Below, in pieces: positions 1 to 64,000 of a stretch of DNA of 64,000 nt (its first letter is position 1; every line of letters begins with the position of its first letter). This DNA is from Cyanobium sp. FGCU52. Its GTDB lineage: Bacteria; Cyanobacteriota; Cyanobacteriia; PCC-6307; Cyanobiaceae. A program made the translations under genes and the position numbers. A model generated the notes under the pieces. That model worked only from the letters and a program-made list of their open reading frames with translations. It did no database searches and was not told the DNA's origin. The stretch spans positions 1-64,000 of the forward strand of contig JANWUS010000038.1 in NCBI GenBank assembly GCA_024958715.1, given 5' to 3'.

Positions 1-1
1 G

Positions 2-373
2 AACCTCAGCCAGAGCGGCTGCTCAGGTCTGCGGAGCTTTATTGCTGATCAGGACGCCCATTGGCAGCTCGTCAACCGGGTGGCGATCGAAGAACTCGAA
101 GCCTGGTACTTCGGCGATTGGGACGCGGTTCGGCAGATCTATCCCCGCACACCCGCCAACCTGCCTTCCAGGCAAGGTTTTCGCGATCCGGATACCATCA
201 CGGGAGGCACCTGGGAAGCCCTCGAAAGAGTGCTTCAACGCCATGGCTATGTCCCGGGCGGGCTCCGCAAGATCGACTCCGCCCGTGCGATGGGTGCCGC
301 CATGGATCCCCACCGCAGTCGATCCGCCAGCTTCAGGGCTTTTCATCAAGCCGTGATCGAGGCTGGGGCATGA
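2..373 (+). CDS. DUF4276 family protein, C-terminal part
   Basis: The reading frame is open from the left edge, so the N-terminus lies outside the window. The visible 123 residues contain the block AIEELEAWYFGDWDAV and the later GGLRKIDSARAM stretch, which I recognise as typical of DUF4276. Members of that family are often encoded just after an AAA-type ATPase and are suspected to act in defence, but their activity is unknown. The stop overlaps the ATG of the next reading frame (ATGA), so the gene was probably translationally coupled to a downstream hsdR-like gene. The family call is from memory of the motif. Confidence 0.7.
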   Translation, partial: NLSQSGCSGLRSFIADQDAHWQLVNRVAIEELEAWYFGDWDAVRQIYPRTPANLPSRQGFRDPDTITGGTWEALERVLQRHGYVPGGLRKIDSARAMGAAMDPHRSRSASFRAFHQAVIEAGA

Positions 374-561
374 ACGGCTTCACCGAATCCATGATCGAAG
401 AGGCGGCCCTGGGCTGGTTTCAGGAACTGGGCTCTGCGGCGCTCTTCGGCCACGATCTCGATGGGGGAGGGGACGGCCACCTGGCGCTCACTCCTGAAAA
501 GGTGACGGGCGATCCATCAGCGCACGCAGCCCCTTCAGCGAGCGTGCCGGCCTCTGGGTAA
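370..561 (+). pseudogene. 5' fragment of a type I restriction hsdR gene
   Basis: The first 23 or so codons repeat the start of the full hsdR gene at 1507. Both contain the run [12 protein letters not shown], and the DNA is close to identical over about 50 bases (393-440 against 1532-1579). After about position 465 the similarity stops and the frame runs through unrelated sequence to a stop at 561. Only the first 2 per cent of an HsdR remains, so no function is possible. The ATG overlaps the stop of the DUF4276 gene, suggesting that an intact DUF4276-hsdR operon once stood here or in an ancestor. Confidence 0.7.
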
Positions 562-679
562 TGCGTTCCCAGGTGCCGAGTGCCTCGGGGGCAAGCCGCA
601 AAGTCTCGCGGTCGGCCAGCACCTGCTGAGCAGCCAGACGCAGATGGGTGATCACGAACCCGGTTAGGGTACGGCCCAC
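488..679 (-). pseudogene. Remnant of a DUF1778 (TacA-like) antitoxin
   Basis: On the minus strand about 63 residues read GRTLTGFVI, then LAAQQVLADRETLRL, then a C-terminal MDRPSPFQE. This follows the usual DUF1778 antitoxin pattern: second helix of the ribbon-helix-helix, the VLADR linker, and the toxin-neutralising tail. The N-terminal DNA-binding strand that should precede GRTLT is absent, and upstream sequence in this frame does not resemble it. No GNAT acetyltransferase toxin follows on the minus strand; the space is occupied by the hsdR scrap. I read it as a decayed module. A short functional tail is possible but unlikely. Confidence 0.55.
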
Positions 680-741
680 CAAGTCCACTGTCTCCGTGCA
701 GACTGATGACATCAGGCACACAGCCTCACTTGGATGGCCTG

Positions 742-891
742 ATGAGCCCTTCGCGCGGAGACCTGAGAACATTGCTCAACTCCTGGCCGAGCGGCAGCTT
801 TGCTTCGAGGCGGTGGTGGTGGCGATTGAAGCAGGTGATCTGCTCGACGTGCAGGAAAACCCCAACCAGCAGCGCCTGAAGGACCTGAATC
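742..891 (+). pseudogene. Remnant of a BrnT-like toxin gene
   Basis: About 45 residues resemble the N-terminal half of BrnT-family ribonuclease toxins: ENIAQLLAERQLCFEAVV, then AIEAGDLLDVQENPNQ. In intact relatives the HPN block is followed by some 45 more residues with the catalytic core and the C-terminal PSRKATR block. Here that part is missing and the frame ends in unrelated residues inside the start of the next gene. No convincing start codon with a ribosome site is seen. The order (toxin then CopG/BrnA-like antitoxin) matches normal brnTA layout, so this is the broken toxin partner of the gene at 892. Confidence 0.55.
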
Positions 892-1185
892 ATGACCATC
901 CCATCCTCACCTAAATTGGAGCCTGAAGATCAGCAGCTTCTCGCTGATTTCGAGGCCGGCGAACTGCGCAGTGTGGCCACGCCAGCCCTTCTCAGCCAAC
1001 TCCTGAATGCAGCGAAGGCAACAAGCCTGAAAGACCAGCGCATCAACATCCGCCTCTCCAGCGCTGACCTCCAGGCCATCCGCATCCGCGCCATGCAGGA
1101 AGGCATTCCTTTTCAAACGCTGATCAGCAGCGTGCTTCACAAGTACGTCAGTGGCACGCTGGAGGAGCGCTCCACGGGTAGCTGA
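892..1185 (+). CDS. CopG/BrnA-like ribbon-helix-helix antitoxin
   Basis: This 97-residue protein has the hallmark of the CopG-type antitoxins paired with BrnT-like toxins: an acidic N-terminal region (EDQQLLADFEAGE), then KDQRINIRLSSADLQAI and GIPFQTLISSVLHKYVSG, which form the DNA-binding ribbon-helix-helix. It appears full length and intact. The expected toxin is the gene just upstream, which is decayed, so this antitoxin is probably an orphan kept either as a repressor or as an anti-addiction factor. The ATG at 892 was chosen because it opens the conserved region at the usual distance. Confidence 0.75.
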   Translation: MTIPSSPKLEPEDQQLLADFEAGELRSVATPALLSQLLNAAKATSLKDQRINIRLSSADLQAIRIRAMQEGIPFQTLISSVLHKYVSGTLEERSTGS

Positions 1186-1216
1186 TATCCAGGCAATACT
1201 TCATCCAGCAGAATCC

Positions 1217-1429
1217 TTAAATCCCTACACAAATCTGCAGCAAGCCAATGAAATCAGCTTCAAGCTCGGGCTTGCCATCCTTAAGCAGCATCCCAATCAC
1301 CTCATGCAGGTTAGCCTGCAATTCCTCAGAGGTTGCTCCCTGGCTATGGGCCCCGGGGAATCCAGGCACATAGCCAACCAGCAGTCCCGTGGCGGGACAG
1401 CGCTCAATCACAGAGTAAAACGTTCGCAC
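1217..1429 (-). CDS. HicB-like antitoxin, orphan
   Basis: The 70-residue protein reads [19 protein letters not shown], then [20 protein letters not shown], the degenerate RNase H-like fold of short HicB antitoxins. It is complete for the short form, which lacks a separate DNA-binding tail. HicA, a small double-stranded RNA-binding toxin with a catalytic histidine, would be expected within about 100 bases, but neither flank on the minus strand encodes one. It sits antiparallel between the CopG-type antitoxin and hsdR. Either it has lost its toxin or it neutralises one encoded elsewhere. Confidence 0.7.
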
Positions 1430-1506
1430 AGGCTTGTCTCTGGACTTTTTGGCCCCATTCTGGTGCAGATCTGGGCCACACGTTCGTTTCGGCGCCGACC
1501 GCCCCC

Positions 1507-4623
<3,117 letters not shown>

Positions 4624-4685
4624 GCCAGCGCCTCAACAGGGGTTGATACGCCGTTGGCACTGGCGATGGCAGCCGCTCCAGCCCC

Positions 4686-5054
4686 TTGGCTACCCGCGCC
4701 GTCTATTCCTTCACCGGCTTCCCCGGCGTCCCGGAGCGTCACCTCTACCTCCACCACGACGGCTACCCCACCGGTGCCGCCTGGCGGTTCGCCATGGCCC
4801 TGCGGCAGCGGCCGGAACCGGAGGCGTTCGCGGCCGCCTTCCTGGCCGGCCAGCCCGCTGCCGAACCCCTGGCCACCCCGGAGCAGCAGGCCGACGCCGA
4901 GTACCGCTACCGGGTGCAGCTGCCGGCCGGTGGCGGCGCGCTGCAGGTGATCTGCTGGCGGCGGCTGCCGGGCAGCAGCAACTGGCAACCCCGCTGCGGA
5001 CCGATGGCCCTGGAGCTGTTCATCCGGCGCTTCCTGCCCGGGGATCCGCTGTGA
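4686..5054 (+). CDS. Conserved hypothetical protein, 122 residues
   Basis: I do not recognise this protein. It starts at a TTG (ATG at 4666 is out of frame), beginning with ATRAVYSFTGFPGVPERHLYLHHDGYP without the first residue. The regular codon bias and lack of stops over 122 residues argue that it is real. The tail has CGPMALELFIRRFLPG. No signal peptide or membrane segment is visible. It follows hsdR by 62 bases and runs convergently into the VapC gene. The YSFTGF...HLYLHHDGYP pattern suggests a small cytoplasmic protein known only from cyanobacteria, but that is an impression. Confidence 0.55.
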   Translation: MATRAVYSFTGFPGVPERHLYLHHDGYPTGAAWRFAMALRQRPEPEAFAAAFLAGQPAAEPLATPEQQADAEYRYRVQLPAGGGALQVICWRRLPGSSNWQPRCGPMALELFIRRFLPGDPL

Positions 5055-5061
5055 GCCGCGA

Positions 5062-5463
5062 TCAGGGCACGGCCTGCTCCAACGGGCTCGCCACCTCGGG
5101 GAAGGCCCGCAGCAGTTGGCGATCGGACGTGATCAGGCGGGTCTGGAGCGCCAGGGCGGCCGCCACGAACTCACAGTCGTAGGCGCTGCAGTCGCTCGCC
5201 TCCACCAGCTGGAACACGTCGGCGGAATCCACGGGCACCTCTCGCGCCTCCAGCAGCGATTCCGCCTGGCCCTGGAGCCTGAGCACCTGCTGGCGATCCA
5301 GCCGCCCGCGTCTCAGGTACCCGCTGAGGACGTTGCGAAACTCGCTTCGCCAGAGCAGCGGCGCGGCCCATTCAGGGTCATGCAGCAGCAGCGCCTCCGC
5401 CCTTTCGGTCTGGGGGCCCTCCAGCAGCAGGTAGGCCACCACGTTGGTGTCCACCACGATCAT
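5062..5463 (-). CDS. VapC-family PIN-domain ribonuclease toxin
   Basis: The 133-residue protein begins MIVVDTNVVAYLLLEG, giving the first catalytic aspartate of a PIN domain. It continues with the conserved glutamate in LLWRSEFRNVL and ends with the acidic cluster CSAYDCEFVAAAL and LITSDRQLL. Such proteins are magnesium-dependent ribonucleases, often cutting tRNA or rRNA, held inactive by a cognate antitoxin. The start overlaps the stop of the antitoxin gene by four bases, the normal arrangement for a coupled pair. All visible acidic residues are kept, so it is probably active. Confidence 0.88.
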   Translation of the reverse strand: MIVVDTNVVAYLLLEGPQTERAEALLLHDPEWAAPLLWRSEFRNVLSGYLRRGRLDRQQVLRLQGQAESLLEAREVPVDSADVFQLVEASDCSAYDCEFVAAALALQTRLITSDRQLLRAFPEVASPLEQAVP

Positions 5464-5708
5464 GGGCGGCCCTGGTGCTTGAAGGCATCGATCTCCTCCG
5501 GGGTGAACGCCGCCTCAGTCGGCATGCTGTGGCGCAGCGCCCGGATCTGCTCCAGCCGCTCAGCGGCCGTAATGGGCTGCGGTGGAAGCGCCACCTCCAG
5601 GCAGACGATCGCTTCGTTGTTGAGGCTGCGCCGGTGCCGCTGGGCCGATTGCTTCAGGCGGCCATAGAGGTCGTCCGGGAGATTCTTGAGGGTGAGGCTT
5701 CTGGCCAT
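5460..5708 (-). CDS. FitA-like ribbon-helix-helix antitoxin
   Basis: The 82-residue protein starts MARSLTLKNLPDDLYGRLK, the classical FitA/Arc strand that inserts into the DNA major groove, followed by RHRRSLNNEAIVCLE, the helix pair. The C-terminal third (ITAAERLEQIRALR and PTEAAFTPEEIDAFK) would wrap the toxin. The start was moved inward from a longer frame to MARS at 5708 because the family begins there. It is the first gene of a two-gene minus-strand operon with the VapC toxin and probably autoregulates it. Confidence 0.85.
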   Translation of the reverse strand: MARSLTLKNLPDDLYGRLKQSAQRHRRSLNNEAIVCLEVALPPQPITAAERLEQIRALRHSMPTEAAFTPEEIDAFKHQGRP

Positions 5709-5869
5709 CGCCGCGGCCGGGACAGTGGCAACCATTCTGCAACCGAAACGGTGGCACGTCCGGGGGCAGCAGGGAGCCCGCCACCACGAAGCTGGCGCTG
5801 CTGCAGAACCACGTCGGCGGGCCTCACCGGCGCAGAGGCGTTACAACGCGCCTGCCCTGCGTCCCCTCG

Positions 5870-6685
5870 ATGGCCCCTGCACGTCCCCGGCGGGCTTCGG
5901 TGCTGCTGCTGGTGCTTCTGCTGCTCCCTGGCGCCGCTGCGGCGGCGGGGATCGATCCGCCAGGGGACTCCGGGGAGCCGCCGATCCCCGATTCGGCCAC
6001 CGGGGCGGGCTCGGAAGCGTCGCCCTGGCCTGAGGTGCTGCCGGCGGCCGTGCCGCCAACCGCCCCGGTCACCCCCACCCATGCGCCGGCGGCCACCAGG
6101 CCCGAGCGGCCGGCGCTGGTGCCCCGGGAGGTGCCGGTGGGCGACCTCGCCCTCCACCCCCAGGGACCTGGCCCGGTCGAGCCTGCGGCGGGACCGCCAA
6201 CGGCACTGCACTACCCCCTCGCCATGGCGGCCATGGAGCAGGACCCCTGGGGCTGGCGGTTCTCGGAGGCCCGCGGGGCCTGGCGCATGCACACCGGGCT
6301 GGATCTGATCGTTCCCGGGGGCACGGCCGTGCTGGCGGTGCGGGCCGGCCGGGTGATGCGGGTGGATGCGATCAGTGGCTACGGCCTCACGGTGCTGATC
6401 GATCACGGCGGCGGCTGGTCGAGCCTCTACGCCCATCTGCAGAACGCCTCCGTGGTCGAGGGCGACACCGTGGGGTCCGCTCAGCCCATCGGAGAGGTGG
6501 GCCAGAGCGGCAACGCAAGCACCCCCCACCTGCATCTGGAACTGCGCCAGCGGCAGCCCCGGGGCCTGGTGGCGGTGGACCCGACGCCCCTGCTGCCGGC
6601 GCCGCCGGGGGGGCGGCACCATCGCAGCGGGCTCACGGCCCTGAGGTGTTCACCCAGCGCTTCCTGCCCGGCGGCCTTCCGCTAG
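5870..6685 (+). CDS. Secreted M23-family (LytM-type) metallopeptidase
   Basis: The 271-residue protein has an N-terminal signal peptide (arginine-rich start, then a leucine run at 11-19 and an alanine-rich cleavage region). A proline- and alanine-rich linker to about 115 precedes the peptidase domain. The zinc ligands are visible as H141 and D145 in HTGLDL and H222 in PHLHLEL (H220 being the other catalytic histidine). Such enzymes cut peptidoglycan cross-bridges or activate amidases in the periplasm. The last 36 bases overlap the end of the convergent mnmH gene, and the tail beyond about residue 245 looks unconserved. Confidence 0.85.
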   Translation: MAPARPRRASVLLLVLLLLPGAAAAAGIDPPGDSGEPPIPDSATGAGSEASPWPEVLPAAVPPTAPVTPTHAPAATRPERPALVPREVPVGDLALHPQGPGPVEPAAGPPTALHYPLAMAAMEQDPWGWRFSEARGAWRMHTGLDLIVPGGTAVLAVRAGRVMRVDAISGYGLTVLIDHGGGWSSLYAHLQNASVVEGDTVGSAQPIGEVGQSGNASTPHLHLELRQRQPRGLVAVDPTPLLPAPPGGRHHRSGLTALRCSPSASCPAAFR

Positions 6686-7693
6686 CCCCTGCTCCAGCAG
6701 CAGCCTGGCGGCCTCCGCAGCGGAGAGATTCCCCAGATCCACCGAGTTCACCGCATGGCTGCTGAGGTCGTGGTCGTAGCAGCGGTCGTAGTAATCGAGC
6801 ATCTGGCGGCAGGCGGCGGCCGCATCGCCCTGCGCGATCGCCTCCAGGGCGGCCGCGGTGCGCTGGGGGCCCAGGCGGCGGGAGATCCGGCGGGTCGCCT
6901 CGGCCACCAGCTCCGGCTCCTGCACGCCGTACACCGCCACCAGCCGAGCCACCCGCTCCTCCAGGGGCCGCAGCACCTCCAGCACCGGAGCCTCCTTCAT
7001 CTGGCGCCACAGCCCGGCCGGGATGCGGCAGCGGCCCACCTGGGAGCTTTCGGCCTCCAGCCAGATCTCCCCGGCACCCTCCAAACCGGCGAGGGCCCGA
7101 GCGAGCAGATTTTCGTACTGCTCGCTGCTGGGCTGGGGCGGCAGCCCCAGCGCCCCGAAGCTGCTGCCCCGGTGGTTCGCCAGGCCCTCCAGATCCACCA
7201 CCGGCACCCCGCGGGCCGCCAGGGCCAGCAGCAGGTCGGTCTTGCCGGTGCCGGTGCGCCCCCCCAGCAGCCGCAGCGGCCAGGGGCGCTCGAACAGCTC
7301 CAGCACCCAGCGCCGGTAGGCCTTGTAGCCGCCCGCCAGCAGGTGCACCGGCAGCTCCAGCGCCTCCGCCAGCCGCGCCACACTCTCGCTGCGCATGCCG
7401 CCGCGCCAGCAGTGGAGCCGCAGCGGCTCCCCGGGCGCGGAGGCCGCCAGATCGCTCAGGGCGCGGGCCAGGGTCTCCAGCCGCGGGCCCACCAGCGCCA
7501 GCCCCCGCAGCACCGCAGCCGAGCGGCCCTGCTGCTTGTAGAGGGTGCCCACCTCCGCCCGGCCCGCGTCATCGAACAGGGGCAGGTTGTGCGCTCCTGG
7601 GATGTGGCCCTGCAGGAATTCGGCCGGGCTGCGCACATCCACGATCGGCCCGGAGCCCACCAGGAACTCGCTAATGCGCTGCCGGGAGGCCAT
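6650..7693 (-). CDS. mnmH: tRNA 2-selenouridine synthase MnmH (SelU)
   Basis: The 347-residue protein combines an N-terminal rhodanese domain (IVDVRSPAEFLQGHIPGA) with catalytic Cys95 in HCWRGGMRSES and a P-loop domain with GRTGTGKT at 145-152. MnmH geranylates and then selenates the sulfur at wobble uridine 34 of certain tRNAs, using selenophosphate from SelD. The length and motif order are standard. The start at 7693 (MASRQRI) was chosen over one seven codons earlier. It diverges from an ABC transporter operon across only 60 bases, which suggests shared control and a role for the transporter in selenium supply. Confidence 0.93.
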   Translation of the reverse strand: MASRQRISEFLVGSGPIVDVRSPAEFLQGHIPGAHNLPLFDDAGRAEVGTLYKQQGRSAAVLRGLALVGPRLETLARALSDLAASAPGEPLRLHCWRGGMRSESVARLAEALELPVHLLAGGYKAYRRWVLELFERPWPLRLLGGRTGTGKTDLLLALAARGVPVVDLEGLANHRGSSFGALGLPPQPSSEQYENLLARALAGLEGAGEIWLEAESSQVGRCRIPAGLWRQMKEAPVLEVLRPLEERVARLVAVYGVQEPELVAEATRRISRRLGPQRTAAALEAIAQGDAAAACRQMLDYYDRCYDHDLSSHAVNSVDLGNLSAAEAARLLLEQGLAEGRRAGSAG

Positions 7694-7753
7694 GGGCAGG
7701 AAGCAAAGGCACATACTGAAACCTCACCCGGTTCTGCCCACTTCGATCACCCC

Positions 7754-8698
7754 ATGCCGTTCCGTCTCCGCAGCGCCGCCCTGGTCACCGGCCTGGCGCT
7801 TGCCGTCGCCCCCGCACTGGCCCCGGCAGGGGCTCCCCCCGGTGCACTGGTGGCGCCGGCGGCGGCCCAGAGCACCAGCCAGGCGGTGCTGCGCATCGGC
7901 GCCATCCCCGATCAGAAACCGGAGAAGCTCAACCGCCTCTACCCCCTGGTGGCGGGTGAGCTGGGCCGCCAGCTGGGGGTGAAGGTGAAGTACGTGCCGG
8001 TGGTGGATTACGCCGCGGCGGTGAGCGCCTTCCGCACCGGCGATCTCGATCTGGTGTGGTTCGGCGGGCTCACCGGCGTGCAGGCGCGCCTGCAGAAGCC
8101 CGGGGCCAGGGTGCTGGCCCAGCGCGACATCGACGTGTCGTTCCACAGCATCTTCATCGGCAACGTCCGCAGCGGCCTGCGCCCCTTCACCCAGCAGAAG
8201 GGCCTCACAGCCCTCAAGGGCCGGCGCTTCACCTTCGGTTCGGAGAGTTCCACCTCCGGCCGGCTGATGCCCCAGTACTTCCTGCAGCAGGCGGGCGTGA
8301 AGCCGAGCGACTTCGCCGGCGGCGCCCCGGGCTTCAGCGGCAGCCACGACGCCACCATCGCCCTGGTGCAGAGCGGCGCCTACGACGCCGGCGTGGTGAA
8401 CGAGCAGGTGTGGCGCGCCAGCCTGCACGACGGCAAGGCGAACCGCTCGAAGGTGCAGGCCCTCTGGCGCAGCCCCGGCTATCCCGATTACCACTGGATC
8501 GCCCAGCCCGATCTCGACCGCCGCTTCGGCGCGGGCTTCACCGGCAATCTGCAGAAGGCGATCCTGAGCTGGCGACCCAGCGACCCCGAGCAGAAGCAGA
8601 TCCTCTCCCTGTTCGGCGCCCAGCAGTTCACCAAGGCCTCGCCCGCCGCCTACGGGCGCATCGAGCAGGTGGGCCGCTCGATCGGCAAGATCCGCTGA
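7754..8698 (+). CDS. PhnD/PtxB-type ABC transporter substrate-binding protein, possibly for selenium oxyanions
   Basis: The 314-residue periplasmic protein has a signal peptide (hydrophobic run around 8-25, alanine-rich cleavage site near 38). The mature part carries the family blocks IGAIPDQKPEKLNRLYPL, DLDLVWFGGLTGVQARL, FGSESSTSGRLMPQYFL and GSHDATIALVQSGAYDAG, which line the oxyanion pocket in phosphite and phosphonate binders. I recall a subgroup with these blocks annotated as putative selenate-binding. Placement next to mnmH favours selenium over phosphonate, and no C-P lyase or phosphite dehydrogenase is nearby. The substrate remains an inference. Confidence 0.8.
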   Translation: MPFRLRSAALVTGLALAVAPALAPAGAPPGALVAPAAAQSTSQAVLRIGAIPDQKPEKLNRLYPLVAGELGRQLGVKVKYVPVVDYAAAVSAFRTGDLDLVWFGGLTGVQARLQKPGARVLAQRDIDVSFHSIFIGNVRSGLRPFTQQKGLTALKGRRFTFGSESSTSGRLMPQYFLQQAGVKPSDFAGGAPGFSGSHDATIALVQSGAYDAGVVNEQVWRASLHDGKANRSKVQALWRSPGYPDYHWIAQPDLDRRFGAGFTGNLQKAILSWRPSDPEQKQILSLFGAQQFTKASPAAYGRIEQVGRSIGKIR

Positions 8699-8708
8699 CG
8701 GGCCGCCG

Positions 8709-9455
8709 GTGAACGCCCCGTTGCTGGAACTGCGGGGGATCCGGGTGCCGGGGCGCCAGGCTCCCCGCCTGGACCAGGTGGATCTCTGCCTGCACCCCGG
8801 GGAACGGGTGGCGCTGCTCGGTGCGAGCGGCGCCGGCAAGAGCACGTTGCTGGCGGTGGCCAACGGGCTGCTGAAGCCCGCCGCGGGCACGGTGCTGTGG
8901 GAAGGGGTCCCCCCGGCCCTGGGGCGGCGGGCCCGCCGCCGGCAGCAGGCCCGCATCGGCACCCTCTGGCAGGACCTGCGCCTGATCGAGGAGCTCACGG
9001 TGCAGCAGAACCTGAACGCGGCGCGGCTGGCGCACTGGGGCTGGCCGCGCACCCTGCTCAACCTGCTGGTGCCCCTGGAGAGCGAGGCCTGCGCGCAGGT
9101 GCTGCGCCGCCTGGATCTGGATCCCAGCCTGCTCGGCGCCCCGGTGGCGGCCCTCTCCGGCGGTCAGCGCCAGCGGGTGGCCATCGCCCGGATGCTGCGG
9201 CAGGAACCGGTGCTGCTGCTTGCCGATGAGCCGCTGGCGAGCCTCGATCCCCGCCTGGCCGCCGACCTGCTCCAGCTGCTGCTGGCCCTGGCCGAGCCCC
9301 CGAAGGCGCTGCTGCTGAGCCTGCACCGTCCCGATCTGCTCGCGGGCTTCGACCGGGTCATCGGCCTGCGCCAGGGGCGCGTGCTGTTCGAGCGGGCGGT
9401 GGCCGACGTGGACGGCGATCTGCTGGCCGAGCTGTACGGCGGATCCGGGGCATGA
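8709..9455 (+). CDS. ABC transporter ATPase, PhnC type
   Basis: The 248-residue ATPase shows Walker A GASGAGKST at 38-46, the signature LSGGQRQRVAIARM, Walker B LLLADEPLASLDP and the H-loop LSLHRPDLL. It starts at a GTG eleven bases after the binding-protein gene, and its stop overlaps the permease start (ATGA), so the three genes form one operon. It would power the import of the substrate bound by the upstream protein. The closest family is PhnC, the ATPase of phosphonate, phosphite and related oxyanion importers. Confidence 0.9.
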   Translation: MNAPLLELRGIRVPGRQAPRLDQVDLCLHPGERVALLGASGAGKSTLLAVANGLLKPAAGTVLWEGVPPALGRRARRRQQARIGTLWQDLRLIEELTVQQNLNAARLAHWGWPRTLLNLLVPLESEACAQVLRRLDLDPSLLGAPVAALSGGQRQRVAIARMLRQEPVLLLADEPLASLDPRLAADLLQLLLALAEPPKALLLSLHRPDLLAGFDRVIGLRQGRVLFERAVADVDGDLLAELYGGSGA

Positions 9456-11038
9456 GGCCCGCCGCGCCGCTGTTGATGCTGCTGCCGGCCCTTGTGCTGG
9501 TACCGCTGTTGCTGCTGCTCCCCTCCCAGTGGCATGGGGGAGGGGGCGAACTGATCGGCCGCTTCCTGCTGGCGGCGGTGCAGCCGTCGCTGGATCCGCT
9601 GGTGCTGCGCTCACTCCTGGGCGGCGTGGGCGTGACGCTGGGGATGGCCGTGCTGGGCTGGTCCGCCAGCCTGGTGATCGGCGTGCTGCTCGGGGCCGCC
9701 AGCTCCCGCACGGTGTGGCGCACCCTCGGCGGCCACCCCTGGCCCGCCGAGCTGCTGCGGCGCCTGCTGGCGATTCCCCGCTCGATCCACGAACTGATCT
9801 GGGGCCTGATCCTGCTGCAGCTGCTGGGGCTCCAGCCGGTGGTGGCGGTGCTGGCCATCGCCCTACCGTTCGGCGCCCTGGTGGCCCGGGTGATCGCCGA
9901 TCTGCTCGACACCCTGCCCACCCACGCCCTCGAGGCCCTGCGCGGCGGCGGCGCGCCGGCGCCGGCGGCCCTGCTCACGGCCCTCGGTCCGCCCCTCCTG
10001 CCTGGGCTGCTCAGCTATGGCGGCTACCGGCTGGAGTGCGCCCTGCGCAGCGCCACCCTGCTGGGGGTGTTCGGGCTGGGGGGCCTGGGCACCGAGCTGC
10101 GGCTCACGATGCAGTCGCTGGAGTTCCGCGAGCTGTGGAGCGGGCTGTGGCTGCTGCTGGCGGTGATGCTGACCCTGGAGGCGGGAGTGGCCCGCTTGCG
10201 GCGGCGCTGGCTGATGCCCCCCCGCCTGGGGCTGGCCGCCGGTGGGGTGGGCCGCCGGGGCCGGGAGATGGTGCTGGCGCTGCTCGTCCTGGTTCCGCTG
10301 GGCCTGGTGGTGGCCCGGGCGCTCGGGGTGGAAGCCTCGGCCCTGCTGCAGCGCCCGCCTCTGCCGGCCCTGCCCCCGCCGGACTGGGCCGCCGTGGCGG
10401 CGCTGCCCTGGCCGGCCCTGGTGGGGAGCACGGTGCTGCTCACCCTGGTGGCGGCCTGCCTGGCGGTGGGGCTGGCTCCGCTGCAATGGCTGCTGGTGGC
10501 CCCCTGGCCCGCCATGAAGGCGCTGATGCGGCTGGGCTGGGCGCTGCAGCGGCTGTGGCCGCCGCCGCTCACGGCCCTGCTGCTGCTGTTCCTGCTGCAG
10601 CCGGGGCTGCTCACCGCCGCCCTGGCCCTGGGACTGCACAACCTGGGCATCCTGGGGCGCCTGCTGCTCGAGAGCGCTGTGGATCGTGGAGCGGCGCGGG
10701 AGCAGGCCCTGCTCGGCGCCGGCAGCGGAGCGCGCCAGGCCCTGCTCTACGGACGGCTGGCGCCGGTGGCCAACGCCTATCTCGCCTACGGGGCCTACCG
10801 GGCCGACGTGATGCTGAGGGAGACGGTGGTGGTGGGCCTGGTGGGGGCGACCGGGCTGGGGAGCCAGCTGATGGAGAGCCTGAGCAGCTTCGCCTGGGAC
10901 CAGATCCTGGCCCTGGTGGCGGTCTATGCCCTGCTCACGCTGCTGGGGGAGGAGCTGAGCGACCGCGCCCGCCACCGCCTGCTGGAGGGGAACGGGTCAC
11001 CCGAGGCCGCGCCTTCGCAACTGGGCATCAGCACTTGA
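9452..11038 (+). CDS. ABC transporter permease, two PhnE-type domains fused
   Basis: At 528 residues this is about twice a normal PhnE permease. Two halves each carry a run of hydrophobic segments and a cytoplasmic coupling loop: the first around EALRGGGAPAPAALLTALGP with GVFGLGGLGTEL, the second around EQALLGAGSGARQALLYGRL with GLVGATGLGSQL. So one polypeptide supplies both halves of the membrane channel, which is a homodimer in ordinary PhnE systems. It overlaps the ATPase gene by four bases and ends just before a Fur-like promoter. Fused permeases of this kind occur in other oxyanion importers. Confidence 0.88.
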   Translation: MRPAAPLLMLLPALVLVPLLLLLPSQWHGGGGELIGRFLLAAVQPSLDPLVLRSLLGGVGVTLGMAVLGWSASLVIGVLLGAASSRTVWRTLGGHPWPAELLRRLLAIPRSIHELIWGLILLQLLGLQPVVAVLAIALPFGALVARVIADLLDTLPTHALEALRGGGAPAPAALLTALGPPLLPGLLSYGGYRLECALRSATLLGVFGLGGLGTELRLTMQSLEFRELWSGLWLLLAVMLTLEAGVARLRRRWLMPPRLGLAAGGVGRRGREMVLALLVLVPLGLVVARALGVEASALLQRPPLPALPPPDWAAVAALPWPALVGSTVLLTLVAACLAVGLAPLQWLLVAPWPAMKALMRLGWALQRLWPPPLTALLLLFLLQPGLLTAALALGLHNLGILGRLLLESAVDRGAAREQALLGAGSGARQALLYGRLAPVANAYLAYGAYRADVMLRETVVVGLVGATGLGSQLMESLSSFAWDQILALVAVYALLTLLGEELSDRARHRLLEGNGSPEAAPSQLGIST

Positions 11039-11045
11039 GAATCGC

Positions 11046-11089
11046 TTGCAAAAGCGCGGGTTATTGCCTAGATTGCGAGTCATTCGCAA
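11046..11089 (+). promoter_or_regulatory. Sigma-70-like promoter overlapped by a Fur-like box
   Basis: A -35 element TTGCAA (11046-11051) and a -10 element TAGATT (11069-11074) are separated by 17 bases. Starting inside the -10 box is TTGCGA-GTCAT-TCGCAA (11073-11089), a perfect 6-base inverted repeat that fits the 7-1-7 Fur layout with one mismatch. A second, poorer match (TGAGAATCGCTTGCA) covers the stop of the permease gene and the -35. This would let an iron-loaded Fur block the Crp-type regulator gene at 11112. Seen in sequence; binding is inferred. Confidence 0.55.
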
Positions 11090-11111
11090 CAAGGTCCGTT
11101 CGCCTGCGCCG

Positions 11112-11705
11112 ATGAGCTTCCGCTTCCTCCCCGATGACGCCGTGGCGGCCATCCGCATGCCGGCCGGCCAGACGGTGCTGATCGATCCCTCCCTGCGCCC
11201 CGGCGCCAGCTGTCTCGAGGTGCTCGAGGGCGTGGCCCGCGTCTACTGCCCCTGCGAGGACACCGAAGGCATGACGATCGCCTTCCTCCAGCCCGGCGAC
11301 CAGCTGCGCACCGACCGCCTCTGCAGCGAGGGCGTCTGCGTCGAGGCGCTCACCCCGCTCTGCTTCCGCAGCGATGCCCAGCCTCTGGAGGGCACCGGCT
11401 TCGATGCCGTCAACGAGTGGACCCTCCAGCTGCTGCGCATCCGCCATCTCGGCAACGCCGAGCAGCGGCTGCACGCCCTGTTCGGCCTGCTGGTGCGCCG
11501 CCTGGGCCGCCGCTGCGGCGACTGGTGCGATCTGCCGTTCCGCCTCACCCATGAGCGCATCGGCGAACTGATCGGCACCACCCGGGTCACCACCACCCGG
11601 CTGATCTCGCGGATCCGGGCTGCCGAACTGCTGCAGGTTCCGAGCGGCGAACCCGGCCTGCGGGTGGCGCCGGAACTGGTGGAATCGGCCCCGCTGGCGG
11701 CATGA
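11112..11705 (+). CDS. Crp/Fnr-family transcriptional regulator
   Basis: The 197-residue protein has a cyclic-nucleotide-binding-like N-terminal barrel (residues about 15-95) and a C-terminal winged helix with LTHERIGELIGTTRVTTTRLISRI as the recognition region (long motif, here at about 150-173). ATG 11112 (MSFRFLPDD) was chosen over an upstream frame start because the promoter lies between them. Several cysteines occur in the sensory part (YCPCEDTEG, LCSEGVCVE, RRCGDWC). A Fur-like box in the promoter suggests an iron-responsive regulator like IdiB, but that identity is inferred. It overlaps the next gene by four bases. Confidence 0.85.
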   Translation: MSFRFLPDDAVAAIRMPAGQTVLIDPSLRPGASCLEVLEGVARVYCPCEDTEGMTIAFLQPGDQLRTDRLCSEGVCVEALTPLCFRSDAQPLEGTGFDAVNEWTLQLLRIRHLGNAEQRLHALFGLLVRRLGRRCGDWCDLPFRLTHERIGELIGTTRVTTTRLISRIRAAELLQVPSGEPGLRVAPELVESAPLAA

Positions 11706-11986
11706 ACCCCTCCAGGTCCCCCAGCCTGCGCCCCTCGGAAAGCCTGGTGGGCAGCCTCTGCCTCGAGGTGGACGGTGTGCGACGCCGCGCCGGCCAGCTG
11801 ATCGAGGGCATGGCCCGCTGCCACGACGGCCCCCTGCTCGAGCGGCTGCGGCGGGAACTGGGCAATCTTCAAAGGCGCCACCGGGAACTGCAGCGCAGCG
11901 CCCGCAGCCTGTCGGCCACCGCCAGGCGCGACTCCCTGGGAGTGGCCTTGCTGCTGGAACTCACCAGCCGCCCCCTCGCGGGCTGA
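11702..11986 (+). CDS. Small helical hypothetical protein coupled to the Crp-type regulator
   Basis: This 94-residue protein is not recognised. It starts within the stop of the regulator gene (ATGA), so it is translationally coupled and probably part of the same iron- or redox-responsive operon. The sequence is arginine- and leucine-rich with a predicted long helix from about 40 to 85 (LLERLRRELGNLQRRHRELQ). No signal peptide, cysteine pair or membrane segment is seen. It could be a partner of the regulator or of the ferritin that follows in the opposite orientation. Confidence 0.6.
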   Translation: MNPSRSPSLRPSESLVGSLCLEVDGVRRRAGQLIEGMARCHDGPLLERLRRELGNLQRRHRELQRSARSLSATARRDSLGVALLLELTSRPLAG

Positions 11987-12022
11987 GGCCCCCTGGGGGG
12001 CCGCTGCGGCAGGTTCCGCTCC

Positions 12023-12598
12023 TCAGACCAGAGTGGCCGGAGCGGGTTTGCCCGCCGCCAGCTCAGCGTCGAGGATCAGCAGGGCGGCGGGCTGGTTCTG
12101 GGACAGCCGCACCCGGCCGAGCAGATGGGCTGCCTCGTTCTCCGAGGCCAGCTGGCCGGCCACCATCGGATCGAGGAACACGGCCGTGCGCACGTCGCCG
12201 GCGCGCTCCGCCATGGCGTCGAGCTGCTGCAGGGAGGTGGTGACATCCGCCTCCATCAGGAACACCGCCGACAGGATCTCCTCCAGCGACACCCACTGCT
12301 GGCGGGGAGCCGGCACGTCCTCCAGGACCACCGTCTGTCCCCGGGAGATCAGATAGTCGGCGAAGATCGCCGCATGCTGCTGCTCTCCGGCCGCCTCGGC
12401 CCCGAAGTGGCGGGCGAAGCCCCGCAGCTCCCGCTCGGAGCACCAGATCGCCAGGGCGAAATAGGCGGCACTGGCGCGGCGTTCCATCGTGAGGTGCTGC
12501 TGCAGGGCCTCCAGCAGGGAGGCATCCATCGGCTGGGCGACGGCCCGGCCGGAGGGTCCGACGGTCACGGCCTGGGGGGTGGAGGAGTAGACGGTCAT
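12023..12598 (-). CDS. Non-haem bacterial ferritin
   Basis: The 191-residue protein carries a ferritin four-helix domain from about residue 24: LTMERRASAAYFALAIWCSE contributes the first ferroxidase glutamate, and AAGEQQHAAIFADYLISRGQ gives the ExxH pair. Later EENSE-like residues appear in ASENEAAHLLGRV. Ferritins oxidise iron(II) and store iron(III) inside a 24-subunit shell. The 23 residues before MDASLL may be an extension or a wrong start; ATG 12598 is used here. It converges with the Crp-regulator operon, keeping two probable iron-related units side by side. Confidence 0.88.
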   Translation of the reverse strand: MTVYSSTPQAVTVGPSGRAVAQPMDASLLEALQQHLTMERRASAAYFALAIWCSERELRGFARHFGAEAAGEQQHAAIFADYLISRGQTVVLEDVPAPRQQWVSLEEILSAVFLMEADVTTSLQQLDAMAERAGDVRTAVFLDPMVAGQLASENEAAHLLGRVRLSQNQPAALLILDAELAAGKPAPATLV

Positions 12599-12716
12599 GA
12601 CGGTGGCGTTATGGGGGGCGGCGGGTCGGTGGCCCCATTGTCTCGTGCGAGGCGGAGAACCGCCCGGATCCGACGCGGATGCGGGGATTAGGAAGGGAAT
12701 CCGATCCGCCGGCGCC

Positions 12717-13829
12717 ATGGCCAGCCCCTCCCCCGACCTGATCCGCGAGTTCACCGAGCGCTGCCAGCAGTCGATCCGGGAGTTCGAGGAGATCCAGGTG
12801 CGCTGCGGCCTGATCGGCCCCTCGGGCAGCGGCAAATCGTCGCTGATCAACGCCATCGCCGGCGAGAAGATCGCAGCGGTGGGGGTGGTGGAGACCACCA
12901 CCGACCCGCAGGAGTACGTGCACAAGGGCATCACCTTCGTGGATCTGCCGGGCTGCGGCACCCAGAAGTGGCCCCGCGACACCTACATCGAGCGCCTCAG
13001 GCTCGACGACTTCGACTGCTTCCTGCTGGTCACCGCGCAGCGCTTCTACGACAGCGACGCCTACCTCTACCGGGAGCTCACCGCCCGCGGCAAACCCTGC
13101 TTCGTGGTGCGGAACATGATCGACCGGGCGATCGAGGACGGGCTGTACGACAACGGCCACGACGAACAGGAGACCCGCCGCCTGATCAGCGCCGACATCC
13201 GCCACCAGCTCGAGCCGAATCCACCGGCGCGGGTGTACCTCACCTCGGCCCGCCAGCCGGCCCAGCACGACCTGCGCGAACTGCTGGAGGCGATCGCCGA
13301 AGCCCTCGGCGGGCTGAAACGCTCGCGCTTCGTCGCCGACATGGCGGCCTACGGCGAGCAGGCCCTGAGCCGCAAGCGCCAGGTGGCGGGCGAGCGCATC
13401 GTGCCCTATGCGGGACTGGCGGCGGCCAACGGCCTCAACCCGATCCCCGGCCTCGACATCGGCGCCGACATCTCGCTGCTGCTGAAGCTGGGCAACGAGA
13501 TCGCCTGCATCTACGGCCTCACCGACAACCAGCTGGCCTACGTGCGGCGGCTCCTGGGCCCGGACGCCCTGCCGGGGCTGATGGCCAAGACGGCCCAGTT
13601 CGCCACCAAGTACCTGGCACGCGAGGGGGTGATGGCGATGCTGCGGCGGCTGGCCCACAGCCTGGCCACCAAGGAGGTGACGCGCTTCATCCCGTTCGTG
13701 GGCCCGCTGGTGGCGGCCGGGATCGGCTGGCAGGCCACCTTCCTGCTCGGGGAACAACTGGTGAAGGAGGCGGAGAGCCTGGCGGAGGAGGTGCTGGCCG
13801 GCATCGTGCGCGGCACGGCCCCGGCCTAG
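12717..13829 (+). CDS. IRG-like (interferon-inducible type) GTPase
   Basis: The 370-residue protein has a GTPase domain with GPSGSGKS at 34-41, switch threonines in VVETTTDPQEY, DLPGC at 76-80 and a G4-like RNMID around 137. The C-terminal half is helical with hydrophobic, glycine-rich stretches (GLNPIPGLDIGADISLLL and FIPFVGPLVAAGIGW) that could touch membranes. This layout resembles immunity-related GTPases, whose bacterial roles are unknown. It diverges from ferritin across 118 bases and overlaps the convergent acyltransferase by four. The start is the ATG just before MASPSPD. Confidence 0.8.
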   Translation: MASPSPDLIREFTERCQQSIREFEEIQVRCGLIGPSGSGKSSLINAIAGEKIAAVGVVETTTDPQEYVHKGITFVDLPGCGTQKWPRDTYIERLRLDDFDCFLLVTAQRFYDSDAYLYRELTARGKPCFVVRNMIDRAIEDGLYDNGHDEQETRRLISADIRHQLEPNPPARVYLTSARQPAQHDLRELLEAIAEALGGLKRSRFVADMAAYGEQALSRKRQVAGERIVPYAGLAAANGLNPIPGLDIGADISLLLKLGNEIACIYGLTDNQLAYVRRLLGPDALPGLMAKTAQFATKYLAREGVMAMLRRLAHSLATKEVTRFIPFVGPLVAAGIGWQATFLLGEQLVKEAESLAEEVLAGIVRGTAPA

Positions 13830-14668
13830 GTCGCCCCGCCGCGAGCCGCATTGGCCCGCAGCCGATCGAGTTCCGCCTGCATCGTGCCGCTGACGAGCCC
13901 GTAGCACTCCTGCACGTAGGTCCGGTCGCGGCTGGCCGCCAGCCCGGAACGGTCCAGGCGGATCGGCGCGCACACCCGGGTGTGGATGGGCACCGGCAGC
14001 GGCAGGTTGGGCACCGGGCCGAGGGCCAGACCCCAGGGCAGCCCCAGGTAGAGGGGGAGCACTTCCGGGTCGATCCCCAGCGGCCAGGGCACGCCGAGGC
14101 GGTGCGCAGCCTTCGCCAGGGGGTAGAGATCGTCGATCACGAACAGGGTGTCGTGGGCTCCCCAGGAGATGAGGGGCACGATCGGCACGCCCTGGCGGAT
14201 CGCCAGCCGCAGGAAGCCGGTGCGGCCCGCGAAGTGGATGCGGCCCCGCTGCCGGTGGGGCCGGAAGGCGTCCTGGCCGCCGCCGGGATACACCAGCAGG
14301 CTGTCGCCGCGCTCAAGCACCGCCATCGCCTTGCGGCCATGGAAGGGGATGCCCCCCATCGCGGCCACCTGCTCGGCGATCCAGGGATAACCGGCCCAGA
14401 GCTTGGCGTGGGCCAGACCGTAGACCCGGCGCTCGAAGCCGAAGCGCCGATGCCAGTCGTAGAGCGTCATCGCCAGGTCGGGCGAGGCGAGGCCGCCGTT
14501 GTGGGAGCCCACCACCAGCATCGGCCCGTCGGGCGGCACGTGCTCCCAGCCGCTGGTGCGGACGCGGAAGTAGTGGCGGTGAAACCAGCCCAGCAGGGGC
14601 ATCAGCCGGCGGATCCGTTGCGGATCGCGGCGATCCCAGGGGAACGCGCCGGCGGGAGGCGATGGCAT
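13826..14668 (-). CDS. Lysophospholipid acyltransferase-like protein (PlsC superfamily)
   Basis: The 280-residue protein shows acyltransferase blocks in order: SHNGGLASPD (motif I, in place of the usual HxxxxD), MGGIPFHGRKAM (motif II), LLVYPGGGQDAFRP (motif III) and GVPIVPLISWGAHD (motif IV). Such enzymes move acyl groups from acyl-ACP or acyl-CoA to lysolipids or diacylglycerol at the inner membrane face. The PGGGxDAFRP form is close to the diacylglycerol acyltransferase-like branch. It is read divergently from a fatty acid desaturase only 44 bases away, which supports a lipid role. Confidence 0.85.
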   Translation of the reverse strand: MPSPPAGAFPWDRRDPQRIRRLMPLLGWFHRHYFRVRTSGWEHVPPDGPMLVVGSHNGGLASPDLAMTLYDWHRRFGFERRVYGLAHAKLWAGYPWIAEQVAAMGGIPFHGRKAMAVLERGDSLLVYPGGGQDAFRPHRQRGRIHFAGRTGFLRLAIRQGVPIVPLISWGAHDTLFVIDDLYPLAKAAHRLGVPWPLGIDPEVLPLYLGLPWGLALGPVPNLPLPVPIHTRVCAPIRLDRSGLAASRDRTYVQECYGLVSGTMQAELDRLRANAARGGAT

Positions 14669-14712
14669 CGATGCGACCGGGGACGCTGCGTAGGGTGGCG
14701 CATTCCCCGGTG

Positions 14713-15582
14713 ATGCTTCTGTCTGCCCCCCATCCGCATCGCCTGCGCCGCCGGCTGCATGCGATCGGCCCCGTACTGATCGGTGCCTGCCATCTGGGCA
14801 GCCTCTCGCTTCTGATCACCGGCCTGAGCCTCGGCGCCGCCCTCTGGGGCCTGGCCCTCTACCTGGTGCGGATGCTGGCCACCACCGCGATCTACCACCG
14901 GCTGCTCACGCACCGCAGCTACCGCACCCCCGCCGCCGTGCTCTGGGTCGGCTGCCTGGTAGGGGCCTCCGCGGGCCAGATGGGTCCGAGCTGGTGGAAA
15001 GCGCACCATCTCGCCCACCATCGCCATGGCGACACGGTGGCCGACCCCCATACCCCGCTCGAGCCGGTGCGGGGCTGGCGCGGCTTCTGGCGCTCCCAGG
15101 CCGGCTGGCTGCTGGGGCCGGCCTTCCATCCCGCCACCCTCCCGGCCGACGTGGAGGCCGATCCTGTGCTGCACGCCATCGACCGGCTGCACTTCCTGCC
15201 GCTGCTGGCCCTGGCGGCCCTCTCCTGGCACTGGGGCGGCCTGGCCTGGCTGGGGGCCTTCTGCCTGAGAACCACCCTGCTGTTCCACGGGGTGGCCACG
15301 GTGAATTCGGTGGCCCACCTGGTGGGCGATCAGCCCTTCGCCACCGGCGACGCCAGCCGCAACAACCGCTGGGTGGCCCTGATCACCCTGGGGGAGGGCT
15401 GGCACAACCTGCACCACGCCTTCCCCCGATCGGTGCGCCAGGGCTACACGCTGGAGCGGGGTCGGGTGCGGCGGCTGCCGGATCCCACCTACGGCTTCGT
15501 GCGGCTGCTGGAGCAGCTGGGGATGGCCAGGGAGCTGCGCCTGCCCTCGGATCGGGCGCTGCAGGCCCGGGGCAACGCCTGA
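14713..15582 (+). CDS. Acyl-lipid fatty acid desaturase, DesC-like
   Basis: The 289-residue membrane protein has the three histidine boxes of delta-9 type desaturases: HRLLTH at 62-67, HHLAHH at 98-103 and EGWHNLHHAF near 234. Hydrophobic segments surround them in the usual pattern. It introduces a double bond into fatty acids, probably on membrane glycerolipids, using ferredoxin. ATG 14713 was chosen because the longer frame adds residues overlapping the divergent acyltransferase promoter. Its neighbour on the other strand is an acyltransferase, so the two may be tuned together. Confidence 0.92.
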   Translation: MLLSAPHPHRLRRRLHAIGPVLIGACHLGSLSLLITGLSLGAALWGLALYLVRMLATTAIYHRLLTHRSYRTPAAVLWVGCLVGASAGQMGPSWWKAHHLAHHRHGDTVADPHTPLEPVRGWRGFWRSQAGWLLGPAFHPATLPADVEADPVLHAIDRLHFLPLLALAALSWHWGGLAWLGAFCLRTTLLFHGVATVNSVAHLVGDQPFATGDASRNNRWVALITLGEGWHNLHHAFPRSVRQGYTLERGRVRRLPDPTYGFVRLLEQLGMARELRLPSDRALQARGNA

Positions 15583-15867
15583 GGGTGGCCGCCCGAGGCC
15601 GGCGCCCACCTCAATGTGAAGACGATGTAAGGACGCCCAAAGATTTGCAAGCTTCGCCGGGGCATCCGCAGAGGATCCCTACGCTTTCGAGCCAGGTGGT
15701 GCCTTCTTCCGCGCAACCTTTCAGCGCAACCTTCAGCCCGAAGATTCCGCGCATCCGGCGCATCAGCGAATCGGCGGCAGAGTTCGACGCCCGCCAACTC
15801 GAACCGCACAACGAACGCCAGCGCCGAAGCACGAAGAACGCTGCCCTCCCTTCGCCCCCCTTCCCCC
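15583..15867. other. Leader region before the rod linker gene
   Basis: This 285-base stretch has no supported gene. It holds a 10-base direct repeat GCGCAACCTT at 15711-15720 and 15724-15733. It is likely to carry the promoter and a long 5' untranslated region of the linker gene. I see no clear -35/-10 pair. Confidence 0.4.
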
Positions 15868-16833
15868 ATGACCCTGGTTCGCGCCCCCCAGCTCGGCATC
15901 GAGCGTTTCGCCACCGATCGTGACAAGGAAGTGCGTGCCAACGCCTCCGCCGAGGACAAGGACACCATCCTGCGCGCGGTCTATCACCAGGTGCTCGGCC
16001 AGCAGCACCTGATGGCCAGCGAGCGGCTGCTGGGTGCCGAATCCCTGTTCCGCGACGGCTATCTGAGCGTGCGCGAACTGGTGCGCACCATCGCCCGCAG
16101 CGGCCTGTACCGCGCCAAGTTCTTCGAGAACTGCAACGCCTACCGCTTCATCGAACTCAACCACAAGCACCTGCTCGGCCGCGCGCCGCACAACCGCGAG
16201 GAGATGCTCCATCACTTCACGATCCTGCAGGAGCAGGGTGTTGACGCCGAGATCGATTCCTACATCGACAGTGCCGAATACCAGCGCCGCTTCGGTGAGA
16301 ACACCGTTCCCTATCTGCACGGCTGGGATTATGCGGTTGGCCATGAGGGGCGCCAGTTCTCCTGGCTGATGCAGCTCGCCCGCGGCGCCGCCGCCTCCAC
16401 CAAGGGCGACCGCACCGGCAACCAGGCCGCCCTCAACCGCTCCCTGCACCAGAACCGCGCCGTGGCGGTGAGCGGTTCGGCGCCGGCCGTGCGCATCACC
16501 TACGCCGCTCCCCCCACCGACTACCGCTTCATCAGCACCGATGGGCCCTTCCGGGCGGTGGTGGCCGAAGGCAGCGGTCTCTATGGCGACCACGTGGACA
16601 GCGGCATGCGCACCTCCCCGGCGGCCCGCCACCGGCGCGAGGCCCTGCGGGTACCGGCGGGCAACCGGGCCAGCGGCGAGCGGATCGCCACCCTCACGGT
16701 CACCGGGGTGGCCGCCAACGCCTGGGTGCGCAGCGGCGAGACGGTGCTGCGGGTGCCCGTGAGCCGGATGAACGAGGCGCTGCAGCGGGTGAACCGCATG
16801 GGCGGCCGCGTCACGGACGTGTCGGTGGGCTGA
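15868..16833 (+). CDS. Phycobilisome rod linker, CpcC-like, with CpcD-type tail
   Basis: The 321-residue protein has a PBS-linker domain from about 30 to 150 with LSVRELVRTIARSGLYRAKFF-type sequence (positions about 70-90), FIELNHKHLLGRAP and IDSYIDSAEYQRRFGENTVPY. The last 70 residues (VPVSRMNEALQRVNRMGG at the end) resemble the CpcD cap domain. It would join phycobiliprotein hexamers in peripheral rods and tune energy transfer. The N-terminus (MTLVRAPQLGIERF) is typical of rod linkers, though whether it binds phycocyanin or phycoerythrin cannot be settled here. A 285-base leader precedes it. Confidence 0.85.
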   Translation: MTLVRAPQLGIERFATDRDKEVRANASAEDKDTILRAVYHQVLGQQHLMASERLLGAESLFRDGYLSVRELVRTIARSGLYRAKFFENCNAYRFIELNHKHLLGRAPHNREEMLHHFTILQEQGVDAEIDSYIDSAEYQRRFGENTVPYLHGWDYAVGHEGRQFSWLMQLARGAAASTKGDRTGNQAALNRSLHQNRAVAVSGSAPAVRITYAAPPTDYRFISTDGPFRAVVAEGSGLYGDHVDSGMRTSPAARHRREALRVPAGNRASGERIATLTVTGVAANAWVRSGETVLRVPVSRMNEALQRVNRMGGRVTDVSVG

Positions 16834-16859
16834 GGCCGCCGCGGGCGGGGGAGCGCGGC

Positions 16860-17474
16860 ATGGCGCTGATCAACACGGCCGTGGGCCTGCTGGCGATCAG
16901 CTCCCCCATCGGCGTTCTGCCGGTGGTGGTGAAGGCGGCGGAGGGGGATCCGGTGCGGGTCCGTCGGATCAGCCGCCTGGCCGTTCTCACCTTCCTGTTC
17001 ACCCTCACCGCCGCCTGCTGGTGGGGCCAGGCCCTGCTCGACCTGTTCGCGATCACCCTGGATTCCTTCCGGGTGGCGGGCGGACTGATCCTGCTGCCGA
17101 TCGGCCTGCGGCTGATCGAGGGACAGGACGTGGCCAGCGAGGACAACGACGATCTCGCCACCGAGACCCTGGGGGTGGTGCCGATCGGCCTGCCCCTGCT
17201 GGCTGGTCCGGGGGCGATCTCGCTGGTGGTGGCCGAGGCCCCCACCGACTGGCCCGGCCGTCTGGCCCTCACGGCCGTGATCGCCCTTCTGGCCGCGGGC
17301 ATCTACCTGGTGCTGATGGTGTCGATGCCGCTGCGGCGCGCCCTGGGCGAGCTTCAGGAGAAGGTGATCAGCCGGCTGATGGGCCTGCTGCTCAGCGCCA
17401 TCGCCGTGCAGATGCTGGTGGGGGGCCTGAAGGGCTGCTTCCCGATCCTCGGCGGCACGACCCTGGGCCCGTGA
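16860..17474 (+). CDS. MarC-family integral membrane protein
   Basis: The 204-residue protein has about six hydrophobic segments and the family signatures ISSPIGVLPVVV near the start, RVAGGLILLPIGLRLIEG in the middle and GLPLLAGPGAISLVV. MarC proteins sit in the inner membrane; their transported substrate and function are unknown despite the old link to antibiotic resistance. It follows the linker gene by 26 bases on the same strand, but I see no functional tie. The length is normal for the family. Confidence 0.88.
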   Translation: MALINTAVGLLAISSPIGVLPVVVKAAEGDPVRVRRISRLAVLTFLFTLTAACWWGQALLDLFAITLDSFRVAGGLILLPIGLRLIEGQDVASEDNDDLATETLGVVPIGLPLLAGPGAISLVVAEAPTDWPGRLALTAVIALLAAGIYLVLMVSMPLRRALGELQEKVISRLMGLLLSAIAVQMLVGGLKGCFPILGGTTLGP

Positions 17475-17490
17475 GCGGGACAATGGCGGG

Positions 17491-18174
17491 ATGCGACACA
17501 ACGCGGATCTCGCGCAGCGGGTGGTGATCAGCACCGGCTCCCTGCCCTGGGCGGCCTCGCCCACGGCCGGGGTGGAGCGGCGCCTGCTAGAGCGCGACGG
17601 CGGCGAGGTGGCCCGGGCCACCTCGATCGTGCGCTACGCCCCGGGCAGCCGCTTCCCGCAGCACCGCCACGACGCCGGTGAGGAGATCCTGGTGCTGGAG
17701 GGCGTGTTCTCCGACGACACGGGCGACCATCCAGCCGGCACCTACCTGCGCAACCCCGCCGGCACGGCTCATGCCCCCTTCAGTGAGGAGGGCTGCACGC
17801 TGCTGGTGAAGCTGCGCCAGATGCATCCGGCCGATCAGCAGCAGCTTGCGGTGGACACCACGTCCGCCCCCTGGGTGCCCGGACTGGTGCCGGGGCTGGA
17901 GGTGCTGCCGCTGCACAGCTTCGGCTCGGAGTCGGTGGCCCTGGTGCGCTGGGCCCCGGGCACCGTGTTCCCGCTTCACGGCCATCCCGCCGGCGAGGAG
18001 ATCGTTGTGCTCGAGGGCGTCTTTGAAGACGAGCACGGCACCTACCCGGCGGGCACCTGGCTGCGGAACCCCGCCGGCAGTCCGCATCAGCCCCGCAGCC
18101 CGCGGGGCTGCACGATCTGGGTCAAGACCGGCCACCTCCCCGCCACCCTCGGCCCCGACGGGTCGCCCGCCTGA
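17491..18174 (+). CDS. Double-cupin protein, ChrR-like
   Basis: The 227-residue protein contains two copies of a ChrR-type cupin. Copy one has PGSRFPQHRHDAGEEILVLEG and copy two has PGTVFPLHGHPAGEEIVVLEG (quoted in parts: HRHDAGEE and HGHPAGEE are the metal-binding sites). Each is followed by AGTYLRNPAG or AGTWLRNPAG. In ChrR this fold releases a sigma factor in response to singlet oxygen, but no sigma-binding zinc domain is present here, so it is more likely an enzyme or small-molecule sensor. Its 3' end overlaps the convergent gene by 88 bases. Confidence 0.82.
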   Translation: MRHNADLAQRVVISTGSLPWAASPTAGVERRLLERDGGEVARATSIVRYAPGSRFPQHRHDAGEEILVLEGVFSDDTGDHPAGTYLRNPAGTAHAPFSEEGCTLLVKLRQMHPADQQQLAVDTTSAPWVPGLVPGLEVLPLHSFGSESVALVRWAPGTVFPLHGHPAGEEIVVLEGVFEDEHGTYPAGTWLRNPAGSPHQPRSPRGCTIWVKTGHLPATLGPDGSPA

Positions 18175-19229
18175 GGCTCGCCCGCCTGAGGCAGGGCCTC
18201 CGCAGGCCACCCCTCCTCCAGGCCGTCGTAGTGGAAGACCACCGCGCCGGCCAGGCCGAGCGGGCGATGGCGCTGCAGCATCGCCGCAACCGTGGCTGGG
18301 GCCAGGGTGCGGCCGTGGACGCGGAGGCTGAGGCCGGGGGCGAGCCGGGCGCGCTGCTCGGCGCTCCAGCCCCGCACGGTGCGCTCCAGCAGGGCGCCGT
18401 AGGCGCGGGGATCACTGCGGTAGAGCTGGGGATGGAGCAGATCCACCAGGCCCTCCCGCATCCAGCGGCCGGAATCCTGCAGCAGCTCGCGGATGCCGTG
18501 GGGCAGGGGCGCCGGCGCCATCGACACCAGGGCGCCGGGCCGGGCCCTGTGCACCGCCTGCCGGAGCTCTCGAAGGTGCTCGGTGAGGCGGTCGGCCCGG
18601 AAGGCCATCCAGGCGGGATGCCTGGGGGGCGGCGGTTCACCGCCACCGGCGGCACGCCAGGCCCGGCGGGTCCAGGGGTCGTAGCCGGCGTTCCAGGGCA
18701 GGGCGGGCCAGCGGTCGTCGCCCTGGATGCCCTGCACGTCGTAGCGATCGAGCACCTCCACCGCCAGGTCGATCAGCAGCTGCTGCACCTCGGGGTGCAG
18801 GCCGTTCATCCACAGCAGCGGGCCATGGCGCACCAGGGCTCCCCGGGGGTCGCGGGCGGCCCAGTCGGGGCGGGCCGTCAGCAGCGGAGCGCCATCGGCC
18901 TGCGGTGAGGCGGCGAAGCCGTACTCGAACCAGGGGATCACCGCCAGGCCGAGGGGCCGGGCCTGACGCACCAGCTCGGCGAGCGGATCGAAGTCGCCGT
19001 AGAGGGGATCCTGGGCCGCGAACCCATGGCGCTCCATCACCCGGCTGGGGAAGGCGGTGGCCCCGCGGTTCCAGACGGCGGGGAACAGGGTGGTGAAGCC
19101 CAGCGCGACCAGCCGCTCGAGGGCCCGGGCGATCCCCTCGGCCGAGCGCAGCACCGGCGAATGGCGGCCCTCGGCGATCCAGACCCCCCGCAGAGGTGAG
19201 GCCGGGGACCGCTCAGCCACCTTTGGCAA
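18087..19229 (-). CDS. YddW-like glycoside-hydrolase-type protein (GHL10/DUF187)
   Basis: The 380-residue protein opens with LRGVWIAEGRHSPVLRS and continues with GFTTLFPAVWNRGATAFPS, GLAVIPWFEYGF and DVQGIQGDDRWPALPW, which is the TIM-barrel pattern of the YddW/GHL10 group. Members are thought to hydrolyse glycosidic bonds, some in peptidoglycan, but activity is rarely shown. No signal peptide is visible. The tail carries a five-residue duplication (PQAGE then PQAGD) from a 15-base DNA repeat. It overlaps the downstream metallo-hydrolase gene by 17 bases, so the two minus-strand genes are co-transcribed. Confidence 0.8.
   Translation of the reverse strand: MPKVAERSPASPLRGVWIAEGRHSPVLRSAEGIARALERLVALGFTTLFPAVWNRGATAFPSRVMERHGFAAQDPLYGDFDPLAELVRQARPLGLAVIPWFEYGFAASPQADGAPLLTARPDWAARDPRGALVRHGPLLWMNGLHPEVQQLLIDLAVEVLDRYDVQGIQGDDRWPALPWNAGYDPWTRRAWRAAGGGEPPPPRHPAWMAFRADRLTEHLRELRQAVHRARPGALVSMAPAPLPHGIRELLQDSGRWMREGLVDLLHPQLYRSDPRAYGALLERTVRGWSAEQRARLAPGLSLRVHGRTLAPATVAAMLQRHRPLGLAGAVVFHYDGLEEGWPAEALPQAGEPQAGDPSGPRVAGRWPVLTQIVQPRGLRG
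18163..18192. repeat. Perfect 15-base tandem duplication
   Basis: TCGCCCGCCTGAGGC occurs twice without gap. The first copy holds the TGA stop of the cupin gene; on the minus strand both copies encode a PQAG repeat near the C-terminus of the YddW-like protein. Both reading frames tolerate the duplication. Confidence 0.85.
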
Positions 19230-20127
19230 GGCTCAGGGTCCGGGTGAGGGCCGCGCGCCATTCCCCATGGGCGAAGGCATGGCGGTCGCCATGACCCGGC
19301 AGCAGCCAGGCCACGTCGAGGTCGAGCAGGCGCTCCACCGAGCGCACCTGCTCCTCCCAGTTCCACCAGCAGTAGCGGCGGGAGGCCACGACCTCGCCCT
19401 GCACCGGCTGCCACCAGAGGTGGTCGCCGCTGAACAGCACCTGCGCCCGCTGCCCCAGCACCGCCACCATCGACCCGGCGGTGTGGCCGGGGGTGGGGAT
19501 CAGCGTGAGATCAGGGTTCAGAGCCACCGGCTCCCGTCCCTCCACAAGGTGTTCGGCGCCGGGGGCGGCGTCGGCATCGGCGGCATGGATCCAGCGGGGA
19601 GCGCCGAAGTGCTCGGCCCAGCGGGCGTGGTCGGCAACATCGTCGCGGTGGCTGAGCACGATCGCCGCCAAACCTCCCAGCTCAGCGATGCGGCGGGCCA
19701 GGGGCAGGCTCCAGCGCGGGCTGTCGATCAGCACGTTGCCACTTATCCCATGGCCTCCTGGCCGCACCACCAGCCAGCTGCTGGCCCCGAAGCTGCGGCG
19801 GGACGCCCAGCCGCAGTAGTAGACGTCTCCGCCGTCGTGGCGGGTGATCAAGGCCGGAAAGCCATCGGCAGGCGTGTGCCGCACCAGCTCGGGAGGTGCG
19901 CCGATCGCCGCCACCGGACAGGCCTGCAGCGCCAGCAGGGCGCAGCGGATCTCCTCCTCCCCCTGCGGCTGCCGCTGCACCCGGGAGGTGGTGCCGGTGG
20001 GGGCGAAGTGCTCGGGATCCCACTGCCAGCAGGTGCCGCAGTCGATGCAGGAGGCATCCACGAAGAAAGGCCCGGCCACGTTGGCGCTCAGGCGTTGGTC
20101 GCTCCGTGCCATGGCCTGCCCGGACAT
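19213..20127 (-). CDS. Ferredoxin-like domain fused to a metallo-beta-lactamase fold hydrolase
   Basis: The 304-residue protein begins with a short ferredoxin-like region (residues about 20-75) containing CIDCGTC and QACPVAA, enough cysteines for one iron-sulfur cluster or a remnant of one. From about 90 onwards it is a metallo-beta-lactamase fold with LSHRDDVADH as the metal site, then PGHTAGSM and FSGDHLWW. The substrate is unknown. This fusion is known in cyanobacteria and plants. The first Met may instead be at MARSDQ five codons later. It is upstream partner of the YddW-like gene, overlapping by 17 bases. Confidence 0.83.
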   Translation of the reverse strand: MSGQAMARSDQRLSANVAGPFFVDASCIDCGTCWQWDPEHFAPTGTTSRVQRQPQGEEEIRCALLALQACPVAAIGAPPELVRHTPADGFPALITRHDGGDVYYCGWASRRSFGASSWLVVRPGGHGISGNVLIDSPRWSLPLARRIAELGGLAAIVLSHRDDVADHARWAEHFGAPRWIHAADADAAPGAEHLVEGREPVALNPDLTLIPTPGHTAGSMVAVLGQRAQVLFSGDHLWWQPVQGEVVASRRYCWWNWEEQVRSVERLLDLDVAWLLPGHGDRHAFAHGEWRAALTRTLSLAKGG

Positions 20128-20203
20128 CCGGCAATCGCAACCCTATCGGCAGGCTGCGGGCAGGATGGAACCGGGAGCCGCGGTTCGCTCCCCTCTCCCT
20201 CCC

Positions 20204-20608
20204 ATGCTGCGCTTCCTCGCCAACGTCATCTGGTTCCTGTGCGGCGGTGTGCTGATGGGGATCGGCTGGTGGCTGGCGGGCGTGCTGGCGGCGATCACGA
20301 TCGTGGGACTGCCCTGGGCCGGCGCCTGCTTCCGCATCGGCACCTTCTCCTTCCGGCCCTTCGGCCTCGAGGCCGTGAGCCGCAGCGAGCTCACCGGCGA
20401 GGCTGGCCTCGGCAGCGGCCCCCTGGGCTTCCTCGGCAATCTGATCTGGTTCCTGGTGGCCGGCTGGTGGCTGGCGCTGGGGCACCTCACCTCGGCCGTG
20501 GCCTGCGCCGTCACCGTGATCGGCATTCCGTTCGCCTGGCAGCACCTGCGCCTGGCCCTGATCGCCCTGGCCCCGATCGGCATGGCCGTGGTTCCCCTGA
20601 ATCGATAG
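20204..20608 (+). CDS. YccF-domain inner membrane protein
   Basis: The 134-residue protein contains two YccF repeats: LANVIWFLCGGVLMGIGWW and LGNLIWFLVAGWWLALGHL, each followed by an IVGLPWAGACFRIG or VIGIPFAWQHLRL block. Four membrane segments are likely. The function of YccF proteins is unknown. The ATG at 20204 starts right at the first repeat, as usual. It diverges from the metallo-hydrolase gene. Confidence 0.87.
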   Translation: MLRFLANVIWFLCGGVLMGIGWWLAGVLAAITIVGLPWAGACFRIGTFSFRPFGLEAVSRSELTGEAGLGSGPLGFLGNLIWFLVAGWWLALGHLTSAVACAVTVIGIPFAWQHLRLALIALAPIGMAVVPLNR

Positions 20609-20636
20609 GGTGCGGACATCGGGGTGAGACAGGGCG

Positions 20637-20906
20637 ATGCAGACGGTTCCTCACCGATGGCGCCGGCTCTGGGGAGCGGCCTTCGCCCTTGTGATCGCCG
20701 TGCTGGTGGGTGCCTGCTCCCCGGTAGCCCAGAACGAACTGGCGCCGCAGCCGCCCCCGGAGAGCGAAGCGCAGGAGGCGATGGTGGATCGTCAGATGTT
20801 CGCCCCCCAGTTCCCCACGGTGACGGCAGGGCCACCGAACCTCTCCAGTCCGCTGGGGGATCCGTCCGCGCCGCCGCTGGGGGTGGGAGCCGTTCTGGGC
20901 GATTGA
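20637..20906 (+). CDS. Small putative lipoprotein
   Basis: The 89-residue protein has a basic start, a hydrophobic run (FALVIAVLVGAC) and a lipobox LVGAC with the cysteine near residue 27. The mature part is rich in proline and has no recognisable domain. It lies 28 bases after the YccF gene on the same strand. I do not recognise it; it may be specific to picocyanobacteria. Confidence 0.6.
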   Translation: MQTVPHRWRRLWGAAFALVIAVLVGACSPVAQNELAPQPPPESEAQEAMVDRQMFAPQFPTVTAGPPNLSSPLGDPSAPPLGVGAVLGD

Positions 20907-20995
20907 TGGCGACGGCGGCGGCCCCAATGGCGGCCTCGATGGGGGACCGGCGGCGGCGCTGACCACCGCAAACGGCAGCCTGGGCTACCACCATC

Positions 20996-21028
20996 GGCTT
21001 CACGGTCCGTTACGCTTCCTTCAAGTTT
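20996..21028 (+). promoter_or_regulatory. Conserved upstream block of the first Hlip gene, HLR1-like
   Basis: GGCTTCAC followed after five bases by GTTACG is found here and, with the same spacing, before the second Hlip gene (30174). GTTACGCT-TCCT-TCAAGTTT (21009-21028) loosely fits the two 8-base halves and 4-base gap of the HLR1 element bound by RpaB. The match in the second half is weak. Confidence 0.45.
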
Positions 21029-21046
21029 CGTAACCCACCCACTTCC

Positions 21047-21190
21047 ATGGCTGACTCCTCTTCCCGCTTCGGCTTCGTCGCCTTCGCCGAAACCTGGAAC
21101 GGCCGCCTGGCCATGCTCGGTTTCGTGATCGGCCTGGCCACCGAGCTGCTCACCGGCCAGGGCATCCTCAGCCAGATCGGCCTCGGCTGA
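21047..21190 (+). CDS. High-light-inducible protein (Hlip)
   Basis: This 47-residue single-helix protein, too short for many ORF cut-offs, contains the chlorophyll-binding motif ETWNGRLAMLGFVIG with the glutamate and asparagine ligands, followed by TELLTGQGILSQIG. Hlips bind chlorophyll a and carotenoid in thylakoids and protect or help assemble photosystem II under light stress. Apart from three residues it matches the Hlip at 30218. It stands alone with a terminator after it. ATG 21047 gives the standard short form. Confidence 0.93.
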   Translation: MADSSSRFGFVAFAETWNGRLAMLGFVIGLATELLTGQGILSQIGLG

Positions 21191-21225
21191 TTCACGGCCA
21201 GCCAACCTGAACTTTGTTGATCAAG

Positions 21226-21253
21226 GCCCCGTTGGAGTGTCCGACGGGGCTTT
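21226..21253 (+). terminator. Rho-independent terminator, possibly bidirectional
   Basis: GCCCCGT (21226-21232) pairs with ACGGGGC (21244-21250) across an 11-base loop, followed by TTT. It lies 36 bases after the Hlip stop. On the minus strand it also lies just after the stop of the Nif11 peptide gene, though the T-run there is poor. Confidence 0.6.
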
Positions 21254-21263
21254 CTGCTGGGCC

Positions 21264-21428
21264 TCAGCCGCGCAGATGGCGGGTCCAGGACGCCGCGGAG
21301 AACGGGTGACCCACCTCCGAGGCGATCGCCACCACGGCGGAGGCATCGGCGGCAGCATCCACCCGGGCCTTGAGCTCGGGGTCGGCATTCATCTTCACCA
21401 CGAAGGCGTTGAGCTGGGAGCGGGACAT
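21264..21428 (-). CDS. Short Nif11-domain peptide, 54 residues
   Basis: On the minus strand an ATG at 21428 opens a 54-residue frame: it begins MSRSQLNAFVVKMNADPEL, then KARVDAAADASAVVAIASE, then GHPFSAASWTRHLRG and stop. The pattern (S-x-x-Q-L-x-A-F, then D-P-x-L, then a long helix and a G-x-x-F/I-S motif) is that of Nif11 proteins, which serve as leader peptides of lanthipeptide precursors or as stand-alone proteins of unknown role. There is no cysteine-rich core peptide, so it is probably not itself a lanthipeptide. It converges on the Hlip gene. Confidence 0.72.
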   Translation of the reverse strand: MSRSQLNAFVVKMNADPELKARVDAAADASAVVAIASEVGHPFSAASWTRHLRG

Positions 21429-21527
21429 GGAAGCCAGGCAGGGGCCGGCCCCATCCCTAGCCAGCCCCTGCGCCGTTCGCAGCCCTCCGCACGCCTGCTG
21501 GCGCGAGCCGAGGCTCCCCCATGCGGT

Positions 21528-21545
21528 GACGGTCGCGCGACCGTC
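21528..21545. promoter_or_regulatory. Perfect 18-base palindrome upstream of the RNA-binding protein gene
   Basis: GACGGTCGC followed directly by GCGACCGTC forms an uninterrupted palindrome. It lies about 150 bases before the RNA-binding protein start. A second small inverted repeat (CTAC...GTAG) follows at 21546-21560. It may be an operator or a cruciform; no T-run follows, so it is not a terminator. Confidence 0.5.
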
Positions 21546-21694
21546 CTACGGCTGCTGTAGGATAAAGAAGATTCAACGATCACTCTTCAGCGGGTTTCTC
21601 TCCGAAACGGCGTCTCCCACAGGATTTCTCCACTAGGCCGGCAACTTTCTCCAGGGCTTTCAACGAATCGGTTCATAGTTCCAAGTTCAATCTC

Positions 21695-21988
21695 ATGACG
21701 ATTTACGTGGGCAACCTCTCCTTCGATGCGGAGGTGCAGGACGTCCAGACTCTGTTCGCCGAATACGGCGAAGTGCGTAAGTGCAGCCTCCCCCTCGATC
21801 GTGAAACCGGCCGCAAGCGTGGTTTCGCCTTCGTGGAGATGGCCAGCGACGCTGAAGAAACCAAAGCCATCAACGACCTTCAGCACGTTGAGTGGATGGG
21901 ACGCGACATCCGCGTCAACAAGGCCGAGCCCCGCACCGGTGGCGGGCGCCAGAACGCCGGCTCCTTCGGCGGCGGCAACCGCTGGTGA
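21695..21988 (+). CDS. RRM-type RNA-binding protein (cyanobacterial Rbp)
   Basis: The 97-residue protein is one RNA recognition motif: IYVGNLSFDAE is RNP2 and KRGFAFVEM is RNP1, with the expected spacing. The tail is short and glycine-rich (GGGRQNAGSFGGGNRW). Cyanobacterial Rbp proteins bind mRNA, are often induced by cold, and help place thylakoid-protein mRNAs. A leader of roughly 130 bases with A/T-rich sequence precedes it, which is long enough for post-transcriptional control. It ends with a strong terminator. Confidence 0.93.
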   Translation: MTIYVGNLSFDAEVQDVQTLFAEYGEVRKCSLPLDRETGRKRGFAFVEMASDAEETKAINDLQHVEWMGRDIRVNKAEPRTGGGRQNAGSFGGGNRW

Positions 21989-22043
21989 TCCGCAGCTGAT
22001 CAGAGGCTGATTCTCCGCCCATCGGCGGCGATCCGCCTTCTTG

Positions 22044-22070
22044 GCCGCTCCTTCAGGGGGGCGGCTTTTT
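22044..22070 (+). terminator. Rho-independent terminator after the RNA-binding protein gene
   Basis: GCCGCTCC (22044-22051) pairs with GGGGCGGC (22058-22065, one G-T pair) across a six-base loop, followed by five T. Confidence 0.8.
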
Positions 22071-22129
22071 GTTGCCCCGGGCTCCCCCCGGCCGCTGCCA
22101 TCTGCCCACTGCCGCACGGGTGTCCTTGA

Positions 22130-22753
22130 ATGCCTGCAATGACGGAAGGCAGCCCGCCCCAGCCCTCTCCCCCCCTGGTGCTGGTTCACGGCCTGCTGGA
22201 CACCCCCCGGGTGTTCGATCGGCTCAGGCAGGCCCTGGGACAACGCCGTCAGCCGCTGCTGATCCCCGAGCTGCCGCTGCGGCTCGGCAGCACTCCGGTG
22301 ATGGAAGCGGCGGAACTGCTGGGCGTGCACATCGAGGCCGCCTTCGGCCTTGAGCAGCCGCTCGATCTGCTGGGGTTCTCGATGGGTGGGGTGATCGCCC
22401 GCACCTGGATTCAGCTGCTGGGAGGGCACCGCCGCACCCGCCGCTTCACCAGCGTGGGCAGTCCCCAGCAGGGCACGCTCACCGCCCGGCCCTGGCCCCG
22501 GCGTCTGCTGAAGGGCATCGCCGATCTGCGGCCCGGAAGCCCCCTGCTGGAGCGGCTCAACGGCGATCTGGAGCTGCTGCGCCGGATCGACTGCTGCAGC
22601 TTCTATTCCGCCATCGATCTGGCGGTGCTGCCGGGATGGCGGGCGGTGCTGCCGCTGGGTCCCCGGCGGATGCTGCCGGTGCTCACCCATCCCCAGCTGC
22701 TGCGGGATCCAGCGGCGATCCGGCCCCTGGCCGAGGAGCTGCTGCGGCCCTGA
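22130..22753 (+). CDS. Alpha/beta-hydrolase, lipase-like
   Basis: The 207-residue protein has LVLVHGLLDTPRVFDRL for the oxyanion region and GFSMGG with nucleophile Ser84. SVGSPQQGT follows, as in class 2 lipases and related esterases. A histidine that could complete the triad lies in VLTHPQLL near the C-terminus. The substrate is unknown. The start could also be the Met three codons downstream (MTEGSP). Confidence 0.82.
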   Translation: MPAMTEGSPPQPSPPLVLVHGLLDTPRVFDRLRQALGQRRQPLLIPELPLRLGSTPVMEAAELLGVHIEAAFGLEQPLDLLGFSMGGVIARTWIQLLGGHRRTRRFTSVGSPQQGTLTARPWPRRLLKGIADLRPGSPLLERLNGDLELLRRIDCCSFYSAIDLAVLPGWRAVLPLGPRRMLPVLTHPQLLRDPAAIRPLAEELLRP

Positions 22754-22817
22754 GGGGCCGACGCGCCCCACCCCGGACGAGCGCCCATAGGGTGCTCCCA
22801 GTGGGAGCCAGGCGGGC

Positions 22818-23906
22818 GTGGGGATCGGTGGGGTGGGTGTATCGCTGCTCGTGCGCTGGCTGCTGGGCTGGCTGCTCTGCCTGCGCATGCCCGTGCTGCC
22901 GGTGGGAACGCGCAAGGGAACGGCGACGGTGTCGGTGCTGATCCCGGCCCGCAACGAAGCCACCACCCTGCCCCACCTGCTGAGCGCCCTCAAGCGCCAG
23001 ACGATGCAGCCCCAGGAGGTGATCGTGATCGACGATCACTCCAGCGATGCCACCGCGGCCCTGGCCCGCGCCGCCGGCGTCACGGTGGTGCAGCCTCCCC
23101 CCCTGCCGCCGCACTGGTGCGGCAAGACCTGGGCCCTGCACCACGGGGTGGGGGCCAGCCACGGCGAGCTGCTGGTGTTCCTCGATGCCGACACCGAACC
23201 GGAACCCGCCTTTCTCGAATCGCTGGTGGCGGCCTGGGAGGAGGTGGGCGGGCTGGTATCGGTGCAGCCTTACCACCGCACCGAACGGCCCTATGAGCAA
23301 CTGTCGGTGCTGTTCAACCTGGTGGGTCTGATGGCGGTGCCGCTCGGCCGCAAGGTGGGGGTGGCGTTCGGGCCTGCCATGGCTACCAGCCGTGCCGATT
23401 ACGAGCGCAGCGGTGGCCATGAAGCCGTGGCCGACAAGGTGGTGGAGGACTGGTTCCTGGCGCACCTCTACCAGCAGGCGGGACTGCCGGTGAGTGCCTG
23501 GCTCGGTGGGGAGCGGATCGCCTACCGCATGTATCCCGGTGGCCTGGGCGACATGGTGATCGGCTTCGACAAGAACTTCGCCACCGCCGCCGGCGAGGTG
23601 CGCTGGCCCTGGATGCTGGGCGTTCTGCTCTGGCTCTCGGGCCTGTTCTGGGCGGCCTGGTGCCTGCCGGCCTCGCTGCTGGGCTGGCCGATGGTGGGGG
23701 AGCGGGCCCTGCTGCCGAATCTGGTGCTCTACGCCGCCTTCGCCCTGCAGATGGTGGTGATCACCCGGCGGGTGGGGCGCTTCGGCTGGATCAATCTGGT
23801 GTTCCCGATCCCGGTGCTCTTCTTCCTGGGGGTGTTCCTGCTGGCCATCCTCAACCTCGAGCGGGGTCAGGTGAGCTGGAAGGGCCGCACCTTCCGCACC
23901 CGCTGA
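22818..23906 (+). CDS. Membrane glycosyltransferase family 2, CrtQ-like
   Basis: The 362-residue protein starts at a GTG and has a hydrophobic N-terminus, then a GT2 domain: VSVLIPARNEATTLPHLL, VIVIDDHSSDAT, LLVFLDADTEP and the late VVEDWFLAHLYQQAGL block. Three or four C-terminal membrane segments follow. The order and the GPAMATSRADYERSGGH block resemble CrtQ, which glucosylates carotenoid carboxyl groups. The next gene resembles CrtO, the acyltransferase partner, and overlaps by one base. Cyanobacterial substrates could be carotenoids or other lipids. Confidence 0.8.
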   Translation: MGIGGVGVSLLVRWLLGWLLCLRMPVLPVGTRKGTATVSVLIPARNEATTLPHLLSALKRQTMQPQEVIVIDDHSSDATAALARAAGVTVVQPPPLPPHWCGKTWALHHGVGASHGELLVFLDADTEPEPAFLESLVAAWEEVGGLVSVQPYHRTERPYEQLSVLFNLVGLMAVPLGRKVGVAFGPAMATSRADYERSGGHEAVADKVVEDWFLAHLYQQAGLPVSAWLGGERIAYRMYPGGLGDMVIGFDKNFATAAGEVRWPWMLGVLLWLSGLFWAAWCLPASLLGWPMVGERALLPNLVLYAAFALQMVVITRRVGRFGWINLVFPIPVLFFLGVFLLAILNLERGQVSWKGRTFRTR

Positions 23907-24385
23907 TGGCCCCGCAGCCGTTGCTCACCAGTGGCCTGCTGTGGCTGATCGGGTCGCTGCTGATCGGCGGCCTGGCCAACCGTCTGCAGGCAGGCGCCCT
24001 GGCCCGCGATGGGGTGCTCACCCGCCCCAGGCCCTGGGGGGAGAGCACCGATGGCTATGAACGGCGCCTGGGGATCCGCTTCTGGAAGAACCGGCTGCCC
24101 GATGCGGGCAACGCCCTGCCCGGCGGCGTGCCCAAGGCGAGCCTGGTGACCCGCAACCGGCAGTCCCTGGAGCGCCTGGTGGCCGAAACCCGCCGGGCCG
24201 AGCTGGTGCACCTCGCCCTCTGGCCGCTCTGGCTGGTCACCCTGCTGTGGCTGCCGCCCGCCGGCGTGCTGATCAACCTGCTGTTCGCCACCCTGTTCAA
24301 CCTGCCCTGCCTGTGGCTGCAGCGCTACAACCGGCTGCGGTTGCAGCAGCTGCTGAGCCGGATGGACCAGGGCCGCGGCTGCTGA
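23906..24385 (+). CDS. CrtO-like acyltransferase (glycosyl-carotenoid type)
   Basis: The 159-residue membrane protein contains GIRFWKNRLPDAGNALPGG and an RAELVHLALWPLWLVTLLW segment, then FNLPCLWLQRYNRLRL. These fit the CrtO family, which esterifies sugar-linked carotenoids with a fatty acid. The ATG shares a base with the stop of the upstream glycosyltransferase (TGATG), so the two are coupled. CrtO in this sense is not the ketolase of the same name. The functional match is by family resemblance and context. Confidence 0.7.
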   Translation: MAPQPLLTSGLLWLIGSLLIGGLANRLQAGALARDGVLTRPRPWGESTDGYERRLGIRFWKNRLPDAGNALPGGVPKASLVTRNRQSLERLVAETRRAELVHLALWPLWLVTLLWLPPAGVLINLLFATLFNLPCLWLQRYNRLRLQQLLSRMDQGRGC

Positions 24386-24394
24386 GCGCGCGCC

Positions 24395-26587
24395 TCAGGG
24401 GCCCACCACCGTTTCCTCCAGGCACGCCGCCACCACCAGGCCCTCGTCCTCGGCATGGCGGGCGACCCGAACCCGATGCGCTCCCGCTTCCACGACGAAG
24501 GCGTCGCGGCGTTCATCGAAATAGGCCAGGCGCCGCAGTGGAATCGCGATCACCACCCGCTCGGCCTGCTGGGGCGCGAGGGCCAACCGCGCAAAACCCG
24601 CCAGGAACCGCTCCGGCCGCTCCACCGCCACCCCCGGCGGCTCCACATACACCTGCACCACCTCATCGGCGGCCATCGGCCCGTCGTTGTCCACGGTGAC
24701 GGCAACCCGCAGTTCCGCGATCGTGCCGTCCGCGCCCGTGAGTTCCGCCGAAAGGTTGTGGTGGCGGAAGCGGGCATAGGAAAGGCCGAAGCCGAAGGGG
24801 AAGGCCGCCGGATGGCCCTGCCGCCGCAAGCGCCGGTAGCCGTGCCAGAGGTCGTAGGTGACCCGGGGGGCCCGGGGCTCGAACGGCGGCAGATGGGCGG
24901 CGTCGGTGGGCACGGCGAAGGGCAGCCGGCCCGAGGGCGACACCCGGCCCAGCAGCACGTCGGCCAGGGCGTGGCCCCCCTCCTCGCCCGGATACCAGAG
25001 CAGCAGGATCGCCGGCACGAGCCGCCGCCAGGATTCGGCCAGGATCGCCCCGCCACCCATCAGCACCACCACCGTGCGGGGGTTGGCGGCGGCCACGGCC
25101 CGGATGAGGTCCTCCTCCTGGGGCTCCAGCCGCAGATCGGTGCGATCGCCGGCGGCGAAATCACCCCCGGGACGGGCCGAGCCGAAGGCGGTGACCGCCG
25201 CCATCAGGCCGGCCACCGGCGCCCAGAGCCGCTGCAGCCGGCGGCGGCCGAACCAGCGCTGCAACGGCTCCGGCGGCGGCACCTGGCGCAGGATCGGCGC
25301 GATGTCGCCCGGATGGATGTGCTCCCCCTCCCGGCGCCAGTCGAGGCCGAGCACCAGCACCGCCGCATCGCTGCGGGCCGCCAGGCCGGCGGCCGCGGCC
25401 GGATCCTGGCCATCGGCCTGGCGCAGCTCCAGATCGGGGGCGGCGGCCCGCAGCCCCTCCAGCGGTGTCACCACCGATCCGGGGGCAGGACGGGTGTCGG
25501 AGGAGCCGCGATCGCCGAGGTTGGCAACGGCCGCCAGGGGCCCGATCAGCGCCAGCGAGCGCAGACCCCGCAGGGGCAGCACGTCCCCCTCATTGCGCAG
25601 CAGCACGATCGATTGGCTAGCCGCCTGCCGCGCCAGGGCACGGTGGGCCGGGCAACCCCGCAGCGACGCCGGATGGGCCCCCTCCGGCAGCGCGAGCTGG
25701 GCCCGCAGCTGGCGCAGCACCGCATCGTCGATCCGCTCGATCGCCACCCGCCCCTCGGCCAGGGCACCAGGGACACTGCCTCCCAGGATCATCCGGAAGG
25801 GCATCTCCAGATCGAGCCCGGCCCTCAGCGCGCGCACGCCGTCGCGCACGCCGAAGATGAAGTCGCTGACCACGAAGCCCCTGAAGCCCCAGCGGCGCTT
25901 GAGGATGTCGGTGAGCAGGGCTGGATGCTGGCCGCACCAGATGCCGTTGACCCGGTTGTAGGCGCTCATCACCGACGCGGCCCCCGCCTCCACGCAGTCG
26001 CGGAACTGGGGCAGGTAGAGCTCGTGCAGCACCCGAGGGCTCGCCTGCACATCCACCAGGAAGCGGGAACTGTCGATCGAGTTGAGGGCGAAGTGCTTGA
26101 CGCAGGCCAGCGCATGGCGCTGCACCCCCCGGGTCATCGCGGCGCCCATGGCGCCGACGTGCAGCGGATCCTCGCCGTAGCTCTCCTGGGCCCGGCCCCA
26201 GCCCGGATGGCGCAGCAGGTTCACGCACACCGCCGCCAGCCAGTTGGCCCCGAAGGAGCGGGCCTCGCGGGCCATGGCCTCGCCGATGCGCTCCTCCAGC
26301 GCCGGATCCCAGGTCGCCCCGCGGGCGATCGGCACAGGGAAGGTGGTGGCCCCGCCCTGCAGCACCACGCCGCGGGGGCCGTCCACGAACTCCAGGCCCT
26401 TCAGTCCCAGCCGCTCGAGCCTGCCGGCGGGCCAGGGGTGGCGATGGGAGGCGTCGCGAATGGCGATGTCCGCCATGCCCGACCAGAAGGGGGTGTCGCC
26501 CTCGAGCAGGGCCAGCTTCTCCTCCAGGCTCAGCTGCGCCAGCAGGGCCCGGGCCTCGGCCTCACGGCAGCGGGGGGTGTCGCTCAC
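24395..26587 (-). CDS. Glycoside hydrolase family 3, beta-glucosidase-like
   Basis: The 730-residue protein has the GH3 N-terminal barrel (FVDGPRGVV, YGEDPLHVG, CVKHFALNSID) with the nucleophile aspartate in GFVVSDFIFGVRDG. The C-terminal alpha/beta domain has SIVLLRNEGDVLPL and LLWYPGEEGG, and a fibronectin III-like end (VTVDNDGPMAADEVVQVYV). It would release terminal beta-linked glucose or a related sugar. No signal peptide is seen, so it probably acts in the cytoplasm. A GTG start is used. Confidence 0.9.
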   Translation of the reverse strand: MSDTPRCREAEARALLAQLSLEEKLALLEGDTPFWSGMADIAIRDASHRHPWPAGRLERLGLKGLEFVDGPRGVVLQGGATTFPVPIARGATWDPALEERIGEAMAREARSFGANWLAAVCVNLLRHPGWGRAQESYGEDPLHVGAMGAAMTRGVQRHALACVKHFALNSIDSSRFLVDVQASPRVLHELYLPQFRDCVEAGAASVMSAYNRVNGIWCGQHPALLTDILKRRWGFRGFVVSDFIFGVRDGVRALRAGLDLEMPFRMILGGSVPGALAEGRVAIERIDDAVLRQLRAQLALPEGAHPASLRGCPAHRALARQAASQSIVLLRNEGDVLPLRGLRSLALIGPLAAVANLGDRGSSDTRPAPGSVVTPLEGLRAAAPDLELRQADGQDPAAAAGLAARSDAAVLVLGLDWRREGEHIHPGDIAPILRQVPPPEPLQRWFGRRRLQRLWAPVAGLMAAVTAFGSARPGGDFAAGDRTDLRLEPQEEDLIRAVAAANPRTVVVLMGGGAILAESWRRLVPAILLLWYPGEEGGHALADVLLGRVSPSGRLPFAVPTDAAHLPPFEPRAPRVTYDLWHGYRRLRRQGHPAAFPFGFGLSYARFRHHNLSAELTGADGTIAELRVAVTVDNDGPMAADEVVQVYVEPPGVAVERPERFLAGFARLALAPQQAERVVIAIPLRRLAYFDERRDAFVVEAGAHRVRVARHAEDEGLVVAACLEETVVGP

Positions 26588-26603
26588 CCCCTCACCGTAA
26601 GGA

Positions 26604-27455
26604 TCACGCGCTCAGGGAGCGGCGCCAGCGCAGGAAGGGAATCGAGAGGATCACGGTGGTGAGCAGGTAGGCCAGGATCCCGAGCTTCACCCCGCGCAGC
26701 TCCTCTCCGTAGAGGCTGGCGAACAGCAGGGCCAGGCCCGGATTGCGCATCGAGGTCACCAGCGAGGTGGTGATGCGTTCTCGCGGCGAGGGACCGGCCA
26801 GCAGCAGACCGATCACCAGCGAGGCCAGCACCATGGCCGCCATGATCGGCAGGGCCAGGGCATTGGCCGCCATGAACGGCACCAGCTGGCGGCCGGCGAA
26901 CACCAGCACCAGCACCGTGAGCAGCAGCAGCAGCAGATCGGCGAGGCGTTGCAGCGGCACGACGATGCGGTCGGCCAGGGCGGGCCGCCAGCGGCGCAGC
27001 GCCAGCCCGAGCAGCAGCGGCAGCAGCTGGGCCTTGGCCACCTGCGGCGCCACCTGGGCGGGGACGATGTCCCAGTCGCTCACCCCGAACGAGGTGCGGA
27101 ACAGATCGGCCATCAGCGGGATCGAGACGATCGCCACCAGGGCGGCGACCACCTGCAGGGTGGCGGCCAGCTCCCGGTCCCCCCCCTGCCGGCCGGCCTT
27201 GCGCAGCAGCAGCGGGGCGCTGGGGCTGATGGCCATCAGGGCGATGGCGAAGCGTGCCGGTGCCGAGAGCGAGTAGCTCAGGGGCAGGTGCAGCAGCAGC
27301 AGGGCCACCAGGGGCACGAGCACGCAGGTTCCGATCACCACCCGCAGGACCAGGGCCGGCCGGCGCCGCAGCAGCGAAAGCCCCTCCCCCTTCAGGCCCA
27401 CGCCGAGGGCGAACATGATCGTGAACAGGGTGAGCGGGATCAGGAGCCGGAGCAT
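26604..27455 (-). CDS. BASS/SBF-family membrane transporter
   Basis: The 283-residue protein has about nine hydrophobic segments, with MALGVGLKGEG-like sequence near the start (FTIMFALGVGLK) and ALMAISPSAPLLL and TSMRNPGLALLFA as the two core motifs. It resembles the bile-acid:sodium symporter superfamily, whose cyanobacterial members carry bicarbonate, pyruvate or other organic anions. The substrate cannot be told. It ends 16 bases before the GH3 gene, so the two may be co-transcribed. Confidence 0.8.
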   Translation of the reverse strand: MLRLLIPLTLFTIMFALGVGLKGEGLSLLRRRPALVLRVVIGTCVLVPLVALLLLHLPLSYSLSAPARFAIALMAISPSAPLLLRKAGRQGGDRELAATLQVVAALVAIVSIPLMADLFRTSFGVSDWDIVPAQVAPQVAKAQLLPLLLGLALRRWRPALADRIVVPLQRLADLLLLLLTVLVLVFAGRQLVPFMAANALALPIMAAMVLASLVIGLLLAGPSPRERITTSLVTSMRNPGLALLFASLYGEELRGVKLGILAYLLTTVILSIPFLRWRRSLSA

Positions 27456-27571
27456 CGTGAGCGGGTGCGCGCTGCCACACGTTGGCAGGCATGGCCATCC
27501 TGTTCACCAGGGAGAAGGCCTGGCGCAGTCCTCCCTCCTCCTGCGACGAACCCTCCTTCGCACCTCCCGCC

Positions 27572-28582
27572 ATGGCGAGTCCCGTCCCGCGCCCCCGGCC
27601 TGCAGCCCCGCTCCGGTTCCTGCCCGGGGCCCTGGCCGGAGCCCTCGCCGCCTCACCGGTGGCGGCAGGCCCGCTCAGCGCCCAGGTGAACGGACTTCCG
27701 GCCGGCCTCAACGTGCTGATGTCGGTGAGCCTGGCCCGCTGCCAGGGGAATGGCCGGCTCCAGTTCGTGCCGGCGGGCAGCATCCCGCTGGCGGAGAACA
27801 CGATCAACACCGTGGAGCGGGTGCCGGTTCCCTTCGCCCGGGTCCCCCGCATCCAGCGGGTCACGCGCACCCGGTACGAGGGAACGCTCAACGTTCAACT
27901 GCCGGCGAGCAACGGCTGCTCCTCCGTCCCGGTGGGCACCGGACGTCGGACCTATCAGGTTCTCGGCCAGACGCCCGCTGGCCAGCCTGGAGAGCGAACG
28001 GCCGTGATCCCCATGGTGCTGCAGGGGGGAGCGACCCAGGTCAGCGACACGATCAGCGCACGCACCACCGCGATCGTGCGTGATCAGCAACCCCTCAGCG
28101 CGCTGGCGATCGGGGCTCCGAACCGGGTGGCCACCGGCTTCAGCAATTCCTTCGGCTCCGCCGCGATCACGCGACCCGTGCTCGAGATCCAGCGTCGGCG
28201 CCCGTTCCCCAACGTCCTGGGCCCTGGGTACTTCGGCACTGTGGTGCGGTTTTCCCTCACCGATGACTTCCGGGCCTGCGTTCTGGTGGTCGGATCCGGC
28301 AGTCAGTGCCGCCCTCTGCAGGAGGGCGGAACGCTGCAGGTGGGAAGCGTGAGCCTGAACCTTTCCCAGTCGGCCTTCTCCGCCGCCATGAGTGGTGCGG
28401 GACGAACGATGACCTGGGTCTTCACCCTGGCCAACGGCTTCGCCACCCAGGGCACCTGGAGGGTGGTGGCCCAGGCCGACGATGCGGACACGATCGATCC
28501 CCTGGTCGAAGGTCAGCCCCGCAGCCTCGACCTGCTGCCGTGGACACCGCTGGCCGTTCCGATCACGTTCCCCTCTCCCTGA
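27572..28582 (+). CDS. Secreted hypothetical protein
   Basis: The 336-residue protein has a signal peptide (RFLPGALAGALAASPVAAG) with cleavage near 35. The mature part is rich in small polar residues and beta-type sequence; it contains two cysteine pairs spaced widely. No known domain is visible. The start at 27572 (MASPVP) was preferred to one 30 codons upstream because it places the hydrophobic region correctly. The last residues are proline-rich. It diverges from the BASS transporter. Confidence 0.65.
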   Translation: MASPVPRPRPAAPLRFLPGALAGALAASPVAAGPLSAQVNGLPAGLNVLMSVSLARCQGNGRLQFVPAGSIPLAENTINTVERVPVPFARVPRIQRVTRTRYEGTLNVQLPASNGCSSVPVGTGRRTYQVLGQTPAGQPGERTAVIPMVLQGGATQVSDTISARTTAIVRDQQPLSALAIGAPNRVATGFSNSFGSAAITRPVLEIQRRRPFPNVLGPGYFGTVVRFSLTDDFRACVLVVGSGSQCRPLQEGGTLQVGSVSLNLSQSAFSAAMSGAGRTMTWVFTLANGFATQGTWRVVAQADDADTIDPLVEGQPRSLDLLPWTPLAVPITFPSP

Positions 28583-28585
28583 CGC

Positions 28586-29128
28586 TCAGACTGGGGGCAC
28601 AGGTGGCGGAGCGGTCTTGCAGCCCTCCACCAGGCCTGCCACGGCGATGGCGGCACCCCGCTCCACCGGCAGCACCTCACGGCCGTCGTGCACGAGCAGG
28701 CCGGTGGCGATCGCCGCCGCCTCGGCGGCCCGGGGCAGATCCAGACCCTTGAGCTCGGCGATCTTGAGAAAGAAGGGCGCCAGGCGCCCGTGGGCCGCGA
28801 GGAAATCGAGCTGGGACGCCGCGGTGCTGCAGAACGCCGGATCCAGGCTGGATTCATCCACGGCATGGCCCAGCCGCTGCAAGGTGGCCAGCATCACCTG
28901 CATCAGCTGGGGGCCCTGTTGGTTGGCCTGATCAGAGAACACCGCGGTGCCGGGGGTGAGGGCCGGATCGAAGCCGAAGCTGCGGTAGAGCAGGGATCCG
29001 GCCATCCGGGCCGTGGAGGCGATCAGGGTCTCCACGTGCAGGCGGCCCTGGTCGCTGAGCAGCCGCCAGGCGGTCTCCCGGTAGAGCCCGGCGGCGGCGA
29101 TCAGATCGGACGGGTCGGAGGCATCCAT
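28586..29128 (-). CDS. Conserved hypothetical protein, 180 residues
   Basis: This protein is all-helical in appearance, with repeated Leu/Ala patterns and a histidine- and aspartate-bearing centre (GHAVDESSLDPAF). LLYRSFGFDPALTPGTAVFSD and LDFLAAHGRLAPFFL are the most characteristic stretches. I cannot place it in a family. It has no signal peptide or membrane segment. It converges with the secreted protein gene only four bases away and has the same codon bias as its neighbours. Confidence 0.6.
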   Translation of the reverse strand: MDASDPSDLIAAAGLYRETAWRLLSDQGRLHVETLIASTARMAGSLLYRSFGFDPALTPGTAVFSDQANQQGPQLMQVMLATLQRLGHAVDESSLDPAFCSTAASQLDFLAAHGRLAPFFLKIAELKGLDLPRAAEAAAIATGLLVHDGREVLPVERGAAIAVAGLVEGCKTAPPPVPPV

Positions 29129-29229
29129 CGGTGGGAAACGGCGCGCGGGGGAAGGGCGGCATGGCGCCGCTGCCGCTGCCCCCAGTGTTCCCCAACCCGT
29201 CCGTCTGTCTGGCCGAGGCGATCACGCCT

Positions 29230-30030
29230 TCACAGGCCATCGGCCAGGGCGTCGAGCAGGTTGCCGAGCAGAAGCCGGTTGCGTGCCTGGAGGCTCTCGC
29301 CCCAGCGATCCAGATCCGCCAGCAGCCGCTCCACCCCGTCCGGGCCGTGGGCGCGGCGCACGAACTCCGGCACGGCCGCCACCCAGGAGCGGGCCAGAGC
29401 CGGTGTGATCTCGGCATGGAACTGCAGGCCCCAGGCCAGGGGCCCGATGCGGAAGGCCTGTTCGCGGCAGGCCAGCGACGAGCCCACCAGCACGGCCTCC
29501 GCCGGCAGGCGGACCCGGTCCCCATGCCAGAAGAAGACGGGCTCACAGGCCTGCAGGCCGGCCAGCACCGGCTCCTGCTCCGGCCCGCGCAGCCACTGCA
29601 CTGCGCCGCAGCCCACCTGGGGAAGCGCCCGGGGCGGATCCCCCTGCAACAGCGGCTCCACCCGGCCGCCCGCCGCATGGGCCAGCATCTGGGCCCCCAG
29701 GCAAAGGCCCAGCACCGGGGCACCGACCGCCAGCCGGGCCAGGATCAGCTCCAGTTCCGCCGGCATCCAGCCGTGGGCGGGATCGTGGCGATCCGCCACT
29801 CCCATCGTGCCGCCGAGCACCACCAGGATCTGCCCCGCTGCCTGCGGGCCGGGGAGCGGATCTCCCTGATCCAGACGGCAGACGCGCCAGCGCCAGCCCC
29901 GTTCCGCCACCAGATCCGGCAGGGATCCCGGCCCCACCAGCTGCTGGTGCTGGAGCACCACCACCTCGGGAATGCTGGGGCAGGTCACCGGGTCAGGGCC
30001 ATCGCCATCAGTATCGAGTCGCCGGGGCAT
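29230..30030 (-). CDS. Class I glutamine amidotransferase-like protein
   Basis: The 266-residue protein has the amidotransferase triad: Cys110 in GLCLGAQMLAHA, and the histidine and glutamate in LQFHAEIT. LVVLGGTMGVAD is the oxyanion loop. No synthetase domain follows, so it is a stand-alone GMP-synthase-like amidotransferase or a gamma-glutamyl hydrolase relative that may process glutamyl conjugates. The start at 30030 (MPRRLD) was chosen over an upstream one that lacks homology. A 99-base gap separates it from the next minus-strand gene. Confidence 0.83.
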   Translation of the reverse strand: MPRRLDTDGDGPDPVTCPSIPEVVVLQHQQLVGPGSLPDLVAERGWRWRVCRLDQGDPLPGPQAAGQILVVLGGTMGVADRHDPAHGWMPAELELILARLAVGAPVLGLCLGAQMLAHAAGGRVEPLLQGDPPRALPQVGCGAVQWLRGPEQEPVLAGLQACEPVFFWHGDRVRLPAEAVLVGSSLACREQAFRIGPLAWGLQFHAEITPALARSWVAAVPEFVRRAHGPDGVERLLADLDRWGESLQARNRLLLGNLLDALADGL

Positions 30031-30173
30031 GGCCGGCGGTCGCCCGTGGAAGCCTGGGGGTCCTCCCTCGGGTGAGGCTGACGCCTTGACCAGGCACAGA
30101 CAGTTCTGCTCCTCGCCCACGGCGGCGGCCCCTGCCCCCTTCTCGGGGATGCGGACTGGCCCGGCGCTCCAGG

Positions 30174-30206
30174 GGCTTCACATTCTGTTACGATCTTCGC
30201 AACACT
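30174..30206 (+). promoter_or_regulatory. Conserved upstream block of the second Hlip gene, HLR1-like
   Basis: GGCTTCAC, five bases, then GTTACG, as at 20996. GTTACGAT-CTTC-GCAACACT (30187-30206) matches the HLR1 consensus halves at seven and five of eight positions. This is the better of the two candidate RpaB sites. It ends 11 bases before the ATG. Confidence 0.5.
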
Positions 30207-30217
30207 TTGAAAAGCCC

Positions 30218-30361
30218 ATGGCTGACACCTCCTCCCGCTTCGGCTTCGTCTCCTTCGCGGAAACCTGGAACGGCCGCCTGGCCATGCTCGGTTTCGTGAT
30301 CGGTCTGGCCACCGAGCTGCTGACCGGCCAGGGCATCCTTTCCCAGATCGGGTTGGGTTGA
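30218..30361 (+). CDS. High-light-inducible protein (Hlip), near-duplicate
   Basis: The 47-residue protein carries ETWNGRLAMLGFVIG and TELLTGQGILSQIG, as the Hlip at 21047, and differs from it by only a few residues at the start. It begins a three-gene run: Hlip, a 37-residue membrane peptide, and a longer Hlip, closed by a strong terminator. The near-identity of two copies 9 kb apart suggests a recent duplication or gene conversion. Confidence 0.93.
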   Translation: MADTSSRFGFVSFAETWNGRLAMLGFVIGLATELLTGQGILSQIGLG

Positions 30362-30366
30362 TCGCC

Positions 30367-30480
30367 ATGAGTACCGATTACACCGCCGCCATCGCCGGCA
30401 TGGTCGCCCTGATCGTCGTCCTCACCGGGATGGTGGCCTTCGTGCTCAGCCGTCCCAGCGACCTCGCGCAGAAGTCCTGA
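30367..30480 (+). CDS. 37-residue single-helix membrane protein between two Hlips
   Basis: An ATG five bases after the Hlip stop opens a 37-residue frame: MSTDYTAAIAGMVALIVV, a hydrophobic run to about residue 28, then SRPSDLAQKS. One transmembrane helix with a short polar tail is expected. It is unnamed as far as I can tell. Position between two Hlips in one transcript suggests a partner in a Hlip pigment-protein complex or a small photosystem II assembly subunit, such as the Psb35-type proteins found with CP47 and HliA. That link is inference. Confidence 0.7.
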   Translation: MSTDYTAAIAGMVALIVVLTGMVAFVLSRPSDLAQKS

Positions 30481-30506
30481 TCACCGACCTGACACTCCCC
30501 GCACCC

Positions 30507-30743
30507 ATGACCAACACGCCAGCCAACGACAAGTGGTTTGAGAACCGCGCCGCCGAGCAGGTCCACCGCGAGCAGCTCGAGCGGGTCGAGCGCTTCAACG
30601 GCCGCGCCGCCATGCTCGGCATCGTGATCGGTGTGATCACCGAAGGCCTCACCGGCGCCGGCATCGCTCACCAGATCGGCCTCGGCCCTCTGATCGACGG
30701 CTACGCCGCCTGCCATACCCAGTTCCTCCCCTTCTGCTTCTGA
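30507..30743 (+). CDS. High-light-inducible protein (Hlip), long form
   Basis: The 78-residue protein has a charged 30-residue N-terminal extension, then ERFNGRAAMLGIVIGVITEGLTG, which holds the chlorophyll-binding ExxNGRxAMxG motif, and a hydrophobic tail ending in two cysteines and FCF. The longer N-terminus separates it from the other two Hlips and suggests a different binding partner. It is the last gene of the three-gene unit. Confidence 0.92.
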   Translation: MTNTPANDKWFENRAAEQVHREQLERVERFNGRAAMLGIVIGVITEGLTGAGIAHQIGLGPLIDGYAACHTQFLPFCF

Positions 30744-30773
30744 GGTCCACCCCTGCCTGGCCTTTGCTTTCTA

Positions 30774-30801
30774 CCCCCGGGCCCTGCCCGGGGGCTTTTT
30801 T
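30774..30801 (+). terminator. Strong Rho-independent terminator of the Hlip operon
   Basis: CCCCCGGGC (30774-30782) and GCCCGGGGG (30786-30794) form a perfect nine-base stem with a three-base loop, followed by C and six T. Confidence 0.92.
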
Positions 30802-30842
30802 GTGCGTGCTGCCCCCGGGGCAGCCCCCATGGCAGAGGCGGG

Positions 30843-31097
30843 TCAGCCCAGACAGGAGGCCGGTCGGTGCTGCTCCGGCCGCCGCACACCCTGCTGCCGC
30901 ACCCCCCGCGTCTCGGGCCGACGGATCCGCACCCGGAACGTGCCGTGGGCCGGGCCCAGGTGCTCGATCAGGGCGTCCCGCGCCTCGTGGTGCAGCTCCT
31001 CGAGGGAAGGGGCCTGGATCGTGAGGGGCCGGCCTTCCGCCCGGGCCTCCAGATGCCCCGGTTGATCGATGTGCACGCGAAACACGATCTCGCGCAT
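30843..31097 (-). CDS. Small HicB/DUF1902-like protein
   Basis: The 84-residue protein begins MREIVFRVHIDQPGHLEARA and continues IQAPSLEELHHEARDALIEHL, the beta-alpha pattern of small HicB-like proteins. No HicA toxin is found next to it, and many members of this group in cyanobacteria stand alone. Residues after about 62 look unconserved, so the real C-terminus may have been extended by a lost stop. It diverges from the KaiC homologue across about 230 bases. Confidence 0.6.
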   Translation of the reverse strand: MREIVFRVHIDQPGHLEARAEGRPLTIQAPSLEELHHEARDALIEHLGPAHGTFRVRIRRPETRGVRQQGVRRPEQHRPASCLG

Positions 31098-31146
31098 GAA
31101 CGGGGCTCACGCAGGTCCGCCTCCATCGTTGGGCCGGTGGGCCGAT

Positions 31147-31160
31147 GCCGCACGTGCGGC
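31147..31160. promoter_or_regulatory. Perfect 14-base palindrome in the KaiC-homologue upstream region
   Basis: GCCGCAC followed by GTGCGGC, centred on CACGTG. It lies between the divergent HicB-like and KaiC-like genes, 165 bases before the latter. It could be an operator for either gene; no T-run follows. Confidence 0.4.
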
Positions 31161-31324
31161 GGATTACGGAGAACCGATCCCCCGGGCACGGCGAAGGGTT
31201 CAGGGGCGCTCCGCCGGAATCGTGATCACCCGGTCGCAGCCACCGGTGAGACGAGGATCCACGACAGCTGTCCGACTGACAGGACGAAGCCGCAGACCTA
31301 GGTTGAGACCTGCTGGACTGCCCC

Positions 31325-33055
31325 ATGCTGGAGTCACTGTCCGCCCCGGCAGGGGCCGCTCCAGGGTCAGATCCATCGACAGCTGCGGGGCTGAGGAAGG
31401 CTCCCACCGGCATCCGCGGCTTCGATGGGATCTGCGCCGGCGGCCTGCCCCAGGGCCGGCCCACCCTGGTGACCGGTGCCGCCGGCGCCGGCAAGACCCT
31501 CTTCGCCACGGAATTCCTGCTGCGGGGCGTGCTCGAATTCGGCGAACCGGGTGTGCTGCTGGCCTTCGAGGAATCGGCCGAGGATCTCAGCACCAACATG
31601 GCGTCGCTGGGGTTCGACCTGCCGGCCCTGGTGGCCGCCGGCCAGTTGCGGGTGGAGTCGTGCCGGATCCGGCCGAGCGAGGTCGTGATGGCCGGCGGCT
31701 TCGACCTGGAGGCGCTGTTCGTGCGACTGGAGGCGGCCGTGGCGGCCGTGGGCGCCAAGCGGGTGGTGCTCGACACGATCGAAGTGCTGCTGGGGGCCTT
31801 CGAGAACGAGGGAGTCGTGCGCGGAGAACTGGCCCGCCTGTTCGAATGGCTCAAGGAGCGCGGCCTCACCACCGTGGTGACCGGGGAGCGGGGCCGCAAG
31901 GGGGAGCTCACCCGCTACGGCATCGAGGAATACGTGAGCGATTGCGTGATCGCCCTCGACCAGCGGGTGCATGAGGAAGTCTCCACCCGCCGGCTGAGGG
32001 TGGTGAAGTACCGGGGTTCGGTGCATGGCACCAACGAATACCCCTTCCTGATCACCGATCGGGGCTTCCTGGTGCTGCCGATCACCGGGGTGGGGCTCAC
32101 CTATCCCGCCTCACAGGAGCGGGTGTCCACCGGCATCGGCCAACTGGACCAGATGCTGGGCGGTGGGATCTTCCGCGGCTCCACCCTGCTGGTGACGGGC
32201 ACGGCCGGCACGGGCAAGACCACGATCGTGGCCCAGCTGGTCGCGGCGGCCTGCAGCCGGGGTGAGCGGGCCCTGCTGGTGTCGTTCGAGGAATCCCCCG
32301 ATCAGCTGGTGCGCAACCTCGCCTCGGTGGGCATCGACCTTCGGCACTGGCTGGAGGCGGGCCTGCTGCGGATCTGGGCCGAGCGGGCCACCGCCCAGGG
32401 ACTGGAGGAACACCTGGGACGGCTCGACCGCCTGCTGGAGGACTTCCAGCCCAGCATGGCCGCCCTCGATGCCCTGGGCAGCCTCAGCCACGTGGGCAGC
32501 GACCGGGAGGTGACCGCCACCGTGGAGCGGGAGATCGATCTGATGAAGAGCCGGGGCATCACCTCGGTGCTCACGGCCCTCACCCATCAGGCCTCGATGG
32601 AGGACAGCACCATCGGCGTGACGTCGATCACCGATACCTGGCTGCTGCTGCGCAATGTGGAGAGCGATGGCGAACGCAACCGCTTGCTGTTCGTGATCAA
32701 GAGCCGGGGCATGGCCCACTCCAACCAGGTGCGTGAGTTCCGCCTCACCGACCGCGGCGCCGAACTGGTGGAGGTGGCGATCGGCCCCGCCGGCGTGCTC
32801 ACCGGCTCGGCCCGCCAGCTGTTCCAGGCGCGGCAGCAGGCACTGACCGACCGGCGCGACGGGGAGATCCAGCGCCGCCGCCGGGCTCTGGAGCGCCGCA
32901 CCGCGCAGGTGGAGGAGCAGATCGCCGCCCTGAGGGAGCAGCTCAGCGCCGAGGCCGCCGAGCTCGACACCTTCGCCACCCAGGAGGCGCTCGAGCATCA
33001 GGCCGAAGCCAGCCTGCAGCGGCACATGGAGGAGCAGCGGGGAGGGATCCCCTGA
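31325..33055 (+). CDS. Dual-domain KaiC homologue (non-clock type) with coiled-coil tail
   Basis: The 576-residue protein has two KaiC ATPase domains. Walker A is GAAGAGKT at 51-58 and GTAGTGKT at 292-299; both domains keep the paired catalytic glutamates (FEES). At the position of the KaiC autophosphorylation serine-threonine pair this protein has Thr433-Ser434 in GVTSITDTW, so hydroxyl residues are kept but in swapped order. The last 90 residues are an arginine- and glutamate-rich coiled coil. No kaiA or kaiB is near. Such homologues may work in stress or light signalling rather than the core clock. Confidence 0.88.
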   Translation: MLESLSAPAGAAPGSDPSTAAGLRKAPTGIRGFDGICAGGLPQGRPTLVTGAAGAGKTLFATEFLLRGVLEFGEPGVLLAFEESAEDLSTNMASLGFDLPALVAAGQLRVESCRIRPSEVVMAGGFDLEALFVRLEAAVAAVGAKRVVLDTIEVLLGAFENEGVVRGELARLFEWLKERGLTTVVTGERGRKGELTRYGIEEYVSDCVIALDQRVHEEVSTRRLRVVKYRGSVHGTNEYPFLITDRGFLVLPITGVGLTYPASQERVSTGIGQLDQMLGGGIFRGSTLLVTGTAGTGKTTIVAQLVAAACSRGERALLVSFEESPDQLVRNLASVGIDLRHWLEAGLLRIWAERATAQGLEEHLGRLDRLLEDFQPSMAALDALGSLSHVGSDREVTATVEREIDLMKSRGITSVLTALTHQASMEDSTIGVTSITDTWLLLRNVESDGERNRLLFVIKSRGMAHSNQVREFRLTDRGAELVEVAIGPAGVLTGSARQLFQARQQALTDRRDGEIQRRRRALERRTAQVEEQIAALREQLSAEAAELDTFATQEALEHQAEASLQRHMEEQRGGIP

Positions 33056-33300
33056 GCACCCCAGCCCGCCGCATCAGACGGGCTCGGTGCCACCGCGATG
33101 GACCATCGCGGCGGCGATGAAAGCGTCCGGGGGCAGGGGCTTGGTTCCAGGAACAGGTGCTCCTGCGGGCCCTCCACCCCCTCGGCCAGGGTGCGCATTC
33201 GCATCGCTCGGACCATGGAGAGGGAACTGTTCGGCTGCTCCTTCTTCACGTCCTGGAGCGCCAGGCTCACCTTGCGGGTGAGCAGGTCCTGGTCATTGTC
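33056..33300 (-). pseudogene. Possible remnant of an EAL-domain (c-di-GMP phosphodiesterase) gene
   Basis: On the minus strand short blocks in two frames resemble the end of an EAL domain: SLSMVRAMRMRTLAEGVEG (like the conserved V-A-E-G-V-E block), then after a frame change PPDAFIAAAMVHRGG and a stop. No start or catalytic EAL motif remains. The evidence is thin, and the run could be chance. The rest of the 340-base gap between KaiC-like and radical SAM genes holds nothing I can identify. Confidence 0.35.
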
Positions 33301-33395
33301 CCGCGGGGAACTGGTTCATCGACCGTCCGATCGGGCCAGGATGGGATCGGCAGCGACAGGCCACCGACCCCCCGCCAGAGGCTGCGGTCTTGCCA

Positions 33396-35066
33396 TCAGC
33401 GCGAGCCGGCCGTGGACACCAGGTCGTCGGAGGCGGCCTCGGAGGCGTCAGAGGTGGTTGCGGGCGATGCGACGCAGCGCCCTGACGCAGGCTGCGGCTG
33501 CCCCTCGCGGACACACGCCAGCTGCGCCGTGACCTGCTGCTGCACCAGGCCGGCGTACTCGAGGAAGTGCTCCTCCAGCAGCAGCATCCAGAGGTAATCC
33601 GGCAGCAGGGCGGGCCGGCGCAGGGCGATCGCCGCCAGGTGATGCCAGAACCGCCAGCGGGTGGGCCGGCGCACACCCTGGCGCCAGCAGAGGATCAACA
33701 GGCCCCGCAGGCGGGCGGGCCGCCAGCGGGGACGCCGGCGCAGGAACGCGAGGGGCCGGCGGTGCTGCGGCCAGCTCGGCGCCCCCAGGCCGAGGCAGGT
33801 GCGGTAGGCCCGCTCCAGGTAGACGTGCGGTTCGTACAGCTGGCGAAAGGCCGCGATGAACTCCGCGCCGATGTCTTCGATCGGGCGGGTGGGAACGAAG
33901 TTGAGCAGGTGGGTCTGCACGCCCTCGTCGAAGCGTTCATCCGCCTGAAGCAGCCGGCCCTCCCGCTGGAGGCGCTGCCAGAGCGCCGTGCCGGGGAGGG
34001 CCTGCAATACGCCCACCATCGCCAGCGGGATGCCGGTGCGGGTCACGAACTCCACGATCCGCTCCCCCGCCCCGGGGCTCTCGCCGTCGAAGCCGAGGAT
34101 GAAGCCGGCCATCACCTGCAGGCCGTGGGCGCGGATCGTGCCCACCGATTCCACCAGGGGGCTGCGCATGTTCTGGTGCTTGCCGGCACCGGCCAGGGAG
34201 TGCTCGTCCGGCGTCTCGATCCCGAGGAAGACGCGGCGGAAACGGCAGGCCGTCATGGCGTTCATCAACGGCTCGTCGGCGGCCAGATCGAGCGAGGCCT
34301 CGGTGGTGAAGGCGAAGGGGAAGTCATGGCGCCGCTGCCACTCCAGCAGTGCCGGCAGCAGCAGGCGCACGTTGCGCCGGTTGCCGATGAAGTTGTCGTC
34401 CACCAGAAACACGTCCCCACGCCAGCCGAGCCGGTTCAGGGCCTCCAGCTCAGCGATCAGCTGCGGCGGCGTCTTGGTGCGCGGGGTTCGCCCGTAGAGC
34501 ACGATGATGTCGCAGAACTCGCACTGGAAGGGACAGCCGCGCGAGAACTGCACGGCCATCATTTCGTAGGCCTCCATCTGCAGCAGATCGAAGCGTGGAA
34601 GCGGCGAGGTGCGCACATCCGGCTTCTGCCCGTCGGCGGTGAACACCCCGAAGCTCCGCCCGGCCTCGATCGCCTCCACGAAGGGAGGAATGCTGATCTC
34701 CCCTTCCCCCAGGATCAGGAAATCGGCCGCCACCAGTTCAGGGGCCCCGGGGGTGGAGGTGGCGAAGGGCCCGCCCACGGCCACCGGCAGGCCATGACGC
34801 TTGGCCAGGGCGACCTGACGGGCAAGATCGCGCTTATGCACGATCATCGCCGAGATGATCACCAGGTCGGCCCAGCGCCAGTCCTCCTCGCTCACCTCGC
34901 GGATCTGGGTATCGACGAGCCGCAGGTGCCAGTGGGCCGGCAGCAGGGCCGCCACGGTGATCAGGCCCAGGGGGGGCAGCAGCACGCGGCGGCCCACCAG
35001 GGCGAGGGCCGCATCGAAGCTCCAGAACGTCTTCGGCGAGCGGGGGTGGACCAGCAGCACGTGCAT
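33396..35066 (-). CDS. B12-binding-domain radical SAM protein (DUF4070 group)
   Basis: The 556-residue protein has an N-terminal cobalamin-binding fold (MHVLLVHPRSPKTFWSF, then VAVGGPFATS and FLILGEGE) and a radical SAM core with Cys178, Cys182 and Cys185 in RGCPFQCEFCDI. GIETPDEHSL and MAGFILGFDGE follow, and a C-terminal DUF4070-like region. Related enzymes methylate or rearrange lipids such as hopanoids. The substrate here is unknown. ATG 35066 was chosen because the family starts there. It diverges from the DUF389 gene. Confidence 0.87.
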   Translation of the reverse strand: MHVLLVHPRSPKTFWSFDAALALVGRRVLLPPLGLITVAALLPAHWHLRLVDTQIREVSEEDWRWADLVIISAMIVHKRDLARQVALAKRHGLPVAVGGPFATSTPGAPELVAADFLILGEGEISIPPFVEAIEAGRSFGVFTADGQKPDVRTSPLPRFDLLQMEAYEMMAVQFSRGCPFQCEFCDIIVLYGRTPRTKTPPQLIAELEALNRLGWRGDVFLVDDNFIGNRRNVRLLLPALLEWQRRHDFPFAFTTEASLDLAADEPLMNAMTACRFRRVFLGIETPDEHSLAGAGKHQNMRSPLVESVGTIRAHGLQVMAGFILGFDGESPGAGERIVEFVTRTGIPLAMVGVLQALPGTALWQRLQREGRLLQADERFDEGVQTHLLNFVPTRPIEDIGAEFIAAFRQLYEPHVYLERAYRTCLGLGAPSWPQHRRPLAFLRRRPRWRPARLRGLLILCWRQGVRRPTRWRFWHHLAAIALRRPALLPDYLWMLLLEEHFLEYAGLVQQQVTAQLACVREGQPQPASGRCVASPATTSDASEAASDDLVSTAGSR

Positions 35067-35238
35067 CGTCGTCCTCCTGAGGGGGCGCCGATCCGACTGT
35101 GGGCAGGGCCGCTGCAACTGGAGGGGCCTGCCGCGGATGCGCCGCGGGAGAGCGCCTTACGATCCACGGGCTCGGAGGGATCGAAGCCGGCATGACGCGG
35201 AAAAGCCCTGAGCTGTTCGCCGCCGCGGATCTGGAGCC

Positions 35239-36426
35239 ATGAGCACCCTCAATCCGGAGCGGAGCCGCCTCGACGCCCTGCGCCAGGAGTTCGAGCACGA
35301 AGCCAGCTTCAGCCAGGTGTTCGTGGTGCTCACGGTGGGGGCCACCCTGATCGCCACCCTGGGCCTGCTGGCCAACAGCCCGGGCGTGGTGATCGGGGCC
35401 ATGGTGGTGGCCCCCTGGATCCTGCCGCTGCAGGCGATGGCGTTCGAGATCCTGCAGGGGCGGCTGCCGATGTTCCTGCGGGCCCTGCGCACCCTGCTGC
35501 TGGGGGTGGTGATCTGCGTGCTGCTGTCGATGGCGGTGGGCCACCTGGTGGCCTTCCCCAACTTCGGCAGCGAGGTGATGAACCGCACCAGCCCCAACCT
35601 GCTGGATCTGGGCGTGGCCCTGGTGGCCGGCGCGGTGGCGATGTACGCCAAACTGCGCAAGGACGCCATCTCGGCCCTGGCTGGCCTGGCCATCGCCGTG
35701 GCCCTGGTGCCGCCGATGTGCGTTGTGGGGATCCTGCTGGCCTCGTCCTTCTGGACGCAGGCCTATGGGGCACTGCTGCTGTTCGCCACCAACCTGCTGG
35801 GGATCATGGTGGGGGCGATGGCCAGCCTGGGAACCCTGGAGCGGGTGTACCGCAAACGGCTGTTCCGCAGCCGTCTGGGCCTCACCAGCCTGGCCCTCAC
35901 CCTGCTGCTGCTGCTACCCCTCAGCAGCAGTTTCGTTCGCCTGGTGAACCGATCGCGGCTGGAAACCAAGGCCCAGCAGCTGGAGGCCACCATCGAGCAG
36001 CAGCTGCGCACCCGCACGATCACGCTCGGCAGCGATCCCGCCATCGATCTGGTGGGCCTGGCCGTCGACTGGCAGAAGAACCCGCCGCTGATCCGCGCCC
36101 GGGTGCGCGTCACCGACCCCAACCTGCCCACACCCCGCCAGGTGGCCGAGGTGCAGGCCTTCATCAACCGACAGCAGGCGCCGCTGCGCTTCCGGCTGGT
36201 GGTGCAGCGCACCGCCGTCGACCTGATCGGCCCGGACACCGCGCCCAATCCTCCGGAGCTGGAGGTGCTGCCGCCCCCGGCCCTGCCGCCGCTGCCCGGG
36301 GCGGAGCCCCGCGAGGACACGAATCTCCGCTCCCGCGAGGACGGCCCGACGACGGCGCTCACGTCGCTCGGCCGCCATCTCCCCGAGGGAGTCCGCAAGC
36401 GGATCGACCTCACGGTCCAGGGCTGA
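35239..36426 (+). CDS. DUF389 membrane protein
   Basis: The 395-residue protein has five or six hydrophobic segments with the DUF389 blocks SPGVVIGAMVVAPWILPL, AVALVPPMCVVGILLA and NLLGIMVGAMA. After about residue 235 a soluble region follows, then a proline-rich tail (PPPALPPLPGAEP). DUF389 proteins have no proven function. The 3' end overlaps the convergent deleted acr3 gene by 17 bases. Confidence 0.85.
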   Translation: MSTLNPERSRLDALRQEFEHEASFSQVFVVLTVGATLIATLGLLANSPGVVIGAMVVAPWILPLQAMAFEILQGRLPMFLRALRTLLLGVVICVLLSMAVGHLVAFPNFGSEVMNRTSPNLLDLGVALVAGAVAMYAKLRKDAISALAGLAIAVALVPPMCVVGILLASSFWTQAYGALLLFATNLLGIMVGAMASLGTLERVYRKRLFRSRLGLTSLALTLLLLLPLSSSFVRLVNRSRLETKAQQLEATIEQQLRTRTITLGSDPAIDLVGLAVDWQKNPPLIRARVRVTDPNLPTPRQVAEVQAFINRQQAPLRFRLVVQRTAVDLIGPDTAPNPPELEVLPPPALPPLPGAEPREDTNLRSREDGPTTALTSLGRHLPEGVRKRIDLTVQG

Positions 36427-36997
36427 ACGCCCCCGGCCTGACCGGCGGGAACAGGCGCTGCCGCAAACAAAGCGACACGTACACCAAAGCCACGAGCACC
36501 GGCACCTCGATCAGCGGACCGATCACCCCGGCCAGGGCCTGCCTGGAGCTGACACCCCAGACGCTGATGCTCACGGCGATGGCCAGCTCGAAGTTGTTGC
36601 CGGCGGCGGTGAAGGCAAGGGCGGCGGTGCGGTCGTAGCCGAAGCCGCTGCGACGCCCGGCGAGGAAGGCCACGGCCCACATGATCGCGAAATAGAGCAG
36701 CAGCGGCAGCGACACGCGGGCCACGGTGAGCGGGTCGGAGGTGATCGCCCGGCCCTGCAGAGCGAACATCACCACGATCGTGAACAGCAGCCCGTAGAGG
36801 GCCCTGGGGCCAAGGCGCGGCAGGAAGGTCTGCTCGTACCAGCGGCGACTGCGCCACCGCACCCCGAAGTGACGGGTGAGATAGCCGGCCACCAGCGGCA
36901 GGCCGATCCAGAGGGGCAGGAAGCGATCGAAAACCGAGAGCCGGGCCAGCACGGCCGCCTCTTCGCCGTGGGGCCGGAGCGTGTCGAGGTGCTGCAT
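36410..36997 (-). pseudogene. Internally deleted ACR3 arsenite exporter gene
   Basis: The frame encodes about 195 residues where ACR3 has roughly 340-390. Residues near the start (RLSVFDRFLPLWIG) match the very N-terminus of ACR3; immediately after, LVAGYLTRHF and then FTIVVMFALQGRAIT, AFTAAGNNFELAIAVSI and GPLIEVPVLVALVYV match the C-terminal half. About four N-terminal helices, including the one with the essential cysteine, are missing while the frame is kept. It lies next to arsR on the same strand. It is probably non-functional, unless the remaining half pairs with itself. Confidence 0.8.
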
Positions 36998-37002
36998 CGG
37001 CG

Positions 37003-37341
37003 TCAGGGGCAGGGGGGAGCGGGCAGGCGGCACTGGGCCGCCAGGGCGGCCAGCCAGGCGCGCAGCGCTTCGATCGGCTCGGGTCGCAGCCGGTAGTAGA
37101 TCCAGCGGCCCTGCTGGCGATCCTGCAGCAGACCCGCCTCCTTCAGCACCTTCAGGTGGAAGGAGAGCTTCGACTGGGCCAGGCCCAGGGAGGTGGTGAG
37201 GTCGCAGACGCAGCGCTCGCCGCCCCCGAGGGCCTCGATCACCTGCAGCCGGATCGGATCCGCCAGGGCCCGCAGCAGCAGCCGGGCCTGGTCGGCATCG
37301 ACGCAGGGGACCGGGGGGCAGTCCGCCGTTAACCGCGCCAT
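37003..37341 (-). CDS. arsR: ArsR-family arsenic-responsive repressor
   Basis: The 112-residue winged-helix protein carries the metalloid site RCVCDL (Cys44 and Cys46) at the start of the recognition helix region, then LGLAQSKLSFHLKVLKEAGLL and the wing GRWIYYRLR. This is the classical ArsR arrangement, releasing DNA on arsenite binding. The start ATG is at 37341, only 49 bases from the divergent GAPDH gene, with an inverted repeat in between. It would control both the acr3 remnant and the GAPDH-arsJ pair. Confidence 0.92.
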   Translation of the reverse strand: MARLTADCPPVPCVDADQARLLLRALADPIRLQVIEALGGGERCVCDLTTSLGLAQSKLSFHLKVLKEAGLLQDRQQGRWIYYRLRPEPIEALRAWLAALAAQCRLPAPPCP

Positions 37342-37347
37342 AAACCG

Positions 37348-37363
37348 ATCAATCGGGCTTGAT
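37348..37363. promoter_or_regulatory. Likely ArsR operator between arsR and the GAPDH gene
   Basis: ATCAA (37348-37352), six bases, then TTGAT (37359-37363). This ATCAA-N6-TTGAT form is the one I recall for cyanobacterial ArsR sites. It is the only inverted repeat in the 48-base divergent gap. Confidence 0.65.
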
Positions 37364-37389
37364 GCGAGCCTAGGCCCCAGCTGCAGGCC

Positions 37390-38433
37390 ATGGCCTTGAA
37401 GATCGGCATCAACGGCTTCGGCCGCATCGGTCGCCTGGTGTTCCGCGCCCTCTGGGGCCGCCCCGGCATCGAGCTGGTGCACGTGAACGATCCGGCCGGC
37501 GATGCCGCCACCGCGGCCCACCTGCTGGCCTTCGATTCGGTGCACGGACGCTGGCCCGTGGCCGTGCAGGCAGGCCCAGACAACGCCCCCGGTGGCTTTC
37601 AGGTGGAGGGCCATCCCGTTTCCTTCTCCCGGGAGAGCGATCCCACCGCGGTGCCCTGGAAGGAGGCAGGCATCACGATGGTTCTGGAGTGCAGCGGCCG
37701 CTTCAAGACCCCCACCACCCTGCAGCCCTACTTCGATGCGGCGGGGCTGAAGCGGGTGGTGGTGGCCTGCCCGGTGAAGGGGGTGATCGCCGGCGAGGAA
37801 GCCCTGAACGTGGTGTTCGGCATCAACCACCAGCTGCTGGATCTTCAGCGGCACCGGCTGGTGACCGCCGCCTCCTGCACCACCAACTGCCTGGCGCCGG
37901 TGGTGAAGGTGGTGCACGAAGGCTTCGGCATCCGCCACGGCTCGATCACCACCCTCCACGACGTCACCAACACCCAGGTGGTGGTGGATGGCTTCAAAAG
38001 CGACCTGCGCCGCGCCCGCTCCTGCCTGCAGAGCCTGATCCCCACCACCACGGGCTCGGCCCGGGCGATCGGACTGATCTTCCCGGAGCTTGAAGGCAGG
38101 CTGAACGGCCATGCCGTGCGGGTGCCGCTGCTCAACGCCTCGCTCACCGACGCCGTGTTCGAACTGGAGCGGCCGGTGACGGCGGACGAGGTGAACGGGG
38201 CGTTCGCGGCCGCCGCAGCCGGCCCCCTCAAGGGCATCCTCGGCTACGAGGAACGGCCGCTGGTGTCGGTGGATTACGTCAACGACGACCGCAGCGCCAT
38301 CGTCGATGGCCCTTCGACGATGGTGACCCACGGCACCCAGCTCAAGGTGTACGCCTGGTACGACAACGAGTGGGGCTACAGCTGCCGCATGGCCGACCTG
38401 GTGAGCCACATCGTCGCCCTCACGGAGGGCTGA
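37390..38433 (+). CDS. ArsJ-associated glyceraldehyde-3-phosphate dehydrogenase
   Basis: The 347-residue protein is a complete GAPDH: NAD-binding INGFGRIGR at the start, catalytic Cys163 in [11 protein letters not shown], and the end block [15 protein letters not shown]. Lying between arsR and arsJ, it is the arsenic-specific paralogue that uses arsenate in place of phosphate to make 1-arseno-3-phosphoglycerate, which ArsJ exports. It is eight bases from arsJ. The context, not the sequence alone, separates it from glycolytic GAPDH. Confidence 0.92.
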
Positions 38434-38441
38434 GCACGCCC

Positions 38442-39698
38442 ATGGCACGCCCGCTCTCGGCCCTGCAGCAATACCTGGTCGTCACCGCGGCCTACTGGGC
38501 CTTCACCGTCACCGACGGCGCCCTGCGCATGCTGGTGGTGTTCCACTTCCACCAGCTCGGCTACTCCACTCTGGAGATCGCCTTCCTGTTCCTCTTCTAC
38601 GAATTCTTCGGCATCGTCACCAACCTCTGGGGAGGCTGGCTGGGGGCCCGCTTCGGCCTGCGGCTCACCCTCTGGGCCGGCATGGTGCTGCAGATCGCTG
38701 CGCTTCTGATGCTGGTGCCGGTGTCGGGCGACTGGCCGCGTCTGTTCTCCCTTCTCTATGTGATGGGCGCCCAGGCGATCAGCGGCATCGCCAAGGACCT
38801 CAACAAGATGAGCGCCAAGAGCGCCATCAAGACCGTGGTGCCCGAAACCCCCGACAACCATCAGCAGGGCGAGCAGCAGCTGTTCCGCTGGGTGGCGATC
38901 CTCACCGGCTCCAAGAACGCCCTCAAGGGGGTGGGCTTCTTCGTGGGCGGCGTGCTGCTGGCCACCCTGGGCTTCGCCGGCTCGGTGGCGGCGATGGCCG
39001 GCGCCCTGCTGCTGGCCCTGCTGGGCACCCTGGTGCTCCCCGGCGAGATCGGCCGCATGAAGCGCAAACCCGGCTTCGCGGCCCTGTTCTCCACCAGCGC
39101 CGGCATCAATGTGCTCTCTCTGGCCCGCTTCTTCCTCTTCGGTGCCCGCGACGTGTGGTTCGTGGTGGCCCTGCCGGTGTTCCTGGAGGCCACGCTCGGC
39201 TGGAGGTTCTGGGAGGTGGGCGGCTTCCTCGGCCTCTGGGTGATCGGCTACGGGATCATCCAGGGCTCGGCCCCGGCCCTGCGACGGGCCTGGGGCCGCA
39301 CCGGCCCGCCGGGCCCCTCGGCGGTACAGTTCTGGAGTGCGGTGCTCACGGCCATTCCCGCCCTGATCGCGGTGGCGCTCTGGCGCGAAGTGGCCCACCC
39401 GGGGGTGGCGATCGTGGTGGGCCTGGCGGCCTTCGGCGCCGTGTTCGCGATGAACTCCTCGATCCACAGCTACATGGTGCTGGCCTATGCCGATGCCGAG
39501 GCGGTGAGCCTGAACGTGGGCTTCTATTACATGGCCAACGCCGCCGGCCGGCTGCTCGGCACCCTGCTCTCCGGCTGGGTTTACCTGCAGGGGGGCATGA
39601 CCGCCTGCCTGGGGTGCTCAGCCCTGCTGGTGGGCCTGTCGTTCCTCACCAGCCTGCGGCTGCCGGTACCTCCCCGCCAGCAGCTGGCGCCGGTCTGA
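38442..39698 (+). CDS. arsJ: ArsJ, organoarsenical efflux permease (MFS)
   Basis: The 418-residue protein has about eleven to twelve hydrophobic segments and blocks typical of ArsJ: YLVVTAAYWAFTVTDGALRM, FFGIVTNLWGGWLGARFG and GIAKDLNKMSAKSAIK. It exports 1-arseno-3-phosphoglycerate, which then breaks down outside to arsenate and 3-phosphoglycerate. The pair with GAPDH provides arsenate resistance without arsenate reductase. It follows the GAPDH gene by eight bases, both under the ArsR operator. Confidence 0.94.
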   Translation: MARPLSALQQYLVVTAAYWAFTVTDGALRMLVVFHFHQLGYSTLEIAFLFLFYEFFGIVTNLWGGWLGARFGLRLTLWAGMVLQIAALLMLVPVSGDWPRLFSLLYVMGAQAISGIAKDLNKMSAKSAIKTVVPETPDNHQQGEQQLFRWVAILTGSKNALKGVGFFVGGVLLATLGFAGSVAAMAGALLLALLGTLVLPGEIGRMKRKPGFAALFSTSAGINVLSLARFFLFGARDVWFVVALPVFLEATLGWRFWEVGGFLGLWVIGYGIIQGSAPALRRAWGRTGPPGPSAVQFWSAVLTAIPALIAVALWREVAHPGVAIVVGLAAFGAVFAMNSSIHSYMVLAYADAEAVSLNVGFYYMANAAGRLLGTLLSGWVYLQGGMTACLGCSALLVGLSFLTSLRLPVPPRQQLAPV

Positions 39699-39762
39699 GC
39701 AGACCCGCCGTTTCAGGGACCGCCGGCGCATCCAGAGTGCCGGAATCACGTCATCCCCAGAG

Positions 39763-39996
39763 ATGTCCCAGCAACAGCTCGATGCCTTCATCGGCGTGGT
39801 GCGGGCGGATCCGGCCTGGCAGCAGCGCATCCAGACCCTCGAGTCCGACGTGCTCACCCTGGCACAGCAGGTGAGACAGGCCGGCTACGACCTCAGCGAC
39901 GAGGAGATCGTCTGGCTCACCACCTGCCAGGACTGGATGTCGGATGCGCCGGCCTCGGCCGGGACCGGCTCGCCACCGCTGGGGGTGTGGGGCTGA
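39763..39996 (+). CDS. Nif11-domain small protein, 77 residues
   Basis: It begins MSQQQLDAFIGVVRADPAW and continues with a helix (QRIQTLESDVLTLAQQVRQAG) and YDLSDEEIVWL. The opening and the ADP motif are the Nif11 signature. The tail (TTCQDWMSDAPASAG) has one cysteine and no double-glycine-bounded core, so it is probably not a lanthipeptide precursor, though GTGSPP at the end is odd. No LanM-type modifying enzyme is seen in the window. Its 3' end overlaps the ATPase scrap on the other strand. Confidence 0.75.
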   Translation: MSQQQLDAFIGVVRADPAWQQRIQTLESDVLTLAQQVRQAGYDLSDEEIVWLTTCQDWMSDAPASAGTGSPPLGVWG

Positions 39997-40450
39997 GCCG
40001 GGCGCCCGCCCACGCCGCGGCCTGAGCCAGGGCCAGGGCGAGGGCCGCCAGCAGGGCATCGGGCCACTGGCCGCTGCGGGCTCCCAGCAGCAGCGCCAGC
40101 AGCAGACACAGGCCCAGGGCCACCAGCGTGACCCGGCGCGTCATCCGGCGGGTGCGCCGCTGCAGGCGGGTGGCGGGAGGCTTCAGGGTGGCGAGGCTGC
40201 GACCGAGCCGGCCCAGCTCCGTGGCCTCCCCCACGACCACCACCGCGGCCCGGCCGCGTCCGGCCACCACGAGCGAACCGGCCATGATCGTCTCCTGCCC
40301 CCCCTTTTGCACCGGCATCGACTCGCCGGTCAGCAGGGATTCATCGAGGGCCAGCCCCACCGCCTCGCTGATGCGTGCGTCAGCCGCCACCCGGTCCCCT
40401 TCCTCCAGCAGCACACAGTCGCCCTCGCGCACCTGCTCCGGCGGGAGGGG
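39917..40450 (-). pseudogene. Fragment of a P-type cation ATPase
   Basis: The frame encodes the actuator region of a P-type ATPase: VLLEEGDRVAADARISEA, then LDESLLTGESMPVQK (the TGES loop) and a following pair of membrane segments (LVALGLCLLLALLLG and LLAALALALAQAAA). The protein stops where the P-domain with DKTGTLT should begin, and the N-terminal segments are missing too. The left end joins directly onto the stop of the DUF305 gene. It is a dead fragment of a calcium- or monovalent-type pump, consistent with a deletion on both sides. Confidence 0.75.
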
Positions 40451-40451
40451 C

Positions 40452-41201
40452 TCACCCGGAATACCAGCGCCGGTACCAGTCCGCCATCTGGCGGATCTCC
40501 TGGCTCTGCACCCGCACCATGGCGTCCTGGAGGGTCCGCAGCTGGGGATGGTCGGTGCCCATCAGGGCATGGGAGGCCATCATCACGCCCATGCGGTGGT
40601 GGGGAATCATCTGTTCGATGAAGGCCCGGTCGAAGTCGGGCGCCGCCCGCAGCGCCGCCAGGCTGATCTCAGTGCCGGCCACGCCCATGCCCATCCCCAT
40701 GCCGTAGCCCATGCCGCCGCCCATCCATCCGCCGCGGCCCATGCCGTACCCCGATCCCGCACCGGGAGTCCAGCGCGGGACGTCCGTGCCGAACCACTGG
40801 CGGTACCAGGCCCGCATCTGGGCGTTCTCCCGGCGCTGACTGGTGGCGATCCGCTGCGCCAGGGCCTTCAGCTCCGGATGGCGGGCCCGGGTGAGGGCCA
40901 GGTCCGCCATGGCGATCGCGCCGTCGTGATGGGGAATCATCATCACGATGAAGCGCTGATCACTGGCCGCCATCCAGCCCGGCCCGCCGCGGCCCGCGCC
41001 GGGTCCTTCGGCGGCTGCAGGCGGAACCGCCCCCTGGGGAGCGGCAGAGCCCGTGGAGGTGCCAGGCGGGGGGCCTGCCCCGACCGGAAGGACGGCCCCG
41101 GCCATCAGGAGCAGAACCGCCGTCGCCGGGGTCAGCAGACGGAGCGGGAAGCGGGGGGTTGCCACAGCGGGAATGCTCCGGGCAAAGTCCTTCCCCAGCA
41201 T
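40452..41201 (-). CDS. Exported protein with two DUF305 domains
   Basis: The 249-residue protein has a signal peptide (LLTPATAVLLLMAGAVLPVGAG) and two DUF305 domains: ASDQRFIVMMIPHHDGAIAMA with a following AQMRAWYRQWFG, and DRAFIEQMIPHHRMGVMMA with QMADWYRRWY. Between them lies a glycine- and methionine-rich linker (GYGMGMGMG) that could bind copper. DUF305 proteins sit in the periplasm and are often near copper or silver genes. It is followed by a CDF transporter gene in the same orientation, 66 bases upstream. Confidence 0.86.
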   Translation of the reverse strand: MLGKDFARSIPAVATPRFPLRLLTPATAVLLLMAGAVLPVGAGPPPGTSTGSAAPQGAVPPAAAEGPGAGRGGPGWMAASDQRFIVMMIPHHDGAIAMADLALTRARHPELKALAQRIATSQRRENAQMRAWYRQWFGTDVPRWTPGAGSGYGMGRGGWMGGGMGYGMGMGMGVAGTEISLAALRAAPDFDRAFIEQMIPHHRMGVMMASHALMGTDHPQLRTLQDAMVRVQSQEIRQMADWYRRWYSG

Positions 41202-41267
41202 GGGCAGTTCGCCCGGGATGCGAGCGATCAGGGCACCTTCCCGGCGACCCGGCCACCCCAGGAGGTC

Positions 41268-42176
41268 TCAGGAGCCGGTGCCCTCCTCCACCTCCACCTC
41301 CACCTCCAGCGTGCTCTTGCGGATGCCGAGCTCCCCCACGCAACGACGGGCCTCCTCCAGGAAGGCATTGGCGTCGTCCGCGGCATCGGCCTGGCGCAGC
41401 ACGTGGGCGGTGAGAGCGGTGCGGGAGGTGCTCACGCCCCAGATGTGAAGTTCGGGCACCGCAACCACCCCCGGCAATGCCAGCAGGGCGGCCCGCACCC
41501 GCTCCACGTCGATTCCGCGGGGAGCGGCATCGAGGTTCACGGCGATTGCCTCCCGCAGCAGCGACCAGGCGCTGGCCATCACCACCGCACCCACGCCGAA
41601 GGCGGTGAGGGCATCGAGCTGCAGCCAGCCCGTGGCCCCCACCAGCAGGGTGCTCGCCAGCACCGCCACCGACACGGCCGCGTCGGTGAGCAGATGGAGC
41701 ACCGCCGCCCGCTGGTTGAGATCGTGGTGGTGGTCGTGGCCGAACAGGCGGGCCGAGAGGAGATTGATCACGATCCCGGCGGCGGCGGCCCAGGCCACCG
41801 GTCCGGTCTGCAGGGGCACCGGCGCGAGGAAGCGCTGGATGGCCTCCACCACCACCACGGCCCCGGCCGCGAAGATCAGCAGGCCGTTCACCAGCGAGGC
41901 CAGGTGGGTGCTGCGCCCGAACCCGTAGGTGAAGCGCCCGGTCGCGGGCCTGCGGCTGAGCCGCTCCGCCCCCCAGCCGAGGGCCAGCCCCACCACATCG
42001 CCGAGGTTGTGCAGGGCATCGCCGATCAGCGCGAGCGAACCGAAGGCGAAGCCGATCGTGAGCTGGAGGGTGGTGAGGGCGGCGTTGAGCAGCACGCTCC
42101 AGCGGAAGGCCGCCTCCGCACGGTTTCTGGGCCCATGGGCATGGGGGTGATCGGCATGGTGGCCCTCGGACCCCAT
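41268..42176 (-). CDS. Cation diffusion facilitator (zinc-type exporter)
   Basis: The 302-residue protein starts with a short histidine-rich stretch (GHHADHPHAHG), then six membrane segments with the metal site LIGDALHNLGDVVGL in helix 2 and LHLLTDAAVSVAVL in helix 5. A histidine loop (FGHDHHHDLN) and a C-terminal cytoplasmic domain follow. It exports zinc, cobalt or cadmium by proton exchange. A small frameshifted gene ends three bases before its start, so the pair was once one operon. Confidence 0.92.
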   Translation of the reverse strand: MGSEGHHADHPHAHGPRNRAEAAFRWSVLLNAALTTLQLTIGFAFGSLALIGDALHNLGDVVGLALGWGAERLSRRPATGRFTYGFGRSTHLASLVNGLLIFAAGAVVVVEAIQRFLAPVPLQTGPVAWAAAAGIVINLLSARLFGHDHHHDLNQRAAVLHLLTDAAVSVAVLASTLLVGATGWLQLDALTAFGVGAVVMASAWSLLREAIAVNLDAAPRGIDVERVRAALLALPGVVAVPELHIWGVSTSRTALTAHVLRQADAADDANAFLEEARRCVGELGIRKSTLEVEVEVEEGTGS

Positions 42177-42179
42177 CGC

Positions 42180-42325
42180 TCAGCCCTCGCGCCGGGCAGC
42201 GAGATACAGGCCGATCATCTCCTCCATCCCCTCTTCTGGGTGCGGCCATGGGGCCGCAGACCACGGGCGGCCCAGAGGCGATCGAGCTCCAGCCGCGTTT
42301 CCTCAGGAATCAAGCAGGAGAGCAT
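42180..42325 (-). pseudogene. Frameshifted small gene before the CDF transporter
   Basis: From ATG 42325 the frame reads MLSCLIPEETRLELDRLWAA and RGLRPHGRT, then goes out of frame. Shifting by one base near 42235 gives EEGMEEMIGLYLAARREG and a stop at 42180. Together they make a coherent 48-residue protein ending three bases before the CDF start, with a good ribosome site (GGGAGGG) before the ATG. One base seems to have been lost. It could be a regulator of the transporter, or the break could be a sequencing error. The product family is unknown to me. Confidence 0.6.
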
Positions 42326-42406
42326 CACCTTGCCCTCCCGGCTGGCGGAACACCTGCGTTGCCGTGTCGCCACGATCCCTTCGCGCCTGTGGAATTGAAT
42401 GTACAC

Positions 42407-42850
42407 ATGCACACAATCAGGGGCTCCGCCGTCCCCGGCCGCCACGCACGCACCCTCCCCGCCCTCGTGGCATCCGCCCTGCTGGCTCTGGGCGGCGTGG
42501 CGCTGGCCGCTCCGGCCTCGCTCTGCCGCCCATGGCGGGAGGAGCGCGACACCCTGGCTCAGCAGGCGATGGCGGCCGAGATCGCCCTGGTGCAGCAGAC
42601 CCGGCAGCGACTCTGTCCCCAGCTCGAACGGCAGGCCTCAGCCGCCAACGCCGACCAGCGGGACTACGGGCCGATCGACTACCAGGCCCTGATCGACTGC
42701 CGGCAGCGGGCCGAGCAGAGCCTGCGGCGCAGCAGGACCGTGCTGTACCGCAACGACCGGGGCTTTCTCTTCTATACGGCCGAAGGAGCCCGCCTGGCCC
42801 GCCGAGCGGATGCCGTGCACCTGGCGGGGCGGATGAGGGGCTGCCCTTGA
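42407..42850 (+). CDS. Secreted hypothetical protein, 147 residues
   Basis: The protein has a signal peptide (LPALVASALLALGGVALAAP) with cleavage near 30. The mature part is helical and glutamine-rich, with four cysteines (SLCRPW, RLCPQL, IDCRQR and a final GCP) that could form two disulfides. No family is recognised. ATG 42407 was chosen because it places the hydrophobic core at residues about 16-33. It diverges from the small CDF-associated gene. Confidence 0.62.
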   Translation: MHTIRGSAVPGRHARTLPALVASALLALGGVALAAPASLCRPWREERDTLAQQAMAAEIALVQQTRQRLCPQLERQASAANADQRDYGPIDYQALIDCRQRAEQSLRRSRTVLYRNDRGFLFYTAEGARLARRADAVHLAGRMRGCP

Positions 42851-42856
42851 AGGAAC

Positions 42857-42943
42857 TCAGCAGGCAAGGAAGCGGAAGGCGAGGCCGACCATGGCGAAGC
42901 CGGTGAGCGAGGTGGCGGCCAGCAGGGTGGTGGTGCGGAACAT
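42857..42943 (-). CDS. 28-residue membrane peptide, or end of an 80-residue repeat protein
   Basis: From ATG 42943 the frame reads MFRTTTLLAATSLTGFAMVG then ends in a short hydrophobic run with a final cysteine; a single helix is likely. The frame is also open upstream to 43099 and there runs through the 12-base repeat as an APRR/APHR-type array, so a longer 80-residue form is possible. The short form has a plausible ATG and hydrophobic content. Low confidence either way. Confidence 0.4.
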   Translation of the reverse strand: MFRTTTLLAATSLTGFAMVGLAFRFLAC

Positions 42944-42963
42944 GGGACCCCCGTGGGATGGGT

Positions 42964-43011
42964 GATGGGGCGCGCGACGGGGCGCGCGACGGGGCGCGTG
43001 ATGGGACGCGC
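42964..43011. repeat. Four tandem 12-base repeats
   Basis: Units are GATGGGGCGCGC, GACGGGGCGCGC, GACGGGGCGCGT and GATGGGACGCGC, followed by a partial unit. They keep a multiple of three. They lie in the 304-base region between the genes at 42407 and 43155, which otherwise holds only the short minus-strand peptide. Confidence 0.9.
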
Positions 43012-43154
43012 GATGAGGAGCGACGCAGGCGAGGACGCGGGCCCTCCGATGACCAATTTCTAAAGCAATCCTTAAGGGATGCGGTAGCCATGACCACATC
43101 TCGTAACGAGCCCCCCTCCCCGGCGCTCCCTTCCCTCCTTTTCACCTGCTGGCG

Positions 43155-43577
43155 ATGATGAGCAAGCGTGTCGCCGGCTCGATGCCCCCGTCCCAAGGCC
43201 GGCCCCGGCCCGTCGACGACCACCAGCGACGGCGCCAGGAGCGTCAGGAACTGGTGCGCCTCGCCCATGCCAACGCCGAACGCCAGGCCTTCGAGCTGCA
43301 TCGCGAGCAGGTACGCCTCGACAAGGAAGCCCCTCCCGCCCCGGACCGGGGACCGGCTGGCTGCCTGGCGCTGATCCTCGTGCCGATCGGCCTGCTGCTG
43401 CTCACAGTCCATCCCGTTCCCGGCATGGTGGTGCTGACCCTGGGGGCCATGGCCTATCTGATGGGCTCCCACCACCTCGACCGCACCCGGCAGCAGCTGG
43501 AGCAGGCAGACACCGAAGCCGATCTGCGCTGGCGGAACGAGGAGAGTCGGCGCTGGCAGCGCCGCGGCCTGCGCTGA
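43155..43577 (+). CDS. Hypothetical protein with two membrane segments
   Basis: The 140-residue protein has a charged helical N-terminal 55 residues (RRRQERQELVRLAHANAERQ), then two hydrophobic segments (CLALILVPIGLLLLTVHPV and MVVLTLGAMAYLMGSHH), then a charged coiled tail. I do not recognise a family. The layout suggests a membrane hairpin with both ends in the cytoplasm. It converges with the fibrillin-like gene, 13 bases apart. Confidence 0.6.
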   Translation: MMSKRVAGSMPPSQGRPRPVDDHQRRRQERQELVRLAHANAERQAFELHREQVRLDKEAPPAPDRGPAGCLALILVPIGLLLLTVHPVPGMVVLTLGAMAYLMGSHHLDRTRQQLEQADTEADLRWRNEESRRWQRRGLR

Positions 43578-43590
43578 CGGCCGGCCGGCC

Positions 43591-44115
43591 CTAACCCTCC
43601 GAAGCGTCTCGGCACCAGAGCGCCAGGCCGCCGCCGCGGCCCCGGGCAGCCAGCCAGGCGCTGCCCACCGGCGTCGAACCGGAGCCGATCAGGGCGAAGA
43701 AGGGCCGCCGGCGCGGGTCCGGTGCCGGCAGGGAACGGCTGAACAGGTCCCGCTCTCCGGCGCGGAGCCGGCAACGCTCGAAGCCGAAGACCAGCAGCGG
43801 ACGCCGGCCCTCCAGCACCCCTTCGCCCTCGAACCGCAGCTCGAGGGGGCCAAGCCGCACGCTGTTCACCAGGGCCAGGCGGTCCGCCGCCGGCCGGATC
43901 TCGAGCGTCGCCGCCAGCCCCCGCAGCAGCGCAGCCGCGAAGCCGGTGGGGCGGCTGCCGCTCCTGGGCCAGACCTGCTGCAGTCGCCACACCCCGGCCA
44001 GCTGATCGCCGGCGAGGCCACTGCCGCTGCGGCGCACCTGGCGCTCCAGCGCCAGCAGGGCAGCCCCATCGGGCAACTCAGGGGCCTGCGGCGGGTGGGC
44101 GGGAGACAGCGACAC
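43591..44115 (-). CDS. Fibrillin (PAP)-like protein
   Basis: The 174-residue protein has LAGVWRLQQVWPRSG near residue 40 and GPLELRFEGEGVLEGRRPLL later, which resemble the lipocalin-like beta strands of plastid-lipid-associated proteins. Cyanobacterial members bind thylakoid lipids and affect photoprotection. The match is by pattern and is not strong; a general beta-barrel protein is the alternative. It is read divergently from the hydrolase at 44201. Confidence 0.5.
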   Translation of the reverse strand: MSLSPAHPPQAPELPDGAALLALERQVRRSGSGLAGDQLAGVWRLQQVWPRSGSRPTGFAAALLRGLAATLEIRPAADRLALVNSVRLGPLELRFEGEGVLEGRRPLLVFGFERCRLRAGERDLFSRSLPAPDPRRRPFFALIGSGSTPVGSAWLAARGRGGGLALWCRDASEG

Positions 44116-44200
44116 GGAACCAGAGCGGAGGGAGGGATGGGCCAGGGCCCTGCCTCACCTTCTAGGACCTTCCTGCGAGCTGATCGGGGAGGATGTCGCC

Positions 44201-44950
44201 ATGGCCTCCACCACCCCGCGCGCCCCCGCCGGCAGCAGCGCCCCCGCCCAACCGATCGTGGTGCTGGGCGGCTTCCTGATCGATCCACCCGCCTACGGGC
44301 CGATGCTCGACAGCCTGCGCAGCTGCAGCAGCCAGCCGGTGACCCTCGTGGAGGTGGGCACGCCCGAATGGCTGCTCACCGTTTTCCCCTTCGCCTGGGC
44401 GCGCATCCTCGATCGGGTCGCCGCCACGGTGGCCGCCCAGGCCGCCGCCTCCCCCACCGGCCGCGTAACGCTGGTGGGCCACAGCTCGGGCGGCATCATG
44501 CTGCGCCTGTTCCTGGGCGATGGGCCGTTCGAGGGCCGGCGCTGGGGCGGTCGCCGCCGCGCCGACACCCTGGTGATGCTCGGCAGTCCCCACACCGCGC
44601 TCAAGGCCACGCCGCTGCGCCGGCGGGTGGAGAGGGAGCTGCCGGGGGCCTTCTTCGCCGCGGCCGAGGAAGGAGAGCAGGTGCGCTACCTCTCGGTGGC
44701 CGGCGACCTCGACCTGGCCGATCCCGCCGCCACCGCCACGGCCCGGCGGATGGCCCCCGCCGCCTACCGCAACAGCACGGGCGATCCCCACGACCGCGGC
44801 GACGGCCTGGTGCCGGTGAGCGCGGCCCTGCTGGCGGGCTCCGAGCACCTGGTGCTGCCGGGGGTCGCCCATGGCGGCGCCTTCGGATCCCGCTGGTACG
44901 GCACGCCCGCAGTGGTGGAGCAGTGGTGGGCCGCCCTCAGCGCTCCATGA
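44201..44950 (+). CDS. Alpha/beta-hydrolase, lipase-like
   Basis: The 249-residue protein has the nucleophile motif GHSSGG with Ser95 and an acid/histidine end in GDGLVPVSAALL and GVAHGGAFGS. IVVLGGFLIDPPAYGPM forms the oxyanion strand. It is close to cyanobacterial hydrolases of the PGAP1/lipase kind, with unknown substrate. Its end overlaps the convergent HDAC-like gene by 14 bases. Confidence 0.82.
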   Translation: MASTTPRAPAGSSAPAQPIVVLGGFLIDPPAYGPMLDSLRSCSSQPVTLVEVGTPEWLLTVFPFAWARILDRVAATVAAQAAASPTGRVTLVGHSSGGIMLRLFLGDGPFEGRRWGGRRRADTLVMLGSPHTALKATPLRRRVERELPGAFFAAAEEGEQVRYLSVAGDLDLADPAATATARRMAPAAYRNSTGDPHDRGDGLVPVSAALLAGSEHLVLPGVAHGGAFGSRWYGTPAVVEQWWAALSAP

Positions 44951-45914
44951 GCACGGCCACGTGGGCGGCGCCGGCGGAGGCCAGGGCCTCCAGGTCGTAG
45001 CCGCCCTCGAGGGCGGACACCAGCCGGCCCTCGCAATGGCGCTCCGCCACCTCCATCACCAGGCGGGTGAGGGCGGCGAAGTGGCCGTCGCCCAGGCCGA
45101 GGTCGCCGAGGGGATCGCGCCGGTGGGCATCGAACCCCGCCGACACCAGCACGAAGTCGGGGGCGAAGGCCGTCGCCACGGCGGGCAGCTCCCGCCGCCA
45201 GAGCGCCACCAGCTCGTCGCCGCCCGTGCCGGCCGGCACCGGCATGTTCACGATGAAACCCTCCCCGGCGCCACCGCCCCGTTCCCGCGCCTCACCGCTG
45301 CCGGGATAGAGGGGGCTCTGGTGGCTGCCGAACACCAGCACCGAGGGGTCGCTCCAGAAGATCTCCTGGGTGCCGTTGCCGTGGTGCACGTCCCAGTCGA
45401 GGATCAGCACCCGACCGATCCCGTGCGTGGCCTGCAGGGCCCGGGCGGCGATCGCCACGTTGTTGTACAAACAGAAGCCCATCCCCCGGCACGGACCGGC
45501 GTGGTGGCCCGGCGGACGGACGACGGCGAAGGCATTGCGCACACGCCCGGCCATCACCGCCTCCACGGCTGCCAGCACGCCCCCGGCGGCCAGGCGCGCC
45601 ACCGCCTCCGAGCCGGGTCCGATGGCGGTGTCGCCGGTGGAGAGATGGTCGCGGCCGGCCTCCACGTCCTCCAGCACCCGCTCCAGATAGCCAGGGGTGT
45701 GGCAGCGCAGCAGCTCGGCCTCGCTGGCGGCGCGCGGCGGGAGCACGCGGCAATGCTCGAGCAGGCCGCTGCGGTGCAGACCCTGGATCACCGCATCCAC
45801 CCGGGCGGGTCGCTCGGGATGGCCGGCTCCGGTGTCGTGGTCGCGGTAGGCGGGATCGCAGACCAGGCCGGTGGGCGCCGTGGTGGTGCGGTCGGCGGGG
45901 AGGAGGGAGCCCAT
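44937..45914 (-). CDS. Histone-deacetylase-family amidohydrolase
   Basis: The 325-residue protein has all HDAC landmarks: DHDTGAGHPERP near the start, VVRPPGHHAG, the zinc site ILDWDVHHGNGTQ and VSAGFDAHRRDPLG, and the final ALEGGYDL. Bacterial members act on acetylated small amines such as acetylpolyamines or on proteins. Substrate cannot be told from sequence. A glutamine-synthetase-like gene that might use polyamines lies 1.3 kb away, but no direct link is shown. Confidence 0.92.
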   Translation of the reverse strand: MGSLLPADRTTTAPTGLVCDPAYRDHDTGAGHPERPARVDAVIQGLHRSGLLEHCRVLPPRAASEAELLRCHTPGYLERVLEDVEAGRDHLSTGDTAIGPGSEAVARLAAGGVLAAVEAVMAGRVRNAFAVVRPPGHHAGPCRGMGFCLYNNVAIAARALQATHGIGRVLILDWDVHHGNGTQEIFWSDPSVLVFGSHQSPLYPGSGEARERGGGAGEGFIVNMPVPAGTGGDELVALWRRELPAVATAFAPDFVLVSAGFDAHRRDPLGDLGLGDGHFAALTRLVMEVAERHCEGRLVSALEGGYDLEALASAGAAHVAVLMER

Positions 45915-45956
45915 GGGCCCATCCTCGGCCCGCCGGCCGCCGCCGGGAGCACGGCC

Positions 45957-46259
45957 TCAGCTGCGCCGCAGCCAGTTCGGTGCCCCGCTGAACCAGTCAC
46001 CGAGATCGTCGCGGCGCGGATCGAAGGCGCCGTCGCTGCCCACCTCGCCCAGGTCCATGGCGGCGAGGAAGCTATCAAGGCCCCCTGCCGGCTCCCCCTG
46101 GAGCTGGCGGCGACGCGCCCTGCGCAGCCAGCTGCCGACGGTGGGGTCCCGGTCGGCGAACTTCTGCACGTAGATGCGCTCCTGCAGGGAGACGGGAGCG
46201 GACTCGGCGATGCGCTCGATGATGTTCTGCAGCCGCAGGCGGGTGGGGGGTGTGAGCAT
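45957..46259 (-). CDS. Conserved small cyanobacterial protein
   Basis: The 100-residue protein from ATG 46259 reads MLTPPTRLRLQNIIERIAES then VSLQERIYVQKFADRDPTVG and a charged tail. The YVQKFADRDPTV block looks well preserved and I have seen it in other picocyanobacterial proteins without a name. A GTG 22 codons upstream is a possible alternative start. It is helical and soluble; function unknown. It sits 42 bases upstream of the HDAC-like gene on the same strand. Confidence 0.65.
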   Translation of the reverse strand: MLTPPTRLRLQNIIERIAESAPVSLQERIYVQKFADRDPTVGSWLRRARRRQLQGEPAGGLDSFLAAMDLGEVGSDGAFDPRRDDLGDWFSGAPNWLRRS

Positions 46260-46426
46260 CGGAGGCTCGAAACGGGTGGGCACGTGATAGCGATGCCCCT
46301 CCCCCCCGCCAGTGGCGATCGACACCTCCCGGGGCTCCTGTCAGCGGTCGCACGCGGCATGCCAGGGGCCCCACCGCAAGGCCCGGGGTGATGCCTACGC
46401 TCCAGGATCAGGCGAGCGCCCACCGC

Positions 46427-46894
46427 ATGGCGAGAAGCCCCGCTTTGTTCCACCTCTCGATCCCCGCCAGCGACCTGGACGAAACCGAGCGGTGGTACGT
46501 CAACGGTCTCGGCTGCCGCGCCGGCCGCCGCAGCGACCGGGCCCTGATCCTCGACCTGGGCGGCCACCAGCTCGTGGCCCAGCTCGAGGGCCACGGGATC
46601 CCACCCCAGCGGGGCATCTATCCGCGCCACTTCGGCCTGGTGTTCGCCGAGGAGGCCGACTGGTGGCACCTGGTGGAGCGGGTGCGGGGCAACGGCCTTC
46701 CGTTCGCCGTCGATCCCCGCTGCCGCTACGAGGGCGAGGAACTCGAACACCTCACGTTCTTCGTGGTGGATCCCTCCGGCAACTGGCTGGAGTTCAAGCA
46801 CTACCGGCGTGCCCAGGCGATTCTCGGCTGCCACCACCTCAGCGAGGTGGGCGACCGCGAGCTGCGGGACGCGCCCCTGTCGCCAATGCCGTGA
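46427..46894 (+). CDS. VOC-superfamily (glyoxalase-type) protein
   Basis: The 155-residue protein has two beta-alpha-beta-beta-beta modules: FHLSIPASDLDETERWYVNG with a metal-type histidine, and HLTFFVVDPSGNWLEFKHY with the glutamate. YPRHFGLVF supplies another histidine. VOC proteins include glyoxalase I, dioxygenases and resistance proteins. The start at 46427 is used because homology begins at ALFHLSIP. It is followed six bases later by a small gene. Confidence 0.88.
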   Translation: MARSPALFHLSIPASDLDETERWYVNGLGCRAGRRSDRALILDLGGHQLVAQLEGHGIPPQRGIYPRHFGLVFAEEADWWHLVERVRGNGLPFAVDPRCRYEGEELEHLTFFVVDPSGNWLEFKHYRRAQAILGCHHLSEVGDRELRDAPLSPMP

Positions 46895-46899
46895 GACCG

Positions 46900-47151
46900 A
46901 TGGATCCGAGCGCGGCCCGGCTGCGGGCACGCCTGCTGGAGTTCCTCAAGTTCCGCGTGCTCGCCGCCCAGGAAACCTTCTTCGACGATCTGCGCCTCCC
47001 CGAAGCCGAGCAGGTCCCCGCCGAATGGGACGGGCTTGACGTCGCCGCCTTCCGGGCCTGGCTCGCCCCGCTCTGGCCGGAGGCCCTGGCTCTGGCCGAT
47101 GCCGACCTGCGCCGCTGCCTGGAGGATGCCCGTCGTCTCTATCTGCCCTGA
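46900..47151 (+). CDS. Conserved small hypothetical protein, 83 residues
   Basis: The protein is short, acidic and helical (LLEFLKFRVLAAQETFFDDL, then AFRAWLAPLWPEALALADAD). It begins six bases after the VOC gene and is probably co-translated. I do not know the family. Codon use matches neighbours. It converges with the glutamine-synthetase-like gene. Confidence 0.6.
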   Translation: MDPSAARLRARLLEFLKFRVLAAQETFFDDLRLPEAEQVPAEWDGLDVAAFRAWLAPLWPEALALADADLRRCLEDARRLYLP

Positions 47152-47174
47152 ACCGGAGTCCGGCGCCTCCCCCT

Positions 47175-48485
47175 TCAGCCCGTGAGCGGCAGCCAGCGGC
47201 AGGAGGCGATCAGCTCCTCGGGATCGAGGGCGGCCGCCCGCCGCACCTCGGCCTGCTGTCCCGCCACCAGCGTGTCGTGAAGCAGGGGTCCCATGGCCTG
47301 GCGCAGCGGCAGGCTGGCGGCGAAGGCGGCGCTGGCGGCCGCCAGATCGAGGGGCAGGCGCTCCGGCGGCTCCGCCAGCAGGGCCGGATCGCCCAGCACC
47401 GGATCCGGCAGGGGCTGGGGATTGCGCAGCCCGTCCTGCACCAGCGCCTGCAGCGCCCCCAGCAGCAGGTAGGGGTTGGCGGCCAGGTCGGCGGTCTTGA
47501 GTTCGAGGTGGGCGTCCACCCCGTCGCCCTCCGTCGGCACCAGCCGCAGGGCCGCCTCCCGGTTCTCCACCCCCCAGGCCCGGAAGGGGGCCGACCAGCG
47601 GCTGGGCGCCAGCCGCCGATAGGACACCGCCAGGGGACAGCCGATCGGCATCAGAGCGGGCAGGGCCTCCAGCAGGGCCCCCAGCAGGCCCGCCCCGGCC
47701 GGCGGGAGCCCCCCCGGTCCATCGCCCCCCTGCAGCAGCGGCACGTCCTGACGGGTGAAGGAGAGGTGCACGTGGCCGCCGTTGCCCACCCGCGTGGCCT
47801 CCGGCAGGGGGCTGAAGCTCGCCCGCCAGCCGAAGCGCCGGCTGACCCGTTGGATCAGCAGCTTCGCGAGCACCAGCCGGTCGGCCGCCTCGAGAGGGTC
47901 GCCGGGCGCGAGCGAGAGCTCGAACTGGGCGGCACCGTATTCCGGATGGAACTGCAGCCAGGGCAGCCCGGCGGCATCGAGGGCATCCAGCAGGGCGCCG
48001 GCGTAGTCCAGGCCCTCCACGAGGCGATCGGCGCCGTAGGGACCTCCGGCCAGGGCGGGGGCGGCCTCCCCCCGGGGCCCGGGATCGGCCACCAGCCACT
48101 CGATCTCGAAGCCGGCGGTCACGGCCACCCCCTCGGCGGCGAGGGCATCGCGGCCGGCCCGGCAGAAGCTGCGCTGATCGGCGGCATAGGCGCTGCCATC
48201 CCGGAGGTGCCGGTCACCGGGGGCCCAGAACCAGCCCGCCGCGGGCTCCAGGGGCCGCAGGGCCTCGGCATCGGCCACCAGCCGCAGATCGCCATCCGGC
48301 ACCGCCAGTGGATGATCGCCATCCGGCAGGCCGTCGATCCGCCAGGCGTCGGAGACCGGCGAGAAGCCCACCCCGAGGCGGGCCGCCGCCGCGAAGCGAT
48401 CCCCCGGCACCACCTTCACCAGCACGGCGCCGGCATGGTTCACGAAGGTCACCGCCACGCGGCGCGGGGAGTCGGGAACGGACAT
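47175..48485 (-). CDS. Glutamine-synthetase-like ligase
   Basis: The 436-residue protein has the glutamine synthetase fold but is shorter than GlnA and clearly distant. Blocks include FEIEWLV (metal-binding glutamate), WLQFHPEYGAAQFELSLAPG, GNGGHVHLSF with the ATP-side histidine, and VENREAALRL with the conserved arginine. Relatives ligate glutamate to polyamines or ethanolamine rather than to ammonia. It diverges across 52 bases from a cysteine hydrolase, suggesting a shared amine or amide pathway. The true substrate is unknown. Confidence 0.85.
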   Translation of the reverse strand: MSVPDSPRRVAVTFVNHAGAVLVKVVPGDRFAAAARLGVGFSPVSDAWRIDGLPDGDHPLAVPDGDLRLVADAEALRPLEPAAGWFWAPGDRHLRDGSAYAADQRSFCRAGRDALAAEGVAVTAGFEIEWLVADPGPRGEAAPALAGGPYGADRLVEGLDYAGALLDALDAAGLPWLQFHPEYGAAQFELSLAPGDPLEAADRLVLAKLLIQRVSRRFGWRASFSPLPEATRVGNGGHVHLSFTRQDVPLLQGGDGPGGLPPAGAGLLGALLEALPALMPIGCPLAVSYRRLAPSRWSAPFRAWGVENREAALRLVPTEGDGVDAHLELKTADLAANPYLLLGALQALVQDGLRNPQPLPDPVLGDPALLAEPPERLPLDLAAASAAFAASLPLRQAMGPLLHDTLVAGQQAEVRRAAALDPEELIASCRWLPLTG

Positions 48486-48537
48486 GCCGGGGTGACGTCA
48501 CCACCGTCATGATTGCCCCGCCGGGCCATACGCCGCC

Positions 48538-49128
48538 ATGGATGCCGTCTGCCTTCGCCCGTCGCGCAGCGCCCTGCTGCTGGTGGATCTGCAGAACGGC
48601 ACCTGCGGAGCAGGCCAGGAACAACTGCGCCCGGCCTTCGGTGCCCTGTTCCGCCAGCGCACCCTGCCGGCAGCCCGCCGGGCCCTGGCGGATGCCCGCC
48701 GCGCCGGCGCCGAAGTGATCCACACCGTGATCGCCAACCTCACGGCCGACGGCCGCGACCGCAGCCTCGACTACAAGCGCTGCGGCATGGGCTTTCCCCC
48801 CGGCTCGGCGGAGGCCCGGGTGATCGAGGAGCTCGCCCCCCTGGCCGACGAGCTGGTGCTGCCCAAGAGCTCCTCATCGCCCTTCAGCTCCACCACCCTC
48901 GACTACCTGCTGCGCAACATCGGCATCGAGGTGCTGGTGGTGGCCGGGATCCTCACCGACCAGTGCATCGACCACACCTGCAAGGACGCCGCCGATCGCG
49001 GCTACCGGGTGGTGTGCCTGCACGACGCCTGCATGGCCGAGAGCCTGGAGCGGCACGAGGCCGCACTGGCCTGCTTCCGCGGCTACGCCGAGCAGCGCCG
49101 GGCCGACGAGATCATCTGGCGGGAGTGA
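48538..49128 (+). CDS. Isochorismatase-family cysteine hydrolase
   Basis: The 196-residue protein has the triad in order: Asp in LLLVDLQNGTCG, Lys in VLPKSSSSPFSST and Cys in VAGILTDQCIDHTCKDA. A conserved cis-peptide motif precedes the cysteine. These enzymes include nicotinamidase, ureidoacrylate amidohydrolase and biuret hydrolase. Which amide is cut cannot be told. It is divergent from the glutamine-synthetase-like gene. The 3' end overlaps the next minus-strand gene by 17 bases. Confidence 0.9.
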   Translation: MDAVCLRPSRSALLLVDLQNGTCGAGQEQLRPAFGALFRQRTLPAARRALADARRAGAEVIHTVIANLTADGRDRSLDYKRCGMGFPPGSAEARVIEELAPLADELVLPKSSSSPFSSTTLDYLLRNIGIEVLVVAGILTDQCIDHTCKDAADRGYRVVCLHDACMAESLERHEAALACFRGYAEQRRADEIIWRE

Positions 49129-49549
49129 GGGTGTGGGCCTTTGAGCCGGCCGACGCGCCGCGCAGCGCCCGCTCCACCACCGGCACGTCCTCGCAGTAGG
49201 GAAGCCGGCCCATCTCCTGGGGCGTTTCCACCGGCTTGCCGAAGCGGCGCTGCACCGCCTGCAGGCGCAGATTGATCGAGCACTGGGCCACCATCCAGGG
49301 CAGCAGTTTGCCTTTGTCGCGCGGCATCGGCCCAAGGGCCTCCGCCTCCCGGAACAGGGGGCCGAGTTCGTTGGCCCAGAGGGAGAGAGTCACCGGATCG
49401 TCCTGCACCCGCCCATGGCTGAGGGCGGCCTGATCCCAGGCCGTGCGCTCGTCGCGCCGCAGCAGCACCACCAGCAGGGCCGTGGCGGCCAGCAGCAGGC
49501 CGCTGCCCACCAGCAGGCGGCGGCGGAGCCCGGCGGGGGAGAGCGGCAA
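49112..49549 (-). CDS. Membrane-anchored hypothetical protein
   Basis: The 145-residue protein has one N-terminal membrane segment (LLVGSGLLLAATALLVVLL) and a soluble part with KLLPWMVAQCSINLRLQAVQ and LPYCEDVPVVERAL. A TTG start at 49549 is assumed. The body resembles cyanobacterial proteins of unknown function. Function is not known. Confidence 0.6.
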   Translation of the reverse strand: MPLSPAGLRRRLLVGSGLLLAATALLVVLLRRDERTAWDQAALSHGRVQDDPVTLSLWANELGPLFREAEALGPMPRDKGKLLPWMVAQCSINLRLQAVQRRFGKPVETPQEMGRLPYCEDVPVVERALRGASAGSKAHTLTPAR

Positions 49550-49573
49550 GGATCGGCGGAACGACGGCGCAGG

Positions 49574-50503
49574 ATGGCACCGTACCCGGCGCGACCCGTG
49601 CTGCGCTTCGCCCTCGAACTGCTGCCCGCCCTCGGGCTGGGCCTGCTGCTCGGGCGGGCCTTCCCCTGGCTTCCGGCCCGCCTGGCCGGCCCCCTGATCC
49701 AGTGGGGCGTGCCGATCAGCCTCGCCGGCCTGCTGCTGCGCGCAGGCCTGCGCCCCGGCCTGCTGATCTCCGGCGCGATGGCGCTCGGCGGCACCGTGCT
49801 CGGCCTGCTGCTGGTGCGCAGCCTGCCGGCGCTGCGGCGGGCTCTGCCCAGCGGCAGCCTGCAGCTAGGGAGCATCACCGGCAACACCGCCTACTGGGGG
49901 CTGCCGGTGGCGGTGGCCCTGCTGCCGGCGGCGGCGATCAGCCATGCGATCACCTACGACCTGGTGGGCACCCTGATCACCTGGACGATCGGCCCCCTGC
50001 TGGTGGAGGGCCTGCCCGCCCGCTGGGCCGCCCTGTTCGCCGCCCTGCGCACCAGCCCGGCGAGTCGCGGCCTGGTGGTGGCCCTGCTGGTGCAGCTCAC
50101 CCCCTGGAGCACGGAGGCGGCGACCGTGCTGGCGTGGCCGGCCAGGATCGTGCTGCTCGTCGCCCTGGCGGTGGTGGGGATGCGCCTGGGGGTGATGCTG
50201 CGGCAGTCCAGGCCCCCGGCGCCCTCGAAGGTGGGAGCGGCCCTGGCGATCAAGCTCGTGCTGTTCCCGGCCCTGATGCTGGCCGCCGCCCTGGCCCTCG
50301 CCCTGCCCCCCCCTGTGCGGGAGGCGGTGGTGCTGCAGGCGGCGGCGCCCACCGCGATCTCGGTGCTGCTGCTGGCGGAGGCCACCCCGGGCGCGGCGGA
50401 TGTGGAGGGGGCCGCCGCCCTGGTGCTGGGCAGCACCCTGCTGGCCCTGGCCACGGTGCCTCTGTGGTGGGCGGTGCTGGCCGCCGTGGGTGGACAGGGC
50501 TGA
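49574..50503 (+). CDS. AEC-family (auxin-efflux-carrier type) transporter
   Basis: The 309-residue protein has about ten hydrophobic segments with the halves typical of AEC carriers: LGSITGNTAYWGLPVAVALL and LQAAAPTAISVLLLAEAT. Members move organic anions or act as sensors. Substrate unknown. The start at 49574 was chosen after removing a non-homologous N-terminal run of the longer frame. It is divergent from the gene at 49112. Confidence 0.85.
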   Translation: MAPYPARPVLRFALELLPALGLGLLLGRAFPWLPARLAGPLIQWGVPISLAGLLLRAGLRPGLLISGAMALGGTVLGLLLVRSLPALRRALPSGSLQLGSITGNTAYWGLPVAVALLPAAAISHAITYDLVGTLITWTIGPLLVEGLPARWAALFAALRTSPASRGLVVALLVQLTPWSTEAATVLAWPARIVLLVALAVVGMRLGVMLRQSRPPAPSKVGAALAIKLVLFPALMLAAALALALPPPVREAVVLQAAAPTAISVLLLAEATPGAADVEGAAALVLGSTLLALATVPLWWAVLAAVGGQG

Positions 50504-50568
50504 GGGGGAAGGGAGGGAGGTCCACCCCGCCATCGCCCGGGCGTCCCTGCCACGCTGGTCGCCGTCCC

Positions 50569-51168
50569 ATGGGCCCACCAGCCCACCGCCCCGCCGTGAC
50601 CTTCGCCGCCCTGCGCCGTGAGCTGAAGATGATCTTCTGGCTGCCGCTGCTGGTGGTCGCGGTGCCCTGGGGCCAGGAACTGATCGACCAGGTGGCCTTC
50701 GGCGGGCAGTGGAACCTGCCGATGCTGCCGGGCGGCTCGTTCCTGGGGGTGCTCACCGCGCCATTCAGCCATGGCGGCTTCGGCCATCTGATCAGCAACA
50801 CCCTCTGGTTCGTGCCGCTGAGCTGGCTGGTGCTGGCCAAGAGCCGCCGCGACTATCTCGCCGTGTGGCTGGGGGTGTACGCCACCGCCATCCCGGTCTG
50901 GTTGTTCTGGCCGGTGGGCAGCCATGGCCTGTCGGGCGTGATCTACGGCCTGCTCGGCTATCTGCTGCTGATCGGCTGGCTGGAGAAACGGCCCGTGTCG
51001 ATGGCCCTCTCGGTGCTGTGCCTGGTGCTCTATGGCGGCATGCTGCCCACCCTGCTGCCCTTCCTCACGCCGCCGGGAGTGAGCTGGATCGGCCATGCCT
51101 CCGGCTTCGCCGGCGGGGTGCTGGCGGCGCTGGCGATCCACCGGGAACGGCCTGGCTCCCTTCCCTAG
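50569..51168 (+). CDS. Rhomboid-family intramembrane serine protease
   Basis: The 199-residue membrane protein has the rhomboid catalytic pair Ser122 in SHGLSGVIYG and His176 in WIGHASGFAGG. The oxyanion residues appear in FGHLISNTLW (His73, Asn77). Six segments are expected. It cleaves substrate helices inside the membrane. The likely substrate is unknown. It follows the AEC gene by 65 bases on the same strand. Confidence 0.9.
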   Translation: MGPPAHRPAVTFAALRRELKMIFWLPLLVVAVPWGQELIDQVAFGGQWNLPMLPGGSFLGVLTAPFSHGGFGHLISNTLWFVPLSWLVLAKSRRDYLAVWLGVYATAIPVWLFWPVGSHGLSGVIYGLLGYLLLIGWLEKRPVSMALSVLCLVLYGGMLPTLLPFLTPPGVSWIGHASGFAGGVLAALAIHRERPGSLP

Positions 51169-51199
51169 GCTGCACCGTCCCTCCGAATCCCCTCGGATC

Positions 51200-52129
51200 A
51201 TGGGCCTCGCCGCGAGCGTCTTCGGGTTGCTGGCCGCCCTGATCCAGCTGCAGGGCGATCCCCTGGCCGGTGGACGGCTCACCGGCAGCGTGCGCCTTCC
51301 CCTCGAGCGGGCCTCCGGCGGCGACACCCCGGTGCTCACCTTCACCAGCCCACGGGGATCGGTGCGGCTGCTGCTCGACACCGGCGCCACCTCCTCGATG
51401 CTCACCCCCGGCGCGGCGGAGCGGCTGGGTCTGGAGGCCCGCCCCCTTCCCCGCAAGGCCTTCGCCCTCTCCGGTGGCGGCAGCGGCTGCGAGCACCTGC
51501 AGCCGGCCCGCACCACCCTGCCCGATCTCTCCCTGCGGGGCGAGGGGGAGGGGGTGAGCCTGCGGGGGGCGGAAGCACTGGTGATGGAGGTGGCCGCCCT
51601 GCCGGCCGGGGTCGACGGGGTGCTGGGGGCGCCGTCCCTGCGGCAGCTGCCGATCCGGGTGGATCCGCCGGCCGGCCGGCTCAGCCTCGGACGCACGGCC
51701 CTCGGCCTCAACCTCCGGCAGCGAACGCCGCCTCGCCAGACGCTGCCCCTGGAATGGCGGCGGGGCGTGCCGGTGCTGCGGCTGGCGAGCGTGGGGGGCC
51801 CGGTGGAGGCCCTCGCCGACAGCGGCGCCGAAGGCCTGTTCCTCAGCCCGGCGCTGGCGGCACGCCTCCATCCCCTCGGGGCGCCGAAGCCCCTGCGGCT
51901 GGTGGGCTTCTGCGGCGAGCAGACGGTGCGGCGTCAGCCCTTCGCCGGCCTGGGCCTGCCGGGGGAGCCCGCGGACCTCGACGCGGTGAGGCCCGTGGAG
52001 GGCATCGTCACCACCAACCCGATCTTCCAGGATCTGGGGGTGGAGGCGATCCTGGGGCAGGAACTGCTGCGGCAGCGGGTGCAGCTGTGGCGGCTCGATG
52101 CACCCGAGCCGAGGCTGGAGCTGTGGTGA
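51200..52129 (+). CDS. Retropepsin-like aspartic protease, two-domain
   Basis: The 309-residue protein has two aspartic protease half-sites: LLLDTGATSSML with Asp60 and ALADSGAEGLFL with Asp207, so one chain carries both catalytic aspartates as pepsins do. The first 20 residues look like a signal peptide. ILGQELLRQR near the C-terminus is a flap-side block. The substrate is unknown. It follows the rhomboid gene by 31 bases, so membrane cleavage and periplasmic trimming might be linked, though this is inference. Confidence 0.83.
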   Translation: MGLAASVFGLLAALIQLQGDPLAGGRLTGSVRLPLERASGGDTPVLTFTSPRGSVRLLLDTGATSSMLTPGAAERLGLEARPLPRKAFALSGGGSGCEHLQPARTTLPDLSLRGEGEGVSLRGAEALVMEVAALPAGVDGVLGAPSLRQLPIRVDPPAGRLSLGRTALGLNLRQRTPPRQTLPLEWRRGVPVLRLASVGGPVEALADSGAEGLFLSPALAARLHPLGAPKPLRLVGFCGEQTVRRQPFAGLGLPGEPADLDAVRPVEGIVTTNPIFQDLGVEAILGQELLRQRVQLWRLDAPEPRLELW

Positions 52130-52148
52130 CCCTTCCTGTGGTGACGCT

Positions 52149-53042
52149 TCAGGGATAGGCGTTGGGCACGAAGAACTGCTCGTTCATCGGTGGCCTGCGG
52201 TAATCGCCGCCACTCTTGCGGGGGCGCAGCTTGATCGCCGGAGGCGTCATGTCCTCGTAGGGCACCTTGCTCAGCAGATGGCGGATGCAGTTGAGCCGTG
52301 CCCGCCGCTTGTCGTCGGCCTCCACCGTGTACCAGGGAGCCTCGGGGATGTTGGTGTGGGCGAACATGTCGTCCTTGGCCCGGGAGAACTCCACCCAGCG
52401 GTCGCGGGATTCCAGATCCATCGGGCTCAGCTTCCAGCGCCGGGTGGGATCCTCGATCCGGGATCGGAAGCGGGCCTCCTGCTCCTCATCGGACACGGAA
52501 AACCAGTACTTGATCAGGGTGATGCCGCTGCGCACCAGCATGCGCTCGAAGGCGGGGCACGACTGCAGGAACTCCTGCACCTCCTCCGGGGTGCAGAACT
52601 CCATCACGCGCTCCACACCGGCGCGGTTGTACCAGCTGCGGTCGAACACCACAATCTCCCCGGCGGAGGGGAAGTGGGGCACGTAGCGCTGGAAGTACCA
52701 CTGGGTTTTCTGGGTGTCGGAGGGGGTGCCGAGGGCGACGACGGTGCAGCCCCGCGGGTTGAGGGGTTCGACGATCCGCTTGATCGTGCCCCCCTTGCCG
52801 GCGGCATCACGCCCCTCAAAGACCACGATCAGCCGGTAGCCCACCGCCTTGATCCAATACTGCATCTTCACCAGCTCCACCTGCAGCCGCGCGAGCTCCT
52901 TCTCGTAAAAGCCCCGATCGAGCTTGGGGGGACGACCCTCGGAGTGAACGGCGAAGTCGTCGAGGATCGGGGAGGGACGGTAGAGGTCAGCCTCCTGGCT
53001 CTCCTTCCTGCTGCTCTTGGGACTGCCCTTGTCCTTGCCCAT
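52149..53042 (-). CDS. ppk2: Polyphosphate kinase 2
   Basis: The 297-residue protein has Walker A FEGRDAAGKGG, lid residues in FDRSWYNRAGVERVM and the conserved RRWKLSPMDLESRDRW block. PPK2 moves phosphate between polyphosphate and nucleoside di- or monophosphates. Only one domain is present, which fits class I or III; the ATG at 53042 is taken, as the earlier candidate at 53048 is a GTG. It converges with the protease gene. Confidence 0.94.
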   Translation of the reverse strand: MGKDKGSPKSSRKESQEADLYRPSPILDDFAVHSEGRPPKLDRGFYEKELARLQVELVKMQYWIKAVGYRLIVVFEGRDAAGKGGTIKRIVEPLNPRGCTVVALGTPSDTQKTQWYFQRYVPHFPSAGEIVVFDRSWYNRAGVERVMEFCTPEEVQEFLQSCPAFERMLVRSGITLIKYWFSVSDEEQEARFRSRIEDPTRRWKLSPMDLESRDRWVEFSRAKDDMFAHTNIPEAPWYTVEADDKRRARLNCIRHLLSKVPYEDMTPPAIKLRPRKSGGDYRRPPMNEQFFVPNAYP

Positions 53043-53252
53043 GACCACCCGGCCAGATCAGAGCTCCATGCAAACAGGCACCAACAGAAATGCCCCCTTC
53101 CGGTGAGGAACAGGGCATCTCCGGAGCAGCCGCCAGTCAGGGGCGCTCGTGGTGCCGACGTGGTGGGTCCGCCGCCGGTGCATCGGTTGTGGCCCAACCA
53201 GGGACGGTTCAGGCACCGACCCCGCCGACTCGCCAACAATCGCAACATCCGA

Positions 53253-53276
53253 CAACGGCAACGGCAACGGCAACGG
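53253..53276. repeat. Four tandem CAACGG hexamers
   Basis: CAACGG is repeated four times in the 290-base region after ppk2 (53049-53341). No other clear feature is seen there; a plus-strand frame over it reads as an NGNGNGNG run followed by a lysine-rich patch, but has no convincing start. Confidence 0.85.
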
Positions 53277-53341
53277 CTCCAAGAAGCACCAGCCCCAGAA
53301 GAAGTCCGCGCATGGAGGGACCGGGGTGGCCCGCATGGAGA

Positions 53342-53500
53342 TCAGACGGCCTCGAGACGGCCCGGAGCCCACTGGGCGATCAGCTGTTCGATCTGGGCCA
53401 GCCGGTAGCGGCTGCGCTCGTCGGGCAGCCGCTGGTATTCGTCCCGCAGGGCCCTCAACCGGGCCTCGAAGGCTTGAAGGACGGGATGGTTCTCGTTCAC
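53342..53500 (-). CDS. Short charged hypothetical protein, 52 residues
   Basis: From a GTG at 53500 the frame reads MNENHPVLQAFEARLRALRD then EYQRLPDERSRYRLAQIEQL and a short tail. It is a coherent charged helical protein of 52 residues. Good codon bias and a clean stop support it, but start and reality remain uncertain. No function is known. Confidence 0.5.
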   Translation of the reverse strand: MNENHPVLQAFEARLRALRDEYQRLPDERSRYRLAQIEQLIAQWAPGRLEAV

Positions 53501-53731
53501 GCCAGGGATGCGAGCGAACCCGAATCTTAAGCGAATCCAAAGAGACCCGCCATAAGGAAGGCCGGCAGGCAGCCCTCCGTCAGCGAACCGACGCAAGCGA
53601 ACACCAACTCCCGAAGACGAGCGGCGTCGGCAGCACGGGTAGAATTTTCTATCTGGACGACTGGACGACCGTTGAATCCGGTGGATTCCCGCAACTCCAC
53701 CACCCCTAAGCTGGCCACCATCGCCGCACCG

Positions 53732-54076
53732 ATGCAGGAATCGGTCCACTCCCGCAGCGCCATCCTTGCCGCGATGCTCGAGACCCTCGAGGGCCGTGGG
53801 GGAGCAGCCGGCCGTGATGAACTGGCAGCCTCCATCCGCTGCCGGATCCTTGGCAATGCCGACCGCACGGATCCGGAACTCGACGACCTGATCACCAGCC
53901 TGATCCGCAGGTCCCTGGTCGCCGAATGGATCGTGCCAAAGGCCGATAACCACACCCTCCAGATCAGCGCCGAAGGTCATCACGTTCTGAAACTCCACCG
54001 CCTGGGCAGGGGCGTCCTCTCCCGCCTGATCCGCCGGCCCCGTGCCCAGGTCCTGGGCCATCGGGGTCCCGTCTGA
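53732..54076 (+). CDS. Hypothetical protein, winged-helix-like
   Basis: The 114-residue protein from ATG 53732 (TTG 53672 would add 20 residues) has LDDLITSLIRRSLVAEWIVP and NHTLQISAEGHHVLKLH, resembling a winged-helix region, followed by a basic end. I cannot name a family. It may bind DNA. The region upstream contains an 8-base tandem repeat (CTGGACGA) at about 53653. Confidence 0.45.
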   Translation: MQESVHSRSAILAAMLETLEGRGGAAGRDELAASIRCRILGNADRTDPELDDLITSLIRRSLVAEWIVPKADNHTLQISAEGHHVLKLHRLGRGVLSRLIRRPRAQVLGHRGPV

Positions 54077-54855
54077 ACAGCACAGCCTGCAGGTTCGTGG
54101 CCGCTGCCGCACCATCCAGCAGCGCTGTTGCTTCGCGCTGCACCCTCGCGCTCTCCGTCGCTCCCTCCGAGAGCTCCCGTTCTGAGGAAGGCCCCGATGG
54201 CTGCCGTTGGAAGTCAGGCATGAATGCCTATGGCTCCGTCTCGGTCGCAGACCGAAAGTGGTGACACGAACCAGGAGGCTCCAGCGATGGAAGAAGCACC
54301 ACCCGGTCAGTCGTCAGGAGTTGGTTGACTGCAGGCCCCTGCTCCAACAGTCTCGATCCGATCCACGGTCGTCCGGTTCCTCCGAGAACCACCCGATGCA
54401 CCGCCTGAGGTGCCCCCGGGTCAGAACGTCGACCGATCGCTTGGATGCCATGGCCCCAGGTGCCGCCCTCCGCAGCTCCGACCCCAAATTCATTCTTCGA
54501 TGCACTGCTTCAATGCGCTGCTTCGAAGCGCAGATCGCTGGCACGATCGCTTCCCCGCTGACGACACTCTGATGGCGACCGCATGACGGCCCGGACCCTC
54601 GTAACCGGCCGCATCACCCATCCCCGGCCCTGACAGGCCCATCGTCCGTTCAGCTTTTTCATTCAGCCATTGCCACGAAGACGTTCACCCCGGCCCGGTC
54701 CCCCCAGGGATCGGGCCTCTCTTCGTCCAACCCGCGGCTCATCGACGCGGACGGCGTTCTCGGGATGGAGTGATGCGAACGCCCACAGAGCCGGTTCAAT
54801 CCGGTGCTGTGCGGATACAGTCCGAAAGATTCCAGGGCCCGAGGCCAACCCATCC
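54077..54855. other. Gene-poor 780-base region
   Basis: No frame here looks coding to me on either strand, and no tRNA fold is seen. Composition is less GC-rich than the neighbours around 54230-54560. A ten-base palindrome GCTTCGAAGC occurs near 54520 and a GGCC-ctgaca-GGCC inverted repeat near 54630. It may hold a small RNA or be the site of past deletion. Confidence 0.4.
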
Positions 54856-55092
54856 ATGCTCATCGGCGAGATCTTCCTCGAGACCATGGCCACGGGGATC
54901 ATCACCCAGGAGGAGATCGACTGGCTCACCACCCACCAGTCGAGCTTCGAGCGCGACGAGGAGGCCAAGGCGCTGAAGATCGGCCGCCTGCTCGATGAGG
55001 GGGAGATCCAGATCGGTTGTCGGCTGCTGGGCACCCACCGGCCTGTGGTCGAGAAGCAGGAAGGGTCCAAGGGCGAAGCCTCGGCGGCCTGA
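54856..55092 (+). CDS. Conserved small cyanobacterial protein, 78 residues
   Basis: The protein reads MLIGEIFLETMATGIITQEE, then IDWLTTHQSSFERDEEAKAL and IGRLLDEGEIQIGCRLL. It is helical and acidic, without membrane segment. The pattern (ITQEEIDWLTTHQ) is familiar from picocyanobacterial genomes but has no assigned function. It converges with the arsS gene. ATG 54856 is well placed. Confidence 0.7.
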   Translation: MLIGEIFLETMATGIITQEEIDWLTTHQSSFERDEEAKALKIGRLLDEGEIQIGCRLLGTHRPVVEKQEGSKGEASAA

Positions 55093-55098
55093 GCCGCG

Positions 55099-56088
55099 TC
55101 ATCCGTTCGCGGCCAGCGCACCGCCGCAGCTGGAACCGCTGCCGGCCGTGCAGCCGAAACAGTGCTCGGCCACGGTGATCGGAGCCCCTGCCGGGTCGAC
55201 GTCGAGCAGGTCGCGCAGGTGCTTCAGGGAAGGGTGGCCGGCGGGCAGGCCCAGCATCTGGTTGAAGTCGCAGTCTTGGAGCCGGCCCTGCCAGTCGACG
55301 CTGATCAGGTGGCGGCACATCACGGCCGGCAGGTTGGCCGGATTGTGGTGGCTGCGCAGCGCTTCCTTGTACGTCTCCAGGCGTCCCTCGGCCGCCAGGC
55401 TGGCCGCGAACCGGTGGATCGGCATGTTGGCCAGGGCGTACAGCCGGTTGAAGACGATGCCGTAGGCGTCGCCCAGCACCCGGCGGTAGTCGGCCTCCAG
55501 TTCGTCCTGCGGCGGCGGCAGGCTGGGACCCTGGGGGTTGTAGACGAGGGTGAGGTCGAGGCCGCTGCCGCTGTGCCCGTAGCCCAGGGCGTTGAGGCGC
55601 TGCAGGCCGGCGATGCTGCGCAGGAACACCCCGCTGCCGCGCTGGCGATCCACATTCGCTTCCAGATAACAGGGCAGGGAAGCCACCACCCGCACGCCCT
55701 GCTCCGCCAGAAACTCACCCAGATCCTCCTGGCCCGGCTCGCTGAGGATCGTGAGGTTGCAGCGGTCGATCACCTCAACCCCCAGCCCCCGGGCCTGGCG
55801 CACCAGATCGCGAAAGCCGGGATGCAGCTCCGGGGCGCCGCCGGTGAGATCGAGGCAGCCGATGCCCCGGGCCTCCAGCACCGGGCCGATCAGGGCCAGG
55901 GTGTCGGCCTCCATGCTCTCGGTGCGCGTGGGGCCGGCATCCACATGGCAGTGGCGGCAGGCCTGGTTGCAGCGGTAGCCCAGGTTCACCTGAAGGGTGG
56001 TCAGGGCACCACGACGCAGCGCCGGGAAGGCGGTGGGCGCCACTGGCACGGGCGCCCCTGACGCAGACGCCGGCGAGACGGAACCCAT
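55099..56088 (-). CDS. arsS: ArsS, arsenosugar biosynthesis radical SAM protein
   Basis: The 329-residue protein has the radical SAM cluster Cys40, Cys44 and Cys47 in RCNQACRHCHVDAGP and the ArsS-specific C-terminal end CFGCTAGSGSSCGGAL (DUF3641). ArsS joins the 5'-deoxyadenosyl group of SAM to dimethylarsinous acid as a step to oxo-arsenosugars, after ArsM methylation. No arsM lies next to it in this window. Together with ArsR-GAPDH-ArsJ it points to a strong arsenic metabolism. Start ATG 56088. Confidence 0.92.
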   Translation of the reverse strand: MGSVSPASASGAPVPVAPTAFPALRRGALTTLQVNLGYRCNQACRHCHVDAGPTRTESMEADTLALIGPVLEARGIGCLDLTGGAPELHPGFRDLVRQARGLGVEVIDRCNLTILSEPGQEDLGEFLAEQGVRVVASLPCYLEANVDRQRGSGVFLRSIAGLQRLNALGYGHSGSGLDLTLVYNPQGPSLPPPQDELEADYRRVLGDAYGIVFNRLYALANMPIHRFAASLAAEGRLETYKEALRSHHNPANLPAVMCRHLISVDWQGRLQDCDFNQMLGLPAGHPSLKHLRDLLDVDPAGAPITVAEHCFGCTAGSGSSCGGALAANG

Positions 56089-56257
56089 GGCGGCAGGCCG
56101 ATGCGGCCCGTTGCGGACTGCGTTGAACGTACCGCCCGGACACAGCAACCGGCGGCATGGGTCACCCCAAGGGGCGTCGGGTACCCGCTGGTGCCGTCTT
56201 GCCAGTCCGCCGGCATCCGGGTCACAGTCCTGGCAGATGCGGCCCACGGCCCTCCCG

Positions 56258-57321
56258 ATGACCGATCTGTTCACCCCCCTGTCCCTGGGCCCCCTCACCC
56301 TGCCCAACCGGGTGGTGATGGCTCCCCTCACCCGCTGCCGGGCGGAGGACGGGAATGTGCCGGGGAGCCTGATGGCCACGTACTAGCCCAGCGCGCCAGC
56401 GCCGGGCTGATCGTGGCGGAAGCCACCATGGCCATGGAGGGCAACTCCGCCTTCGCCCGCGAGCCCGGCATCCACTCGCAGGCCCAGGTGGAGGGCTGGC
56501 GGCAGGTCACCGAGGCGGTGCACGCCGCCGGGGGCAGGATCGTTCTGCAGATCTGGCACGGCGGCCGCGCCTGCCATCCCCTGCTCAACGGCGGGCGCGT
56601 GCCGGTGGCGCCGAGTGCGATCGCCATCAGCGGCGACGAGGTGCACACCCCGGAGGGCAAGAAGCCCTACACCGTGCCGCGCGCCCTGGCCGACGACGAG
56701 CTGCCACAGATCGTGGAAGGTTTCCGCATCGCCGCCCGCAACGCCACCGCCGCCGGCTTCGACGGGGTGGAGGTGCACGGCGCCAACGGCTACCTGATCG
56801 ATCAGTTCCTGCGCGACGGCACCAACCATCGCCAGGGTCCCTACGGCGGGCCGGTGGAGCACCGGGCCCGGCTGCTGCTGGAGGTGCTGGCGGCGGTGCG
56901 GGGCGAAACGCCGCTGATGGGGCTGCGGCTCTCGCCGCTGAACTCCTACAACGACATCAGGGACAGCGATCCGGTGGGCCTGGCCAGCTGGCTGGGGGAG
57001 CACCTCAACGACCGGGGGCTCGACTACCTGCACCTGATGCGCGGCGATTTCCTCGGCGTCCAGCAGGGCGACGTGCTCACCCCGATGCGCGAGCGCTTCC
57101 GCGGCCCCCTGATCGCCAACATGGGTTACGACGCAGCGGAAGCCAACGCCGCCATCGCCGCAGGAACGGTGGATGCGGTGGCCTTCGGCAACGCCTTTCT
57201 CGCCAACCCGGACCTGCCGGAGCGACTGCGGCTGGGGACTCCCCTCAACCCCGCAGACCCCTCCACCTTCTACAGCCCCGGTCCCGCGGGCTACACCGAC
57301 TATCCCTTCCTGTCCCGATGA
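56258..57321 (+). pseudogene. Old-yellow-enzyme-type ene-reductase gene with a one-base frameshift
   Basis: The 5' part from ATG 56258 reads MTDLFTPLSLGPLTLPNRVV then MAPLTRCRAEDG and SLMATY, where a stop (TAG at 56384) appears. The OYE family has ATYYAQRASAGL at this point. In the next frame QRASAGLIVAEATMAMEGN continues to a normal end (GYTDYPFLSR). One base is missing after TACTA. The downstream part keeps WHGGRACHP, EVHGANGYLIDQFLRDG and FLANPDLPERL. The gene is either freshly broken or misread. It heads an operon with an FMN reductase and a pirin. Confidence 0.85.
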
Positions 57322-57842
57322 ACCCCGCCACCGACGTTCTCGTGATCGCCGCCAGCAGCGGCGAGAACCTCCAGCTGGCCGGCCGCTTCGGCGAGGCCGC
57401 CCGCCAGCAGGGTCTGAGCGCCGAGGTGCTCGACCTCACCACCCTCGATCTGCCCCTCTACAACCCGCGTGTGCACGCCGCCAACGGCGTGCCCGAGAGC
57501 GTGCCGGCGCTGAGCCGGCGAATGGCCGCGGTGCCCCGCTGGGTGATCTGCGCGCCCGAATACAACGGCTCGATCCCGCCGGTGCTCACCAGCGCCATCG
57601 CCTGGCTCTCCGTACAGGGCGATGACTTCCGGCTGCTGTTCAACGGCCGCCCGATCGCCATCGCCAGCCATTCCGGTGGCGGCGGGGTGGAGGTGCTCAC
57701 CGCCCTGCGCATCCAGCTGGCCCACCTCGGTGCCCACGTCGTGGGACGGCAGCTGGTGGCCACCCGCGCCAGGCCCGCCGCCGACGCCAGCATCGACGAC
57801 ATCGTCGCCCGCCTGGCCCAGCTCCAGCCCATCCAGCTCTGA
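57318..57842 (+). CDS. NADPH-dependent FMN reductase-like protein
   Basis: The 174-residue flavodoxin-fold protein starts VLVIAASSGENLQLAGRF and has APEYNGSIPPVLTSAIAWLS, the typical FMN-binding PEYN motif. It overlaps the ene-reductase end by four bases (ATGA). It could reduce FMN or quinones, with the ene-reductase and pirin as partners in reduction of reactive carbonyls or quinones. The SHSGGGGVEVL segment is well preserved. Confidence 0.88.
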   Translation: MNPATDVLVIAASSGENLQLAGRFGEAARQQGLSAEVLDLTTLDLPLYNPRVHAANGVPESVPALSRRMAAVPRWVICAPEYNGSIPPVLTSAIAWLSVQGDDFRLLFNGRPIAIASHSGGGGVEVLTALRIQLAHLGAHVVGRQLVATRARPAADASIDDIVARLAQLQPIQL

Positions 57843-57851
57843 GGTTTCGCC

Positions 57852-58619
57852 ATGACCAGCTCCTCCCCCGTCGCCGGCGGACCGGCGACCACCTTCCAGT
57901 TCCGCCCCGCCGGCGAACGGTTCCACAGCCGCCTCGACTGGCTCGACAGCTGGCACAGCTTCAGCTTCGCCGGCCATCACGATCCCCGCTGGATGGGCTT
58001 CGGCCCGCTGCGGGTGATCAATGACGACACCATCGCCCCGGGCCGGGGGTTCGACCTCCACCCCCACCGGGACATGGAGATCGTGACGGTGATGGTGGGA
58101 GGGGAGCTGACCCACCGCGACTCCATGGGCAACGCCGAGGTGATCCGGGCCGGCGAAGTGCAGCGCATGAGCGCGGGCACCGGCGTGGTGCACGGCGAGT
58201 GGAACGAGGGTGCGATTCCCTGCCGGCTGCTGCAGATCTGGATCGAGCCGGCCAGCCAGGGAATCCCGCCGGCCTACGACCAGAAAGCGTTCACGATCAG
58301 CGAAAACTGGACGCCGCTGCTCGACCCCAACGGAGCCGACGGGGCGATGGCCATCCACCGGCCGGTGAGGCTCTGGCGGGCCCGGCCCGCCGCCGGCGCC
58401 TCCTTCCCCCTTGCCTTGGCGGGCGGGCGCCTGGGCTGGCTTCAGCTGATCGAGGGCGCCGTGCAGCTCGAAAGTGCCGAAGGCGGCGTGCCTGCGGCCG
58501 CTCCGGCAGATGGCCTGCTCAGGCGTGGCGACGGTCTGGGGTTCGCGAGCAGCACCGACCCGCTGCGGCTGGTGGCGGGACCGGAAGGCGCGGATCTGCT
58601 GCTGTTCGAGCTGCGCTGA
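57852..58619 (+). CDS. Pirin-family protein
   Basis: The 255-residue double-cupin protein has the metal site FDLHPHRDMEIVTVMVGGE and SAGTGVVHGEWNEG, with HxHxxxE/H ligands. Bacterial pirins include YhhW-like quercetinases. It lies nine bases after the FMN reductase, so the three genes are co-transcribed. The ring-cleaving activity is a family guess. Confidence 0.9.
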   Translation: MTSSSPVAGGPATTFQFRPAGERFHSRLDWLDSWHSFSFAGHHDPRWMGFGPLRVINDDTIAPGRGFDLHPHRDMEIVTVMVGGELTHRDSMGNAEVIRAGEVQRMSAGTGVVHGEWNEGAIPCRLLQIWIEPASQGIPPAYDQKAFTISENWTPLLDPNGADGAMAIHRPVRLWRARPAAGASFPLALAGGRLGWLQLIEGAVQLESAEGGVPAAAPADGLLRRGDGLGFASSTDPLRLVAGPEGADLLLFELR

Positions 58620-58712
58620 GCCATGGCCCACGGCTGCGGTCGCCGCGGGGAGGTGGGGGGAATCTGTAAGCAAGGCGACCGAATCGAGGGCGGGATGGTG
58701 AGAATGGGGCGG

Positions 58713-59141
58713 ATGCAGACCCAGGCTCCCCTGCTGACCACCGCGGCGATGCTCGAGCCGCCGCGCGGCTACCGCCCCCTGGCCTGGCTGGGGCTGGTGG
58801 TCAATGTGCTGGTCATCCCGGCGATGCTGGCGGTGATCCTGCGGGAGCCCACCTGGCGGGCCATCCACATCGCCGTGGGAGCCGGAGCGGTGCTGCCCAC
58901 GGCGGTGGTGGGCATCGTGGCCGCCGTCGCCCTGCTGCGCTGGCGGCACTGGGGCCAGGTGCTGGCGATCGTGGCCCTGTCGATGAGCCTGGCGGTGGCG
59001 CTGCCCTACGGCATCGTGCGCCTCGTGCTGGTGGAGGCGGGCCGGGGAACCCTGGCGGTGGCGGCGCCGCTGCTCTGGCTGGCGAACACGGCGGTTCTCG
59101 TGTTCTGGTGCCGCCCGGCGATCCGCCGCTACCTGCGCTGA
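58713..59141 (+). CDS. Hypothetical membrane protein, four segments
   Basis: The 142-residue protein has four hydrophobic segments (LAWLGLVVNVLVIPAMLAVI, IHIAVGAGAVLPTAVVGIVA, VLAIVALSMSLAVALPYGIV and LAVAAPLLWLANTAVLVFW). No family is recognised. An upstream Met at 58695 is possible. It follows the pirin gene by about 90 bases and precedes glnN by about 105. Confidence 0.6.
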   Translation: MQTQAPLLTTAAMLEPPRGYRPLAWLGLVVNVLVIPAMLAVILREPTWRAIHIAVGAGAVLPTAVVGIVAAVALLRWRHWGQVLAIVALSMSLAVALPYGIVRLVLVEAGRGTLAVAAPLLWLANTAVLVFWCRPAIRRYLR

Positions 59142-59246
59142 CCGGCCGGGGTGCGGATCCCAGAAGAATGGCAAATCGGTAGCAACGGCGCCACCGGGAC
59201 GGCAGGCCATGAAGATTGGATGAGACTCAACCGAGCCCGTCATTCG

Positions 59247-61415
<2,169 letters not shown>

Positions 61416-61438
61416 GCCCAGCCGGCCCCCACGTTCCG

Positions 61439-62545
61439 ATGGATCGATCCCAGCCCATCGCCGTCGTGGGGGCCGGCAGCGCCGGCCTGCTGCTGGCGCT
61501 GCTGCTGCAGCGCCAGGGCCATGAGGTGACGCTGTTCGAGCGCTCGCCCCAGCTGCGCGACGAGGGCTGCGGCATCCTGCTGGTGAAGACCGGGGTGGAG
61601 GCGATCGCCGCCGCCGGGGTTCCGGGTCTGCTGGAGGAGATCCTGGCGGCGGGCATCCCGGTGCAGCGCTTCCTGTTCCGCAACCTGCGCGGCGATCCGA
61701 TCGAGACGAGCCCGACGGAGCGGGCGGCGGGCGAGCTGCCCTCGCTGCTGATCCCCCGGCCGGCGATCCTCGGGGCCCTGGCGGCGCGGCTGGCGCCGGG
61801 CAGCTTCCGCCCCGGGTCTGAACTGGTGGAGTGGCAGCAGGAGGCGGGGGGCGTGCGGGCCCGCTTCGCCGACGGCAGCCGCTGGGAGGGGGCGCTGCTG
61901 GTGGGGGCCGACGGGCTCTTCTCCAGGGTGGCTCCGGCCCTGGCGCCGCAGCGGCGGCTGCACTACCTGGGCGATCGGGTGTGGCGGGGGGTGGTGGCCG
62001 ACGGCACGTTCTGCGGCGACGGCGATTTCATCGTGTACGCCCGGGGGCGGGGCATCTACGCCAACGTCTTCGACCTCGGCCACGCCCCCGACGGCACGCC
62101 CCTCACCCACTGGGGCTTCTTCCAGGAGGAGCCTCTGCCGGCCGGGCGCGAAGAGCAGCGCCGGCTGCTGCGGGAGCCGGTGCCGGCGGAGGCCCTGGCC
62201 AAGCTGCCGGCCGATGTGGCCGCCCTGATCGCCGCCACGCCGCCGGAGGCGGTGGTGGCCAACTGGTCGTTCGACATCGATCCGCTGCCGCGGCTGGTGC
62301 AGGGGCGCGTGGCCCTGATCGGCGATGCGGGCCATGCCATGAGTTCCTCCCAGGCCCGGGGGATGACCGCCGGTCTGGAGGATGCCGTGGAACTGGCCGC
62401 CCACCTGGCGGACGACGCCCCGGATCCGGTGGCAGCGCTGGAGGCCTGGGAGGCGGAGCGGCTGCCGGTGGTGCATGCCTATCAGAACCGCAGCCGGCAG
62501 GTGAGCGCACGCACAGGGCGGCGGTCGCCGGCGAAGACGTCCTGA
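61439..62545 (+). CDS. FAD-dependent monooxygenase
   Basis: The 368-residue protein has VVGAGSAGLLLALLLQRQGH at the start for FAD binding, the DG motif LVGADGLFSRV and the late GDAGHAMSSSQARGM block. It belongs to the group that includes PHBH-type hydroxylases and zeaxanthin epoxidase. The substrate is unknown. The start at 61439 lies 24 bases after the glnN stop, so the two could be co-transcribed. Confidence 0.88.
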   Translation: MDRSQPIAVVGAGSAGLLLALLLQRQGHEVTLFERSPQLRDEGCGILLVKTGVEAIAAAGVPGLLEEILAAGIPVQRFLFRNLRGDPIETSPTERAAGELPSLLIPRPAILGALAARLAPGSFRPGSELVEWQQEAGGVRARFADGSRWEGALLVGADGLFSRVAPALAPQRRLHYLGDRVWRGVVADGTFCGDGDFIVYARGRGIYANVFDLGHAPDGTPLTHWGFFQEEPLPAGREEQRRLLREPVPAEALAKLPADVAALIAATPPEAVVANWSFDIDPLPRLVQGRVALIGDAGHAMSSSQARGMTAGLEDAVELAAHLADDAPDPVAALEAWEAERLPVVHAYQNRSRQVSARTGRRSPAKTS

Positions 62546-62555
62546 TGTCGCGATG

Positions 62556-62576
62556 GTGACAGTCCAGATCTGTCAC
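62556..62576. promoter_or_regulatory. Perfect inverted repeat near the gene at 62613
   Basis: GTGACAG (62556-62562) and CTGTCAC (62570-62576) are separated by seven bases. It lies 11 bases after the monooxygenase stop and 37 before the next gene's likely start, so it may be an operator. No T-run follows it. Confidence 0.55.
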
Positions 62577-62612
62577 AAGCATCAGAGTGGAACTCTTGAC
62601 GCGATATGTGTA

Positions 62613-62876
62613 GTGGCCCTTCCTTCCGTTCCCGCAACCCTGGCCCAGAGTCTCGGCCAGCTCTATGGCAGCGCCCGGCGCTACCGCCTGGTGGATCAGA
62701 ACGGCGATCCCCACCCCGTCCTCGACGACGTCTACGACACGCTGGAGGCCGCCTGGCTGGAGGCCGTGTCGTGGTGGCGCGAAGAGGTGGGGGGAGGCCA
62801 GGAGCCGGTGGGCATCGGCGTGGAGGTGAGCACCGCCACCGGCGACTGGCGCACCGTTCGCCACCCTGGCCGCTGA
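62613..62876 (+). CDS. Conserved hypothetical protein, 87 residues
   Basis: The protein reads from GTG 62613: ALPSVPATLAQSLGQLYGSA, then RRYRLVDQNGDPHPVLDDVY and DTLEAAWLEAVSWWREEV. It is soluble and acidic; the pattern of tryptophans near the end is distinctive, and I take it to be a cyanobacterial protein of unknown function. A start 20 codons upstream is possible but runs through the inverted repeat. It converges with the GST-like gene. Confidence 0.62.
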   Translation: MALPSVPATLAQSLGQLYGSARRYRLVDQNGDPHPVLDDVYDTLEAAWLEAVSWWREEVGGGQEPVGIGVEVSTATGDWRTVRHPGR

Positions 62877-62897
62877 GATCCCCGCTCACCTGAGGCC

Positions 62898-64000
62898 TCA
62901 GCCGGCCTCAGCCACGAACGGTGCCGGATCCTGATCGCGGCGATGCTGCACCGGGATCGGCAGCCCCTGGGCCGACGGATCCGCCGGGTCGAGTCCGGCG
63001 GTGTGCTCCAGGGCCTGGCGCAGGCGGCGGGCGGCATGGAGAGGCATGTCGCGCGGAACGCAGATGCGATCCCGCAGGGTGCGCAGGGCAGCGGCGCTGC
63101 CCGAAGGCGGCGGACAGTCCATGCCCAGGGCGAGATAGGTGAGGGCGCAGCGCAGGGCGGCGTCGAAGCCGTCACCCTCGCGCGAGTAGCGGCGCACCAG
63201 CACGCCCCGATGCCGCAGCACCCGAGCGATCGCCCGGGCCGCGGCATCCGCCGGCGGGGCCTCACTGGTTTCGGGGTCGGGGCCAACATCGACGATCGGC
63301 CAGGGGCCATGGTCGATGCGCTCGGCCAGCTGGCGGCGCTCCGGTGTGGCCTCGACAAAACAGCCCCCCATCTGGGGCGGCAGGTCATGCACGTGGGTGT
63401 GGAAGTCGCTCTGGGTTCCCAGGTAGGTGGAGCGCTGCTCGAGGGCCGCGAACCAGCGGTCGATGGCGGGATGGCGGCGGCGCAGCAGGTAGCCCTTGTA
63501 GTAAGCGAGGCTCGCCGACATCCGCTCCACGTAGGGCACGAACACCAGATCGGCGGTGCTCAGATCCCCCAGCAGGAAGGTGCCCGGGGTGGCCTCCAGC
63601 GCCTCGGCCATGCGGGCGGCCACCTCGTCGAAGGCGAGGCGGGCCCGCTCCGCGGCCCCGGGCCCGAGGGGCTGGCAGAGCCACTGGCACCAGGCGCGGA
63701 ACAGCAGACGCTCGAGCCGGCGCAGGGGCAGAACGCGGGAGTCGTTCATGCCGGGCCCGAGGCTGCCGAAGCTGGCCTCGAGCACCTCCAGGATCCGGTC
63801 GCTCTCGGTGACGAGGCGGCCATCGAGTTCGATCGCGGGCAACATGCCGGAGGGCACCCGGCGCCGGTACCAGTCCTCCTTCTCGCCGTAGCAGAACATC
63901 GTGACCTTGGCCACGCGGTAGGGCACCTGGCGCTCCTCCAGCCACAGCCACACCTTCTGGCAGTAGGGGCACCAGGCGTGGTGATCGCGGAAGAGGGTGA
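62898..64000 (-). CDS. Glutathione-S-transferase-family protein, cut by the right edge
   Basis: The frame is open to the right edge, with [17 protein letters not shown] at its visible start: the glutaredoxin-like N-terminal domain with a CPYC motif. [14 protein letters not shown] and [13 protein letters not shown] complete that domain, and a helical C-terminal domain follows ([20 protein letters not shown]). An extra 130-residue tail after about 225 is unusual for a GST. It may act as a glutathione transferase or a dehydroascorbate-reductase-like protein. About the first five codons lie outside. Confidence 0.85.

Follow-up and report, generated by a model that had tools for sequence, protein, structure and literature searches.

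Which anion is carried by the three-gene ABC importer that lies back to back with a tRNA selenouridine synthase gene in the window (the whole analysed stretch of 64,000 nucleotides), whose host is a picocyanobacterial genome of 3.48 Mb in 87 contigs? According to reviews from 2022 and 2026 and a study from 2024, no specific high-affinity prokaryotic selenium transporter is known (PMC9312934, PMC13188914, PMC11097638). The operon at 7754–11038 is very probably a dedicated ABC importer whose substrate is an inorganic oxyanion of selenium, with selenite the most likely one. This assignment is based on computed gene identities, co-occurrence, co-loss, recurrent linkage, and pocket conservation, from which we infer the ligand and the direction of transport.

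Locus organisation and gene annotation

A preliminary description of this DNA had reported mnmH divergent from a three-gene importer at a distance of 60 bp, and all four genes were recovered in this arrangement:

6650..7693, minus strand: mnmH, tRNA 2-selenouridine(34) synthase (NF008750, TIGR03167, motifs); open reading frame extendable to 7714
7694..7753, no strand: divergent intergenic region of 60 bp, candidate shared promoter region
7754..8698, plus strand: periplasmic substrate-binding protein, TIGR04553/PhnD1 orthologue; predicted selenium-oxyanion (probably selenite) binder
8709..9455, plus strand: ABC transporter ATPase, PhnC-like (PF00005, 109 bits)
9452..11038, plus strand: ABC permease of 528 aa with two fused PhnE-like halves (TIGR01097 PhnE)

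MnmH passed two curated equivalog models, NF008750 (389.9 bits, cut-off 241) and TIGR03167 (351.5 bits, cut-off 219.75), and both the rhodanese cysteine (in HCWRGGMRS) and the P-loop (GGRTGTGKT) were read in its sequence. Relatives favour a start at the second methionine (7693), which yields the 60-bp gap; the longer open reading frame leaves 39 bp. The ATPase and permease genes follow directly downstream of the binding-protein gene. For the ATPase, the best NCBIfam model was PhnC TIGR02315 with 161.5 (below the cut-off of 266.1), and the permease matched TIGR01097 in two stretches with 212.7 bits, slightly under the cut-off of 216.7. A Crp-family gene at 11109–11705 was considered as regulator of the importer unit and rejected, as it adjoins the importer in the nearest relative only.

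Family assignment of the binding protein

The binding protein passed the model TIGR04553 ("putative selenate") with 304.4 bits (cut-off 250) and failed the PhnD equivalog model (126.7, cut-off 261.1). The subgroup of putative selenate binders that the preliminary description had invoked is TIGR04553, and membership was borne out by score. The protein adds a new member to a family that already has a name and that shares the ABC gene set and the selenium-gene context of the window's importer; the function of this family has hitherto been a database hypothesis, and literature searches retrieved no paper naming TIGR04553. E. coli PhnD belongs to the same superfamily (Pfam Phosphonate-bd) but has a larger pocket and takes 2-aminoethylphosphonate.

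The closest solved structures were those of picocyanobacterial PhnD1 (PDB 7S6G, 392 bits; 5LQ5, 318 bits), with phosphite-specific PtxB reaching 86 in the same comparison. The two PhnD1 sequences themselves passed TIGR04553 (338.6 and 303.1 bits, respectively), and the PtxB stretch failed. In a maximum-likelihood tree, cyanobacterial and proteobacterial TIGR04553 proteins clustered together, separate from the PtxB-type proteins (support 99/92), with one long-branched PtxB-type row (L125) adjoining this group; identity between the two types was 24–34% in the set compared. Judged by profile scores, the TIGR04553 family includes the crystallised picocyanobacterial PhnD1 (7S6G, 5LQ5, 5LQ8).

The biochemistry of PhnD1, to which the preliminary description makes no reference, has been published by Shah et al. 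2023 (PMC10284923). PhnD1 binds phosphite best (0.05–4 µM), phosphate at 7–182 µM, and hypophosphite not at all; it prefers the three-oxygen phosphite over the four-oxygen phosphate at least tenfold, and phosphate was seen bound in crystal 7S6G. The two strains examined did not grow on phosphite or methylphosphonate and were without known enzymes for either compound, and the PhnD1 operon was not consistently phosphate-regulated (PMC10284923). The authors called the phosphite affinity in non-users "paradoxical" and suggested a constitutive phosphate importer (PMC10284923). The letters "selen" are absent from the main text of that paper, and no earlier link between PhnD1 and selenium was found in literature searches.

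Phosphite and phosphonate genes

That the operon imports phosphite or methylphosphonate is extremely improbable, even though its orthologues bind phosphite at sub-micromolar to micromolar concentrations (PMC10284923) and its pocket is close to that of PtxB. Besides the lack of growth of the strains examined, searches of the window's genome did not find PhnJ, and the best PtxD match had 32% identity and lay inside a 634-aa frame; the lack of phosphonate and phosphite enzymes noted in the preliminary description thus holds at genome scale for PhnJ and for any convincing phosphite dehydrogenase. Separate PtxB-type operons with ptxD do exist, even alongside the TIGR04553 importer, which indicates that phosphite users own a separate importer. 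In four picocyanobacteria carrying the TIGR04553 importer (G291, G205, G209, G163), a PtxB-type paralogue adjoins a phosphite dehydrogenase with 44–51% identity to Burkholderia PtxD, and in two further genomes (G284, G105) a PtxB-type gene lies beside one with 58–61% identity; this overall range of 44–61% was obtained with another query than the search of the window's genome that gave 32%. Such adjoining dehydrogenases were found by tblastn at 6 of 10 inspected PtxB-type loci, and by annotation at L125.

Co-occurrence of the importer with mnmH and SelD

In a phylum sample of 292 genomes, 49 had a TIGR04553 protein above cut-off, and the lowest-scoring member (297 bits) was clearly separated from the next-best protein (172 bits). 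All 49 importer genomes had mnmH and the SelD domain above cut-off (present in 56 and 66 of the 292 genomes, respectively), and the 236 genomes that lack mnmH all lacked the importer as well. A second sample of 262 Cyanobacteriia genomes, which overlaps partly with the first, contained the importer in 106 and mnmH above cut-off in 143 genomes: 105 had both, 1 had the importer only, 38 had mnmH only, and 118 had neither (Fisher p = 2.7e-39). Outside the window's family, the corresponding numbers were 76, 1, 37, and 117, and within the window's genus (42 genomes) the importer was present in 34 genomes, mnmH in 35, and the importer without mnmH in 0. In the lone importer-only genome (G460), mnmH is broken by frame-shifting into two pieces, which lie immediately behind selD.

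Relatedness was controlled for by shuffling mnmH status within families (20,000 shuffles), where 12.9 ± 2.0 genomes with importer and without mnmH were expected, with a shuffle minimum of 5 and an observed value of 1. Genomes with only other PhnD-like proteins had mnmH in just 26 of 88 cases, so the association is specific to the TIGR04553 subfamily. As to the co-occurrence of mnmH and importer, which the preliminary description had proposed to examine, the importer almost never occurs without mnmH, and the frequent presence of the importer in genomes lacking mnmH and selD, which it had named as contrary evidence, was found neither for mnmH in the second sample nor for mnmH and SelD in the first. 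The one-sided pattern agrees with a transporter that is optional: the importer accompanies the selenouridine trait, and the trait can dispense with the importer (the 38 mnmH-only genomes).

The preliminary description had also proposed to look for selD. It is present in the genome (contig C40) as a divergent oxidoreductase-SelD fusion, which scored 193 bits against TIGR00476 (cut-off 125) and also 879.7 against TIGR04369, "fusion_not_SelD" (cut-off 700); this divergence and the second match count against the selenium interpretation. No sequence overlap joining contig C40 to the start of the window was found. The fused SelD retains the Cys-x-x-Lys motif (GCAAK, as in Aquifex 2YYE) and the Asp motifs, and loss of mnmH is accompanied by lack of the SelD half; both points argue for SelD activity, and the SelD half is putatively active.

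Joint losses were observed as well. One nearly complete genome of the window's genus (G175) is without SelD domain, mnmH, and importer. In three others of this genus (G494, G507, G511), the fusion is reduced to its oxidoreductase half (open reading frames of 386–411 aa, 371–376 bits to profile positions 1–344); no SelD domain was found in the DNA after this half, nor were mnmH and importer found, and these three cases may represent a single shared event, with two of the three genomes just 83–84% complete. In another family, G183, which is not among the importer genomes, has stop codons in both mnmH and selD.

These distributions bear on the proposal of Shah et al. that PhnD1 is a constitutive medium-affinity phosphate importer, for which the mnmH neighbourhood would be incidental. 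Phosphate in crystal 7S6G, the KD of 7–182 µM, and an expression independent of phosphate concentration speak for it (PMC10284923). As an explanation of the operon in the window, we nevertheless consider it very unlikely. Phosphate is, to our knowledge, required by every cyanobacterium, yet 156 of the 262 genomes lack the importer, which is present almost only with mnmH; moreover, its absence coincides with that of mnmH and the SelD domain, and it is linked to selenium genes in other phyla.

Gene linkage

In the window's genus, 31 of the 34 importers (counted from coordinates) had mnmH on the same contig at about 2.5 kb or less. Across picocyanobacterial and other genomes, mnmH was detected in the fetched flank of the importer at about 20 of the scanned loci, in most cases upstream of the binding-protein gene and in divergent orientation; in L075, L076, L097, and L106, it lies instead at the permease end. 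At most mnmH-importer loci with enough flank, selD adjoins mnmH; importer, mnmH, and selD lie side by side in G270. In a filamentous genus (g145), selD, mnmH, and importer form one cluster with an insert of 2.8–4.3 kb, with mnmH and importer observed in three genomes and selD in two, as far as the fetched stretch reached; a sister in this comparison (G446) is without importer and mnmH.

Loci outside Cyanobacteria were drawn from plasmid records. Sphaerotilus sulfidivorans has the order mnmH-ATPase-permease-binding protein-selD. In Paracoccus marcusii, P. liaowanqingii, and P. aestuarii, the importer is divergent from formate dehydrogenase-fdhE-selA, which indicates that the family tracks selenium use and not mnmH alone. 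The mnmH-importer neighbourhood is not due to chance, being near-constant in the genus and recurring both in different arrangements and in a second phylum.

Other loci count against a selenium function. Six other Rhodobacterales plasmid copies had no selenium gene nearby within the plasmid records, and most of the Cyanobacteria examined outside the picocyanobacteria do not have the importer beside mnmH; clustering of neighbours in 15 such genomes, which was affected by much noise from antisense open reading frames, revealed no conserved selenium neighbour. An Aeromonas member of TIGR04553 (L121, 379 bits) had no selenium gene in its flank. In marine strains, the conserved neighbour of the PhnD1 operon is tesA and not a selenium gene (PMC10284923), in contrast to mnmH in the window.

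Ligand pocket

The PhnD1 pocket holds the anion through Y44, S124-T125-S126, H156, and D203, with Y204 as the cap, and a ligand must offer three or more trigonally arranged oxygens (PMC10284923). This pocket Asp has been taken to suggest a singly protonated ligand (Bisson et al. 2017; PMC5700983). All equivalent residues are present in the window's protein (Y86, S166-T167-S168, H198, D245, and Y246). PtxB/PhnD2 has the same fold and most of these ligand residues (Tyr, Ser-Thr-Ser, His, and the capping Tyr) but carries Tyr and Gln where the window's protein has Phe130 and Asp245. The Phe was found in 33 of 33 and the Asp in 32 of 33 TIGR04553 members, each occurring in 1 of 10 PtxB-type proteins.

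Selenite, a pyramidal anion with three oxygens, exists partly in protonated form near pH 8, and selenate is always fully deprotonated. The Asp acceptor, together with the preference of PhnD1 for a three-oxygen pyramidal anion, favours selenite over the annotated selenate, and we consider selenite the probable ligand of the two on the basis of these pocket residues. At the capping Tyr, selenite may pack less well than phosphite, as its lone pair would face the residue against which the P-H bond of phosphite packs. The same selenium importer with selenate as physiological ligand, in line with the NCBIfam family name, appears unlikely: the four-oxygen tetrahedral phosphate does fit the orthologue's pocket (7–182 µM), but the conserved Asp as hydrogen-bond acceptor suits a protonated anion rather than selenate, and the orthologue's at least tenfold preference for phosphite over phosphate points the same way. 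Of the selenate binder of the preliminary description, the subgroup stands, and the pocket points to selenite instead of selenate.

Implications for PhnD1

A selenium function would resolve the phosphite paradox of PhnD1. On balance, we lean towards the broader view that PhnD1CE of picocyanobacteria and the TIGR04553 importers in general represent the high-affinity selenite importer so far missing for bacteria, that phosphite binding reflects mimicry of selenite, and that the phosphate assignment is wrong. New in the present analysis are the quantitative test of the TIGR04553 selenium hypothesis and the equation of the family with crystallised PhnD1, which contradicts the role proposed for PhnD1. 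The gap in selenium transporters and the phosphite paradox converge on a single protein, for which expression, purification, and crystallisation have already been achieved. If the broader view is true, a core gene of Prochlorococcus and Synechococcus would be reassigned from phosphorus to selenium, implying selection on selenium supply for tRNA modification in the ocean. The selenium-related transporter YedE was predicted from the same kind of genome context; unlike the ABC importer, it is a ten-transmembrane protein resembling sulfur transporters and possibly an exporter (PMC5322559).

Proposed route of selenium

The TIGR04553/PhnD1 protein would close on the anion in the periplasm, where the Tyr/Ser-Thr-Ser/His set would hold three oxygens, Asp245 would accept a proton, and Tyr246 would cap the fourth face. 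The ATPase and the fused permease would then carry the anion to the cytoplasm. A presumed reduction of selenite to selenide would follow, for which glutathione and the oxidoreductase part of the NDH-SelD fusion are candidates; the SelD domain would make selenophosphate from selenide, and MnmH would use it to convert tRNA 2-thiouridine-34 into 2-selenouridine. Transcribed divergently from the 60-bp region, mnmH and the importer are probably co-expressed. A candidate element, CATAGTGG, occurs in the mnmH-importer intergenic region of 8 relatives, and the version in the window is CATACTGA.

Genomic context of selD and mnmH

In relatives of Cyanobium sp. FGCU52 (e.g., genome G270), mnmH, the tRNA 2-selenouridine synthase gene, adjoins the predicted selenophosphate synthetase gene selD. 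Because of this adjacency, the following type I restriction genes of FGCU52 probably form one island between selD and mnmH that spans a contig gap.

7132-11118 of L130 (contig C40): hsdM and hsdS, after selD
1333-4623 of the window: hsdR, left of mnmH

In G473, about 12 kb of different DNA was found where FGCU52 carries the putative restriction island.

Further genes flank mnmH and the importer operon in the window.

5062-5735, minus strand: genes of a PIN-domain protein and a FitA-like ribbon-helix-helix protein, resembling a toxin-antitoxin pair
5870-6685, plus strand: M23 peptidase gene, sharing 36 bp with mnmH where the 3' ends of the two genes overlap
11109-11705, plus strand: Crp-family regulator gene, downstream of the permease gene; the nearest relative, L038, is the only one in which it is conserved next to the importer

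Oxidoreductase-SelD fusion and apparent loss of the trait

The picocyanobacterial oxidoreductase-SelD fusion (L130, 4889-7033) is designated "not SelD" by the name of NCBIfam model TIGR04369. The fusion retains the catalytic Cys and Lys and goes together with mnmH, and the name may be wrong for it. Three genomes of the genus, i.e., G507 (L167), G511 (L168), and G494 (L169), kept only the oxidoreductase half, which may have a selenium-independent job. In G183, both selenouridine genes appear to be decaying, with the trait caught in the middle of its loss.

999918-1000739 of G183 contig C1: mnmH, six stops
1389335-1390249 of G183 contig C1: selD, three stops

Importer loci

Between mnmH and the binding-protein gene, upstream of the latter, the element CATAGTGG is conserved in eight loci (L053, L064-L067, L081, L088, and L102) and is possibly a promoter or operator. 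Neighbour clustering returned no clear ATPase and permease genes adjoining the binding-protein gene in three family f14 loci (L137, L138, and L146); these components may be encoded elsewhere in the respective genomes. The selD-mnmH-importer locus on contig CALPNT020000008.1 (L043) is picocyanobacterial; the contig is filed under Bifidobacterium breve and comes from a mislabelled bin.
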